From IMG/VR virus record IMGVR_UViG_3300027749_000239, positions 1-39,244 of that record: a stretch of DNA of 39,244 nucleotides. One strand, 5' to 3'. Position numbers and translations under genes: made by a program. Source of the stretch: a virus. The notes beneath the pieces were generated by a model. The model did not search any database. It was not told where the DNA came from and was given only the letters and a program-made list of their open reading frames with translations. How positions within the stretch are numbered: position 1 is the stretch's first letter; every line of letters begins with the position of its first letter. Below are positions 1 through 39,244 of this stretch, piece by piece.

Positions 1-23
1 TGTGCTTTGATTGCGTTATTGAT

Positions 24-263
24 ATGGAATCTAAGATAAAGCTAGAAGGCAAATGGGAAGAGTATGAAAAAGGCATTCTAAATTCAAATAAAAATGCAAC
101 TCTAGAAGACATAGAAAAAGCTATAGATTCATGGTTTGAAATGCAAGATGAGTCTTTTGTATCTGAAAATGGAGAAGTGGAAAATTGGAAAGGTGGTGAC
201 AAATCAAAAGTTTATAAAGAGATCAAGGAAAATTTAAAGAAGATCAAAGCTATAGAAATCTAG
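24..263 (+). CDS. Hypothetical protein, possibly 5'-truncated by the window edge
   Basis: This frame encodes a charged, Glu/Lys-rich protein of 79 residues if it starts at the ATG at 24. I do not recognise the family. The frame is open to the left edge (bases 3-23 read C-F-D-C-V-I-D before the Met), and the ATG lacks the A/T-rich TAAT context used by most neighbours, so the true start may lie outside the window. No membrane segment or catalytic motif is visible; the C-terminal half (K-V-Y-K-E-I-K-E-N-L-K-K-I-K) looks helical and amphipathic. The promoter-like element at 265-273 overlaps the space just after its stop codon. Confidence 0.55.
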   Translation: MESKIKLEGKWEEYEKGILNSNKNATLEDIEKAIDSWFEMQDESFVSENGEVENWKGGDKSKVYKEIKENLKKIKAIEI

Positions 264-264
264 T

Positions 265-273
265 ATATTTATA
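265..273 (+). promoter_or_regulatory. Putative late promoter element (ATATTTATA)
   Basis: Copy of the recurrent GTATATTTATA/GATATTTATA element. It ends 15 bases before the ATG at 289. Assigned by recurrence upstream of about twenty genes; no transcript data. Confidence 0.55.
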
Positions 274-288
274 GAAAATACAAATTCA

Positions 289-1317
289 ATGCCTTCGCAC
301 TCTAAAGCACAACAACATCTAATGGGTATGGTTCACGCCACTCAAACAGGTCAAATAAAAGCTCCATCTGAAAAAGTAGCTAAACTCTCAAAATCAATGA
401 CAAAGAAATCAGCAAAAGAATTCGCTTCAACAAAAACAAAGAAGCTGCCCACAAAGGTAAAAAAGACAAAGAAGATAGTAAAAGAAAACTACGAAAATAA
501 AGTGGGTCCTCTCCACGTTGTACTTAAACCACATCCGGGGTGTAATGTGTCAGATCTTGTTCATGAGATAGATCCTATAATGGGAGCAACTCATAAAGGT
601 ATTGATGCTGAGACTATTCATGGGGTTTACGGGGATCAAGATGAGGCTATGAAATGCGCAGAAGGACTTCATAAAGACCACCTTGATGAGATGAAGAAAC
701 TTGAAGAGAAAAAAGGTACGGTAGCAAAGAAGCTAACATCAATGATTGATAAGCTAGAATCAAAGCGTAAAGATCACATGAAGCTGGCAAAAGAGAATCC
801 AAATCACGCAGGAGAACATAAACAGCATATTTCTCAAATACAGACTAAGATAGAAGATCTTATGGATAAACTTGAAAATGTGTCCAAGTCTCAAAAGAAA
901 GATGAAGAGATAGAAGAAGAGGATGGAAAAGAGAAAAAGGGATTAAAAGAAAATATTGAGGAATCAAAATACAAAATTGGCGATATTGTCATTCCAAATA
1001 AAGGTCCCCATAAAGGACAGAAACATAAGGTAATACACATTCATGGAGATGGTAAATATAACATACAACCTATATTATCTCATGGCCAAAAGAACAAATA
1101 TCATTTAGGAGCATCTGGAGCAAAGGAAGAAGATCTGAATGAAGGATTCGAACCTGATTATTCTAAGTACGAATATTTAGGTGATCAATTAGAAAAAGCT
1201 TTATTTGAATATATAGATGCCGGAGGATACTCAAAAGGAGAAGAAGCTCAGCTTGAGACTGATGTGGAAGAAGCGGTAAATAAAATAGTAGCAAAGTATA
1301 TTAAACATAGACTATAA
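289..1317 (+). CDS. DUF3008-like N-terminal domain protein with coiled coil and KOW/SH3-like segment, virion-associated candidate
   Basis: The first ~60 residues (M-P-S-H-S-K-A-Q-Q-H-L-M-G-M-V, then M-T-K-K-S-A-K-E-F-A-S-T-K) match what I recall of the small DUF3008 family found in many T4-like phages. Residues ~140-200 are a Lys/Glu-rich probable coiled coil, ending in an acidic stretch (D-E-E-I-E-E-E-D). Residues ~230-265 contain I-G-D-I-V-I-P-N-K-G-P-H-K-G followed by a strand-like K-V-I-H-I-H-G-D-G, similar to a KOW or SH3-like barrel. The tail is acidic and helical. The mixed architecture suggests a prohead-core or DNA-associated virion protein, but function is inferred only. The stop is joined to the next gene by TAA-T-ATG. 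Confidence 0.75.
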   Translation: MPSHSKAQQHLMGMVHATQTGQIKAPSEKVAKLSKSMTKKSAKEFASTKTKKLPTKVKKTKKIVKENYENKVGPLHVVLKPHPGCNVSDLVHEIDPIMGATHKGIDAETIHGVYGDQDEAMKCAEGLHKDHLDEMKKLEEKKGTVAKKLTSMIDKLESKRKDHMKLAKENPNHAGEHKQHISQIQTKIEDLMDKLENVSKSQKKDEEIEEEDGKEKKGLKENIEESKYKIGDIVIPNKGPHKGQKHKVIHIHGDGKYNIQPILSHGQKNKYHLGASGAKEEDLNEGFEPDYSKYEYLGDQLEKALFEYIDAGGYSKGEEAQLETDVEEAVNKIVAKYIKHRL

Positions 1318-1318
1318 T

Positions 1319-1729
1319 ATGAATGTATACGCCAGTAAAATACCGATGTCTTGGGTAGATACGAAAGATGGAAAAATGAAATTTCTTGAATTTAAAAATG
1401 CAAAGGATCCAAAAGGAACTATATATTATGCTGTGAGACAGAGTAGACCAGAAGAGTTTCAACTTTCTAAAAACTTTGATGCTGCAATGGTTGAAGCTAT
1501 AAAAGTAAAAGGTGGTATTAAAACAAATATGATCATAGTAAAAGATGTAACAACATCATATAAAGGAAAACTTTGGATGAAGATACATGATGGGACTGAG
1601 ATTATTGTTCTAGATGCGGTAAATAAAAAACCAATATTCAGAAAGGTAATAAATGGTAAAGATGATTTCTCAAATGTAAAACAAGATATGGATGAGGGAA
1701 TAATAAAATTAACTTCATTCTTAAAATAA
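1319..1729 (+). CDS. Hypothetical protein whose C-terminus copies the capsid-targeting-like motif
   Basis: A 136-residue protein of unknown family, starting one base after the preceding stop codon. Strand-rich segments alternate through the middle (for example T-N-M-I-I-V-K-D-V and T-E-I-I-V-L-D-A-V). Its last nine residues, I-I-K-L-T-S-F-L-K, are nearly identical to the N-terminus of the protein at 7340 (M-I-K-L-T-S-F-L-N-E). The DNA agrees as well: ATAATAAAATTAAC at 1700-1713 against ATGATAAAATTAAC. This may be a fossil start of a lost gene or a C-terminal targeting tag. Function unknown. Confidence 0.7.
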   Translation: MNVYASKIPMSWVDTKDGKMKFLEFKNAKDPKGTIYYAVRQSRPEEFQLSKNFDAAMVEAIKVKGGIKTNMIIVKDVTTSYKGKLWMKIHDGTEIIVLDAVNKKPIFRKVINGKDDFSNVKQDMDEGIIKLTSFLK

Positions 1730-1735
1730 AACACA

Positions 1736-2110
1736 ATGAATCCACTAGTAGCAAAATTCATATCGACTCTCCTGTCATCAAGAACACAAGCACATATATT
1801 TCACTGGCAAGTGCAAGATCAATCATCATATGCAGAACATAAAGCCCTAAATGAATACTATGATGCAATACCAGGACTTGTAGATGAATGGGTAGAAGCA
1901 TTTCAAGGTAAATATGGTATAATCACAGGATATGATGGACCTTCTACTTTTAGAGAAGATGGTAATCCTATTATATATTTTAATGCTCTTTCTCAATATG
2001 TAGAAAAATTAAGAGCATCATTACCACAAGACACATATCTTCAGAATATAATAGATGAGATTTACCAGCTAATAGAGACAACTCTTTATAAATTACAATA
2101 TCTTCACTAA
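1736..2110 (+). CDS. Ferritin/Dps-like helical protein (DUF5856-like)
   Basis: A 124-residue all-helical protein. The N-terminal helix carries T-Q-A-H-I-F-H-W-Q-V-Q followed by S-S-Y-A-E-H-K-A-L-N-E-Y-Y-D and D-E-W-V-E-A-F-Q-G. This order (H-x2-H-W, then E-H, then D/E in the next helix) is the layout of Dps/ferritin-like proteins that bind iron or DNA, and I recall phage members being classed as DUF5856. Iron oxidation or DNA protection in the virion or infected cell is inference. It lies in the cluster of small accessory genes, 6 bases after its neighbour, and is joined to the next gene by TAA-T-ATG. Confidence 0.65.
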   Translation: MNPLVAKFISTLLSSRTQAHIFHWQVQDQSSYAEHKALNEYYDAIPGLVDEWVEAFQGKYGIITGYDGPSTFREDGNPIIYFNALSQYVEKLRASLPQDTYLQNIIDEIYQLIETTLYKLQYLH

Positions 2111-2111
2111 T

Positions 2112-2711
2112 ATGTGTTGCAATAGAGGCAAAATAACTTTACATGAAACTGCAAACAAGCTCCTTATATCTGAGGGGCTTGCTTACCATTTGGAGAATTC
2201 ACTTGACTTAAATGAAAATATATATCGTCCTCAGTCAGCAAACTTTGTAGCTCTTTTCACAGAAGCGCGCCAGTTGCTAAATAGGGGACTTTTATCATTA
2301 GGCGATGAAGATACATGGTACCTGACAGAAACTGACCTAGGATTAGCCGGAAACTACAAGGGTATCACAGTTCCTTTAGACTATCCAATGACAGTTGATT
2401 TCCTACTTGAGACTAAAGCAAAGTCTAAGCCTAAGAAGCATGCTGCGCTTAATAAACCACATAGAGGAGGATCAAAGAAGTTTTATGTGTTTGTTAGAAA
2501 TCCTAAGACTGGGGGAATTAAAAAGGTTAGCTTTGGAGATACTACTGGACTTAGCGCAAAGATCAATAATCCAGCAGCAAGAAAAAGCTTTGCAGCAAGA
2601 CACAAATGCGCTCAAAAGAAGGATAAGACTCAAGCTGGCTGGTGGGCGTGCAGATTGCCACGATATGCAAAACTTCTAGGATTAAAATCAAATTTTTCAG
2701 GATATTGGTAA
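2112..2711 (+). CDS. DUF5872-like phage protein, probable virion component
   Basis: A 199-residue basic protein. The C-terminal ~75 residues (K-K-F-Y-V-F-V-R-N-P-K-T-G-G, then V-S-F-G-D, then N-N-P-A-A-R-K-S-F-A-A-R-H-K-C, then G-W-W-A-C-R-L-P-R-Y-A) form a Lys/Arg-rich conserved module that I recognise from T4-like and other large phages, often listed as DUF5872. Two Cys and one His could form a small metal site, but that is inference. The N-terminal half (residues 1-100) is not recognised; it reads like a separate helical domain. It starts one base after the preceding stop. Biochemical role unknown. Confidence 0.65.
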   Translation: MCCNRGKITLHETANKLLISEGLAYHLENSLDLNENIYRPQSANFVALFTEARQLLNRGLLSLGDEDTWYLTETDLGLAGNYKGITVPLDYPMTVDFLLETKAKSKPKKHAALNKPHRGGSKKFYVFVRNPKTGGIKKVSFGDTTGLSAKINNPAARKSFAARHKCAQKKDKTQAGWWACRLPRYAKLLGLKSNFSGYW

Positions 2712-2712
2712 T

Positions 2713-2970
2713 ATGAAACCTTATAATGATGTTTTGATTGATGGAGATCTTATAAGAGAGTTTGATCAGGATATAGATCCAATAGAACTCAAATGGCACA
2801 GGGATCAAGAAGATAGACTAATAGAGGCTATAGGAGACACAGATTGGAAGTTTCAAATCGATAATCAGATTCCAATAGAGATGAAAAAGACTATATTTAT
2901 ACCCAGAGGAGTTTGGCATAGAATTATAAAAGGTACAAAATCAGTCAAGATAAAGATAATAAAAATATGA
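2713..2970 (+). CDS. Small cupin-like protein
   Basis: An 85-residue protein with L-K-W-H-R-D-Q-E-D-R early and F-I-P-R-G-V-W-H-R-I-I-K-G-T near the end, separated by short strands. The spacing and the His-containing W-H-R-D and W-H-R-I motifs resemble a single minimal cupin barrel of a kind seen in several T4-like phages. Metal binding is inferred; no substrate can be proposed. The gene starts one base after the previous stop (TAA-T-ATG), and its own TGA overlaps the next start as ATGA, so translation is probably coupled. Confidence 0.55.
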   Translation: MKPYNDVLIDGDLIREFDQDIDPIELKWHRDQEDRLIEAIGDTDWKFQIDNQIPIEMKKTIFIPRGVWHRIIKGTKSVKIKIIKI

Positions 2971-3434
2971 TAAAATTAACCGATATATTAGAAGAAGTCA
3001 AGAAATCTGGACTTTGGGCAAATATACATGCAAAACAAGAGCGTGGAGAAAAACCTGCTCGTAAAGGTAGCGCTGCTTTCAAAAAGGCCGTAAAAGCCGC
3101 TAAGGATATAAACTCAATGAAAGAAACTCTAAGTCCTAAGATCTATCAAATACAAGGCAGACTTATAGCTGATACTACTCAGAGATCATTGACAGATATT
3201 CTTTCTGATATTAGAGCAATCGTTGGTATAACTGTTGTGCGTGTAACAAATAATCAACAACCATCAGCTGAAAAGCTTAAGAAATATGTTGTTGATATCA
3301 GCATTAAAATAGATCCAGCTCCATTTGAAAACTTCAGTACAGAAACTATAAAATCAATAGAGGATAAAGTTAAATCGGTGCCAGCAGTGAGAAGAGCAGA
3401 TTTTATAGATAAGACTAAACTCGTAAAATCATAA
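2967..3434 (+). CDS. Candidate internal virion protein with capsid-targeting-like N-terminus
   Basis: A 155-residue protein opening with M-I-K-L-T-D-I-L-E-E, the N-terminal motif shared with the products of 5696, 7340 and 10703. In T4, internal proteins carry a short amphipathic N-terminal capsid-targeting sequence cut by gp21 after hydrophobic-x-Glu; I-L-E or L-E-E fits that rule. Residues ~14-45 (S-G-L-W-A-N-I-H-A-K-Q-E-R-G-E-K-P-A-R-K-G) form a basic motif I recall from several phage proteins. The rest alternates strands and helices like a ferredoxin-like domain (I-V-G-I-T-V-V-R-V-T-N and K-K-Y-V-V-D-I-S-I-K-I). Packaging in the head is inferred; molecular function is unknown. It overlaps its neighbour by ATGA. 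Confidence 0.7.
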   Translation: MIKLTDILEEVKKSGLWANIHAKQERGEKPARKGSAAFKKAVKAAKDINSMKETLSPKIYQIQGRLIADTTQRSLTDILSDIRAIVGITVVRVTNNQQPSAEKLKKYVVDISIKIDPAPFENFSTETIKSIEDKVKSVPAVRRADFIDKTKLVKS

Positions 3435-3453
3435 GATTAAAAAAAACGTTTTG

Positions 3454-3462
3454 ATATTTATA
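3454..3462 (+). promoter_or_regulatory. Putative late promoter element (ATATTTATA)
   Basis: GATATTTATATAAA in the gap before the lysis genes; the 9-base core ends 15 bases before the ATG at 3478. Confidence 0.6.
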
Positions 3463-3477
3463 TAAAATTCTATTAAA

Positions 3478-3819
3478 ATGACTATTCCAAAAACTATAAA
3501 ACCTAAAACTACAAAGTCAAAAATATCTAGTACAAAAGAAACTGAAATTAAAGCGCCTTCTTTAATGCCAATTAGCTTTAAAGATTTTAGTAAAGACCCA
3601 GTTAAAGGTCTATTATTTATTGTTTTAATTGCAATTGGATATTTATATGTAGATGGTAAAATGAATTATACTAGTCAGATAGAGAATCAAAGCAAAAAAA
3701 TACAAATTTTAGAAGTACGAGTAGAAAATTTAAGCAATCAGCTTAGAAAGTCTGATAGTACTTTAGCAGGTGCAGAATCTAAAATAGCAGTATTACAACA
3801 ACTAGGAAAAATAAAGTAG
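3478..3819 (+). CDS. Single-TM coiled-coil membrane protein (lysis region)
   Basis: A 113-residue protein with a Lys/Thr-rich N-terminal tail of about 45 residues, one clear membrane segment (G-L-L-F-I-V-L-I-A-I-G-Y-L-Y-V), then a heptad-like coil (I-E-N-Q-S-K-K-I-Q-I-L-E-V-R-V-E-N-L). The basic tail before the TM suggests N-in, C-out topology. Position just before a spanin-like pair and an endolysin suggests a role in lysis, for example an inner-membrane spanin or holin accessory, but the family is not recognised. It has its own promoter-like element and is joined to the next gene by TAG-TAT-ATG. Confidence 0.65.
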   Translation: MTIPKTIKPKTTKSKISSTKETEIKAPSLMPISFKDFSKDPVKGLLFIVLIAIGYLYVDGKMNYTSQIENQSKKIQILEVRVENLSNQLRKSDSTLAGAESKIAVLQQLGKIK

Positions 3820-3822
3820 TAT

Positions 3823-4233
3823 ATGAAACAAAAAATAATAATGATATCGACAAGTATTGCAGCTATTATTTTTATGGGTCGTAATCAAATAATGTCTTTT
3901 AAAGATAAGTACATATCCCATAAAGATTCTTCCATAATAAAATCTGCTACAATTGAAACACCCTATATTGATACTATATTAGAAAAAAGTAAAAAAAGTG
4001 TAATATCAGTTGGTGAAAAGAGTATAAAGAGTGATTCAATGATAATTACAAAAGTTGAAAAAACCGCAAAAAATATAGAAGTTTTACACACAGAAGTTAA
4101 AGTCTTAAAAAAGGAAAACAATGAACTTAAAGCAAAACTTGGTGATACTGTTGTTAATGTTAATAAACATTTCAACCTACTGCCAGTCAATGAACCCGAC
4201 AACGGTAAATCTGGTTCCACAGACGAGCAATAG
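3823..4233 (+). CDS. Inner-membrane spanin-like protein (N-terminal anchor plus coiled coil)
   Basis: A 136-residue protein with an N-terminal hydrophobic segment (I-I-M-I-S-T-S-I-A-A-I-I-F-M) and a long periplasmic-type coiled coil (V-L-H-T-E-V-K-V-L-K-K-E-N-N-E-L-K-A-K-L). The last 113 bases overlap the next gene out of frame, an arrangement reminiscent of Rz/Rz1 spanin pairs. Family similarity is not recognised, so the i-spanin reading rests on topology, overlap and position before the endolysin. A structural or signalling membrane protein is the alternative. Confidence 0.6.
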   Translation: MKQKIIMISTSIAAIIFMGRNQIMSFKDKYISHKDSSIIKSATIETPYIDTILEKSKKSVISVGEKSIKSDSMIITKVEKTAKNIEVLHTEVKVLKKENNELKAKLGDTVVNVNKHFNLLPVNEPDNGKSGSTDEQ

Positions 4234-4831
4234 TGTTACTCCAGTGGCTACAACAAGTCCACAAATAATAAATCAATTACCAATACCTATACCTCCACCA
4301 ACTCCATCACAATATCCAATGACAAGAATATTAGATGGAGATACGGTAGTTGTTATGACTGTTCAGCAAGGTAAAGACATGAACAGAAAATTTGTGGCTT
4401 TTAAAGAGGATATAAGAAAAGCACATAATACTATAGACACCTTAACAACCTCAAATCAGTTTTTAAGTGATTTTAGCAATGCTATATGGGTAAAAAATAA
4501 AGATTATGAGACTGAAGTAAAAACTCTTAAGGATAAAAATATATTGTTAAATACAAAAAATACAGCTCTTGCAGATACTATTAAAGCAATGAATTTAAGA
4601 TTAGATTTTGAAAGAGTTAAAATAGACATGTCTAAAGCTGATATTCAAAATAAATTTGACTTATACAAAACTTCTATGGAAATGAGAATAGAAGATTATA
4701 AATATAAATTAGAAAGAGAAGATAAACATTTAAAATATGCTACTACTAGATCTTTTATAGAGGGAGGTCTTATAGTAGCAGTACTAGGGTTAGCAGCAGA
4801 TATGGTACACACTTATTATCTTAAAAAATAA
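4121..4831 (+). CDS. Spanin-like protein with signal sequence, coiled coil and C-terminal membrane segment
   Basis: A 236-residue protein starting inside the previous gene in another frame. Residues 1-23 are a signal peptide (M-N-L-K-Q-N-L-V-I-L-L-L-M-L-I-N-I-S-T-Y-C-Q-S). Cys21 could be a lipidation site, but Tyr at -1 is not a standard lipobox, so signal peptidase I cleavage is also possible. A proline-rich linker (residues ~50-65) follows, then a long coiled coil (~85-205), and residues ~212-230 form a TM segment (F-I-E-G-G-L-I-V-A-V-L-G-L-A-A). N-terminal export signal plus C-terminal TM is the topology of a unimolecular spanin. The endolysin gene begins 14 bases downstream. Confidence 0.6.
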   Translation: MNLKQNLVILLLMLINISTYCQSMNPTTVNLVPQTSNSVTPVATTSPQIINQLPIPIPPPTPSQYPMTRILDGDTVVVMTVQQGKDMNRKFVAFKEDIRKAHNTIDTLTTSNQFLSDFSNAIWVKNKDYETEVKTLKDKNILLNTKNTALADTIKAMNLRLDFERVKIDMSKADIQNKFDLYKTSMEMRIEDYKYKLEREDKHLKYATTRSFIEGGLIVAVLGLAADMVHTYYLKK

Positions 4832-4845
4832 AAACAAAAATAAAT

Positions 4846-5445
4846 ATGAACTTAGAAAATTTAAAAGGACACATTCCAGACAGCATTATTGCACAATTAC
4901 CAGACACAATAGTGAAGTTTGAATTAAATACTCCAATGCGTTTAGCACATTTCTTAGCTCAGGCAGGACATGAATCAGGAGGTTTTAAAGTACTAAAAGA
5001 AAATTTAAACTATGGAGCCAAAGGTCTTCGTGGTATTTTTGGTAAGTATTTTCCAACAGATGCAAAAGCTCTAGAATATGAAAGAAAACCTGAAAAGATA
5101 GCAAATTTAGTTTATGGAGGTCGTATGGGAAATGGTCCTGAGTCTTCTGGAGATGGATATAAGTTTTGTGGTCGTGGTTGTATTCAATTAACTGGCAAGG
5201 ATAATTATACAGCATTTTCTAAAGCAATCGGAGAAGATTGTGTGGCAAATCCAGATCTAGTAGCAACGAAATATCCACTGGCTTCTGCAGCATGGTTCTT
5301 TTATAAAAATGGACTTCATAAGATAGCAGATGAAGGAGCAGCAGCAGACACAGTTACTAAAATTACAAAAAGAGTAAATGGTGGAATCATAGGCCTTGAA
5401 GATCGTCAAAAACATTTTAATGAGTATTATTCTCTTATAAAATAA
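4846..5445 (+). CDS. Endolysin, glycoside hydrolase family 19 (chitinase-like lysozyme)
   Basis: A 199-residue single-domain enzyme expected to cleave glycan strands of peptidoglycan at lysis. Family 19 features: A-H-F-L-A-Q-A-G-H-E-S-G-G-F with the catalytic acid Glu43, then P-E-K-I-A-N-L-V-Y-G-G-R-M-G-N-G, and the substrate-groove motif F-C-G-R-G-C-I-Q-L-T-G-K-D-N-Y. The C-terminal part retains A-S-A-A-W-F-F and V-N-G-G as in phage members. No signal peptide is present, so release would need a holin; a two-TM candidate lies at 5487. Upstream genes are spanin-like. Length is normal for a phage GH19 lysozyme without a wall-binding domain. Confidence 0.92.
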   Translation: MNLENLKGHIPDSIIAQLPDTIVKFELNTPMRLAHFLAQAGHESGGFKVLKENLNYGAKGLRGIFGKYFPTDAKALEYERKPEKIANLVYGGRMGNGPESSGDGYKFCGRGCIQLTGKDNYTAFSKAIGEDCVANPDLVATKYPLASAAWFFYKNGLHKIADEGAAADTVTKITKRVNGGIIGLEDRQKHFNEYYSLIK

Positions 5446-5486
5446 TTGTTAACGTTAACCCCATAATATGGATCCTGATAGTAAGC

Positions 5487-5699
5487 ATGAAAACTTGGAA
5501 CGAAACACTAAAACAGAATATAGCAACTCTTTGTCTAATGACAGCGATGTTCTTAAATCCATTCGGGTTCGATATAGTACAGTGGTGGCTGATTCAACAA
5601 ACAGGAAGTTTATTGAGAGCCAATCTCGTTTTGTATTGTATAGCGGGATTATTCTTTGGTTTATATATCTTATTACGTCCTAAAAGAAAAAATAAATGA
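5487..5699 (+). CDS. Small two-TM protein, holin candidate
   Basis: A 70-residue protein with two hydrophobic segments (about residues 13-36 and 46-62: L-C-L-M-T-A-M-F-L-N-P-F-G-F and L-V-L-Y-C-I-A-G-L-F-F-G-L-Y-I-L-L), a short polar turn (Q-Q-T-G-S-L-L-R-A-N) and a basic tail (R-P-K-R-K-N-K). Size, topology and position directly after the endolysin fit a class II-type holin. An alternative ATG at 5468, in the preferred TAATATG context, opens a different frame with a poor membrane profile; I prefer 5487 on composition. The TGA overlaps the next start as ATGA. Confidence 0.65.
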   Translation: MKTWNETLKQNIATLCLMTAMFLNPFGFDIVQWWLIQQTGSLLRANLVLYCIAGLFFGLYILLRPKRKNK

Positions 5700-7075
5700 T
5701 AAAATTAATAGACATACTTTTTGAAGCTTTAGATAATGATAAGTTGTTTTTTTCTGTAAAAGAACAATTAGATCATTTAGGCTATAAAGGCGGAAGACAA
5801 TCAAAACATGGAAAACATTTAAGATATATAATACAGGGAGATAATGATAAAATTAAATCAACTTTATCTGGTATTATGGAAATACTGGGTATAAAAGAAA
5901 AAGATTACTCATTAGATATTATAGCTCCAAATGAATATGCAAAAGGTGGTAAATCAGGATCTTATTATACATATAGTATTACTTTAAATAAAGATAGCGG
6001 CGATTATAAAAAAGGTCAACAAGTATATATAGTAAATGCATTAAAAGAAAAATCTTCTATAGCACCAAAATCACTAGCTCCTACAAATTTAGGATTAGTT
6101 GGTAAAAAGTTTTCTGGAACACCATCATTAGTTAAATCAGTTAAATCCAGTTTACCTCAACAAAATAATGAAATTTTAAGTTTGCTAGTTGATGATATTG
6201 CAAAAAAATCAAAAAAAGAAAAAGGCGATTCTATAGAAAATTTTAAAGAGAATATTGAATTATCTGATGAAACAATTAAAAGTTCAAATTTACTATCATT
6301 AACTGATATTCAATCTATAGGAAATGATTTTGGCGAAATATTAGGTGCAATACTTTTATCAAATAAAATTAATTCCCCAGAAGTTGAATTTCCAAGTGGA
6401 AATAATCCTCTAATAGATTTTGTAATAAATGGATATAAAGTATCATCTAAGAATAAAAGTGGCGCAGCAGCAACACTTACAGATATTATAAAAAATATAG
6501 ATCAAAAATCACTAAAAACAAAAAATCAAAAAGAATTATTTAAAATATTCAATATAGTTGTAGAAAATAAAACTTCCGCAAGTTGGTTAGAAGTAGCAAA
6601 AGCTATGAATTTACCAGCAATACAAACTCTTTCTGAAATAACTAAAACACCAATAGAAAGTTTAAGTATACAATCAATAAACGATTATATAACAAAAGTA
6701 GGAAAAGAAAAAGCATTAGCTAATTTTCAAGTACTATATAAAGAAATGGGTAATTTTCCTGGGTCTGGTACAGCAAAAGGAACAGTTGATTGGGATAAAA
6801 TTAATCCAAAAAAATATTATGGTATGGTTATTGGACCAATGTCTTCATATGTTAAAAATCAACTTAATAAAAATCCAGTATATCTAAAAACACTTAAGGA
6901 GTTTATGTCAAAAATAGAAGTAAAACAGCTATATTTAAATATGAATTTAGGTAAAAAAACTATATCATTTAACCTAAAATCTTTTTCAGATCTAGAATCT
7001 AATTTTACTTTTGAAGCGCCAAATCAATCAACATATGCGCCAGATAGCGGTAAATTAGGATTTAAATTAAGATAG
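5696..7075 (+). CDS. Candidate packaged nuclease-like protein with capsid-targeting-like N-terminus
   Basis: A 459-residue protein starting M-I-K-L-I-D-I-L-F-E-A, the shared capsid-targeting-like leader with a plausible gp21-type site after F-E. A central block carries F-G-E-I-L-G-A-I-L-L, then F-P-S-G-N-N-P-L-I-D-F-V-I-N-G-Y-K-V-S-S-K-N-K-S-G-A-A-A-T-L. The order Glu, then Asp in L-I-D-F, then S-x-K after a strand resembles the active site of the PD-(D/E)XK nuclease fold, and I recall similar blocks in other marine phage proteins. Nuclease activity is inference; the residue before Lys is Ser rather than Asp/Glu. If packaged and injected it could attack host DNA or counter defence. It follows the holin candidate by ATGA overlap. 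Confidence 0.7.
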   Translation: MIKLIDILFEALDNDKLFFSVKEQLDHLGYKGGRQSKHGKHLRYIIQGDNDKIKSTLSGIMEILGIKEKDYSLDIIAPNEYAKGGKSGSYYTYSITLNKDSGDYKKGQQVYIVNALKEKSSIAPKSLAPTNLGLVGKKFSGTPSLVKSVKSSLPQQNNEILSLLVDDIAKKSKKEKGDSIENFKENIELSDETIKSSNLLSLTDIQSIGNDFGEILGAILLSNKINSPEVEFPSGNNPLIDFVINGYKVSSKNKSGAAATLTDIIKNIDQKSLKTKNQKELFKIFNIVVENKTSASWLEVAKAMNLPAIQTLSEITKTPIESLSIQSINDYITKVGKEKALANFQVLYKEMGNFPGSGTAKGTVDWDKINPKKYYGMVIGPMSSYVKNQLNKNPVYLKTLKEFMSKIEVKQLYLNMNLGKKTISFNLKSFSDLESNFTFEAPNQSTYAPDSGKLGFKLR

Positions 7076-7315
7076 ATGATAAGCCTTATAAAATTACTTC
7101 AAGAAGAAATAAAAGGAGATATATCTTTGCCATCAAATCATCAACCCTTTATGTATAGTCCTGATGGTTTTAGCTGCGCAGTATGTAAGTACTATAGCTA
7201 TGAAAATGATCAGCATATCTGTGGAAATCAGTACTATGAGGCGTGGAATGGCAATGCAGTTATGGATATAAAAGATCCTACTAAATGGTGTAGTGATTGG
7301 TTCGAACCTAAATGA
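7076..7315 (+). CDS. Small Cys-rich (HiPIP/zinc-ribbon-like) protein with capsid-targeting-like N-terminus
   Basis: A 79-residue protein beginning immediately after the previous stop. The leader M-I-S-L-I-K-L-L-Q-E-E is a looser version of the shared N-terminal motif, with L-Q-E as a possible prohead-protease site. The remainder has four cysteines in F-S-C-A-V-C-K-Y-Y, H-I-C-G-N-Q-Y-Y-E-A-W and K-W-C-S-D-W-F-E, a pattern I recall from small phage proteins with a HiPIP-like or metal-ribbon appearance. It probably binds iron-sulfur or zinc, but the ligand cannot be told from sequence. A promoter-like element at 7315-7323 begins at its stop codon. Confidence 0.65.
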   Translation: MISLIKLLQEEIKGDISLPSNHQPFMYSPDGFSCAVCKYYSYENDQHICGNQYYEAWNGNAVMDIKDPTKWCSDWFEPK

Positions 7316-7323
7316 TATTTATA
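7315..7323 (+). promoter_or_regulatory. Putative late promoter element (ATATTTATA)
   Basis: GATATTTATACAAA immediately after the preceding stop codon; the core ends 16 bases before the ATG at 7340. Confidence 0.6.
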
Positions 7324-7339
7324 CAAAAGATAATAAAAC

Positions 7340-8047
7340 ATGATAAAATTAACAAGCTTTTTAAATGAAGGACCTGAAGATTTTGGTGCATATCGCAGAA
7401 TTGTAATTACATCTGATAAAGTAAAACAAATAGAGTCAGAGATTAAAAAATTCATGGATCGTCCAGAAACAAAAGAGAAATTCCCAGTAAAATCTTCTTT
7501 TAAACCAGGAATAAAACCAGAGATGGCAGTCATTGATGTAGAAGGCAAAGGTGCGTCTGTAATAGCAATTAAAGCAACAGATATAGCAAAGAAGCTGGAT
7601 AAAACTGCTATTATAAAAGTAAGGAGTGAAAGAAAATTAAAAGAATTTACTCCAAATCCAGCTGAAACCCCAGAAATATACTATGGAAATGAAAAGAAAA
7701 AGTATATCAAACAACCATCATTAGATAACCAAGATATGAATGCAATAAAGTCTACTCATCCAATAGCAGAAGAATATTGCTCAGAGTGTGATAATGAAAT
7801 GGTTGATGGATATTGTTCACAGTGTGGAGAAGAAAAAAGTGATAATGTTTGGGGACAACCCTCTGAAGATCATGAATCTACTATGGCAAAAGGTGAACTT
7901 AAAGATCTTATATCAAATGCATCAAAATTATATAGTATGATAGAACCAGGAACAGAACTTCCAGGTTGGGTATCGGCTTATATTACTTTAGCGAGCGATT
8001 ATATGCACAGTGTTGCTGAATATGCTCAAGAGATTGCTTCACATTAA
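7340..8047 (+). CDS. Candidate internal virion protein with zinc ribbon and capsid-targeting-like N-terminus
   Basis: A 235-residue protein starting M-I-K-L-T-S-F-L-N-E-G, with L-N-E as a predicted gp21-type cleavage site. Residues ~145-168 hold a zinc ribbon, Y-C-S-E-C-D-N-E-M-V-D-G-Y-C-S-Q-C-G-E-E (two C-x2-C knuckles). The C-terminal domain (M-A-K-G-E-L-K-D-L-I, then M-I-E-P-G-T-E-L-P-G-W-V, then Y-I-T-L-A-S-D-Y-M-H) is a helical module I recognise from many T4-like virion or prohead-associated proteins of unknown function. It has its own promoter-like element, so late expression with other head genes is likely. Role as packaged cargo is inference. Confidence 0.75.
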   Translation: MIKLTSFLNEGPEDFGAYRRIVITSDKVKQIESEIKKFMDRPETKEKFPVKSSFKPGIKPEMAVIDVEGKGASVIAIKATDIAKKLDKTAIIKVRSERKLKEFTPNPAETPEIYYGNEKKKYIKQPSLDNQDMNAIKSTHPIAEEYCSECDNEMVDGYCSQCGEEKSDNVWGQPSEDHESTMAKGELKDLISNASKLYSMIEPGTELPGWVSAYITLASDYMHSVAEYAQEIASH

Positions 8048-8056
8048 AAATAAAAT

Positions 8057-10687
8057 ATGAAAAAGTTATTGTTATTATTTATCTTATTATTTTCTTTTAC
8101 ATTTGGAAATGCTCAAATTGTAACAGGAAACCTCTTTCTTCAAGGAAAGTATTTGGAAATTGGAGCACAGCAAAATGCTTCTTTAGGATCTGGGGTGGCA
8201 GCCCCGACAGGCTATCATCCGAGAAACTCTGGCACAGTATTTCTTTGTGGCGGATCGTCTCCTAACTTTTTAGCTTCAGTATACGATTATGGTTTAGATG
8301 GATGGACAGTAGGCACACCGGCATATATGGGAGATTATACACTTCCAGGTTCTCCATGGGAAGGCTGGGGTATAGAAGTAAATGGTACTCGAGAATGGGC
8401 ATATTCAACAAATTGTAACCTCAGTGGCGGATTAACTCCGGCAATTGGTAACTGGACTTCATATACAAACACAGGTGGACAGGTTTTAGGTTATTGGAAT
8501 GGATCTTTTTTGGGTGGAAATTTACTAGTTAATCAAGAATATAGAATCGACACACTATCATCTGCATTAGTCGTAACAGTAAAATTAAAAAATGTTGGTA
8601 GCACTGTACTGAATAACGTGTATTATTTACGTTCATGTGATCCTGATAACAGTGTGCCATGGGGTGGGTCATTTACAACAAACAACATTATACGTTTTCA
8701 AAATGATTTTTATCATAGAGTAATGGTATCAGCAACTTCTACAGGACCTGTTGGAAGTATAGGGACGCCAGCAACTGTATTGAGTTTAGGAACTAAAGAT
8801 TCTCGAGCAAAGTGCGTAATATTTACTTCTTGGCCATTGTCAACAACAGCAACATATTCAGGCATTTGGGCAGGGACTTCGACTGGAATTGGTACTAGTT
8901 ATTATACAGTAAACACTGGCACAGTCAATGACATTGCAATAGGATTAGTGTTTAATTTATGTAATATACTTCCAGGAGATAGTACAATGTGTTCATATGC
9001 TTATATCTATAATAGTGCATCTTCAATGGTAGCTTCTATAGATACTGCATTTCCAGAACCCGTTTTAACAGCAAATGGAATTGTTTTAGATAGTGTAGAT
9101 ACAATTACTGCTTGTTTAGGAGGCACAACAGTCAATTTAAATGTATTACATGGTTCAGATAAAAGTTGGTCTTGGAGTGGATGGACATGGTCTCCTAGCA
9201 CTGGATTAAGTTCAACAACTGGCACTTCAACAGTATTGAATTATGCTGGAATTTCTAGCATTACAACATATACTATTACAGGAAACGACACAACACATTG
9301 CAGACAATTGCACAAACAATTTCTGTTAACAGTTATTCCAGTTAGCGCTGCAACACCTATAACACGAGATACTTTTTATTGTCAGAATACAATTGCGGGG
9401 CTTCCAACATTAAATGTAACTTACACTGGTACATTGACTTGGTATACAACCCCAACAGGTGGTATTGGAACAACAACGACACCAATAATATCAACTACGA
9501 CATCTGGAGTAATTACTTATTACGTAACACAGACTATTGCTGGTTGTGAAAGTGCCAGAGTTCCTTTAAAAGTGACTATTAATCCTGCATATAATATCAA
9601 TTTACCTGTTGCAATTTGTAATGGTACATCGTATAATTATAATGGTAGTGTTTATAATGCAGCTGGCGCATACGTAAATCATTTTAGTACAATTTTGGGT
9701 TGTGACTCGACAATGAATATTGTTGTTACGATATTATCAACTGATACTATACGAATATTAGATTCTATTTGTCAAGGAGATGTATATTCATTCTCTGGAC
9801 ACACATACAATACTAATGGAACATATACCCTAAGTTACACCAATGTATCCGGATGTGATTCAACAATGATTTTAACACTTATAGTCAAACCAATACCACA
9901 AGCTGACATTAAAAATCTTACAAGTTCTAATATATGCGTAGGCGATTCAATTAGAATAGTTTCTATTAATCAAGCATATGGGCCATTAACGTATCATTGG
10001 ACATTTGATTTACCATCAACAATACTAAATAATGTGTATCCATCCGGACCTTACACCATTGGATATTACACTCCAGGTTCTTATAACATTTACTTGTATG
10101 TTACTAATGATTTTTGCCAATCAAGTTTAGATAGTATACAAATTCAAGTGGAAAAGTATCCAGATGCTTCTATTAAAGAGTCTGGGTATGACGTTTGTAT
10201 AGGTGATAAAGTCTTTTTCCAACCAGAAAATCCAGAGCAAGGAATAATATACTATTGGCAACCTGTATATTATTTTGAACAAGAAAATGCTAGTGGACAG
10301 TCAAATATTTGGGGAACTGTAGATATTAGTAGAACAGTTATATTGCATGCTTTAAGTAAATTTGGATGCATATCAGCAGATTCAGTTAAAGTGTTAGCAC
10401 ATAGCTGTTGTACATTTGTAATTCCTAATTCATTTACTCCTAATGGCGATGGATTAAATGATTTGTATAAACCAATCTATACTGGCAATGGATTCAATGT
10501 TCATGTATTCAGTATATTTGATCGTTGGGGTAATGAAGTGTATTCTTCTAAATTATTAGCAACTAAAGGTTGGGATGGAATGTATAAAAATGTTCCTTGT
10601 GAATTAGGAGTTTATTTTTGGTATATTGATTATGAGTGTGAAGGTATTGAATATAAGAAAAAAGGAGATGTAACTTTAATTAGATAG
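8057..10687 (+). CDS. Secreted multi-domain surface protein with T9SS type B (CHU_C/gliding) C-terminal sorting domain
   Basis: An 876-residue protein with a clear signal peptide (M-K-K-L-L-L-L-F-I-L-L-F-S-F-T-F-G-N-A-Q). Residues ~20-340 form a Gly/Ser/Thr/aromatic-rich beta domain. Two related repeats follow (I-C-N-G-T-S-Y-N-Y-N-G ... G-C-D-S-T-M and I-C-Q-G-D-V-Y-S-F-S-G ... G-C-D-S-T-M), then PKD/Ig-like segments. Residues ~785-876 are a gliding-motility C-terminal domain: F-V-I-P-N-S-F-T-P-N-G-D-G-L-N-D, F-D-R-W-G-N-E-V-Y, G-W-D-G-M-Y, G-V-Y-F-W-Y-I. In Bacteroidota this domain directs type IX secretion and surface attachment. The same A/T-rich start context and flanking virion genes argue that it is truly phage-borne, probably acquired from a host. 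It may be a conversion protein, a surface modifier or an adhesin. Confidence 0.88.
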   Translation: MKKLLLLFILLFSFTFGNAQIVTGNLFLQGKYLEIGAQQNASLGSGVAAPTGYHPRNSGTVFLCGGSSPNFLASVYDYGLDGWTVGTPAYMGDYTLPGSPWEGWGIEVNGTREWAYSTNCNLSGGLTPAIGNWTSYTNTGGQVLGYWNGSFLGGNLLVNQEYRIDTLSSALVVTVKLKNVGSTVLNNVYYLRSCDPDNSVPWGGSFTTNNIIRFQNDFYHRVMVSATSTGPVGSIGTPATVLSLGTKDSRAKCVIFTSWPLSTTATYSGIWAGTSTGIGTSYYTVNTGTVNDIAIGLVFNLCNILPGDSTMCSYAYIYNSASSMVASIDTAFPEPVLTANGIVLDSVDTITACLGGTTVNLNVLHGSDKSWSWSGWTWSPSTGLSSTTGTSTVLNYAGISSITTYTITGNDTTHCRQLHKQFLLTVIPVSAATPITRDTFYCQNTIAGLPTLNVTYTGTLTWYTTPTGGIGTTTTPIISTTTSGVITYYVTQTIAGCESARVPLKVTINPAYNINLPVAICNGTSYNYNGSVYNAAGAYVNHFSTILGCDSTMNIVVTILSTDTIRILDSICQGDVYSFSGHTYNTNGTYTLSYTNVSGCDSTMILTLIVKPIPQADIKNLTSSNICVGDSIRIVSINQAYGPLTYHWTFDLPSTILNNVYPSGPYTIGYYTPGSYNIYLYVTNDFCQSSLDSIQIQVEKYPDASIKESGYDVCIGDKVFFQPENPEQGIIYYWQPVYYFEQENASGQSNIWGTVDISRTVILHALSKFGCISADSVKVLAHSCCTFVIPNSFTPNGDGLNDLYKPIYTGNGFNVHVFSIFDRWGNEVYSSKLLATKGWDGMYKNVPCELGVYFWYIDYECEGIEYKKKGDVTLIR

Positions 10688-10689
10688 TG

Positions 10690-10698
10690 ATATTTATA
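10690..10698 (+). promoter_or_regulatory. Putative late promoter element (ATATTTATA), nearly abutting its start codon
   Basis: GATATTTATATAAAATG: only four bases separate the core from the ATG at 10703. If this is a -10 element, the transcript would start at or within a base or two of the ATG and be leaderless. Confidence 0.55.
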
Positions 10699-10702
10699 TA
10701 AA

Positions 10703-11164
10703 ATGATAAAATTAACAGACATACTAAAGAAAATACTCAAAGAAGCTGGAAATGAACAACCAGTTAATCCAGAATTTGAGGAAAATCCAATGGAATATAT
10801 CCTTAAAAGATATAAAAGACTTAATGAGAATTTAGTTAAACTCATGGGAGATAGTTTTAAGGAATATCTTGGCGGTGTTTTTATTATGTCTGGTAAACCT
10901 ACAACATTTAAAATACTTCTTAAAAATGGTCAGTATTTCTATATGACCTTTATGGGAAAAGCATATGAAGCTACTGTACAAGGTAAACGCTATTATTTAA
11001 TGAATATAGGTGATATACAAAGAGCTACAGTGGCTATATCTAGACTTCAAAGATATGGAGCTAAAACTTCTGCGCAGGGACCAGAAAGTGAAGAAGGACC
11101 TAGATCAGAAGAATTACCAACAGAGAAAGAAGAAAAAGAAGAAAAACCCAAAGAAACAGCATAA
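10703..11164 (+). CDS. Candidate internal virion protein with capsid-targeting-like N-terminus
   Basis: A 153-residue protein starting M-I-K-L-T-D-I-L-K-K-I-L-K-E-A, with L-K-E as a possible prohead-protease site. The middle is predicted alpha/beta (F-K-I-L-L-K-N-G-Q-Y-F-Y-M-T-F-M-G-K-A-Y) and the C-terminus is a disordered acidic/lysine tail. No family is recognised. Its promoter-like element sits almost on the start codon. It lies just upstream of the terminase, where T4 carries its small terminase gene. It does not look like a small terminase, so that role is not proposed. An A/T hairpin (11201-11225) lies in the 104-base gap downstream. Confidence 0.65.
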   Translation: MIKLTDILKKILKEAGNEQPVNPEFEENPMEYILKRYKRLNENLVKLMGDSFKEYLGGVFIMSGKPTTFKILLKNGQYFYMTFMGKAYEATVQGKRYYLMNIGDIQRATVAISRLQRYGAKTSAQGPESEEGPRSEELPTEKEEKEEKPKETA

Positions 11165-11246
11165 CTCAAAACAAATACTTTATAAAGTCAATATAAAAGG
11201 TTATAATGTTATCAAAGCATTATAAATATACTCAATAAAATGTGAT

Positions 11247-11255
11247 ATATTTATA
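11247..11255 (+). promoter_or_regulatory. Putative late promoter element (ATATTTATA) for terminase
   Basis: GATATATTTATAAACA; the core ends 13 bases before the ATG at 11269. A forward TATAAATA, the T4 late consensus, also occurs upstream at 11221-11228. Confidence 0.6.
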
Positions 11256-11268
11256 AACAAAAGTTTTT

Positions 11269-11868
11269 ATGCCCGAATTAAATAATAAACAGGCTACAAT
11301 AAAAGATAGGATACGCGAAGAATTTTTGAAATGCGCCACAGATCCCGTATACTTTATGAAGAAGTATTACATGATCCAGCATCCACAAAGAGGACGAATG
11401 CTATTTGATTTGTATCCATTTCAAGAATCAATGGTAAAGGTCTTTTCAGGAGACCAGAATATATTAATAAATAAGTCTAGACAGCTAGGTATATCAACAT
11501 TGGTATCTGCATATAGTCTATGGCTTATGATATTCTATAAAGATAAAAACGTACTGGTCATTGCAACAAAGCAAGAGACAGCCAAGAACATGGTTACAAA
11601 AGTACGATTTGCGTATGATAATTTACCCACTTGGTTAAAGATCGGTGCAACAGAAGATAATAGACTTAGCTTAAGACTTACAAACGGTTCACAAATAAAG
11701 GCAGTATCTGGAGCAAGTGACTCAGCTCGTTCAGAAGCAGTATCTCTACTAGTAATGGACGAATGTATTACCGGGGATACTGAAGTAACAGTAAAAAATA
11801 AAATTACTGGAAAAATAGAAAAAGTTTCTATAGATAAATTAAAAAAAATGCTAATTGATGAAACATAA
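11269..11868 (+). CDS. Terminase large subunit, N-terminal half fused to split-intein N fragment
   Basis: A 199-residue protein. Residues 1-165 are the N-terminal part of the gp17-type packaging ATPase: I-N-K-S-R-Q-L-G-I-S-T (Walker A, residues ~68-77) and S-L-L-V-M-D-E (Walker B and catalytic Glu165). The next residue, Cys166, opens an intein: C-I-T-G-D-T-E-V-T-V matches intein block A, and the fragment ends 34 residues later at a stop codon. The rest of the ATPase, starting C-A-F-I-D, is encoded at 12589-14016. Protein trans-splicing between the two products should rebuild an active motor. Alone, this half lacks the coupling motif and nuclease. The split falls right beside the catalytic residues, as is usual for inteins. 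Confidence 0.92.
   Translation: MPELNNKQATIKDRIREEFLKCATDPVYFMKKYYMIQHPQRGRMLFDLYPFQESMVKVFSGDQNILINKSRQLGISTLVSAYSLWLMIFYKDKNVLVIATKQETAKNMVTKVRFAYDNLPTWLKIGATEDNRLSLRLTNGSQIKAVSGASDSARSEAVSLLVMDECITGDTEVTVKNKITGKIEKVSIDKLKKMLIDET
11764..11865 (+). other. Split intein N fragment (IntN, 34 residues)
   Basis: Begins at nucleophile Cys166 of the upstream terminase half and contains block A (C-x2-G-D-T-x-V) followed by K-I-E-K-V-S-I-D-K-L. No block B is present; block B lies in the C fragment, so the split point is between blocks A and B. This is the atypical arrangement known from AceL-TerL, whose N fragment is 25 residues as I recall. Confidence 0.88.
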
Positions 11869-11871
11869 GCG

Positions 11872-11880
11872 ATATTTATT
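11872..11880 (+). promoter_or_regulatory. Putative late promoter element (ATATTTATT) for the homing endonuclease
   Basis: GATATTTATTGAAA in the 23-base gap between the terminase N-half and the endonuclease gene; the core ends 11 bases before the ATG at 11892. Confidence 0.55.
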
Positions 11881-11891
11881 GAAAAAGCAAA

Positions 11892-12602
11892 ATGAATGAA
11901 CAAAAAAAACATTCTTGGAACTGGAAAGAGCCTATAGAAAAAATATGTAATGGATGCGGAAAGTCATATTTAACTAAAAAAATAAATAAAAAATATTGCA
12001 CACAACCATGCTGGACATCAAACAATAATAGAGTAGATAGTCCAGAGGTTAGAAAAAAAAGAGTCGATTCAGTAAGGAAAACTACATCAACAAAAGAATA
12101 CAAAGAAAAAATAAAAAATAGTCCGAGAATTAAAGAGGCTAATAGACAATCATCAATTAGAATGAAAAAGCTAATAGCAGAAGGAAAATTTACTCCGTGT
12201 ATTACAAATAGTTGGACAAGATGGAAATCTTTTGTAGAAATAGACGGAGTAATTAAAAAATTTAGAAGTTCTTGGGAAGCGGTATTTTATTTATTGAATC
12301 CACATTTAGAGTATGAAAAAAGAAGAATTCAATATAAAAATGATGAATCATACAGGAATTATATAGTAGATTTTGAAGATTCAAATAATAAAATATTATA
12401 TGAAATAAAGCCTATTAATCTAAAAGATAATTATAAAAATACTATAAAGATTAAAGCTGCTCAACAATGGTGTAAAGATAATCAATATGAATATAGAATA
12501 ATATCAGACGAATGGTTTTTTGAAAATGCAAATAAAATAGATTATGAAAAAAATCCGCAATTAAGATTATTAATGAAAAATTTTATAAGTGATAAAAAAT
12601 AA
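11892..12602 (+). CDS. Free-standing homing endonuclease, PD-(D/E)XK-like, inside the fractured terminase
   Basis: A 236-residue Lys-rich protein. Residues ~16-40 carry a zinc-finger-like C-N-G-C-G ... Y-C-T-Q-P-C-W. Residues ~55-105 are basic and helical, like NUMOD-type DNA-binding segments. The C-terminal ~110 residues contain R-S-S-W-E-A-V-F-Y, then Y-I-V-D-F-E-D, then I-L-Y-E-I-K-P: Glu, Asp and E-x-K in the order of a PD-(D/E)XK or Vsr-like nuclease. Position between two intein-bearing gene halves fits the fractured-gene arrangement, in which a free-standing nuclease cuts the intein-less allele and drives spread. Membership of the EDxHD family is uncertain. Its last 14 bases overlap the next gene, which starts on GTG. 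Confidence 0.82.
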   Translation: MNEQKKHSWNWKEPIEKICNGCGKSYLTKKINKKYCTQPCWTSNNNRVDSPEVRKKRVDSVRKTTSTKEYKEKIKNSPRIKEANRQSSIRMKKLIAEGKFTPCITNSWTRWKSFVEIDGVIKKFRSSWEAVFYLLNPHLEYEKRRIQYKNDESYRNYIVDFEDSNNKILYEIKPINLKDNYKNTIKIKAAQQWCKDNQYEYRIISDEWFFENANKIDYEKNPQLRLLMKNFISDKK

Positions 12603-12906
12603 TAAATACGAGGTTTTAACCCCAAGCGGGTTTTGTGATTTTGAAGGAATATCATCAAAACAGAGTTTTGTTATTTTTACTATTAAATTTTCTAACGGTA
12701 ATTATATAAGATGTACTGATGGACATGAATTGAAATTTCCAAATGGGGAATTTTTAGAGGCGGGTTTAATACAAAAAGGAGATGTTTTATTTGGAAATTT
12801 AGAAGTAATTGATATATCTTATGTAGAAGAAGAAGAGGGGGTCCATGATCTTATTAATGTTAAAGAAAATAATGAATATTATACTAATGATGTAGTTAGT
12901 CATAAT
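12589..12906 (+). other. Split intein C fragment (IntC, 106 residues)
   Basis: Contains L-T-P-S-G-F-C-D-F-E-G, block B with R-C-T-D-G-H-E-L-K, then block F/G ending in Y-Y-T-N-D-V-V-S-H-N before Cys+1. The opening resembles what I recall of the AceL-TerL C fragment (I-L-S-P-N-G-F ... N-G-V-V-S-H-N-C), which is 104 residues. Confidence 0.88.
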
Positions 12907-14016
12907 TGCGCTTTTATTGATAATGCAGAAGAACTTTTTGGTTCGGCTCAGCAAACTTTGGCAACTGGTGGTAAATGTATAGCTCTATCTACTCCTAATG
13001 GTGTTGGTAATTGGTTTCATAAGACATATGTAAGAGCACAAAAGAAAGAAAATAGCTTTTTACCAGTATCTCTTCCATGGACAGTACATCCAGAAAGAAG
13101 TCAACCTTGGAGAGATAAACAAGATCAAGACTTGGGAATAAGAATGGCAGCGCAAGAGTGTGATTGCGATTTCTCAAGTTCTGGTAATACAGTAATCATC
13201 CCAGATATATTAACATGGTATGAAGAAAATGTTATTGCAGAACCAATTGAAAGAAGAGGTTTAGATAAGTCAATGTGGGTATGGGAATATCCAAGTCCAT
13301 TAAAAACATATTTATTATGTGCAGACGTAGCAAGAGGCGATGGAGCTGACTATTCTGCATTTCATATTATCGATGTAGATACATTGACACAAGTAGCAGA
13401 ATATCAATCTCAATGTGATACCAGAGAATTTGCAAAAACAATATTAGCAGCAGCTTTTGAATATAATAATGCTCTAGTGGCAGTGGAAAATGCAAATATA
13501 GGCTGGGACGTTTTACAGACTTTAGTAGAGAGTGGATATCAGAATTTACATTATTCACATAGAACAGATTTTAGTTTAGATCAAGAAAAAAGATTGGAAA
13601 GATATGGAGCAACAGATTCTCTAGTTCCAGGATTTACAATGTCATCAGCATCAAGACCCCTAATAATAGAGAGAATGAGAGATTTTGTAGAGACAAAGCA
13701 AGTCAAAATAAGATCACTTAGACTTTTAGAAGAGTTAAGAGTATTTATATGGAAAAACTCAAAGCCTCAAGCAATGCAAGGATATAATGATGATCTTGTA
13801 ATGTCTTTTGCGATATCTATGTATATGAGAGATTCTTCTATTCGTTTTAGAAGAACTGCTGAAAGTTTGACATACGCAGCTTTAGATGCAATAAAAAAAA
13901 CCGGAGATTCTCCAGTTTACAACACAAGTAATTTTATGAGTAATAATCCTTACCAGATGGAAATCTCTACAGCGAATGGAAATTCAATAGAAGATATATC
14001 TTGGTTATTGGGATAA
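12589..14016 (+). CDS. Split-intein C fragment fused to terminase large subunit C-terminal half
   Basis: A 475-residue product. Residues 1-106 are the intein C fragment, ending V-V-S-H-N; Cys107 is the +1 extein residue. The remaining 369 residues complete the packaging motor: C-A-F-I-D, the coupling motif I-A-L-S-T-P-N-G, and an RNase H-like nuclease with Asp246 (C-A-D-V-A-R-G-D), Glu300 (V-A-V-E-N-A-N-I-G) and Asp401/402 (Y-N-D-D-L-V-M-S). The spliced protein would be 534 residues, somewhat shorter than T4 gp17. An in-frame TAA (12586-12588) directly precedes the GTG at 12589, so GTG is the best start; the sequence then runs M-I-K-N-N-K-Y-E-V-L. Confidence 0.92.
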   Translation: MIKNNKYEVLTPSGFCDFEGISSKQSFVIFTIKFSNGNYIRCTDGHELKFPNGEFLEAGLIQKGDVLFGNLEVIDISYVEEEEGVHDLINVKENNEYYTNDVVSHNCAFIDNAEELFGSAQQTLATGGKCIALSTPNGVGNWFHKTYVRAQKKENSFLPVSLPWTVHPERSQPWRDKQDQDLGIRMAAQECDCDFSSSGNTVIIPDILTWYEENVIAEPIERRGLDKSMWVWEYPSPLKTYLLCADVARGDGADYSAFHIIDVDTLTQVAEYQSQCDTREFAKTILAAAFEYNNALVAVENANIGWDVLQTLVESGYQNLHYSHRTDFSLDQEKRLERYGATDSLVPGFTMSSASRPLIIERMRDFVETKQVKIRSLRLLEELRVFIWKNSKPQAMQGYNDDLVMSFAISMYMRDSSIRFRRTAESLTYAALDAIKKTGDSPVYNTSNFMSNNPYQMEISTANGNSIEDISWLLG

Positions 14017-14027
14017 AAATATAAAAA

Positions 14028-15932
14028 ATGGCAGAAATACAACAAAATTTATTTTCAACGCTGCGCAGACTATTTAGCACAGATGTTATAATACGCAATG
14101 ACGGAGGCAATATGTTATCAGTCATGGATACAGATAATATTCAATCTAATGGAGTTATTCAGACTAATTCTCTTATTGATAGATTCCATAAAGTTTATAC
14201 AACATCTACTGCCTATGGTGTCAATCTGAATTTAGCAATGAATTATCAGTCAGCAAGGGTACAAATCTATGCTGATTATGATTCTATGGATACAGATGCA
14301 ATCATAGCGTCTGCATTAGATATTATAGCCGATGAATCAACACTAAAAAATGATCAAGGTCAAGTTTTAACAATAAGGTCTTCAGATGAGAATATACAAA
14401 AAATCCTAGAAGATCTTTTCTATTCAGTTCTTAATATTGAATTTAATCTATGGTCTTGGATACGTAATATGTGTAAGTACGGGGACTTTTACTTAAAAAT
14501 GGAGATCTCTGACAAATTTGGCGTATATAATGTAATTCCATTCTCAGCATATAATATAGTAAGACAAGAGGGATACAATCCTAATAATCCAAATGAAGTG
14601 AGATTTAAGTTTGATCCTAATGCAGCTTTAGCAGCAACTTCAGGATATACTTCAGCATTTAATAATCAAGATCCTGGAGTATGGTTTGATAATTATGAAA
14701 TGGCACATTTTAGGCTCATTGGGGACGTTAATTATCTTCCTTATGGTAGATCATACCTAGAGCCAGCAAGAAAGCTATTTAAGCAGTATACGCTCATTGA
14801 AGATGCAATGCTGATCCATAGAATTACTCGTGCTCCAGAAAGAAGAATATTTTATACGAATGTAGGAGCAATTCCTCCAAATGAAGTAGAAAATTATGTT
14901 CAAAGAATGATCAATAAGATGAAAAAAACTCCATTGATCGATCCAACCACTGGACAATACAATCTTAAATATAATCAACAAAATCTACTTGAAGACTTTA
15001 TAGTACCAGTAAGAGGTAATGATACATCTACGAGAATTGATACTGCTAAAGGACTTGAATATAATGCAATAGAAGACGTTGTATACTTTAGAGAAAAGCT
15101 ATTTGCTGCATTAAAAATACCAAAAGCTTTCATGGGATACGAGAAAGATCTTACTGGTAAAGCTACATTGGCTGCAGAAGATATTAGATTTGCTCGCACA
15201 GTTGAAAGATTGCAGAGGATTATAGTATCTGAGCTTAAGAAAATAGCATTAGTACACCTTTACGCAAATGGATATACTGATGAGGGTATGGCAAACTTTA
15301 GTCTAAGCTTAACAAACCCATCTATAATATACGATCAGGAGAGAATAGCAATGTTCAAAGAAAAGATTGATCTTGCAACTCAAGCAGTAGAAGGAGCAAT
15401 ACTACCAAAAGAGTATATATGGGAAAATATATTCCATTTATCTCCAGATTCATTCGGTGAGTTAGAGGATATGATTATTGAAGATCAAAAAAGAAAGTTC
15501 AGATATGATCAAATAGAGACAGAAGGAAATGATCCACTTGAATCTGGTACAGCGCATGGTACTCCATCTCAAATAGCAGGATTGTATGGTGGTAAACCAA
15601 CTCTAGATGTTCCAGCTGGGTATGATGAAACAAATCCAAATGAACCTGTAAAAATGCCAGGAAGACCTGAAAAATATAAGTCAATTATCGGCACTGACAA
15701 AAGTAAATTTGGCAGAGATCCAATAGGAAGAAAAGGAATGGGATCTAGTATGGAGCGTGGAGAAGATAAAGTAGAATATAAAGGGGGACCATTAAGTTTT
15801 GAAAGCACAAAAGCAGTATATCTCCAAAATATAAATGGATTGCAAAAGATGTTTTCTGGTAAAAAAGTAACGTTATTTGAAAATCAAAATGAAACTGGTG
15901 GTCTTTTAGATGAAAGAAACATTAAAGAGTAA
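14028..15932 (+). CDS. 20: Portal protein (gp20-like)
   Basis: A 634-residue protein that should form the dodecameric portal ring at the head vertex through which DNA is packaged. Recognisable gp20-type blocks include Y-A-D-Y-D-S-M-D-T-D-A-I-I-A-S-A-L-D-I-I-A-D-E, then R-I-T-R-A-P-E-R-R-I-F-Y-T-N-V-G, and K-I-P-K-A-F-M-G-Y-E. These match T4-like portals from marine phages. T4 gp20 is 524 residues; the extra length is mostly a Gly/Pro/charged C-terminal tail (~residues 500-634) that looks disordered. The gene follows the terminase by 11 bases without a promoter-like element, so the two are probably co-transcribed. Confidence 0.93.
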   Translation: MAEIQQNLFSTLRRLFSTDVIIRNDGGNMLSVMDTDNIQSNGVIQTNSLIDRFHKVYTTSTAYGVNLNLAMNYQSARVQIYADYDSMDTDAIIASALDIIADESTLKNDQGQVLTIRSSDENIQKILEDLFYSVLNIEFNLWSWIRNMCKYGDFYLKMEISDKFGVYNVIPFSAYNIVRQEGYNPNNPNEVRFKFDPNAALAATSGYTSAFNNQDPGVWFDNYEMAHFRLIGDVNYLPYGRSYLEPARKLFKQYTLIEDAMLIHRITRAPERRIFYTNVGAIPPNEVENYVQRMINKMKKTPLIDPTTGQYNLKYNQQNLLEDFIVPVRGNDTSTRIDTAKGLEYNAIEDVVYFREKLFAALKIPKAFMGYEKDLTGKATLAAEDIRFARTVERLQRIIVSELKKIALVHLYANGYTDEGMANFSLSLTNPSIIYDQERIAMFKEKIDLATQAVEGAILPKEYIWENIFHLSPDSFGELEDMIIEDQKRKFRYDQIETEGNDPLESGTAHGTPSQIAGLYGGKPTLDVPAGYDETNPNEPVKMPGRPEKYKSIIGTDKSKFGRDPIGRKGMGSSMERGEDKVEYKGGPLSFESTKAVYLQNINGLQKMFSGKKVTLFENQNETGGLLDERNIKE

Positions 15933-15953
15933 ACATACGACGCATAATTAGAT

Positions 15954-15962
15954 ATATTTATA
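15954..15962 (+). promoter_or_regulatory. Putative late promoter element (ATATTTATA), overlapping a T4-type TATAAATA
   Basis: GATATATTTATAAATAG; the core ends 19 bases before the ATG at 15982. A forward TATAAATA lies at 15959-15966, so either orientation of the motif could be read here. Confidence 0.62.
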
Positions 15963-15981
15963 AATAGAATCGATCCAATAC

Positions 15982-16839
15982 ATGGCATCATTAAAACACT
16001 CAAAATATAGAAATTCTGGTATACTTTTTGAATTGCTAGTTAGACAAACGACTGCAGATTTTATTGCTAATAAAGAATCAAAAGCAGTAAAGATACTCAA
16101 AAAGTATTTTACAAATACAGAACTAGGCAAGGAATATGCTCTTTATAATAGCATAGTTACAAGCCCAAGACTTACAGAATCAAAAGCAGAGATGCTAATT
16201 TCAACGATTCTAGAGCAGTATAGCAAACTTGACAAAGAATCAATACAAAAATTAAAATATAATCTTATAAGAGAAATCAAATCTGGTTATGATATAGATG
16301 ATTTTTTCAAAGCTAAAGTAGATAATTACAAAACATTAGCAGCAATATACAATACGCTTGAATCTCAGAATACAAAAGAGGTAGATATTAAGCAAGTCTT
16401 TTTAAATAAGGTAGTAGTACTTGAGCATGTAACAAAATCAAAGCTTGAAGATATGCCAGCTTCGAAAAGCATTATGGAAGAATTAATGCAAGAAGACAAA
16501 GAAATAAGATTACTAACATACAAAATACTAGTAGAGAAATTTAACCAAAAGTATGATGGAATGTCAGTAAGACAAAAAGATATTCTAAATACCTATATTA
16601 CTAGCATATCAAATACAACAAAACTTAATTCTTACGTAAACCAGCAACTTACAGAAATAAAATCAGATATACTAAAGCTTTCAAAAAAAGTAACAGATCC
16701 TGTAATAAAAATAAAGCTAGATGAAGTTGTAAAGCTAGTTCAACCTATAAAAGAAGGAAAAAGAGTAAAAGACGAAACAATATCAGGTCTATTACAATAT
16801 GTAGATCTTCTAGAAGAACTTAAAAAAATAGACAAATGA
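15982..16839 (+). CDS. Conserved T4-like head-region protein of unknown function
   Basis: A 285-residue, almost wholly helical, Lys/Glu-rich protein opening M-A-S-L-K-H-S-K-Y-R-N-S-G-I-L-F-E-L-L-V-R-Q. I recall similar openings in uncharacterised proteins next to portal genes of environmental T4-like phages. It contains long helix-forming stretches and a C-terminal L-L-Q-Y-V-D-L-L-E-E-L-K-K-I. Position between portal and prohead protease suggests a prohead-core or scaffold-associated role, but no experimental function is known to me. It has its own promoter-like element, and its TGA overlaps the next start as ATGA. Confidence 0.72.
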   Translation: MASLKHSKYRNSGILFELLVRQTTADFIANKESKAVKILKKYFTNTELGKEYALYNSIVTSPRLTESKAEMLISTILEQYSKLDKESIQKLKYNLIREIKSGYDIDDFFKAKVDNYKTLAAIYNTLESQNTKEVDIKQVFLNKVVVLEHVTKSKLEDMPASKSIMEELMQEDKEIRLLTYKILVEKFNQKYDGMSVRQKDILNTYITSISNTTKLNSYVNQQLTEIKSDILKLSKKVTDPVIKIKLDEVVKLVQPIKEGKRVKDETISGLLQYVDLLEELKKIDK

Positions 16840-17777
16840 GTGATATGCAGTCAATGGTAGATAAGATGCGCAGTGATGAACATCAACCTAGCCAAGAAGA
16901 ACAAGATATGGCAGAGCAGCTCATAGATATGTTACTAGCAGCTGTAGAATCTGGAAAGTTAACTGCAGAACAAGCTAAGGATATTATTCGTAAAGCTCCA
17001 AATACAATGGATGAAATGTCTGCAACTGGGGGTGGAGTGGGATCTGGAGGAGCAATTTTTACACCTGGATCTGGAATGGCATATGCACAAGCATTAGATA
17101 AGCCAAAGAAAAAGATGAAAGAAGGTCTAACATCATCTACTCCAGGTATAGACGTTACAAGCAGATATTCAACTTCTAAAAAAAGTGCTATAACTGGAGA
17201 TGGACAAGATGTAGAAGATGGTGATGATGTATACTATAGAGGATATCCTATGGTAATACAAAAAGTATATCAAAAAGGTGGAAGTATATATCTAAAAGCG
17301 TATAGCTCTGAAGAAGACACAACAACCGATGATATAGCTAGTAGATTTAAATCAAACCCACCATCAACAAAAGAATCAAAAGATAAAGAATCAAAGCTTG
17401 CAGCAGGTAAACTCAAAAAGAATTATGCTGTTGATAAGTTTGGATTCAAGCCGGCCCCTTCAATACCCAATCGCCCATCCACAGGAGGATTTCAATACAA
17501 AGACTTATGGGCAGAATCTCATACTCTAGATGAAAATTATTCTAGATTTAGAAAAGCTGTGCGTGAAAGAGATAATACAGGACAATATCATACCGGAGTA
17601 GGCATTGTAAGAAAAAAACTTGCTGAGGTAGATAAAATGATGGAATATCTTGCAACCCTAAAAAGTGATTTATCAACTGCTGGAATGGTAAATGAAACTT
17701 CTCACACAAAGAAATCTTTAGAGAAGATGACAGAAATGATAAAAAACATTTACGCTAAACATAAAAAACTAAAATAG
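16836..17777 (+). CDS. Hypothetical prohead-region protein
   Basis: A 313-residue protein, translationally coupled to its upstream neighbour by a four-base overlap. The N-terminal ~60 residues form an acidic helical segment (M-A-E-Q-L-I-D-M-L-L-A-A-V-E-S-G-K-L-T). A Gly-rich linker (A-T-G-G-G-V-G-S-G-G-A-I-F) follows, then a short strand-rich domain (D-V-Y-Y-R-G-Y-P-M-V-I-Q-K-V-Y-Q-K-G-G-S). A C-terminal helical module carries T-L-D-E-N-Y-S-R-F-R-K-A-V and T-G-Q-Y-H-T-G-V-G-I-V-R-K-K-L. That last module seems conserved among T4-like head-region proteins. A scaffold or internal-core role is inferred from position only. Confidence 0.7.
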   Translation: MSDMQSMVDKMRSDEHQPSQEEQDMAEQLIDMLLAAVESGKLTAEQAKDIIRKAPNTMDEMSATGGGVGSGGAIFTPGSGMAYAQALDKPKKKMKEGLTSSTPGIDVTSRYSTSKKSAITGDGQDVEDGDDVYYRGYPMVIQKVYQKGGSIYLKAYSSEEDTTTDDIASRFKSNPPSTKESKDKESKLAAGKLKKNYAVDKFGFKPAPSIPNRPSTGGFQYKDLWAESHTLDENYSRFRKAVRERDNTGQYHTGVGIVRKKLAEVDKMMEYLATLKSDLSTAGMVNETSHTKKSLEKMTEMIKNIYAKHKKLK

Positions 17778-17780
17778 TAT

Positions 17781-17909
17781 ATGGCAAAACCGGGTACTAC
17801 AGGCAGTGGAAATAAAACCACATTTGGGGCAAGAAAATTAGGAGTAGCAAAAAAATCATATAATAAACATACTCCAAGACCAAAAAAATATAGAGGACAA
17901 GGTCGATAG
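17781..17909 (+). CDS. Small basic protein (42 residues)
   Basis: A short Lys/Arg/Gly-rich protein, M-A-K-P-G-T-T-G-S-G-N-K-T-T-F-G-A-R-K-L and onward, ending in K-Y-R-G-Q-G-R. It begins in the junction TAG-TAT-ATG, which is identical to those at 3819/3823 and 38613/38617; this supports it as a real gene despite its size. Its charge suggests binding to DNA or to acidic scaffold proteins in the prohead. The family is not recognised with certainty. A promoter-like element starts four bases after its stop codon. Confidence 0.7.
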   Translation: MAKPGTTGSGNKTTFGARKLGVAKKSYNKHTPRPKKYRGQGR

Positions 17910-17912
17910 TCA

Positions 17913-17921
17913 ATATTTATT
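17913..17921 (+). promoter_or_regulatory. Putative late promoter element (ATATTTATT)
   Basis: CAATATTTATTACTAAA; the core ends 17 bases before the ATG at 17939. Confidence 0.55.
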
Positions 17922-17938
17922 ACTAAAAATACAAAAAC

Positions 17939-19408
17939 ATGACAGTAGCAAACCTATTTGCGAAACATAGAGCTGGAGAAGTATCTAAAGAGAAGTTTCT
18001 TTATGAAGTTCGTAAAGACTTCCAGCTTCCATATATAAGCAATCTGACTTCATATGATGATGCAATCAAAATATTAAAGCAAAAATCTGTGATTAAAGAA
18101 GCAGAATCTATAGATAAATCTATAGATACTAGTGGTAAATATAATGTAGTGCTAACAAATGGAGAAAAGTATAATAATGTTACTTTTATATCACGCGACT
18201 CTTTTAAGACTGAGGACGGAAAATCAATGATGCATCAGCATATTAAGTCATCAAAGGTATCTGGAGGATTGGAAGAAGCAGAAAGCTCACAAGTAAAGGT
18301 GGGAGATACATACGCATATTCAATGGCTCCTGGAGATACTTTGACTATTAATTCTATAAATGGAGATGATATGAAAGTAACAACCCTACAAAAAGGAAAG
18401 AAATATAGTGGAGAAGAGACTAAGTCTTGGGTAGAAATGGCAATTAGACAGGGTCTATTAAAACTAAAAGAAGCTAAATCTCCAAAAAAAATTATAAAAG
18501 AGCAAGAAGATCTACACCTTACAATAGATAGATTAAATCCTATTTTAGTAAATAAAGCTGTAAATGTAGAACTTGCAAAGCTTCCAGAAATAAACGCAGC
18601 AGTATACCAAAAGACTCTCGAGAAAGTAGTAAATAAACTCAAGAAAGATCCAAGGTGCTATGATGATGTATTTGTGGCAAATGCAAAGCAGATTAATAAA
18701 GAAGATGAAAAAAGAAAAATGGTGCCAGTAAAAAAGGAACTTAAAGATCCGCACCATCAGATGAAGTCTCCAAAAGGTCTAGAAAAGCATAAGTCAAATA
18801 CAAAAGCTTCGAAGACTGAAAATAAAAAAGGAAAGCCAAAAGGAGTAAAGGAAATGTCAAGTCATGCAAAAGGTCATAAAGGCATGAAGCAGATGAAACA
18901 GCCTGAAAAAAAGCACAGGGTAATGGAGGCTATAGAGACTTTTTTAAAGAAAAAGCTAACTGAGGATAGTCATCATGTATACGGAATAGGCATGGGAGTA
19001 GAAACGCCAGATGGTCCTGGAACTGTAAAAGCAATAGTAGGATCAACGCTTACTGTAGAATTAGGAGAAGGCAAACATAAGGACTATCAGATGAATATTA
19101 TCAACCACCACTCTGGACATCATGACAGCGTTCCAAATGAGCTTGATAATGCAAAGATAAAGAAATTTGACGCAAAAGCAAAACCCGGAGTAAAAACGAT
19201 GGATGAGAAAAAGGACGATGTGATCAAAAAAGTAATGGAGTTCCTTAAAAAGAAAAAGAAGACAAGAGAAGTAGATGAAGTCGCCACAGCTAAAACTACA
19301 GACTCTGCTCATAATCAAGCAGTGCAAAATAAATTAAATAAAGTTCAAGGATCAGCAAAAGCAGATCTGCAAAAAGCTTTTAATTCAGGACAAGCAATAG
19401 ATCTATAA
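17939..19408 (+). CDS. Large charged prohead-core candidate
   Basis: A 489-residue protein rich in Lys, Glu and His. The N-terminal ~55 residues (F-A-K-H-R-A-G-E-V-S-K-E-K-F-L-Y-E-V-R-K-D) form a helical module. Residues ~65-110 and ~355-380 contain short barrel-like strands (Y-N-V-V-L-T-N-G-E-K-Y; V-E-T-P-D-G-P-G-T-V-K-A-I-V-G). Residues ~265-310 are a very basic, His-rich linker. Several x-x-E sites (V-I-K-E, L-K-E, V-M-E) could be cut by the prohead protease. It lies directly before the gp21 gene and is joined to it by TAA-T-ATG. An internal-core function is likely but not shown. Confidence 0.68.
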   Translation: MTVANLFAKHRAGEVSKEKFLYEVRKDFQLPYISNLTSYDDAIKILKQKSVIKEAESIDKSIDTSGKYNVVLTNGEKYNNVTFISRDSFKTEDGKSMMHQHIKSSKVSGGLEEAESSQVKVGDTYAYSMAPGDTLTINSINGDDMKVTTLQKGKKYSGEETKSWVEMAIRQGLLKLKEAKSPKKIIKEQEDLHLTIDRLNPILVNKAVNVELAKLPEINAAVYQKTLEKVVNKLKKDPRCYDDVFVANAKQINKEDEKRKMVPVKKELKDPHHQMKSPKGLEKHKSNTKASKTENKKGKPKGVKEMSSHAKGHKGMKQMKQPEKKHRVMEAIETFLKKKLTEDSHHVYGIGMGVETPDGPGTVKAIVGSTLTVELGEGKHKDYQMNIINHHSGHHDSVPNELDNAKIKKFDAKAKPGVKTMDEKKDDVIKKVMEFLKKKKKTREVDEVATAKTTDSAHNQAVQNKLNKVQGSAKADLQKAFNSGQAIDL

Positions 19409-19409
19409 T

Positions 19410-20039
19410 ATGAAACCACAACTTCTCATAGAGTATTCAGTATTTAAACCGCTTAGTCACCTTAAAGAAGGACTTCGTGGAAATAGTAATATGATAGTTG
19501 TTGGTAAGCTGTCTTCTGCTGATATTCCCAATGCAAATCGTAGAATATATCCGCATGATATCCTTATGTCTCAAGCACAGAAATATGCTGAAGGGCCTAT
19601 AAAAGAAAGAAGAGCGTTTGGAGAACTTGATCATCCAGAGACAAGCATAATTAATCTAAAGAACGTAAGCCATAATATCATGGAAATATGGTGGGAAGGC
19701 AAAGATCTATATGGCAGAGTTGAAATACTCCCTACACCATCTGGAAACATCTTAAAAACGTTACTTGAGAATAATCTATCAGTTGGTATATCCTCTAGAG
19801 CAATGGGATCAGTAACTCAGATAGGAGAAGGGTTAGTACAGGTAGAAGATGATTTAGATCTTATAGGTTGGGATTTTGTTTCGACGCCAAGTAACTGGGG
19901 AAGTTATATGTATCCTGAAGTTAAAAATAATTTAAAAGAATCAGTGGATTATTCTCTAAAAGAAAATAAATATAGCAGAGCTAGTAAGTTAATTTCAGAA
20001 ATTATCTGTTCACAGTCGGGGATTTGCTGTATTAATTAA
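19410..20039 (+). CDS. 21: Prohead core protease (gp21-like)
   Basis: A 209-residue serine protease of the herpesvirus-assemblin/T4 gp21 type that should mature the prohead by cutting scaffold, capsid and internal proteins after hydrophobic-x-Glu. Visible motifs are R-A-F-G-E-L-D-H-P-E with catalytic His75 and L-S-V-G-I-S-S-R-A-M-G-S with catalytic Ser at 128 or 129. A W-D-F-V-S-T-P-S-N segment follows and is also conserved. The N-terminus M-K-P-Q-L-L-I-E-Y offers a self-cleavage site (L-I-E). It sits directly before scaffold and capsid genes, as in T4. A strong terminator follows at 20064. Confidence 0.93.
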   Translation: MKPQLLIEYSVFKPLSHLKEGLRGNSNMIVVGKLSSADIPNANRRIYPHDILMSQAQKYAEGPIKERRAFGELDHPETSIINLKNVSHNIMEIWWEGKDLYGRVEILPTPSGNILKTLLENNLSVGISSRAMGSVTQIGEGLVQVEDDLDLIGWDFVSTPSNWGSYMYPEVKNNLKESVDYSLKENKYSRASKLISEIICSQSGICCIN

Positions 20040-20063
20040 ATAATATACAAATAAAAATGATAG

Positions 20064-20090
20064 AATACGTCTTTTTGACGTATTTTTTTT
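20064..20090 (+). terminator. Intrinsic terminator after gp21
   Basis: Stem AATACGTC (20064-20071) and GACGTATT (20077-20084), loop TTTTT, followed by an eight-T run overlapping the stem base. It separates the protease unit from the scaffold/capsid unit. Confidence 0.85.
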
Positions 20091-20119
20091 GTCAAAACTC
20101 GATTCTCGTCAAAAGTTGT

Positions 20120-20128
20120 ATATTTATC
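20120..20128 (+). promoter_or_regulatory. Putative late promoter element (ATATTTATC) for scaffold and capsid genes
   Basis: GTATATTTATCATC, about 97 bases before the ATG at 20226. This is by far the longest spacing of any copy, so the mRNA should carry a leader of about 90 bases. Confidence 0.55.
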
Positions 20129-20135
20129 ATCAGAT

Positions 20136-20199
20136 GCGTCTTCCCAATATGACGCTATTACATTAATTTCCCATATCGTTCCAATCCGCAATGAACGAT
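20136..20199 (+). promoter_or_regulatory. Structured 5' leader of the scaffold/capsid mRNA
   Basis: Two hairpins can form between the promoter and the start codon: GCGTC/GACGC (20136-20140 with 20151-20155) and ATCGTTC/GAACGAT (20175-20181 with 20193-20199). After them the sequence is an unstructured A-rich run up to ATG 20226. Most other units here have leaders of only 10-20 bases, so a stabilising or regulatory role is inferred for this highly expressed unit. The rest of the 20040-20225 gap holds the terminator and promoter listed separately. Confidence 0.5.
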
Positions 20200-20225
20200 T
20201 AAGATCCAAAAAACTTTAAAAAAGT

Positions 20226-21662
20226 ATGGAAACTATTTACACTCAGGCTGTTGCTGATGCAAAAGCAGTTCGTGAAAGCGCCATGGCCAACGCTAAAGCT
20301 GCAATTCAAGAAGCATTCGAGCCAAAAATCAAAGCGATGTTGAAGAAACACATCGTAGAATCAGAAGAAGAAATGGACGAAGCAGAGCATATCGTTCATA
20401 CAAAAAAATCCGCTCGTGCAAGTCAAGCAGGTTACAAGCATGCTTCAGCTCCTAAAGGTGCTATTGAAGATCTCGAAGAATACGACGAGTTTGAAGAAAG
20501 CGAAAAAATGAATGAAGGTTCATTTACATTTAGTTACAATGATTCTGAATATGTTCAAGAGTTATTAGATGATGCTGGAATTAAAGCTATGGCAAAACCT
20601 GGAACTTTTGATGATGAAGTGGAAGTATCTGGTGATGCTAAAGCAATAAAACAAGCTAAAAAAATATTAGGTGATGAATTCGATTTAGGTATGGACGAAG
20701 CTGAACACATTGTACACACTAGCAAATCAAAACGCGCTGGTCTAAATAGATTCAAGCATGCTCTAGCTCCTAAAGGTGCTATCGAAGATCTCGAAGAAGA
20801 TGAGTATGCTGGTGAAATGGATGAAGAAGATCCAGGTAATTTAGATGAAAAGTATCTTGATGAGATCCTAGACGAACTTGAATCTATGGACGAGGCCGAA
20901 GAACTTGATGAAGCTGAAGAAATGGATGAAGCTGAAGAAGAATCAGAAGAAGAGTCTGAAGGCGAAGAAGAAGATGAAGATGGTGAAGAAACATCAGAAG
21001 AAGACACTAAAGTCGTTGATGTAACACTCGGAGATCTTGTAAATGCAATCAAAGCTGCAATGGCTGGCCACGAAGGTGGAGAAGGTGCTGAAGGTGGAGA
21101 AGACGAAGTTTCTCTTGATGAAATCTTAGCTGAACTTGAAGACGAAGGTGAAGAAGATGAACTCGAAGAAGTAGGGGTAATCGCAGCTGCAAATCCAAAT
21201 GATCCAGATGCAGGAAAGAATTTCTATATCGACAAATCTGGAAAAAAAATTGCAATAGATCCAAAAACAGGTAAACCTCCAGTAAAAGCATCAGAAAAAG
21301 AAACTGCATATAAAAAAGAACTAGCTGAAGCTAAGAAAGCAATCGATTCAATGAGAGCAGAGCTAAACGAGATAAACCTCCTTAACGCTAAATTGCTTTA
21401 TGTTAATAAGATCTTCAAATCTAAGTCTCTTACAGAAGCTCAAAAAGTAAAGGTCCTGAATGCATTCGATAGAGCAACATCAGTAAAAGAAGTTAAAAAT
21501 ACCTTCAATACTATTAGAGAGTCAATCTCAGTTGCACCAAAGAAACAATTAAAAGAGTCCTTCTCAGGATTTGCATCTAAGCCAACAGGTGGAGCTCCAA
21601 AAGGAAATACATTGGAATCTGATCCTTTCATAGCAAGAATGCAAAAATTAGCAGGTCTATAA
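20226..21662 (+). CDS. 22: Prohead core scaffolding protein (gp22-like)
   Basis: A 478-residue, strongly acidic, helical protein between the protease and major capsid genes, matching the place and character of T4 gp22, which fills the prohead and is then degraded by gp21. Candidate cleavage sites include A-I-Q-E-A near residue 29. Residues 50-85 and 156-191 are copies of one 36-residue unit (M-D-E-A-E-H-I-V-H-T ... A-P-K-G-A-I-E-D-L-E-E), 28 of 36 identical. Residues ~195-270 are a low-complexity Glu/Asp block. The C-terminal region (L-N-E-I-N-L-L-N-A-K-L-L-Y-V-N-K-I-F) resembles the conserved end of phage scaffolds. It is longer than T4 gp22 (269 residues), largely because of the acidic and repeat segments. 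Confidence 0.85.
   Translation: METIYTQAVADAKAVRESAMANAKAAIQEAFEPKIKAMLKKHIVESEEEMDEAEHIVHTKKSARASQAGYKHASAPKGAIEDLEEYDEFEESEKMNEGSFTFSYNDSEYVQELLDDAGIKAMAKPGTFDDEVEVSGDAKAIKQAKKILGDEFDLGMDEAEHIVHTSKSKRAGLNRFKHALAPKGAIEDLEEDEYAGEMDEEDPGNLDEKYLDEILDELESMDEAEELDEAEEMDEAEEESEEESEGEEEDEDGEETSEEDTKVVDVTLGDLVNAIKAAMAGHEGGEGAEGGEDEVSLDEILAELEDEGEEDELEEVGVIAAANPNDPDAGKNFYIDKSGKKIAIDPKTGKPPVKASEKETAYKKELAEAKKAIDSMRAELNEINLLNAKLLYVNKIFKSKSLTEAQKVKVLNAFDRATSVKEVKNTFNTIRESISVAPKKQLKESFSGFASKPTGGAPKGNTLESDPFIARMQKLAGL
20373..20480 (+). repeat. Intragenic duplication in the scaffold gene, copy 1
   Basis: Encodes the 36-residue unit at residues 50-85 of the scaffold; copy 2 is at 20691-20798. The copies differ at many synonymous positions, so the duplication is not recent. 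Confidence 0.85.
20691..20798 (+). repeat. Intragenic duplication in the scaffold gene, copy 2
   Basis: Encodes residues 156-191, with 28 of 36 residues identical to copy 1 (20373-20480). Confidence 0.85.
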
Positions 21663-21701
21663 TTTAGAAACAAAATTTAAAAACAAAAAACAAATAACAA
21701 A

Positions 21702-23420
21702 ATGAATCTAGTAAATTCCCTTTTACAAGAATCTGCACAGAATGCCTACGGGACTACCCTGTCAGTTTCTCAAAGACTCGTTAAGAAGTGGGGCAAATCA
21801 GGCCTGCTTAAAAACTTGAACGAGCATGACTCTAGGACGATGGCGATGATCCTTGAGAATCAGTCTAAACAACTCGTAACTGAGTCTTCTACGTCAAGTG
21901 GTAACTCTGCTGCAGGTCAAGGTGCTACTTTCACAGCCGGCGCTGGTGAACAGTGGGCTGGTGTAGCTCTTCCATTGGTTCGTAAGATCTTTGGTCAGCT
22001 TGCATCTAAAGAATTCGTTAGCGTACAGCCAATGAATCTTCCCGCTGGTCTAGTATTCTATCTTGATTTCCAGTATGGTACTACAAATGGACAAGGTTTC
22101 ACATCTGGTACTTCAATGTATGGTACAAAGAATACAACAGATTTTGGTAACGCTGCTGCTGGTGGTCTTTATGGCGCTGGTACTTTTGGATACTCACTAA
22201 ACGTATTCTCAGCATCAGTTATTCCATATGCTAGTTGGTCATTTACTTCAGCATCTTTTTCAGATGTAGACTTTGATTCAACTTATAGTGCATCTATAGC
22301 AGCTCAAACAAGTTTTACTAATATTCAAGTTATTAAAAGTACTCTTTCTAATGCAAGTGTGATTCTTCCTAGTATGAATAAGCTTGGTGTTAGAGCTTTT
22401 GAACTTGCTTCAGGATCTACATTAAATGCAGCTACAACTTTAAATCAGTTTACTGCTTATAATGCTACAACAGACGCATTAACATTCTACTTTACATCTT
22501 CTGGTCTTTCAAGTTTACCAGCTGGTTATAACCAGATTACTGGTAGTGCAAACCAATTTGTAATTTACTACAATAAGCAGACTGACTTTAATGCAATGGG
22601 CGATTTTGAAGATCGTACTAATACACCTTCCGTTCCTAATGCTTATTCTCCAACTTCAATCTCTATTCCAGAGGTTAACGTACAGATGATAAGTCAAACT
22701 ATCTCTGCTAAGACACGTAAGTTGAAAGCACAGTGGACTCCAGAATTTGCACAAGATCTTAACGCATACCACTCACTTGATGCTGAGGCTGAATTGACTG
22801 GTATCCTTTCTGAGTATATCACTCTTGAAATAGATCTTGAAGTTCTTGATATGTTGATTCAAAAGGCTCCAACAGTTGACTACTGGTCTGCTAAAGTTGG
22901 TAACCAAATCAATGCAACAAACACTGGATTTAACTCAAATACCGGCGGTGTATTCTACAACCAGATGACTTGGTTCCAGACTATCGGTATTAAGCTTCAG
23001 AAGTTGTCTAATATTATCCACCAGAAAACAATGCGTGGCGGAGCAAACTTTATGGTTGTTTCTCCAGCAGTGGCTACTATCCTTGAATCAATACCAGGAT
23101 TTGCAGCTGATACTGATGGCGCAGCAGACACAATGAAGTACGCTTTCGGTGTACAGAAGATCGGTTCTCTTAACAGCCGTTATAAAGTGTATAAGAATCC
23201 TTATATGCTGGAGAACGTTATCCTGTTAGGTTTCCGCGGTAATCAATTCTTAGAGTGCGGTGCGGTTTATGCTCCTTACGTACCATTGATCATGACTCCT
23301 CTGGTGTATGATCCTAATACGTTCACTCCGAAGAAAGGTATCATGACTCGTTACGCGATGACGATGGTCCGTCCGGAATTTTATGCGAACTTGTTCGTAT
23401 CAGATTTGAACGTAGTCTAA
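21702..23420 (+). CDS. 23: Major capsid protein (gp23-like)
   Basis: A 572-residue HK97-fold capsid protein. The N-terminal ~60 residues are helical and end in K-Q-L-V-T-E-S-S-T-S, so gp21 cleavage after Glu61 is predicted, close to the T4 site after residue 65. The extreme N-terminus M-N-L-V-N-S-L-L-Q-E-S also fits the targeting/cleavage pattern. Conserved gp23 blocks include W-A-G-V-A-L-P-L-V-R-K-I-F-G, V-S-V-Q-P-M-N-L-P-A-G-L-V-F-Y-L-D, K-L-K-A-Q-W-T-P-E and the C-terminal Y-A-M-T-M-V-R-P-E-F-Y. A Ser/Thr-rich stretch (~residues 150-320) looks like an enlarged insertion domain relative to T4 (521 residues). It follows the scaffold gene by 39 A-rich bases with no promoter-like element. Confidence 0.95.
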   Translation: MNLVNSLLQESAQNAYGTTLSVSQRLVKKWGKSGLLKNLNEHDSRTMAMILENQSKQLVTESSTSSGNSAAGQGATFTAGAGEQWAGVALPLVRKIFGQLASKEFVSVQPMNLPAGLVFYLDFQYGTTNGQGFTSGTSMYGTKNTTDFGNAAAGGLYGAGTFGYSLNVFSASVIPYASWSFTSASFSDVDFDSTYSASIAAQTSFTNIQVIKSTLSNASVILPSMNKLGVRAFELASGSTLNAATTLNQFTAYNATTDALTFYFTSSGLSSLPAGYNQITGSANQFVIYYNKQTDFNAMGDFEDRTNTPSVPNAYSPTSISIPEVNVQMISQTISAKTRKLKAQWTPEFAQDLNAYHSLDAEAELTGILSEYITLEIDLEVLDMLIQKAPTVDYWSAKVGNQINATNTGFNSNTGGVFYNQMTWFQTIGIKLQKLSNIIHQKTMRGGANFMVVSPAVATILESIPGFAADTDGAADTMKYAFGVQKIGSLNSRYKVYKNPYMLENVILLGFRGNQFLECGAVYAPYVPLIMTPLVYDPNTFTPKKGIMTRYAMTMVRPEFYANLFVSDLNVV

Positions 23421-23447
23421 GTTTAAATTAACAATAGATATAAAGAT

Positions 23448-23472
23448 AGCCCCGTTTTTACGGGGCTTTTTT
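23448..23472 (+). terminator. Strong intrinsic terminator after the major capsid gene
   Basis: G+C-rich stem AGCCCCG (23448-23454) and CGGGGCT (23461-23467) with loop TTTTTA and a six-T tail. Confidence 0.93.
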
Positions 23473-23516
23473 ATGTAAAATACTTTTAGATTTCAGTGAT
23501 TTACCATAAAAGTCTG

Positions 23517-23525
23517 ATATTTATT
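23517..23525 (+). promoter_or_regulatory. Putative late promoter element (ATATTTATT) for the GIY-YIG endonuclease
   Basis: GATATTTATTATAAAAA; the core ends 14 bases before the ATG at 23540. Confidence 0.58.
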
Positions 23526-23539
23526 ATAAAAAGAATTCT

Positions 23540-24103
23540 ATGGCACATGTTATTTATTTATTTACATTTCCAAATGGGAAACATTATGTAGGAAGAACTA
23601 AGAATTTTAAAAACAGATTAGAAAGTCATAAATCAAAAGCTAATAAAAAGAAAAATTTTGTTATTCATAAAGCGCTTAATAAATATGGTTGGGATAATGT
23701 TGAAAAATTAATAATAGATACAGCAGATACTTTAGAAGAGGCCATAGCAAAAGAATATGAATATATTGTTAAATATGATTGTATAAGAAATGGATATAAT
23801 TTAACTATAGAAACTAAGCATGGGGGAGATATATGGACTGATAGGAGAGATACCCAAGAATTTAAAGATTTTCAAGAAAGGATGAGAACATCTACTTTAG
23901 GAGAAAAGAATGGTATGTATGGAAAAACTCAAAAAGAAGAATCAAAGGAGAAGATGAAAGAAAAAGCGAAAGGTAGATTTAGTCTTCCTTGGTTTATAGA
24001 AAGATATGGAGAAGAAATAGGCACTCAAAAATATGAAGATAGACGTGCATTCCTTAAATCCAGAAATTTAAAACATTCCCCAGATGGCAAGTTTACTAAA
24101 TAA
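23540..24103 (+). CDS. GIY-YIG homing endonuclease with NUMOD3-like DNA-binding region
   Basis: A 187-residue free-standing homing endonuclease placed between the capsid gene terminator and the next head/neck genes. The catalytic domain starts at once: V-I-Y-L-F-T-F-P-N-G-K-H-Y-V-G-R-T, with Arg in N-R-L-E-S-H-K and the metal-binding Glu in A-K-E-Y-E-Y-I. Residues ~115-140 contain G-E-K-N-G-M-Y-G-K-T-Q, typical of NUMOD3, and the C-terminus (W-F-I-E-R-Y-G-E-E-I-G-T-Q-K-Y-E) is also common in such enzymes. It should cut related phage genomes lacking the insertion. It is intact, with its own promoter-like element, and appears less G+C-rich than the adjacent capsid gene. Confidence 0.92.
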   Translation: MAHVIYLFTFPNGKHYVGRTKNFKNRLESHKSKANKKKNFVIHKALNKYGWDNVEKLIIDTADTLEEAIAKEYEYIVKYDCIRNGYNLTIETKHGGDIWTDRRDTQEFKDFQERMRTSTLGEKNGMYGKTQKEESKEKMKEKAKGRFSLPWFIERYGEEIGTQKYEDRRAFLKSRNLKHSPDGKFTK

Positions 24104-24108
24104 TCATG

Positions 24109-24117
24109 ATATTTATA
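24109..24117 (+). promoter_or_regulatory. Putative late promoter element (ATATTTATA)
   Basis: GATATTTATATAAAACA; the core ends 12 bases before the ATG at 24130. Confidence 0.6.
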
Positions 24118-24129
24118 TAAAACAATAAT

Positions 24130-24399
24130 ATGCCACAAATAGTAGACGGATTAAAAGATCCATATGGTTTAAATGGTGGAGCTATATTAAGCGGATCAGT
24201 GACTAAAGCTTGCGATGCTTTTTGGTTCTATTCAGTAACATCTGGAACTACAGCTATAATAAAATTTTCAAATCTAAGCGGTAGTTCTATCAGCGCATCA
24301 TTCGCACAAGGTCAAAGCATATATGGAAATATAACTTCAGTAACGCAATCAACAGGAGTTTCAATCATATATAGCGGATCTTATTTCCCAGGGTATTAA
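24130..24399 (+). CDS. Small beta-rich hypothetical protein, structural candidate
   Basis: An 89-residue Ser/Gly/Thr-rich protein with strand-like segments (F-W-F-Y-S-V-T-S-G-T-T-A-I-I-K-F and Y-G-N-I-T-S-V-T-Q-S-T-G-V-S-I-I-Y-S-G-S) and almost no helix formers. There is no signal peptide. Its composition and its place after the capsid gene suggest a head decoration or other small virion protein, but I recognise no family. It has its own promoter-like element and a TAATATG start. Confidence 0.65.
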   Translation: MPQIVDGLKDPYGLNGGAILSGSVTKACDAFWFYSVTSGTTAIIKFSNLSGSSISASFAQGQSIYGNITSVTQSTGVSIIYSGSYFPGY

Positions 24400-24422
24400 T
24401 AGTTTTAAACCAAACAAATATT

Positions 24423-25100
24423 ATGGTCGAAGAAAAAGAAGAATCTATCGGGAGAAAACCCAAAGGACCTATAAAGTTTCAAATACAGCTCAATGAAGAA
24501 CAACGTTTAGCTAAACAAGTAATCTTTGATAATACAGTAACAATACTGAAAGGACAGGCTGGCTCTGGTAAGTCACTACTAGCTGCTCAGGTCGCTTTAG
24601 ACATGTTATTTAAAAAGGATATAGGCAAGGTTATCATAACACGACCTACAGTAGAAGCCGCAGCTAGTATAGGATTCCTTCCTGGATCTAAAGAAGATAA
24701 ACTTGCTCCATTTACTGCTCCAATCTTTGATAATATGTATAGACTCTATAATAAAGAGAAGATTGATAAGCTTATAGAGGAAGGTAAGATAGAGATATGT
24801 CCACTAGGTTTTATGAGAGGTAGAAACTTTTCAGACTGTTTAGTATTAGTAGATGAATCTCAGAATATAACGCATGATCAAATGAGATTGGTATTGGGCA
24901 GAATATGTAAAGGTTCAAAGATGATACTTTGCGGAGACTCTTCTCAGATTGATCTAAAAGAAAAGAAGACTTCTGGTTTTGATTTCATATGTAAAAACTT
25001 TATCGATGTTCCAAAGTTTGCAGTAGTTATACTTAAACAAAATCACAGAGATCCAATAGTAGAAGCCATACTAGAAGTATATAAGCGATACGAGGATTAG
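24423..25100 (+). CDS. phoH: PhoH-like ATPase
   Basis: A 225-residue P-loop protein of the PhoH family, common in T4-like phages but of unsettled function (RNA metabolism or phosphate stress have been suggested). Walker A is L-K-G-Q-A-G-S-G-K-S (residues ~42-51). P-T-V-E-A-A-A-S-I-G-F-L-P-G and M-R-G-R-N-F-S-D-C follow; Walker B is L-V-L-V-D-E-S-Q-N, and the sensor segment reads C-G-D-S-S-Q-I-D-L. All core motifs are intact and the length is typical of phage forms. The gene lies among late structural genes, with no promoter-like element of its own, 23 bases after the upstream gene. Confidence 0.93.
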   Translation: MVEEKEESIGRKPKGPIKFQIQLNEEQRLAKQVIFDNTVTILKGQAGSGKSLLAAQVALDMLFKKDIGKVIITRPTVEAAASIGFLPGSKEDKLAPFTAPIFDNMYRLYNKEKIDKLIEEGKIEICPLGFMRGRNFSDCLVLVDESQNITHDQMRLVLGRICKGSKMILCGDSSQIDLKEKKTSGFDFICKNFIDVPKFAVVILKQNHRDPIVEAILEVYKRYED

Positions 25101-25115
25101 TTATAGACTTTCCTG

Positions 25116-25124
25116 ATATTTATT
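25116..25124 (+). promoter_or_regulatory. Putative late promoter element (ATATTTATT) with adjacent TATAAATA
   Basis: GATATTTATTATAAATAG; the core ends 18 bases before the ATG at 25143. A forward T4-type TATAAATA lies at 25124-25131. Confidence 0.62.
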
Positions 25125-25142
25125 ATAAATAGAAATTCTATT

Positions 25143-26309
25143 ATGAATAATTCTCCTCAGCCATGGCCTGGCAGTGCTTCATTCACAGTGGGTAGCACGC
25201 CATTTGGACTTTATGATACAGATGCAACATTTGCAAGTGAATCTGTGCGAGTAGCTGATTATTGCGCTAAGAAATTAGGCTATCCCATGATGGAAGTCGA
25301 ACTTCAAGATACTCAATTTTTTGCTTGTTTTGAGGAGGCAGTTTCTACATATGCATTAGAGATATATCAATCAAAGATAAAAGATAACTATCTTACATTA
25401 GAGGGATCATCTACGGGATCTCTTCTTAATAATACGGTGGTAGTATCAAATCTGCAAAGCGTTATTACAATAGCAGATTCGTACGGTGCTCCAGCTGGTG
25501 TAGGCGGTAATGTGGATTGGCGCACAGGATCTATATCTTTATCATCAACGCAGCAGATCTATGATTTACAGTTAATAGCAAGTCAAAGTGGATGGATGAA
25601 ACCCGGCGATAGAATTGTAGTACAGCAGGTATATTATCAAGGCAATCCAGCTATAAATCAATACTATGATCCATATATTGGAGGATCTATAAACTATCAA
25701 GGTGCTACAGAGAATTTTGGATGGGCTTCATATTCTCCTGGTCTTAATTTTACGCTATTCCCCGTTTATTGGGATATCCAAAGGATTCAAGAGATAGAGA
25801 TGTCAAATACAGTACGCAGAAGCGCATATACATTTGAGATAGTAAATAATAAACTTAAAATATTCCCAATACCATCTAATGGCACTACTCTATGGATACA
25901 GTATTCTCTACTGAGTGATCTCAATAATCCGCAGATAAATAGTCCATATTCAGGAAGTACACACCTTGTATCAAATCCATCTCAAGCTCCATACGGTACA
26001 ATAACATATTCGCAGATCAATAGACCAGGAAAACAATGGATATATGAATATACTCTAGCGCTTACTTCTGAATTACTAGGCTTAGTGAGAAATAAATATT
26101 CACAAGTACCGGTTCCAGGCTCTGAAGTAACTTTAAACGGAGATGCTCTTATAAGTAAAGGTCAAAATTCACAAGCTGCTTTAAAAGAAAGATTGAGAGA
26201 AGAATTAGAGAGTATGACAAGACAGAGTCAATTAGAAAGAAAATCAGCAGAGGCTCAATCAGAGAGTGATACATTAACAAAGATACCGTTACTAGTGTAT
26301 ATAGGATAA
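25143..26309 (+). CDS. 13: Neck protein (gp13-like)
   Basis: A 388-residue protein resembling the gp13 head-completion protein of environmental T4-like phages, part of the neck connecting portal and tail. The best evidence is V-A-D-Y-C-A-K-K-L-G-Y-P-M-M-E-V-E-L followed by Q-F-F-A-C-F-E-E-A-V-S-T-Y and D-N-Y-L-T-L-E-G-S. The middle (residues ~110-260) is Gly/Tyr/Ser-rich and strand-like; the C-terminal helix (A-L-K-E-R-L-R-E-E-L-E-S-M) is charged. Gene order gp13-gp14-gp15 follows, which supports the call. Confidence 0.75.
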   Translation: MNNSPQPWPGSASFTVGSTPFGLYDTDATFASESVRVADYCAKKLGYPMMEVELQDTQFFACFEEAVSTYALEIYQSKIKDNYLTLEGSSTGSLLNNTVVVSNLQSVITIADSYGAPAGVGGNVDWRTGSISLSSTQQIYDLQLIASQSGWMKPGDRIVVQQVYYQGNPAINQYYDPYIGGSINYQGATENFGWASYSPGLNFTLFPVYWDIQRIQEIEMSNTVRRSAYTFEIVNNKLKIFPIPSNGTTLWIQYSLLSDLNNPQINSPYSGSTHLVSNPSQAPYGTITYSQINRPGKQWIYEYTLALTSELLGLVRNKYSQVPVPGSEVTLNGDALISKGQNSQAALKERLREELESMTRQSQLERKSAEAQSESDTLTKIPLLVYIG

Positions 26310-26325
26310 ATTAAAATTATATAAT

Positions 26326-26820
26326 ATGTGTGCAATGTTCGGTTCGACAAGAGACATAACAACGTTTAAGTACATAACCAGAGAAGTGGTAGAAAATATT
26401 ATTTCTCAGAATTGTGGATATTATAAAGTAGTTTTAAGTGATACTATAATTAATACATATGGAGAAGCGCTTAATAAGACCTATATAGGACCAGTGCTAA
26501 TAAACTGCTTAATACAGAGAGGAGACTTTGAATTTACACAGACAGAATTTGGACCAGATAATACAAGATCAGTTGAGTTTAGATTCTTCAAAGATCACTT
26601 AATACAAGCAAACGTATTTCCTGAAGTGGGAGATGTAATAATGTACAATGAGTTATATTTTGCTGTTGATTCTATAAGTGAAAATCAATTGATACTCGGT
26701 AAAGATAATCAATACGCATATCAAGATGGTCTAGAAAACTTTGGATCATCTTACTCTATAATATTAAAAACGCATTATGCTTCACCAGATTCATTAGGCA
26801 TAAAGCAAGAAAGATTATAA
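26326..26820 (+). CDS. 14: Neck protein (gp14-like)
   Basis: A 164-residue alpha/beta protein between gp13- and gp15-like genes. It begins M-C-A-M-F-G-S-T-R-D-I-T-T-F-K-Y-I-T-R-E-V-V and includes E-F-R-F-F-K-D-H-L-I and P-E-V-G-D-V-I-M-Y-N-E-L-Y-F-A-V-D, which I associate with neck proteins of distant T4-like phages. It is shorter than T4 gp14 (256 residues). The call relies largely on position. Its TAA is joined to the next start as TAA-T-ATG. Confidence 0.6.
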   Translation: MCAMFGSTRDITTFKYITREVVENIISQNCGYYKVVLSDTIINTYGEALNKTYIGPVLINCLIQRGDFEFTQTEFGPDNTRSVEFRFFKDHLIQANVFPEVGDVIMYNELYFAVDSISENQLILGKDNQYAYQDGLENFGSSYSIILKTHYASPDSLGIKQERL

Positions 26821-26821
26821 T

Positions 26822-28078
26822 ATGGCTGGCGGAATACAACAAACAAGACCTAAGAGCAGAAGAGAGTTTATGAAATCTCTCGAAACTCCCTATGTTCAAC
26901 AATCTCCAGATCCAGTATTTACAGAACCTCAAAAACTTGGACAGCCAGAGATAAACAGAGCATTGGAATATTCTCTTAAAGGTGACAAAGATAAAATTTT
27001 CTCAGTAGGCATAAAAGATATTGATGACGCAGTAATGTACTATTTTACTCAAGTTTTAAAACCAGCAGTAGTACAGAATAATACAAAAACAAACGTTCCT
27101 ATACTCTATGGCACTCCTGAGAACTGGAAAAGCGTACAAGCAGATGGATACTACAGAGACCAAAAAGGTAAGCTGATGGCACCTCTGATTATGTTTAAAC
27201 GCAACTCAGTAACTCAAAATAGAACTTTGGGAAATAAACTTGATGGAAACCAAGCTCATAATTTACAATTCTTTCAAAAAAAATACTCCCAAAGAAATAT
27301 TTATAGTAACTTTGTTGCTTTGAATAATAGATCTCCAGAAACTGAGTATTTAGTATCTATAACTCCAGACTATGTGACTGTAGAATATACGTGCATGGTG
27401 TGGACCTACTTTGTAGAACAGATGGATTCTTTGATTGAGTCTTTAAATTTTGCATCCAGAAGCTACTGGGGTGACCCTAATCGCTTTCTTTTTTATAGCA
27501 ATATAGAAACATTCACTGACACATTATCGTATGATCTTGGAGACGATAGGCTGGTAAGAAATAGTTTTAATCTTACGTTAAACGGTTATCTAATCCCAGA
27601 CACAGAAATGAGTAAAGTGGCTGGTGCAAGTAAGTCATATGGAATATCAAAACTCATATTTGGATTAGAGACTACGAGTGGAACAGAAACATCAAGTACA
27701 GCAGCTAAAAAGACAGGAAGTCCAGCTAAAGGAGCATTAATTAATGATTCAGTTAGCAATGTCTATAATGTTAGTGCAGGATCAGTAAGTCCACTATTAC
27801 TATCATATTTGAACACAAGTAAACAAATACAAGGAACTTATATAGATAATGCAACTACAACTTTTAGTGGAGTTTGGTTAATAGCCCCATCAGGATTACC
27901 AGCAACAAGTTTAGATAATTTTAATTTCTTTGTTAATGGATTTTTTATAGAAAAGTCATCAATAGTAACTTTTACCACAGATGGAGTAAGTACATCAACT
28001 TTGGTAATAGATCCTACAGCTTTAGGATATGGTTTTGATTCAACAGATACTATATTAGCAATCGGTAAATTCGCATAA
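26822..28078 (+). CDS. 15: Tail completion / sheath-stabiliser protein (gp15-like) with C-terminal extension
   Basis: A 418-residue protein. The core contains D-A-V-M-Y-Y-F-T-Q-V-L-K-P-A-V, then V-P-I-L-Y-G-T-P-E-N-W-K and A-P-L-I-M-F-K-R-N-S-V, followed by a strand-rich segment typical of gp15-like tail terminators that cap the sheath and tube. Residues after ~265 are Ser/Thr/Ala-rich and lead to a beta-rich domain (W-L-I-A-P-S-G-L-P, F-F-V-N-G-F-F-I-E), which looks like an added outward-facing module; T4 gp15 has 272 residues. It lies directly upstream of fibre genes. Confidence 0.65.
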   Translation: MAGGIQQTRPKSRREFMKSLETPYVQQSPDPVFTEPQKLGQPEINRALEYSLKGDKDKIFSVGIKDIDDAVMYYFTQVLKPAVVQNNTKTNVPILYGTPENWKSVQADGYYRDQKGKLMAPLIMFKRNSVTQNRTLGNKLDGNQAHNLQFFQKKYSQRNIYSNFVALNNRSPETEYLVSITPDYVTVEYTCMVWTYFVEQMDSLIESLNFASRSYWGDPNRFLFYSNIETFTDTLSYDLGDDRLVRNSFNLTLNGYLIPDTEMSKVAGASKSYGISKLIFGLETTSGTETSSTAAKKTGSPAKGALINDSVSNVYNVSAGSVSPLLLSYLNTSKQIQGTYIDNATTTFSGVWLIAPSGLPATSLDNFNFFVNGFFIEKSSIVTFTTDGVSTSTLVIDPTALGYGFDSTDTILAIGKFA

Positions 28079-28081
28079 AGA

Positions 28082-31000
28082 ATGTCTCAAATAAATAGCA
28101 AACAACTTTTAAAACCAATATCAGGATCTTTTATAGGAACTTTCACAGGGTCTTTGCAAGGTACTGCTTCTTATTATAGTGGTTCAGTTATTTCAGCTTC
28201 ATATGCTTCTTCTAGTACCAGTGCATCATATTCATTGACATCTCTAAGTTCAAGTTATAGTATTACAGCATCATATGCTCCTAATTATGTGTTAACAAGT
28301 GCTACAGCTTCAATGTTGTCACCATATGTATTGACATCACAGACGAGTTCAATGACTGTATCTAGTGCATCTTTTGCTACTACAGCATCATATGTCACTA
28401 TAGCTCAAACAGCGTCTTTTGTAACATCATCAAAAGTATATGGTCCCTACGGAGCAAATTCAATACTATCAGCTTCATACGCTTCAAGTTCTTCATATGC
28501 CTTAAGTAGTTCACAGGCGCAAAATGCTCAAACAGCATCGTATATACTTAATGCTGTAAGTTCATCATATGCAACTACGGCATCTTACTATGGAGGTTCA
28601 GTAACTTCAGCTTCGTATGCATCAAGCAGTACTTCAGCTTCATATGCTTCTTCTAGTACCAGTGCATCTTATTCAGCTACAGCATCATATATCACTACAG
28701 CTCAAACAGCTAGTTATGTCTTAAGTGCTTCTTACTCTATAAGTTCATCCCAAGCACAAAATTCCGTTACTGCTTCTTATGTTACTGGATCAATACATAA
28801 TAGTACAAATCCGGCACTAAGTGCTTCTTATGCCCTAAGTAGTTCACAGGCACAAAATGCAGTAACAGCATCATATATTCTACAGGCAGTTAGTGCTTCT
28901 TATGCCACAACTGCTTCATATTATGGAGGATCAGTAGTAAGTGCATCATACTCAGCAACAGCTTCATATGCTCCAGCTTATTTACCTCTCACAGGTGGTA
29001 CTATAAATGGAAATGTAACTATAAATGGAACTGCTTCAATATCATTTTTAAATGTTGCATATGAATCTGCATCTGTAATATATTCAACTGGTTCAAATCA
29101 GTTTGGAGATGCAGCAGATGATATTCAAACTTTATATGGGTTAATTACAATACCAACTGGAAGTTTAAAAGTAAGTGGTAGTACTACTATAACAGGGTCT
29201 TTAAATGTTACAGCAGGAATCACAGGTTCAATACTAGGAACTGCTTCATATGCAACTCAGACCTTAAGTGCTTCATACTCTATAACATCTAGCTATTCAA
29301 GTACAAGTACAACAGCTTCATATGCATCAAGTACTACAAGTGCATCCTATGCTTTAACTGCTTCATACATTACGACTGCTCAAACAGCATCATACGTAAC
29401 AGCATCTAATGTATATGGACCTTATGGGTCTAATAGTATAATAAGCTCTTCATATGCTCTAACTGCTTCTTATGTAGCAAACGCATCTTCATTCCCATTC
29501 ACAGGTTCAGCAATTATAACGGGATCTCTGATAGTAACAGGATCTACAACATCAACGGGAGGTTTTACAGGGTCTCTTTTAGGAACTGCATCTTATGCTA
29601 CTCAAGCTTTAAGCTCATCATATGCAATTACAGCATCTTATTACAGTGGTTCAGTTACAAGTGCTTCATATGCATTAACTGCTAGTTATGTTCAAAATGC
29701 TCAAACAGCTTCTTACATATTAAATGCAGTTTCAAGTTCATATTCAACTACTGCTAGTTATAGTATAAGTTCATCATATGCAACTACAGCATCTTACTAT
29801 GGAGGTTCAGTAACTTCAGCTTCATACGCATCAAGCAGTACTTCAGCTTCATATTCAGTAACAGCTAGTTATGTGGTTAATGCTCAAACAGCAAGCTATG
29901 TAACAACGGCTCAAACTGCCTCTTATGTGCTACAAGCAATAAGTGCATCATATGCAACTACAGCATCTTACTATGGTGGGACTGTAACTTCAGCTTCATA
30001 TGCATCTAGTTCTACTAGTGCATCTTATGCATTAACAGCTAGTTATGTTTTAAGCGCATCTTATTCTATAAGTTCATCACAAGCGCAAAATGCAATTACA
30101 GCTTCATATATACTTCAAGCTATTAGCGCATCATATGCTACTACAGCTTCTTATGTTACTGGATCAATACATAATAGTACAAACCCGGCTTTAAGCTCGT
30201 CATATGCGCTAACAGCATCTTATGTTTTAAACGCTATATCAAGTTCTTATGCTTCAACTGCAAGTTATTATAGTGGATCTATTATTAGTGCGTCCTATGC
30301 TTCTACAGCATCATATATTACTACAGCTCAAACGGCGAGTTATGTTCAGAATGCACAGACAGCAAGTTATGTATTACAGGCAGTGAGCAGTTCTTTTGCT
30401 TCTACAGCATCTTATATTTTACAGGCAGTAAGTGCATCATATATAACTACAGCTCAAACGGCGAGTTATGTTTTAAACGCTATATCAAGTTCTTACGCTT
30501 CAACTGCTTCCTATATTCAAAATGCCCAAACAGCATCTTACATAGTAACAGCTCAGACAGCATCTTATGTTTTACAAGCAGTAAGTAGTTCTTTTGCTAC
30601 TACAGCATCTTATTATGGTGGTTCAATAATAAGCGCATCTTATGCATTAACTGCTTCTTATGTAGCAAATGCATCATCATTTCCATATACAGGTTCGGCA
30701 ATTATAACTGGATCTTTGATAGTAACAGGATCTGTAATATCAACAATAGGATTTACAGGGTCACTACAAGGAACTGCTTCGTACTCAAACCAATCATTAT
30801 CAGCTTCATATGCAACTACTGCTTCCTATATCATAACAGCTCAGACAGCATCTTATGTTTTACAAGCAATAAGTGCTTCATATGCAACTACTGCTTCTTA
30901 TATAACAACTGCACAAACAGCTAGTTACGTATTAACTGCTTCTTACTCTATAAGTTCATCTCAAGCACAAAATGCAGTAACAGCAAGTTATGTATTACGG

Positions 31001-32188
31001 GCAGTAAGCAGCTCTTTTGCTTCAACTGCAAGTTATTATAATGGATCTGTTATTAGTGCATCTTATGCTTCTACAGCATCATACGTAACCACAGCTCAAA
31101 CAGCAAGTTATATTCAAAATGCACAGACTGCTTCATATGTTTTACAGGCTATATCAAGTTCTTACGCTGCAACAGCTTCTTATGTTCAAAATGCTCAAAC
31201 AGCATCTTACATAATAACAGCTCAGACAGCATCCTATGTCTTAAATGCAGTAAGTGCGTCATATGTAACAGCATCTAATGTATATGGACCTTATGGATCT
31301 AATAGTATTATAAGCTCATCATATGCTCTAACTGCTTCATATGTAGCAAATGCATCGTCATTTCCATATACTGGGTCAGCAATAATAACAGGAAGTTTAA
31401 CAGTAACAGGTTCAACCACATCAACATTAGGGTTTACAGGATCATTATTTGGAACAGCATCATACGCTAATACTGCTTCATATTACGGGGGTTCAGTTAT
31501 TTCAGCTTCATATGCTTCTAGTTCTACTAGTGCCTCTAATGCTATAACAGCTAGTTATGTTACAATAGCTCAGACAGCAAGTTATGTATTACAGGCAGTA
31601 AGTGCATCATATATAACTACAGCTCAGACTGCTTCATATGTTTTACAGGCTATATCAAGTTCTTATGCTTTAACGGCTTCCTATGTTCAAAATGCTCAAA
31701 CAGCATCATATGTAATAACAGCTCAGACTGCTTCATATGTCTTAAATGCAGTAAGCGCTTCATACGCAACCTCTGCTTCTTATGCTTCAGTATTCCCTTA
31801 TACAGGTTCTGCAATCATAACAGGATCTTTGATAGTAACTGGATCTATATCAGCAACAAACTCTATCTACTTAGGAACAACATTTACAACATCATCATAT
31901 TTAAGCCCATCTGCAGTTGGAACAAATCTAGTATTTAGTATACCATATGGATCATGGACTTCTATGTTTTGTAAATATACTATAACTGATGGTGCAATAA
32001 ATTCTAGATCAGGAGAAATAATGGCAACGTGGATAGGAACTAACTGTGTTTTTACAGATACTTCTACTCCAGATATAGGATCTACTATTACTGAAACGTT
32101 AAATGTATCAACAACAGTAGCACTTGCTAGACTAAGATGGTCATCTGCAGGAGGGTATACTATTAAAGTAATAACTACTTTTATGTAA
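28082..32188 (+). CDS. Giant A-S-Y-repeat fibre protein
   Basis: A 1368-residue low-complexity protein made almost wholly of short Ala-Ser-Tyr units (for example T-A-S-Y-V-L-Q-A-I-S-A-S-Y-A-T). Successive A-S-Y triads are mostly 6 or 9 residues apart. The repeats are broken by recurring modules of the type F-P-Y-T-G-S-A-I-I-T-G-S-L-I-V-T-G-S and N-V-Y-G-P-Y-G-S-N-S-I. Residues ~1265-1368 are a unique beta-rich tip (S-W-T-S-M-F-C-K-Y-T-I-T-D-G) that may bind the receptor. Such patterns suggest a long, thin, probably trimeric beta-structured fibre, but the fold is not known to me. Synonymous codons vary widely between repeats, so the repeats are maintained at protein level. It starts three bases after the previous stop. 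Confidence 0.85.
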   Translation: MSQINSKQLLKPISGSFIGTFTGSLQGTASYYSGSVISASYASSSTSASYSLTSLSSSYSITASYAPNYVLTSATASMLSPYVLTSQTSSMTVSSASFATTASYVTIAQTASFVTSSKVYGPYGANSILSASYASSSSYALSSSQAQNAQTASYILNAVSSSYATTASYYGGSVTSASYASSSTSASYASSSTSASYSATASYITTAQTASYVLSASYSISSSQAQNSVTASYVTGSIHNSTNPALSASYALSSSQAQNAVTASYILQAVSASYATTASYYGGSVVSASYSATASYAPAYLPLTGGTINGNVTINGTASISFLNVAYESASVIYSTGSNQFGDAADDIQTLYGLITIPTGSLKVSGSTTITGSLNVTAGITGSILGTASYATQTLSASYSITSSYSSTSTTASYASSTTSASYALTASYITTAQTASYVTASNVYGPYGSNSIISSSYALTASYVANASSFPFTGSAIITGSLIVTGSTTSTGGFTGSLLGTASYATQALSSSYAITASYYSGSVTSASYALTASYVQNAQTASYILNAVSSSYSTTASYSISSSYATTASYYGGSVTSASYASSSTSASYSVTASYVVNAQTASYVTTAQTASYVLQAISASYATTASYYGGTVTSASYASSSTSASYALTASYVLSASYSISSSQAQNAITASYILQAISASYATTASYVTGSIHNSTNPALSSSYALTASYVLNAISSSYASTASYYSGSIISASYASTASYITTAQTASYVQNAQTASYVLQAVSSSFASTASYILQAVSASYITTAQTASYVLNAISSSYASTASYIQNAQTASYIVTAQTASYVLQAVSSSFATTASYYGGSIISASYALTASYVANASSFPYTGSAIITGSLIVTGSVISTIGFTGSLQGTASYSNQSLSASYATTASYIITAQTASYVLQAISASYATTASYITTAQTASYVLTASYSISSSQAQNAVTASYVLRAVSSSFASTASYYNGSVISASYASTASYVTTAQTASYIQNAQTASYVLQAISSSYAATASYVQNAQTASYIITAQTASYVLNAVSASYVTASNVYGPYGSNSIISSSYALTASYVANASSFPYTGSAIITGSLTVTGSTTSTLGFTGSLFGTASYANTASYYGGSVISASYASSSTSASNAITASYVTIAQTASYVLQAVSASYITTAQTASYVLQAISSSYALTASYVQNAQTASYVITAQTASYVLNAVSASYATSASYASVFPYTGSAIITGSLIVTGSISATNSIYLGTTFTTSSYLSPSAVGTNLVFSIPYGSWTSMFCKYTITDGAINSRSGEIMATWIGTNCVFTDTSTPDIGSTITETLNVSTTVALARLRWSSAGGYTIKVITTFM
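28140..31850 (+). repeat. A-S-Y-coding repeat tract
   Basis: Degenerate short tandem units of roughly 18 or 27 bases, each encoding a [S/T]-A-S-Y-x-x phrase, interspersed with longer modules. The reading frame is preserved throughout. Confidence 0.85.
31491..31558 (+). repeat. Near-identical DNA segment shared by two fibre genes, copy 1
   Basis: About 68 bases coding S-V-I-S-A-S-Y-A-S-S-S-T-S-A-S-N-A-I-T-A and flanks, almost identical to 32395-32462 in the next gene. Only a few substitutions are seen, far fewer than between other repeats. Confidence 0.8.
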
Positions 32189-32196
32189 TATTTATT
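32188..32196 (+). promoter_or_regulatory. Putative late promoter element (ATATTTATT)
   Basis: TAATATTTATTAATAG, starting at the stop codon of the long fibre gene; the core ends 41 bases before the ATG at 32238. Confidence 0.5.
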
Positions 32197-32237
32197 AATA
32201 GATAATACTTTAGTTGGACAGTGAAAACTAAAAATAT

Positions 32238-33029
32238 ATGGCAAACGAATTCATAGCCCGTAATGGGTTAATAGCACTTAGCGATTCTACAATATCTGGG
32301 TCACTTTACGTATCAAGCTCAATTACAGCGTTAAGTTTTACAGGATCTTTAACAGGGACTAGCTCTTATGCAAGTACAGCTTCTTATTATAGTGGTTCAG
32401 TTATTTCAGCTTCATATGCTTCTAGCTCTACTAGTGCCTCTAATGCTATAACAGCAAGTTATATATTACAAGCAGTAAGCAGTTCTTTTGCTACTACAGC
32501 TTCTTACATAATAACAGCTCAGACTGCTTCATATGTCTTAAATGCAGTAAGTGCATCTTATATAACCACAGCTCAGACAGCCTCTTATATTTTACAGGCG
32601 ATATCAAGCTCTTTTGCTACTACAGCATCTTATTATGGCGGTTCAGTAACAAGCGCATCTTATGCATCTTCTAGCACATCAGCTTCTTATGCTTCTACAG
32701 CTTCATATTGGTCAGGATTTTACCCTATAAGTACTCAAGCGGGATCTTATACTTTAGCTTTAGCAGATGCAGGACAAATTAAAATATTTAACTCTGCGTC
32801 TGCATTAACAGTAACAGTACCACCAACTTCTTCTGTAAACTGGGTGTTAAATACAAAAATAGATGTGGTTCAATTAGGGGCAGGTAAAGTTACTTTTGCA
32901 ACTGGATCTGGTGTAACAATAAATTCAACAGGAAGTTTAAAATCAATAAACGGTCAATATTCAGCGGCAACATTGGTTTATTATTCTGGATCTAATAATT
33001 GGCTTTTAATAGGTAACTTAATAGCATAA
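32238..33029 (+). CDS. Short A-S-Y-repeat fibre protein
   Basis: A 263-residue paralogue of the preceding fibre. Residues ~1-35 (M-A-N-E-F-I-A-R-N-G-L-I-A-L-S-D-S) form a short base; residues ~36-160 are A-S-Y repeats. Residues ~165-263 are a compact beta-domain (Y-T-L-A-L-A-D-A-G-Q-I-K-I-F-N, then V-T-F-A-T-G-S-G-V-T-I-N and N-N-W-L-L-I-G-N) resembling C-terminal tips of phage tail-fibre proteins. It probably forms a second fibre or an alternative tip. It has its own promoter-like element and is joined to the next gene by TAA-T-ATG. Confidence 0.8.
   Translation: MANEFIARNGLIALSDSTISGSLYVSSSITALSFTGSLTGTSSYASTASYYSGSVISASYASSSTSASNAITASYILQAVSSSFATTASYIITAQTASYVLNAVSASYITTAQTASYILQAISSSFATTASYYGGSVTSASYASSSTSASYASTASYWSGFYPISTQAGSYTLALADAGQIKIFNSASALTVTVPPTSSVNWVLNTKIDVVQLGAGKVTFATGSGVTINSTGSLKSINGQYSAATLVYYSGSNNWLLIGNLIA
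32395..32462 (+). repeat. Near-identical DNA segment shared by two fibre genes, copy 2
   Basis: Partner of 31491-31558; marks a duplication or recombination point between the two fibre genes. Confidence 0.8.
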
Positions 33030-33030
33030 T

Positions 33031-33660
33031 ATGAGTTTTAGTTTAGGAATATTAGCATCATCTCAATATATAGTAACAACACCAGGTACTACATATGCTA
33101 CATTTGATGCGTCTCTTATAAGTACAAATTTAACAAGAGATAATTCACTTCAAGTAACAAATAATGGAGGTGGTAATGGAACAGCTATAGCTACTATAGG
33201 AGGTTCTACAACAGGTAAATCAATAGGTAAGTGGTATTGGGAGTTTAAATATACAACAAAAACTAACCAAGGTGGTTTCGGAATTTATTCAGGTACAACG
33301 GGTTTACCTTTAAATGGAGCTCTTGGTTCTAATGCTTATGGTTATGCTTATTATTCTCTTTTTGGTGGTTGGTGGATTCCAACAAATAACCTATCATTTA
33401 ACGTGTTTACTTCAAACGGTGGAGCTACATATCCAAACATAAACCAGGGAGACGTAATAGGTGTAGCTTTAAATGCCACAGGAAATCAAGTTACATTTTA
33501 CCTTAATGGAACACAAATGTCACCCACACAAACACTATCAGGAGGTAATTATTTCCCAGCATGCTCTTTACAAACAAACGGCGGTACTATAAATGCTAAT
33601 TTTGGAGCATCAGCATTTACATATACAGTACCATCAGGGTATACATCAGGATATTTTTAA
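33031..33660 (+). CDS. SPRY-domain protein, receptor-binding candidate
   Basis: A 209-residue protein whose residues ~60-190 match the SPRY (concanavalin-like beta-sandwich) pattern: G-K-W-Y-W-E-F-K-Y, then G-G-F-G-I-Y-S-G, then G-D-V-I-G-V-A-L-N-A-T-G-N-Q-V-T-F-Y-L-N-G and F-P-A-C-S-L. SPRY domains bind proteins or glycans and occur in phage tail proteins. There is no signal peptide. It is joined to the short fibre gene by TAA-T-ATG, so it may be a detachable adhesin at a fibre tip. Confidence 0.82.
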   Translation: MSFSLGILASSQYIVTTPGTTYATFDASLISTNLTRDNSLQVTNNGGGNGTAIATIGGSTTGKSIGKWYWEFKYTTKTNQGGFGIYSGTTGLPLNGALGSNAYGYAYYSLFGGWWIPTNNLSFNVFTSNGGATYPNINQGDVIGVALNATGNQVTFYLNGTQMSPTQTLSGGNYFPACSLQTNGGTINANFGASAFTYTVPSGYTSGYF

Positions 33661-33671
33661 TAGAATACAAC

Positions 33672-33902
33672 ATGACATATATAGAAGTTTTAGAAGACGT
33701 AAAAATAAAATTAGAAGCTGGAGCAGACTGGAACGTACCAATATTAGCAACTACAACTCCAGGATTGTATGTAATGAATTTTGATCTATACCAAAACTTT
33801 CTTATAGGAGAGTCTCAAGATATGGCAGATTATTATATTAACTGCTTTCCTAATAGAACAATGCAATTAATTGATGTGTCAAAAGTTAATCTACTGAACT
33901 AG
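33672..33902 (+). CDS. Hypothetical protein of 76 residues
   Basis: A small alpha/beta protein, M-T-Y-I-E-V-L-E-D-V-K-I-K-L-E-A-G-A-D-W and onward, including Y-V-M-N-F-D-L-Y-Q-N-F-L-I-G-E-S. No family is recognised and there is no membrane segment. It follows the SPRY gene by 11 bases, so a role as a fibre chaperone or small fibre component is possible but unsupported. The longest alternative reading frame in this stretch (from 33593) lacks a plausible start context. Confidence 0.6.
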   Translation: MTYIEVLEDVKIKLEAGADWNVPILATTTPGLYVMNFDLYQNFLIGESQDMADYYINCFPNRTMQLIDVSKVNLLN

Positions 33903-33905
33903 CAG

Positions 33906-33914
33906 ATATTTATA
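33906..33914 (+). promoter_or_regulatory. Putative late promoter element (ATATTTATA)
   Basis: GATATTTATAATAAAG; the core ends 16 bases before the ATG at 33931. It supports the small gene that follows. Confidence 0.6.
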
Positions 33915-33930
33915 ATAAAGTGTAAATACA

Positions 33931-34044
33931 ATGTGCTTATTAATGCTATCTATATCGATTGTGTTAGCAATAGCAATAATAATAGCATTTAAGTGGAAAG
34001 AATCTGGTGACATTATTAAAGATTACGAAGACGACGAAGAATAA
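33931..34044 (+). CDS. Small single-TM protein (37 residues)
   Basis: A short protein with an N-terminal membrane segment (M-C-L-L-M-L-S-I-S-I-V-L-A-I-A-I-I-I-A-F) followed by K-W-K-E-S-G-D and a very acidic tail (D-Y-E-D-D-E-E). It is bracketed by two promoter-like elements, at 33906 upstream and 34048 just downstream, which argues for a real gene. It could be an antiholin-like or membrane-modifying peptide, but nothing ties it to a known family. Confidence 0.6.
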   Translation: MCLLMLSISIVLAIAIIIAFKWKESGDIIKDYEDDEE

Positions 34045-34047
34045 TTG

Positions 34048-34056
34048 ATATTTATA
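34048..34056 (+). promoter_or_regulatory. Putative late promoter element (ATATTTATA)
   Basis: GATATTTATAAACA; the core ends 16 bases before the ATG at 34073. Confidence 0.6.
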
Positions 34057-34072
34057 AACAAAAATACACGTT

Positions 34073-34309
34073 ATGGCAAAACTTACAGAAGACGAACTTA
34101 GCAAAATTAATCTGATTAGAAAAGATGCTCTAGATATAGCATCAGCATTGGGAGAATTAGAATTTCAAAAGATCTCAATAGAACTTAAGATTGATGAGCA
34201 GAAAAAGGAAATTATATCTTTAAAACACAGAGAAGAATCTATTTTTGAAGAAATAAAGTCAAAGTATGGAAATGTTACGATAAATATAGAAACAGGAGAT
34301 ATTTCGTAA
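34073..34309 (+). CDS. Small coiled-coil protein
   Basis: A 78-residue helical protein with heptad-like hydrophobic spacing (I-R-K-D-A-L-D-I-A-S-A-L-G-E-L-E, then I-S-I-E-L-K-I-D-E-Q-K-K-E-I). It ends in a short strand (N-V-T-I-N-I-E-T-G). I recall similar small proteins near tail genes of distant T4-like phages, without assigned function. It has its own promoter-like element and lies before the sheath gene. Confidence 0.65.
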   Translation: MAKLTEDELSKINLIRKDALDIASALGELEFQKISIELKIDEQKKEIISLKHREESIFEEIKSKYGNVTINIETGDIS

Positions 34310-34319
34310 GAAATTATCA

Positions 34320-34328
34320 ATATTTATT
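34320..34328 (+). promoter_or_regulatory. Putative late promoter element (ATATTTATT) for tail sheath
   Basis: CAATATTTATTAGTAG; the core ends 23 bases before the ATG at 34352. Confidence 0.57.
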
Positions 34329-34351
34329 AGTAGAAAAAAACAACAATATAA

Positions 34352-36106
34352 ATGGCTGAAACACTCATAAGCCCTGGAGTATTCTCGATTGAGAACGACC
34401 AGACTCAGATAACACAGGGACCAATCCAAGCAGGTGCTGCATTAATAGGACCAACAGTTTTAGGACCGGTTAATATCCCAACAATAGTAACTTCATATTC
34501 GCAATACAAGGCAATATTCGGAGCAGCTTTTGTTTCAGGAGGTACTTCATATGAATATCTTACAAGCATGGCAGCAAATGGATACTTCCAACAAGGAGGT
34601 TCTTCGTTGCTAGTTACCAGAGTAGTTTCTGGATCTTATACTCCAGCTACAGCTAGTGTTATAGCATCTGGTAGTATAACAGCATTTACTTTAGAAACAC
34701 TGTCTGCAGGTACAGTAATGAATAACTCAGGTAGCGCAACAACCGGTGCTCTTGTTTCTGGTTCATCTGCAAATGTAAGATGGGAGACAGTAAGCTCTGA
34801 TTCAGGTTCAGGTCTATTTAGTTTGGTAATTCGCAGAGGAGATGACTATGTAAATAATACAACAGTATTAGAAACATGGAATAATCTTTCTCTTGATCCA
34901 AACCAAAACACTTATATATCTTATGTAATTGGAGATCAAACCCAAAATGCAATTCAAGATCCTAGCACGGGTAATTACTACTTGCAAACTACTGGATCTT
35001 ATATGAATAAGAGTAAGTATGTTAGAGTAAAATCAGTAAACCTGAATACTCCAAACTACTTTAATGCAGCAGGTACTCCTCAAAGCCAATATACAAGTTC
35101 TCTTCCTTTAGTAGGATCAGGATCTATAAACGGAGCATTTAATGGAGCAACTGGTGGTCTATATGGATCTTTCGGAATAGAGGCATTAAATATGTTTGAA
35201 GCAATTCCAACAGTAGCATCTACAACATCAACTCCAAATTCAAATATACAGGGTCTACATGCAGCAGACTATGATCTGGCAATAAACCTTCTTGGAAATA
35301 AAGACTCATATAAATTCAACTCAGTATATGCTCCAGGTATAACAGCACAGAATGCATCTACTGAGATCAACGCTCTTTTAACTCTTGCACAGAATAGAGG
35401 AGACAACATCGCAGTAGTAGATATGGGTGGATATGCTCAGAATATAGGAACGATAACTACACTGGCTAAATCATACGATAACTCATACGGTGCTACATAT
35501 TGGCCATGGGTACAAGTAAGATCAATAGAAACAGGAAAAACTAATTTTGTTCCAGCTTCTACAATGGTACCAGCAGTATATGAATATAACGATAAGATCG
35601 GCGCAGAGTGGTTTGCTCCAGCAGGTTTTACAAGAGGTGGAATGAGTACAGTTCTACAGCCAGAAAGAAAACTTTCAATTGACGATAGAAATACTCTATA
35701 TTCATCTAAAGTAAACCCAATATCAATATTCCCAGGAGTTGGTACAGTAATATACGGTCAAAAGACACTACAACAAAAAGCATCAGCACTTGACAGAGTT
35801 AATGTTAGAAGATTGCTAATAGCACTTAAGTCTTATATTGGTCAGATTGCGGATAACTTAGTATTCGAACCAAATACGCAGGTAACAAGAAATAAATTCC
35901 TGAATGCAGTGAATCCATATCTTGCAAGCGTACAGCAGAGACAAGGTCTTTACAGCTTCTCAGTTGTAATGGATGATACAAATAACACACCTGCCACAAT
36001 AGACAGAAACGAGCTTATAGGATCAATATACTTACAACCAACGCGCACAAGCGAGTTTATTTATTTGACATTTAATATTCTACCAACAGGAGTTTCCTTT
36101 GGTTAA
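34352..36106 (+). CDS. 18: Tail sheath protein (gp18-like)
   Basis: A 584-residue contractile sheath protein. The N-terminus (L-I-S-P-G-V-F-S-I-E-N-D-Q-T) and the conserved C-terminal part (A-L-D-R-V-N-V-R-R-L-L-I-A-L-K-S-Y-I, then F-E-P-N-T-Q-V-T-R-N-K-F and Y-L-Q-P-T-R-T-S-E-F-I-Y-L-T-F) are typical of T4-like sheaths. The middle, Gly/Ser/Thr-rich region (~residues 95-260) is the variable protruding domain. The length is somewhat below that of T4 gp18 (659 residues), as in many environmental relatives. It has its own promoter-like element and is followed by a small basic protein and the tube gene. Confidence 0.94.
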   Translation: MAETLISPGVFSIENDQTQITQGPIQAGAALIGPTVLGPVNIPTIVTSYSQYKAIFGAAFVSGGTSYEYLTSMAANGYFQQGGSSLLVTRVVSGSYTPATASVIASGSITAFTLETLSAGTVMNNSGSATTGALVSGSSANVRWETVSSDSGSGLFSLVIRRGDDYVNNTTVLETWNNLSLDPNQNTYISYVIGDQTQNAIQDPSTGNYYLQTTGSYMNKSKYVRVKSVNLNTPNYFNAAGTPQSQYTSSLPLVGSGSINGAFNGATGGLYGSFGIEALNMFEAIPTVASTTSTPNSNIQGLHAADYDLAINLLGNKDSYKFNSVYAPGITAQNASTEINALLTLAQNRGDNIAVVDMGGYAQNIGTITTLAKSYDNSYGATYWPWVQVRSIETGKTNFVPASTMVPAVYEYNDKIGAEWFAPAGFTRGGMSTVLQPERKLSIDDRNTLYSSKVNPISIFPGVGTVIYGQKTLQQKASALDRVNVRRLLIALKSYIGQIADNLVFEPNTQVTRNKFLNAVNPYLASVQQRQGLYSFSVVMDDTNNTPATIDRNELIGSIYLQPTRTSEFIYLTFNILPTGVSFG

Positions 36107-36131
36107 TCGCTTACTTATATAGACATATAAT

Positions 36132-36410
36132 ATGAACAAAGATACAATAGTACGAGTAACAATACCAATGGCATTATACGAGTCCATTAAAGGAAAAGTA
36201 TTGAATGAAGCTAAAAAGAAACCATCTGCAGGTCTTACCAAAAAGGAGAAATCTGCAGTAGTTAAAAAGGCAAAAGCTGGAAAAGACATCGGTAAAAAAG
36301 GCAAAGGATTCTCAGCAGTAGAAAAGAAAGCAAAAGAATCAGGGGCTAAAGATCCTAAGGCAGTTGCAGCAGCAGCAATGTGGAAAGGACAGGCAAAAAA
36401 AGCAAAGTAA
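36132..36410 (+). CDS. Small Lys/Ala-rich basic protein
   Basis: A 92-residue protein. Residues 1-28 (I-V-R-V-T-I-P-M-A-L-Y-E-S-I-K-G-K-V-L-N-E) form a strand-helix segment ending in V-L-N-E, a possible gp21-type cleavage site. The rest is extremely basic (L-T-K-K-E-K-S-A-V-V-K-K-A-K-A-G) with A-V-A-A-A-A-M-W-K-G near the end. This C-terminal pattern is common in small phage proteins of unknown role. DNA binding, perhaps inside the head, is plausible but inferred. It sits between sheath and tube genes. Confidence 0.68.
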   Translation: MNKDTIVRVTIPMALYESIKGKVLNEAKKKPSAGLTKKEKSAVVKKAKAGKDIGKKGKGFSAVEKKAKESGAKDPKAVAAAAMWKGQAKKAK

Positions 36411-36412
36411 GT

Positions 36413-36421
36413 ATATTTATA
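36413..36421 (+). promoter_or_regulatory. Putative late promoter element (ATATTTATA) for tail tube
   Basis: GTATATTTATAAACG; the core ends 30 bases before the ATG at 36452. Confidence 0.57.
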
Positions 36422-36451
36422 AACGAACAACAATAATAAAACTACAATAAT

Positions 36452-36940
36452 ATGGCAGGTCTTTTGGATCCATCAGAAATATTTTATACAACATTTGAAC
36501 CTACAGTAAGTAATAGGTTTATCATGTACATTGACGGTATTCCTTCATACATGATTAAAAAGGCATCAGCACCAAGCGTTGAAATGGGAGAGATCAAATT
36601 AGATCACATCAACACTTACTTCAAGATAAAAGGTAAAGCAGAGTGGAAAGACATTGAGCTTTCTCTTTACAATCCAATATCACCTTCAGGTCAACAGGCT
36701 TGTATGGAGTGGGTCAGATTACACCATGAATCAGTTACTGGTCGCGACGGCTATTCTGACTTCTATAAGAAAGATGTAACATTGGATATAATAGGACCAG
36801 TAGGAGATATAGTAAGTGAGTGGATCGTAAAAGGTGCATTTATAAAAACATTCTCAGCTGGTAATTATGACTGGTCTACATCAGATCCTACAGAGTTAAC
36901 ATTGACACTCGGTTGCGATTTTTGTATTTTAAATTATTAA
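36452..36940 (+). CDS. 19: Tail tube protein (gp19-like)
   Basis: A 162-residue protein, essentially the length of T4 gp19 (163). It stacks as hexamers to form the inner tail tube. Recognisable features are N-R-F-I-M-Y-I-D-G-I-P-S-Y-M-I-K-K-A near the N-terminus, W-K-D-I-E-L-S-L-Y-N-P-I in the middle, and the C-terminal Y-D-W-S-T-S-D-P-T-E-L-T-L-T-L, all typical of T4-like tubes. It lies downstream of the sheath gene, as in T4 gene order 18-19. The hairpin at 36985 is a likely terminator. Confidence 0.94.
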   Translation: MAGLLDPSEIFYTTFEPTVSNRFIMYIDGIPSYMIKKASAPSVEMGEIKLDHINTYFKIKGKAEWKDIELSLYNPISPSGQQACMEWVRLHHESVTGRDGYSDFYKKDVTLDIIGPVGDIVSEWIVKGAFIKTFSAGNYDWSTSDPTELTLTLGCDFCILNY

Positions 36941-36984
36941 TCCTCAATTACTAGAATATTTTTATTCTAAATTACTAACGAACT

Positions 36985-37019
36985 AAATCCTCCGATATTT
37001 ATAATAAAGGAGGATTTTT
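36985..37019 (+). terminator. Intrinsic terminator after tail tube, with a promoter element in its loop
   Basis: Perfect 9-bp stem AAATCCTCC (36985-36993) and GGAGGATTT (37009-37017) with a T run at 37015-37019. The 15-base loop (36994-37008) is GATATTTATAATAAA, a full copy of the late-promoter-like element. The 3' arm also provides GGAGGA seven bases before the ATG at 37021. Confidence 0.82.
36995..37003 (+). promoter_or_regulatory. Putative late promoter element (ATATTTATA) inside a terminator loop
   Basis: The core ends 17 bases before the ATG at 37021; it is located wholly within the hairpin loop of the terminator at 36985-37019. Confidence 0.6.
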
Positions 37020-37020
37020 C

Positions 37021-37713
37021 ATGCTTACAAGTTACTTTAAAATAATAAGACAGGCTTTATTAGAAAATAGACAAAAAGGTGGTGATACATACTATGAAGC
37101 ACATCATATAGTCCCAGAATGTTTAGCTGAGTATGGTAAAAAAAGCTCTACAGTACTACTAACTGCTAGAGAACATTATAGAACGCATAAGATACTTGCA
37201 GAATGCTATAAAGAACATCCGCTATATAGATATAAATTTCTTTGGGCATTTCATAGAATGACGTATAGCGGAGATTTAGAACTTAGTGAAGAAGAATATG
37301 CAGTAGCCAGAGAAGCCCTTATGAAACTATGGAAAAGAAAAAAATCTAAATCTCATAGAGAAAATATAGCAATAAAGCTAAAGGGGAATAAAAATGGAAT
37401 AGGGGGTAAAAAAGATTGGATTCCTACAGATGAGCAAAGATTAAATATATCAAAATCTGCTACACTATCAAAATTAGGTAAAATAGGAGAAGATTCTAGA
37501 GCTAGTAAGGGTTCAGTGATTTGCAAAAATAAAATTACTGGAGAGAAAATAGAAGCTGGATCTGCATTACAATTATCAAAGATTTTAGGAATGAATTGCT
37601 CTATATTTCACGAAGTTTTAAATGGAGCAAAGTATGAAAATAATCTAAAGCTAAAAACCAAATCCAGTAAATACTATCAATTTCTACAAGATCACAGTAT
37701 TTACTATAAATAA
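37021..37713 (+). CDS. HNH homing endonuclease
   Basis: A 230-residue free-standing endonuclease. The HNH module is at residues ~24-60: Y-Y-E-A-H-H-I-V-P-E-C-L, then S-S-T-V-L-L-T-A-R-E-H-Y-R-T-H-K. The usual central Asn seems replaced by Ser, though the A-R-E-H-Y-x-x-H ending is typical of phage enzymes. The C-terminal part has S-A-L-Q-L-S-K-I-L-G-M-N, like a NUMOD1-type DNA-binding helix-turn-helix. It interrupts the tail gene order between tube and baseplate hub genes. It is flanked by two terminators, so it is an isolated transcription unit. Its start is the only one in the window with a strong Shine-Dalgarno match. Confidence 0.88.
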   Translation: MLTSYFKIIRQALLENRQKGGDTYYEAHHIVPECLAEYGKKSSTVLLTAREHYRTHKILAECYKEHPLYRYKFLWAFHRMTYSGDLELSEEEYAVAREALMKLWKRKKSKSHRENIAIKLKGNKNGIGGKKDWIPTDEQRLNISKSATLSKLGKIGEDSRASKGSVICKNKITGEKIEAGSALQLSKILGMNCSIFHEVLNGAKYENNLKLKTKSSKYYQFLQDHSIYYK

Positions 37714-37743
37714 AAGGCAATACCAAAACACCATAAAAAAAAG

Positions 37744-37770
37744 AAGCTCCACTCAAAAGGAGCTTTTTTC
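37744..37770 (+). terminator. Intrinsic terminator after the HNH endonuclease
   Basis: Stem AAGCTCC (37744-37750) and GGAGCTT (37759-37765), loop ACTCAAAA, extended by upstream A and downstream T runs (TTTTTTCTTTTT). Confidence 0.9.
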
Positions 37771-37823
37771 TTTTTAAAAAAGTTTCATTATATTCTTTTG
37801 ATAGAGGAAAACTTATAACCTCA

Positions 37824-37832
37824 ATATATATA
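37824..37832 (+). promoter_or_regulatory. Variant late promoter element (ATATATATA)
   Basis: CAATATATATAATAAAC; one base differs from the common core. It ends 16 bases before the ATG at 37849. Confidence 0.45.
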
Positions 37833-37848
37833 ATAAACAAAGTTACAC

Positions 37849-38613
37849 ATGGCAGAACAAAAATTTACAGTTCCAACAGAGATGATAGAACTCCCAAGCA
37901 AGGGATTAATCTACGCAAAAGAAAATCCTCTTTCAAAAGGAGAAATTGAAATGCAGTATATGACAGCTCGACACGAAGACATACTCACTAATGTGAATAA
38001 TCTCAAAAATGGCACAGCAATTGAGAAGACACTTAAAGCCTTAATCTCCACAGACATTAATTATGATGATCTAATATTAGGAGATAGAAATGGACTTTTA
38101 ATTGCTGCAAGGATTTTAGCCTATGGCAAGGACTATCAATTCAAATACCAACATCCAGAAACCGGAGAAGAAGAGATTATTAATGCAGATCTTCAAACAA
38201 TGGAATATAAGAAGATAGATGAGAGTCTATTTACTGGAAAGAATGAATTTGAATTTACATTACCATTTTCAAAGAATAAGATCACATTTAGGCTACTTAC
38301 TGTAGGAGACGATAAGCGAATCGATAATGAAGCAAAAGGTCTAAAGAAAGCGCTAGGAACTGAGCCAGGGGCTATTAGTTTACGAATGAAACATCAGATT
38401 ACATCAGTAAATGGAGATTATACAACAAAGACTATTCGTGAGTTTGTAGATCAAGCCCTGATGTCAAGAGATTCAGTAGAGCTAAGAAAATACATAAACT
38501 CAGTGACTCCTGATATATCAACAAAAATTAATATTACCTTTAAAGACGGAACAGAATCAGAAATAGATTTGCCAATGTTTGCTTCGTTTTTTTTCCCAGG
38601 AACAGAAGTATAG
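37849..38613 (+). CDS. 26: Baseplate hub subunit (gp26-like)
   Basis: A 254-residue protein beginning V-P-T-E-M-I-E-L-P-S-K-G-L-I-Y and continuing M-Q-Y-M-T-A-R-H-E-D-I-L-T-N, which I recognise as the opening of T4 gp26-type baseplate proteins. L-L-I-A-A-R-I-L-A-Y-G-K-D-Y and F-T-L-P-F-S-K-N-K-I-T-F-R-L-L-T lie further on. The protein should act in assembly of the central hub. It precedes a short unknown gene and a probable tape-measure start, in line with a hub/tape region. Joined to the following remnant by TAG-TAT-ATG. Confidence 0.8.
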   Translation: MAEQKFTVPTEMIELPSKGLIYAKENPLSKGEIEMQYMTARHEDILTNVNNLKNGTAIEKTLKALISTDINYDDLILGDRNGLLIAARILAYGKDYQFKYQHPETGEEEIINADLQTMEYKKIDESLFTGKNEFEFTLPFSKNKITFRLLTVGDDKRIDNEAKGLKKALGTEPGAISLRMKHQITSVNGDYTTKTIREFVDQALMSRDSVELRKYINSVTPDISTKINITFKDGTESEIDLPMFASFFFPGTEV

Positions 38614-38616
38614 TAT

Positions 38617-38769
38617 ATGGCGTACGTATATCGACATGTAAGACTGGACAAGAATGAGGTTTTTTATATTGGAGTACCTCATAGAAAAGTAAAATGTCCT
38701 CATTGAAATAAAGAAGGAGCAGCTCCACTAATGACTCGATATCATTTTGATAACTGTAAGAGAAAATAA
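38617..38769 (+). pseudogene. GIY-YIG homing endonuclease remnant with in-frame stop
   Basis: The frame reads M-A-Y-V-Y-R-H-V-R-L-D-K-N-E-V-F-Y-I-G-V, the start of a GIY-YIG domain, then jumps directly to V-K-C-P-H, a TGA stop, and in the same frame N-K-E-G-A-A-P-L-M-T-R-Y-H-F-D-N-C-K. The second part looks like the C-terminal C-P-H-C-x-K-E-G ... H-F-D-N-C zinc-binding element of such enzymes, so the TGA (38704-38706) probably replaced a Cys codon (TGT/TGC). Nearly the whole catalytic domain between the two parts is missing. TGA is a normal stop elsewhere in this window, so recoding is unlikely. Confidence 0.8.
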
Positions 38770-38774
38770 AAATT

Positions 38775-39104
38775 ATGCCCAAAGAAGGTTTTGAATATAT
38801 TCATTGTCCATTTTTTCCAAGCTTAGAGTATAGACCAGTATTTCTCCAGGAAGTTTTTGAGTTAGTTTATCATGGAAATGGAGGATTTAGCTGGCAAGAC
38901 GTCTGGAGTATGCCAATTCCTCATAGAAAATTCAGCCTTAAGAAGATCAATGAATTCCTAGGAAAAGTTCAAGATCAGCGCAACCAGCAATCCCAGACGA
39001 TAACCGAGAAGACTGATATGCAGAAGTTCAAGATGTCCGATGATACAAAGAATGCGATGGTTAAACCGCCAGATTTTGTTTCTAAAGCGCGAGCTAAAAA
39101 GTAG
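38775..39104 (+). CDS. Hypothetical tail-region protein, possible tail assembly chaperone
   Basis: A 109-residue protein. It contains F-E-Y-I-H-C-P-F-F-P-S-L-E-Y-R-P-V and F-S-W-Q-D-V-W-S-M-P-I-P-H-R-K-F-S-L-K-K-I-N, then a disordered charged tail. Location between a gp26-like gene and a probable tape-measure gene is where gp51-like or other tail chaperones occur, and the D-V-W-x-M-P-I phrase resembles such proteins. The identification is weak. Confidence 0.55.
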   Translation: MPKEGFEYIHCPFFPSLEYRPVFLQEVFELVYHGNGGFSWQDVWSMPIPHRKFSLKKINEFLGKVQDQRNQQSQTITEKTDMQKFKMSDDTKNAMVKPPDFVSKARAKK

Positions 39105-39113
39105 TCATGTCAG

Positions 39114-39122
39114 ATATTTATA
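39114..39122 (+). promoter_or_regulatory. Putative late promoter element (ATATTTATA)
   Basis: GATATTTATACC; the core ends 17 bases before the ATG at 39140. Confidence 0.55.
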
Positions 39123-39139
39123 CCTATACACATTAGCAG

Positions 39140-39244
39140 ATGGCAGACGAGAATAAGAAAGTCGGAAAAGAATTACTAAGTGATCTTAAAGAAGCTCATA
39201 GTATACAGGGGGATTTTCGTGATATATTGAAAGATTCTGTAAAA
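39140..39244 (+). CDS. Probable tape-measure protein, 5' end only
   Basis: Thirty-five codons are present before the window ends, M-A-D-E-N-K-K-V-G-K-E-L-L-S-D-L-K-E-A-H and onward. The stretch is charged and helical. Its position after baseplate hub and chaperone-like genes, and its own promoter-like element, suggest the tape-measure gene, but too little is visible to be sure. Confidence 0.5.
   Translation, partial: MADENKKVGKELLSDLKEAHSIQGDFRDILKDSVK

What the first reader, a model, noticed from the sequence alone, without database searches (positions are those of the whole stretch)
11269..14016. Fractured terminase gene rebuilt by an atypically split intein
Seen: the packaging ATPase stops right after its catalytic D-E with an intein block A, and a second gene resumes with block B, blocks F/G, H-N and then Cys of the ATPase. 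The split lies between blocks A and B (IntN 34, IntC 106 residues) rather than at the usual site after block B. Known: AceL-TerL from a lake metagenome has the same host gene and a similarly short IntN, and fractured genes with split inteins are described from metagenomes. Inference: this is another member with a longer IntN, and packaging depends on trans-splicing.
Basis: partly seen in the sequence, partly recalled or inferred. Interest (0 to 1): 0.92.

Follow-up and report, generated by a model that had tools for sequence, protein, structure and literature searches.

The report
Mobile split intein interrupting phage terminase
This phage makes its DNA-packaging motor as two separate proteins that an unusually cut self-splicing element should stitch together, with a DNA-cutting gene between the halves that probably spreads the insertion; the arrangement is of a known kind, but near-identical phages with and without it, including common E. 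coli phages, make it easy to test.

Summary
The reading is right, but it misses the middle gene. TerL is cut directly after the Walker B Asp-Glu. The first gene ends in a 34-aa IntN. The third starts with a 106-aa IntC and resumes TerL at Cys+1; the exteins add up to 534 aa. Independently, both halves match the crystallised 'Cat' intein (6dsl chains A and B), built from AceL-TerL and GOS-TerL. The 34-aa IntN is ordinary: relatives at this site have 28-43 aa and GOS-TerL has 37. Between the halves lies a 236-aa PD-(D/E)XK, TnsA-like nuclease gene, so this is a classic 'fractured gene': TerL-N-IntN / homing endonuclease / IntC-TerL-C.

A contig 98.5-99.1% identical to the window over about 9 kb lacks exactly the 1143-bp cassette and has one continuous TerL. 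This excludes an assembly error and shows the cassette moves as a unit. Isolated E. coli phages carry the same element: kaaroe has it, while RB49, with 99.6% identical TerL DNA, does not. Campylobacter fletcherviruses keep the two TerL halves about 25 kb apart on opposite strands, which only trans-splicing readily explains. Contiguous inteins of 132-140 aa occur at the same site.

Verdict: a new member of a known kind. Splicing and homing are inferred, not shown.

The parts
11269..11763 (+). TerL N-extein, 165 codons: Walker A-like SRQLGIST (11476-11499), Walker B LLVMDE (11746-11763)
   Evidence: T4 gp17 structures 9e-22; Pfam Terminase_6N; phrog_5989
11764..11865 (+). IntN, 34 aa, starting at Cys1 and ending at a TAA stop (11866-11868)
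   Evidence: Profile without the window 54.7 bits vs best shuffle 13.4; profile of relatives hits CatN 6dsl_A
11892..12602 (+). Free-standing homing-endonuclease-like gene, 236 aa: N-terminal Cys-pair (zinc-like) region, then PD-(D/E)XK core E129, E142, D160, E171-x-K173 (D160 to K173 = 12369-12410)
   Evidence: phrog_15427 endonuclease 3e-26; invariant columns in 47 relatives; AlphaFold pLDDT 91; TnsA best fold hit
12589..12906 (+). IntC, 106 aa counting the GTG start: TDGH block B at 12715-12726, His-Asn at 12901-12906
   Evidence: 6dsl_B CatC 3e-15 / 2e-27; model fold hit 6dsl TM 0.83; an ATG in relative L031 aligns with the GTG
12907..14016 (+). TerL C-extein, 369 codons plus stop, beginning at the Cys+1 nucleophile: rest of the ATPase and the nuclease domain
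   Evidence: phrog_2 terminase 9e-26; 97% identical to L032 TerL
11764..12906 (+). The 1143-bp cassette (IntN + nuclease gene + IntC) that is absent from the near-identical genome L032
   Evidence: blastn 98.53% over 7749-11762 and 99.10% over 12910-18013, no gaps

Best explanation
This is a 'fractured' terminase large-subunit gene. A 1143-bp cassette made of a naturally and atypically split class 1 intein (IntN 34 aa, IntC 106 aa) with a free-standing PD-(D/E)XK endonuclease gene between the halves sits directly after the Walker B Asp-Glu codons of TerL. The three ORFs are in tandem and the last two overlap. The two TerL precursors are expected to associate through IntN and IntC and splice in trans (Cys1 thioester, transfer to Cys+1, Asn106 cyclisation) to give a normal 534-aa TerL. 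The endonuclease probably cuts TerL alleles that lack the cassette, so that repair copies the cassette in (homing). Shown by computation: the gene layout, intein homology and catalytic residues, nuclease family, precise empty alleles, recurrence in other phages. Inferred: trans-splicing activity, cleavage and homing.
For: Both intein halves independently hit the crystallised atypically split Cat intein, with catalytic residues conserved. Contiguous 132-140-aa inteins occupy the same site in SRB7757 and viral contigs, equal to 34+106. The near-identical empty allele L032 lacks exactly the cassette, and 3 of the 19 differing TerL codons are the three at the junction. In this lineage the empty alleles read DE-Ala-AF and occupied ones DE|Cys...Cys-AF. 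The same three-gene layout occurs in L031, L048 and cultured phages HY03, PspYZU05, TG1 and SEA1, and with IntN fused to the nuclease in Thanatos-2, TB34 and kaaroe. RB49 versus kaaroe and ECO07P4 versus HY03 are empty/occupied pairs. In about 39 Campylobacter phage records the TerL halves are far apart; in F341 they are about 25 kb apart on opposite strands, with no nuclease between. Between the window and L031, dN/dS is about 0.32 (IntN), 0.24 (IntC) and 0.19 (nuclease), so all are under constraint.
Against: No splicing, cleavage or homing was measured. The direction of the L032 difference (gain or loss) is not resolved. dS values are near saturation. The nuclease fold match to TnsA is weak in E-value (0.05) although its probability is 0.99.
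Confidence: 0.9

Rival explanations
1. Genes-in-pieces without splicing: a homing endonuclease split TerL and the two fragments work as a non-covalent complex, as reported for NrdA of phage Aeh1.
For: A free-standing nuclease gene does lie in the gap, and such a case is cited for ribonucleotide reductase.
Against: Intein blocks A, B, F and G are intact and under purifying selection. The +1 residue is Cys in occupied alleles and Ala in nearly all empty alleles of the lineage. The split lies exactly where contiguous inteins occur.
Confidence: 0.05
2. Sequencing or assembly artefact: a continuous TerL, or a continuous intein, broken by errors or a chimeric join.
For: The window is a 39-kb metagenome virus record without reads.
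Against: Flanks are co-linear and gap-free with L032 over 10 kb. The same layout is found in independent contigs and in isolated phage genomes.
Confidence: 0.01
3. Decayed element: the intein or nuclease is inactive and the phage is defective or depends on another TerL.
For: Some relatives carry only a nuclease remnant or none (L202-L205, L206, L212).
Against: No frameshift or loss of catalytic residues in the window. dN/dS is well below 1 for all parts. No second TerL match in the 39-kb window.
Confidence: 0.05
4. RNA-level splicing: a group I or II intron with its endonuclease removes 11764-12906 from the mRNA.
For: Phage terminase genes with introns are known (ICP1).
Against: No Rfam match in 10600-14200 at E up to 1. 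The insert begins and ends with conserved intein protein blocks.
Confidence: 0.01

Closest known systems
AceL-TerL / GOS-TerL / Cat atypically split inteins (PDB 6dsl; PMC11766414)
   Same: Same host gene, short IntN and long IntC, Cys1 chemistry as in AceL and Cat, both halves alignable to CatN and CatC
   Different: IntN 34 and IntC 106 aa instead of 25/104 (AceL), 37/115 with Ser1 (GOS), 30/104 (Cat); about 38% identity of the IntC model to CatC
Fractured genes with split inteins and free-standing homing endonucleases (Dassa et al. 2009; cited in PMC10448857, paper not held)
   Same: A conserved enzyme gene cut in two by a split intein with an endonuclease gene in between
   Different: The nuclease is a TnsA / T7 endonuclease I-like PD-(D/E)XK protein with an E-x-K motif, not a sequence match to the Vsr-like I-Bth0305I family that I recall from that paper
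Cultured phages with the same TerL cassette: Escherichia HY03 and kaaroe, Yersinia TG1 and phiR1-RT, Pseudomonas PspYZU05, Shewanella Thanatos-2
   Same: Same insertion site after the Walker B Glu, homologous IntN, nuclease and IntC
   Different: IntN 41-43 aa in HY03-type; IntN fused in frame to the nuclease in kaaroe, TB34 and Thanatos-2
VidaL, gp41-1 and other split inteins
   Same: Intein (Hint) fold
   Different: More distant by profile (gp41-1 6e-14, VidaL 1e-7)

Membership tests
Atypically split TerL inteins (AceL-TerL/GOS-TerL/Cat) | Host gene is TerL, interrupted within the ATPase domain | tested here: met
Atypically split TerL inteins (AceL-TerL/GOS-TerL/Cat) | Split between blocks A and B, IntN about 25-37 aa and IntC about 104-115 aa | tested here: met
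   34/106 aa; ranges from PMC11766414
Atypically split TerL inteins (AceL-TerL/GOS-TerL/Cat) | Both halves homologous to the solved Cat halves | tested here: met
   6dsl_A 0.003, 6dsl_B 2e-27; fold TM 0.83
Atypically split TerL inteins (AceL-TerL/GOS-TerL/Cat) | Cys1, TxxH, penultimate His, Asn and Cys+1 present | tested here: met
Atypically split TerL inteins (AceL-TerL/GOS-TerL/Cat) | Splices in trans | not testable with these tools
   Needs co-expression of the halves
Atypically split TerL inteins (AceL-TerL/GOS-TerL/Cat) | Same insertion codon as native AceL-TerL | not tested
   The native extein sequence is not in the held sources
Fractured genes (Dassa 2009) | Split intein with a free-standing endonuclease gene between the halves | tested here: met
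Fractured genes (Dassa 2009) | Vsr-like endonuclease (in about half of the original loci, from memory) | tested here: not met
   Best match TnsA-like; I-Bth0305I 3r3p only a weak fold hit. Not a feature of all the original loci, so not decisive for membership
Homing element | Occupied and precisely empty alleles at one site in otherwise near-identical genomes | tested here: met
   window/L032, kaaroe/RB49, HY03/ECO07P4
Homing element | Nuclease cuts the empty allele and the cassette is co-inherited in crosses | not testable with these tools
   Bench experiment
Group I/II intron | Intron RNA structure in the insert | tested here: not met
   No Rfam hit

The most novel reading that the evidence does not exclude
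The cassette is caught while homing: a split intein plus nuclease that still segregates as present/absent at one TerL codon in phage populations and in laboratory E. coli phages. Insertion of the nuclease gene into a loop of a contiguous 140-aa intein created the atypical A/B split, after which the nuclease can be swapped, fused, lost, or the halves scattered across the genome.
Probability: 0.5. Interest if true: 0.65.

Novelty: new member of a known kind. Interest (0 to 1): 0.5.

Why it matters
The arrangement itself is known from metagenomes. The value is that occupied/empty allele pairs at about 99% identity exist both here and in E. coli phages (kaaroe against RB49, both of species Krischvirus RB49; kaaroe was isolated on E. 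coli K-12 MG1655). Trans-splicing of an essential packaging ATPase and homing of a split-intein cassette can therefore be tested in ordinary phage crosses. The set of relatives also covers contiguous, split with nuclease, nuclease fused to IntN, split without nuclease, and dispersed halves, which is a nearly complete series for how split inteins arise.

Tried and rejected
A Pfam scan of single proteins alone was too weak for the intein (16 bits). The 34-aa IntN as a single sequence finds nothing in the PDB, so a profile was needed. The nuclease as a single sequence has no PDB match and its profile gives only sub-threshold hits. A GTDB genome scan with IntC-TerL-C found no relative, so no host is assigned. 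Rfam found no intron. The promoter scan was at chance level; three terminator-like hits against 0.9 expected were not pursued. Gain versus loss of the cassette in the L032/window pair could not be polarised: occupied alleles are scattered among empty ones in both extein trees, which suggests repeated transfer but does not prove it.

Full report
Observation. Three tandem + strand ORFs lie at the stated place: 11269-11868 (199 aa), 11892-12602 (236 aa) and 12589-14016 (475 aa, GTG start). The first matches T4 gp17 up to the Walker B Asp-Glu and then carries 34 residues beginning CITGDTEV. The third begins with 106 residues ending SHN and continues as terminase from Cys. C1 is at 11764 and Cys+1 at 12907; the insert is 1143 bp. 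The exteins add up to 534 aa.

Is it an intein? Profiles built without the window score its IntN at 54.7 bits and its IntC at 137.4 bits; the best of the scored shuffled sequences reach 13.4 and 14.3. IntC matches CatC of PDB 6dsl at 3e-15 as a single sequence and 2e-27 as a profile. The profile of the IntN fragments has CatN, the partner chain of 6dsl, as its best hit (0.003). The AlphaFold model of IntC (pLDDT 86) has the same entry, 'intein (Cat) with atypical split site', as best fold match (E 2.8e-8, TM 0.83). The TxxH of block B, the block F Asp, and His-Asn|Cys are conserved in the alignment of 30 relatives, with a few exceptions; a few relatives lack the penultimate His.

The middle gene. 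It belongs to phrog_15427 'endonuclease' (3e-26). Thirty-nine of 47 relatives match Pfam Tn7_TnsA-like_N and five match Phage_endo_I. E142, D160, E171 and K173 are invariant and E129 nearly so. The model has pLDDT 91 and its best fold match is TnsA (probability 0.99, E 0.05), ahead of I-Bth0305I. This is a PD-(D/E)XK nuclease behind a Cys-pair N-terminal region. Its 3' end overlaps the IntC start by 14 bp; in L031 the corresponding overlap is ATGA, which suggests translational coupling.

Empty alleles. Contig L032 is 98.53% identical over 7749-11762 and 99.10% over 12910-18013 without gaps, and lacks exactly the cassette. Its TerL is one 534-aa ORF. Of 535 codons (stop included) 19 differ, and three of them are the consecutive junction codons (GAC/GAT, GAA/GAG, TGC/GCG), which looks like a short co-converted tract. 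Most uninterrupted TerL loci read DE-Ala-AF (85 of 93 loci, partly redundant); interrupted ones mostly carry Cys. The change of Ala to Cys supplies the nucleophile and stays as a one-residue scar. Gain or loss was not polarised; occupied alleles (window, L031, L048) are scattered among empty ones.

Relatives. 91 isolated-phage records have an IntC match; most carry it at this same TerL site, and some at two other TerL sites. HY03, PspYZU05, TG1 and SEA1 have three genes. Thanatos-2, TB34 and kaaroe have IntN fused in frame with the nuclease. SRB7757 and several viral contigs have a contiguous intein of 132-140 aa, the same as 34+106. L206 and L212 are split with only a short gap. Other nuclease families also occur in the slot: DUF7487, GIY-YIG and T5orf172. 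In Campylobacter phage F341 the N-half is at 108152-108865 on the minus strand and the C-half at 1489-2817 on the plus strand of a circular 131,680-bp genome; about 39 records share the N-half. Only assembly of two separate proteins can give a TerL there.

Testable pairs. Kaaroe and RB49 TerL are 99.6% identical at the DNA level, with a 1288-bp insert in kaaroe. HY03 and ECO07P4 are 99.1-99.9% identical, with a 1020-bp insert in HY03. In these T4-type phages the empty allele already has Cys at the +1 position. Phage kvi, of the same species as kaaroe, instead has a contiguous intein of about 330 aa at Walker A and reads DE-Ala at the Walker B site.

Constraint. Against L031, dN/dS is about 0.03 for TerL, 0.32 for IntN, 0.24 for IntC and 0.19 for the nuclease (dS is near saturation).

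Mechanism. Best supported: trans-splicing by the class 1 route and homing by the nuclease. The gene layout, homology, catalytic residues, empty alleles and constraint are shown. Splicing, cleavage and homing are inferred. The atypical split is best explained by the nuclease gene having entered a loop between blocks A and B of a contiguous intein; the opposite order (a split intein fused later) is not excluded.

Known or new. AceL-TerL (25/104), GOS-TerL (37/115, Ser1) and Cat-TerL (30/104) are described in PMC11766414. Fractured genes are from Dassa et al. 2009, cited in PMC10448857; that paper could not be read and its details here are from memory. An intein and an intron with homing endonuclease in a Campylobacter phage TerL were noted in PMC3322345. 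The window is a new member of a known kind. I found no held paper on the scattered TerL halves of fletcherviruses or on the kaaroe/RB49 pair; most subscription papers are not held.

Noticed in passing
window 23540-24103 (+): A GIY-YIG homing-endonuclease gene (Pfam GIY-YIG 1e-10, phrog_314 homing endonuclease 8e-30) directly after the major head protein gene.
   Followed up: partly
L008, L017 (Campylobacter phage F341): TerL split-intein halves lie about 25 kb apart on opposite strands with no nuclease between, a pattern shared by about 39 Campylobacter phage records; apparently a fixed, obligate trans-spliced terminase.
   Followed up: partly
L246 (Escherichia phage kvi): Contiguous intein of about 330 aa at Walker A of TerL; this phage has Ala instead of Cys at the Walker B insertion codon, which would deny the split intein its nucleophile.
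   Followed up: partly
L114-L119, L192: TerL appears to carry two separate inteins: the Walker B one with a nuclease and a second one further downstream.
   Followed up: no
L019, L021, L018: A third TerL insertion site (Serratia 92A1, Vibrio K476 and VP-1) has split inteins with GIY-YIG-type nucleases instead; the cut again falls early in the intein.
   Followed up: partly
L012 (Campylobacter CP20), L013 (Proteus PM2): Relatives of the same nuclease sit between the halves of PhoH and of a UvsW-like helicase.
   Followed up: no
L024 (Campylobacter CP21) 3498-3803 and 3909-4229: Two IntC-like stretches in tandem before TerL-C.
   Followed up: no
window 8057-10687 (+): A secreted-looking 876-aa protein whose end resembles Bacteroidota gliding/T9SS C-terminal domains (from memory); with the Flavobacterium phage immuto as the closest cultured TerL, this hints at a Bacteroidota host.
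   Followed up: no
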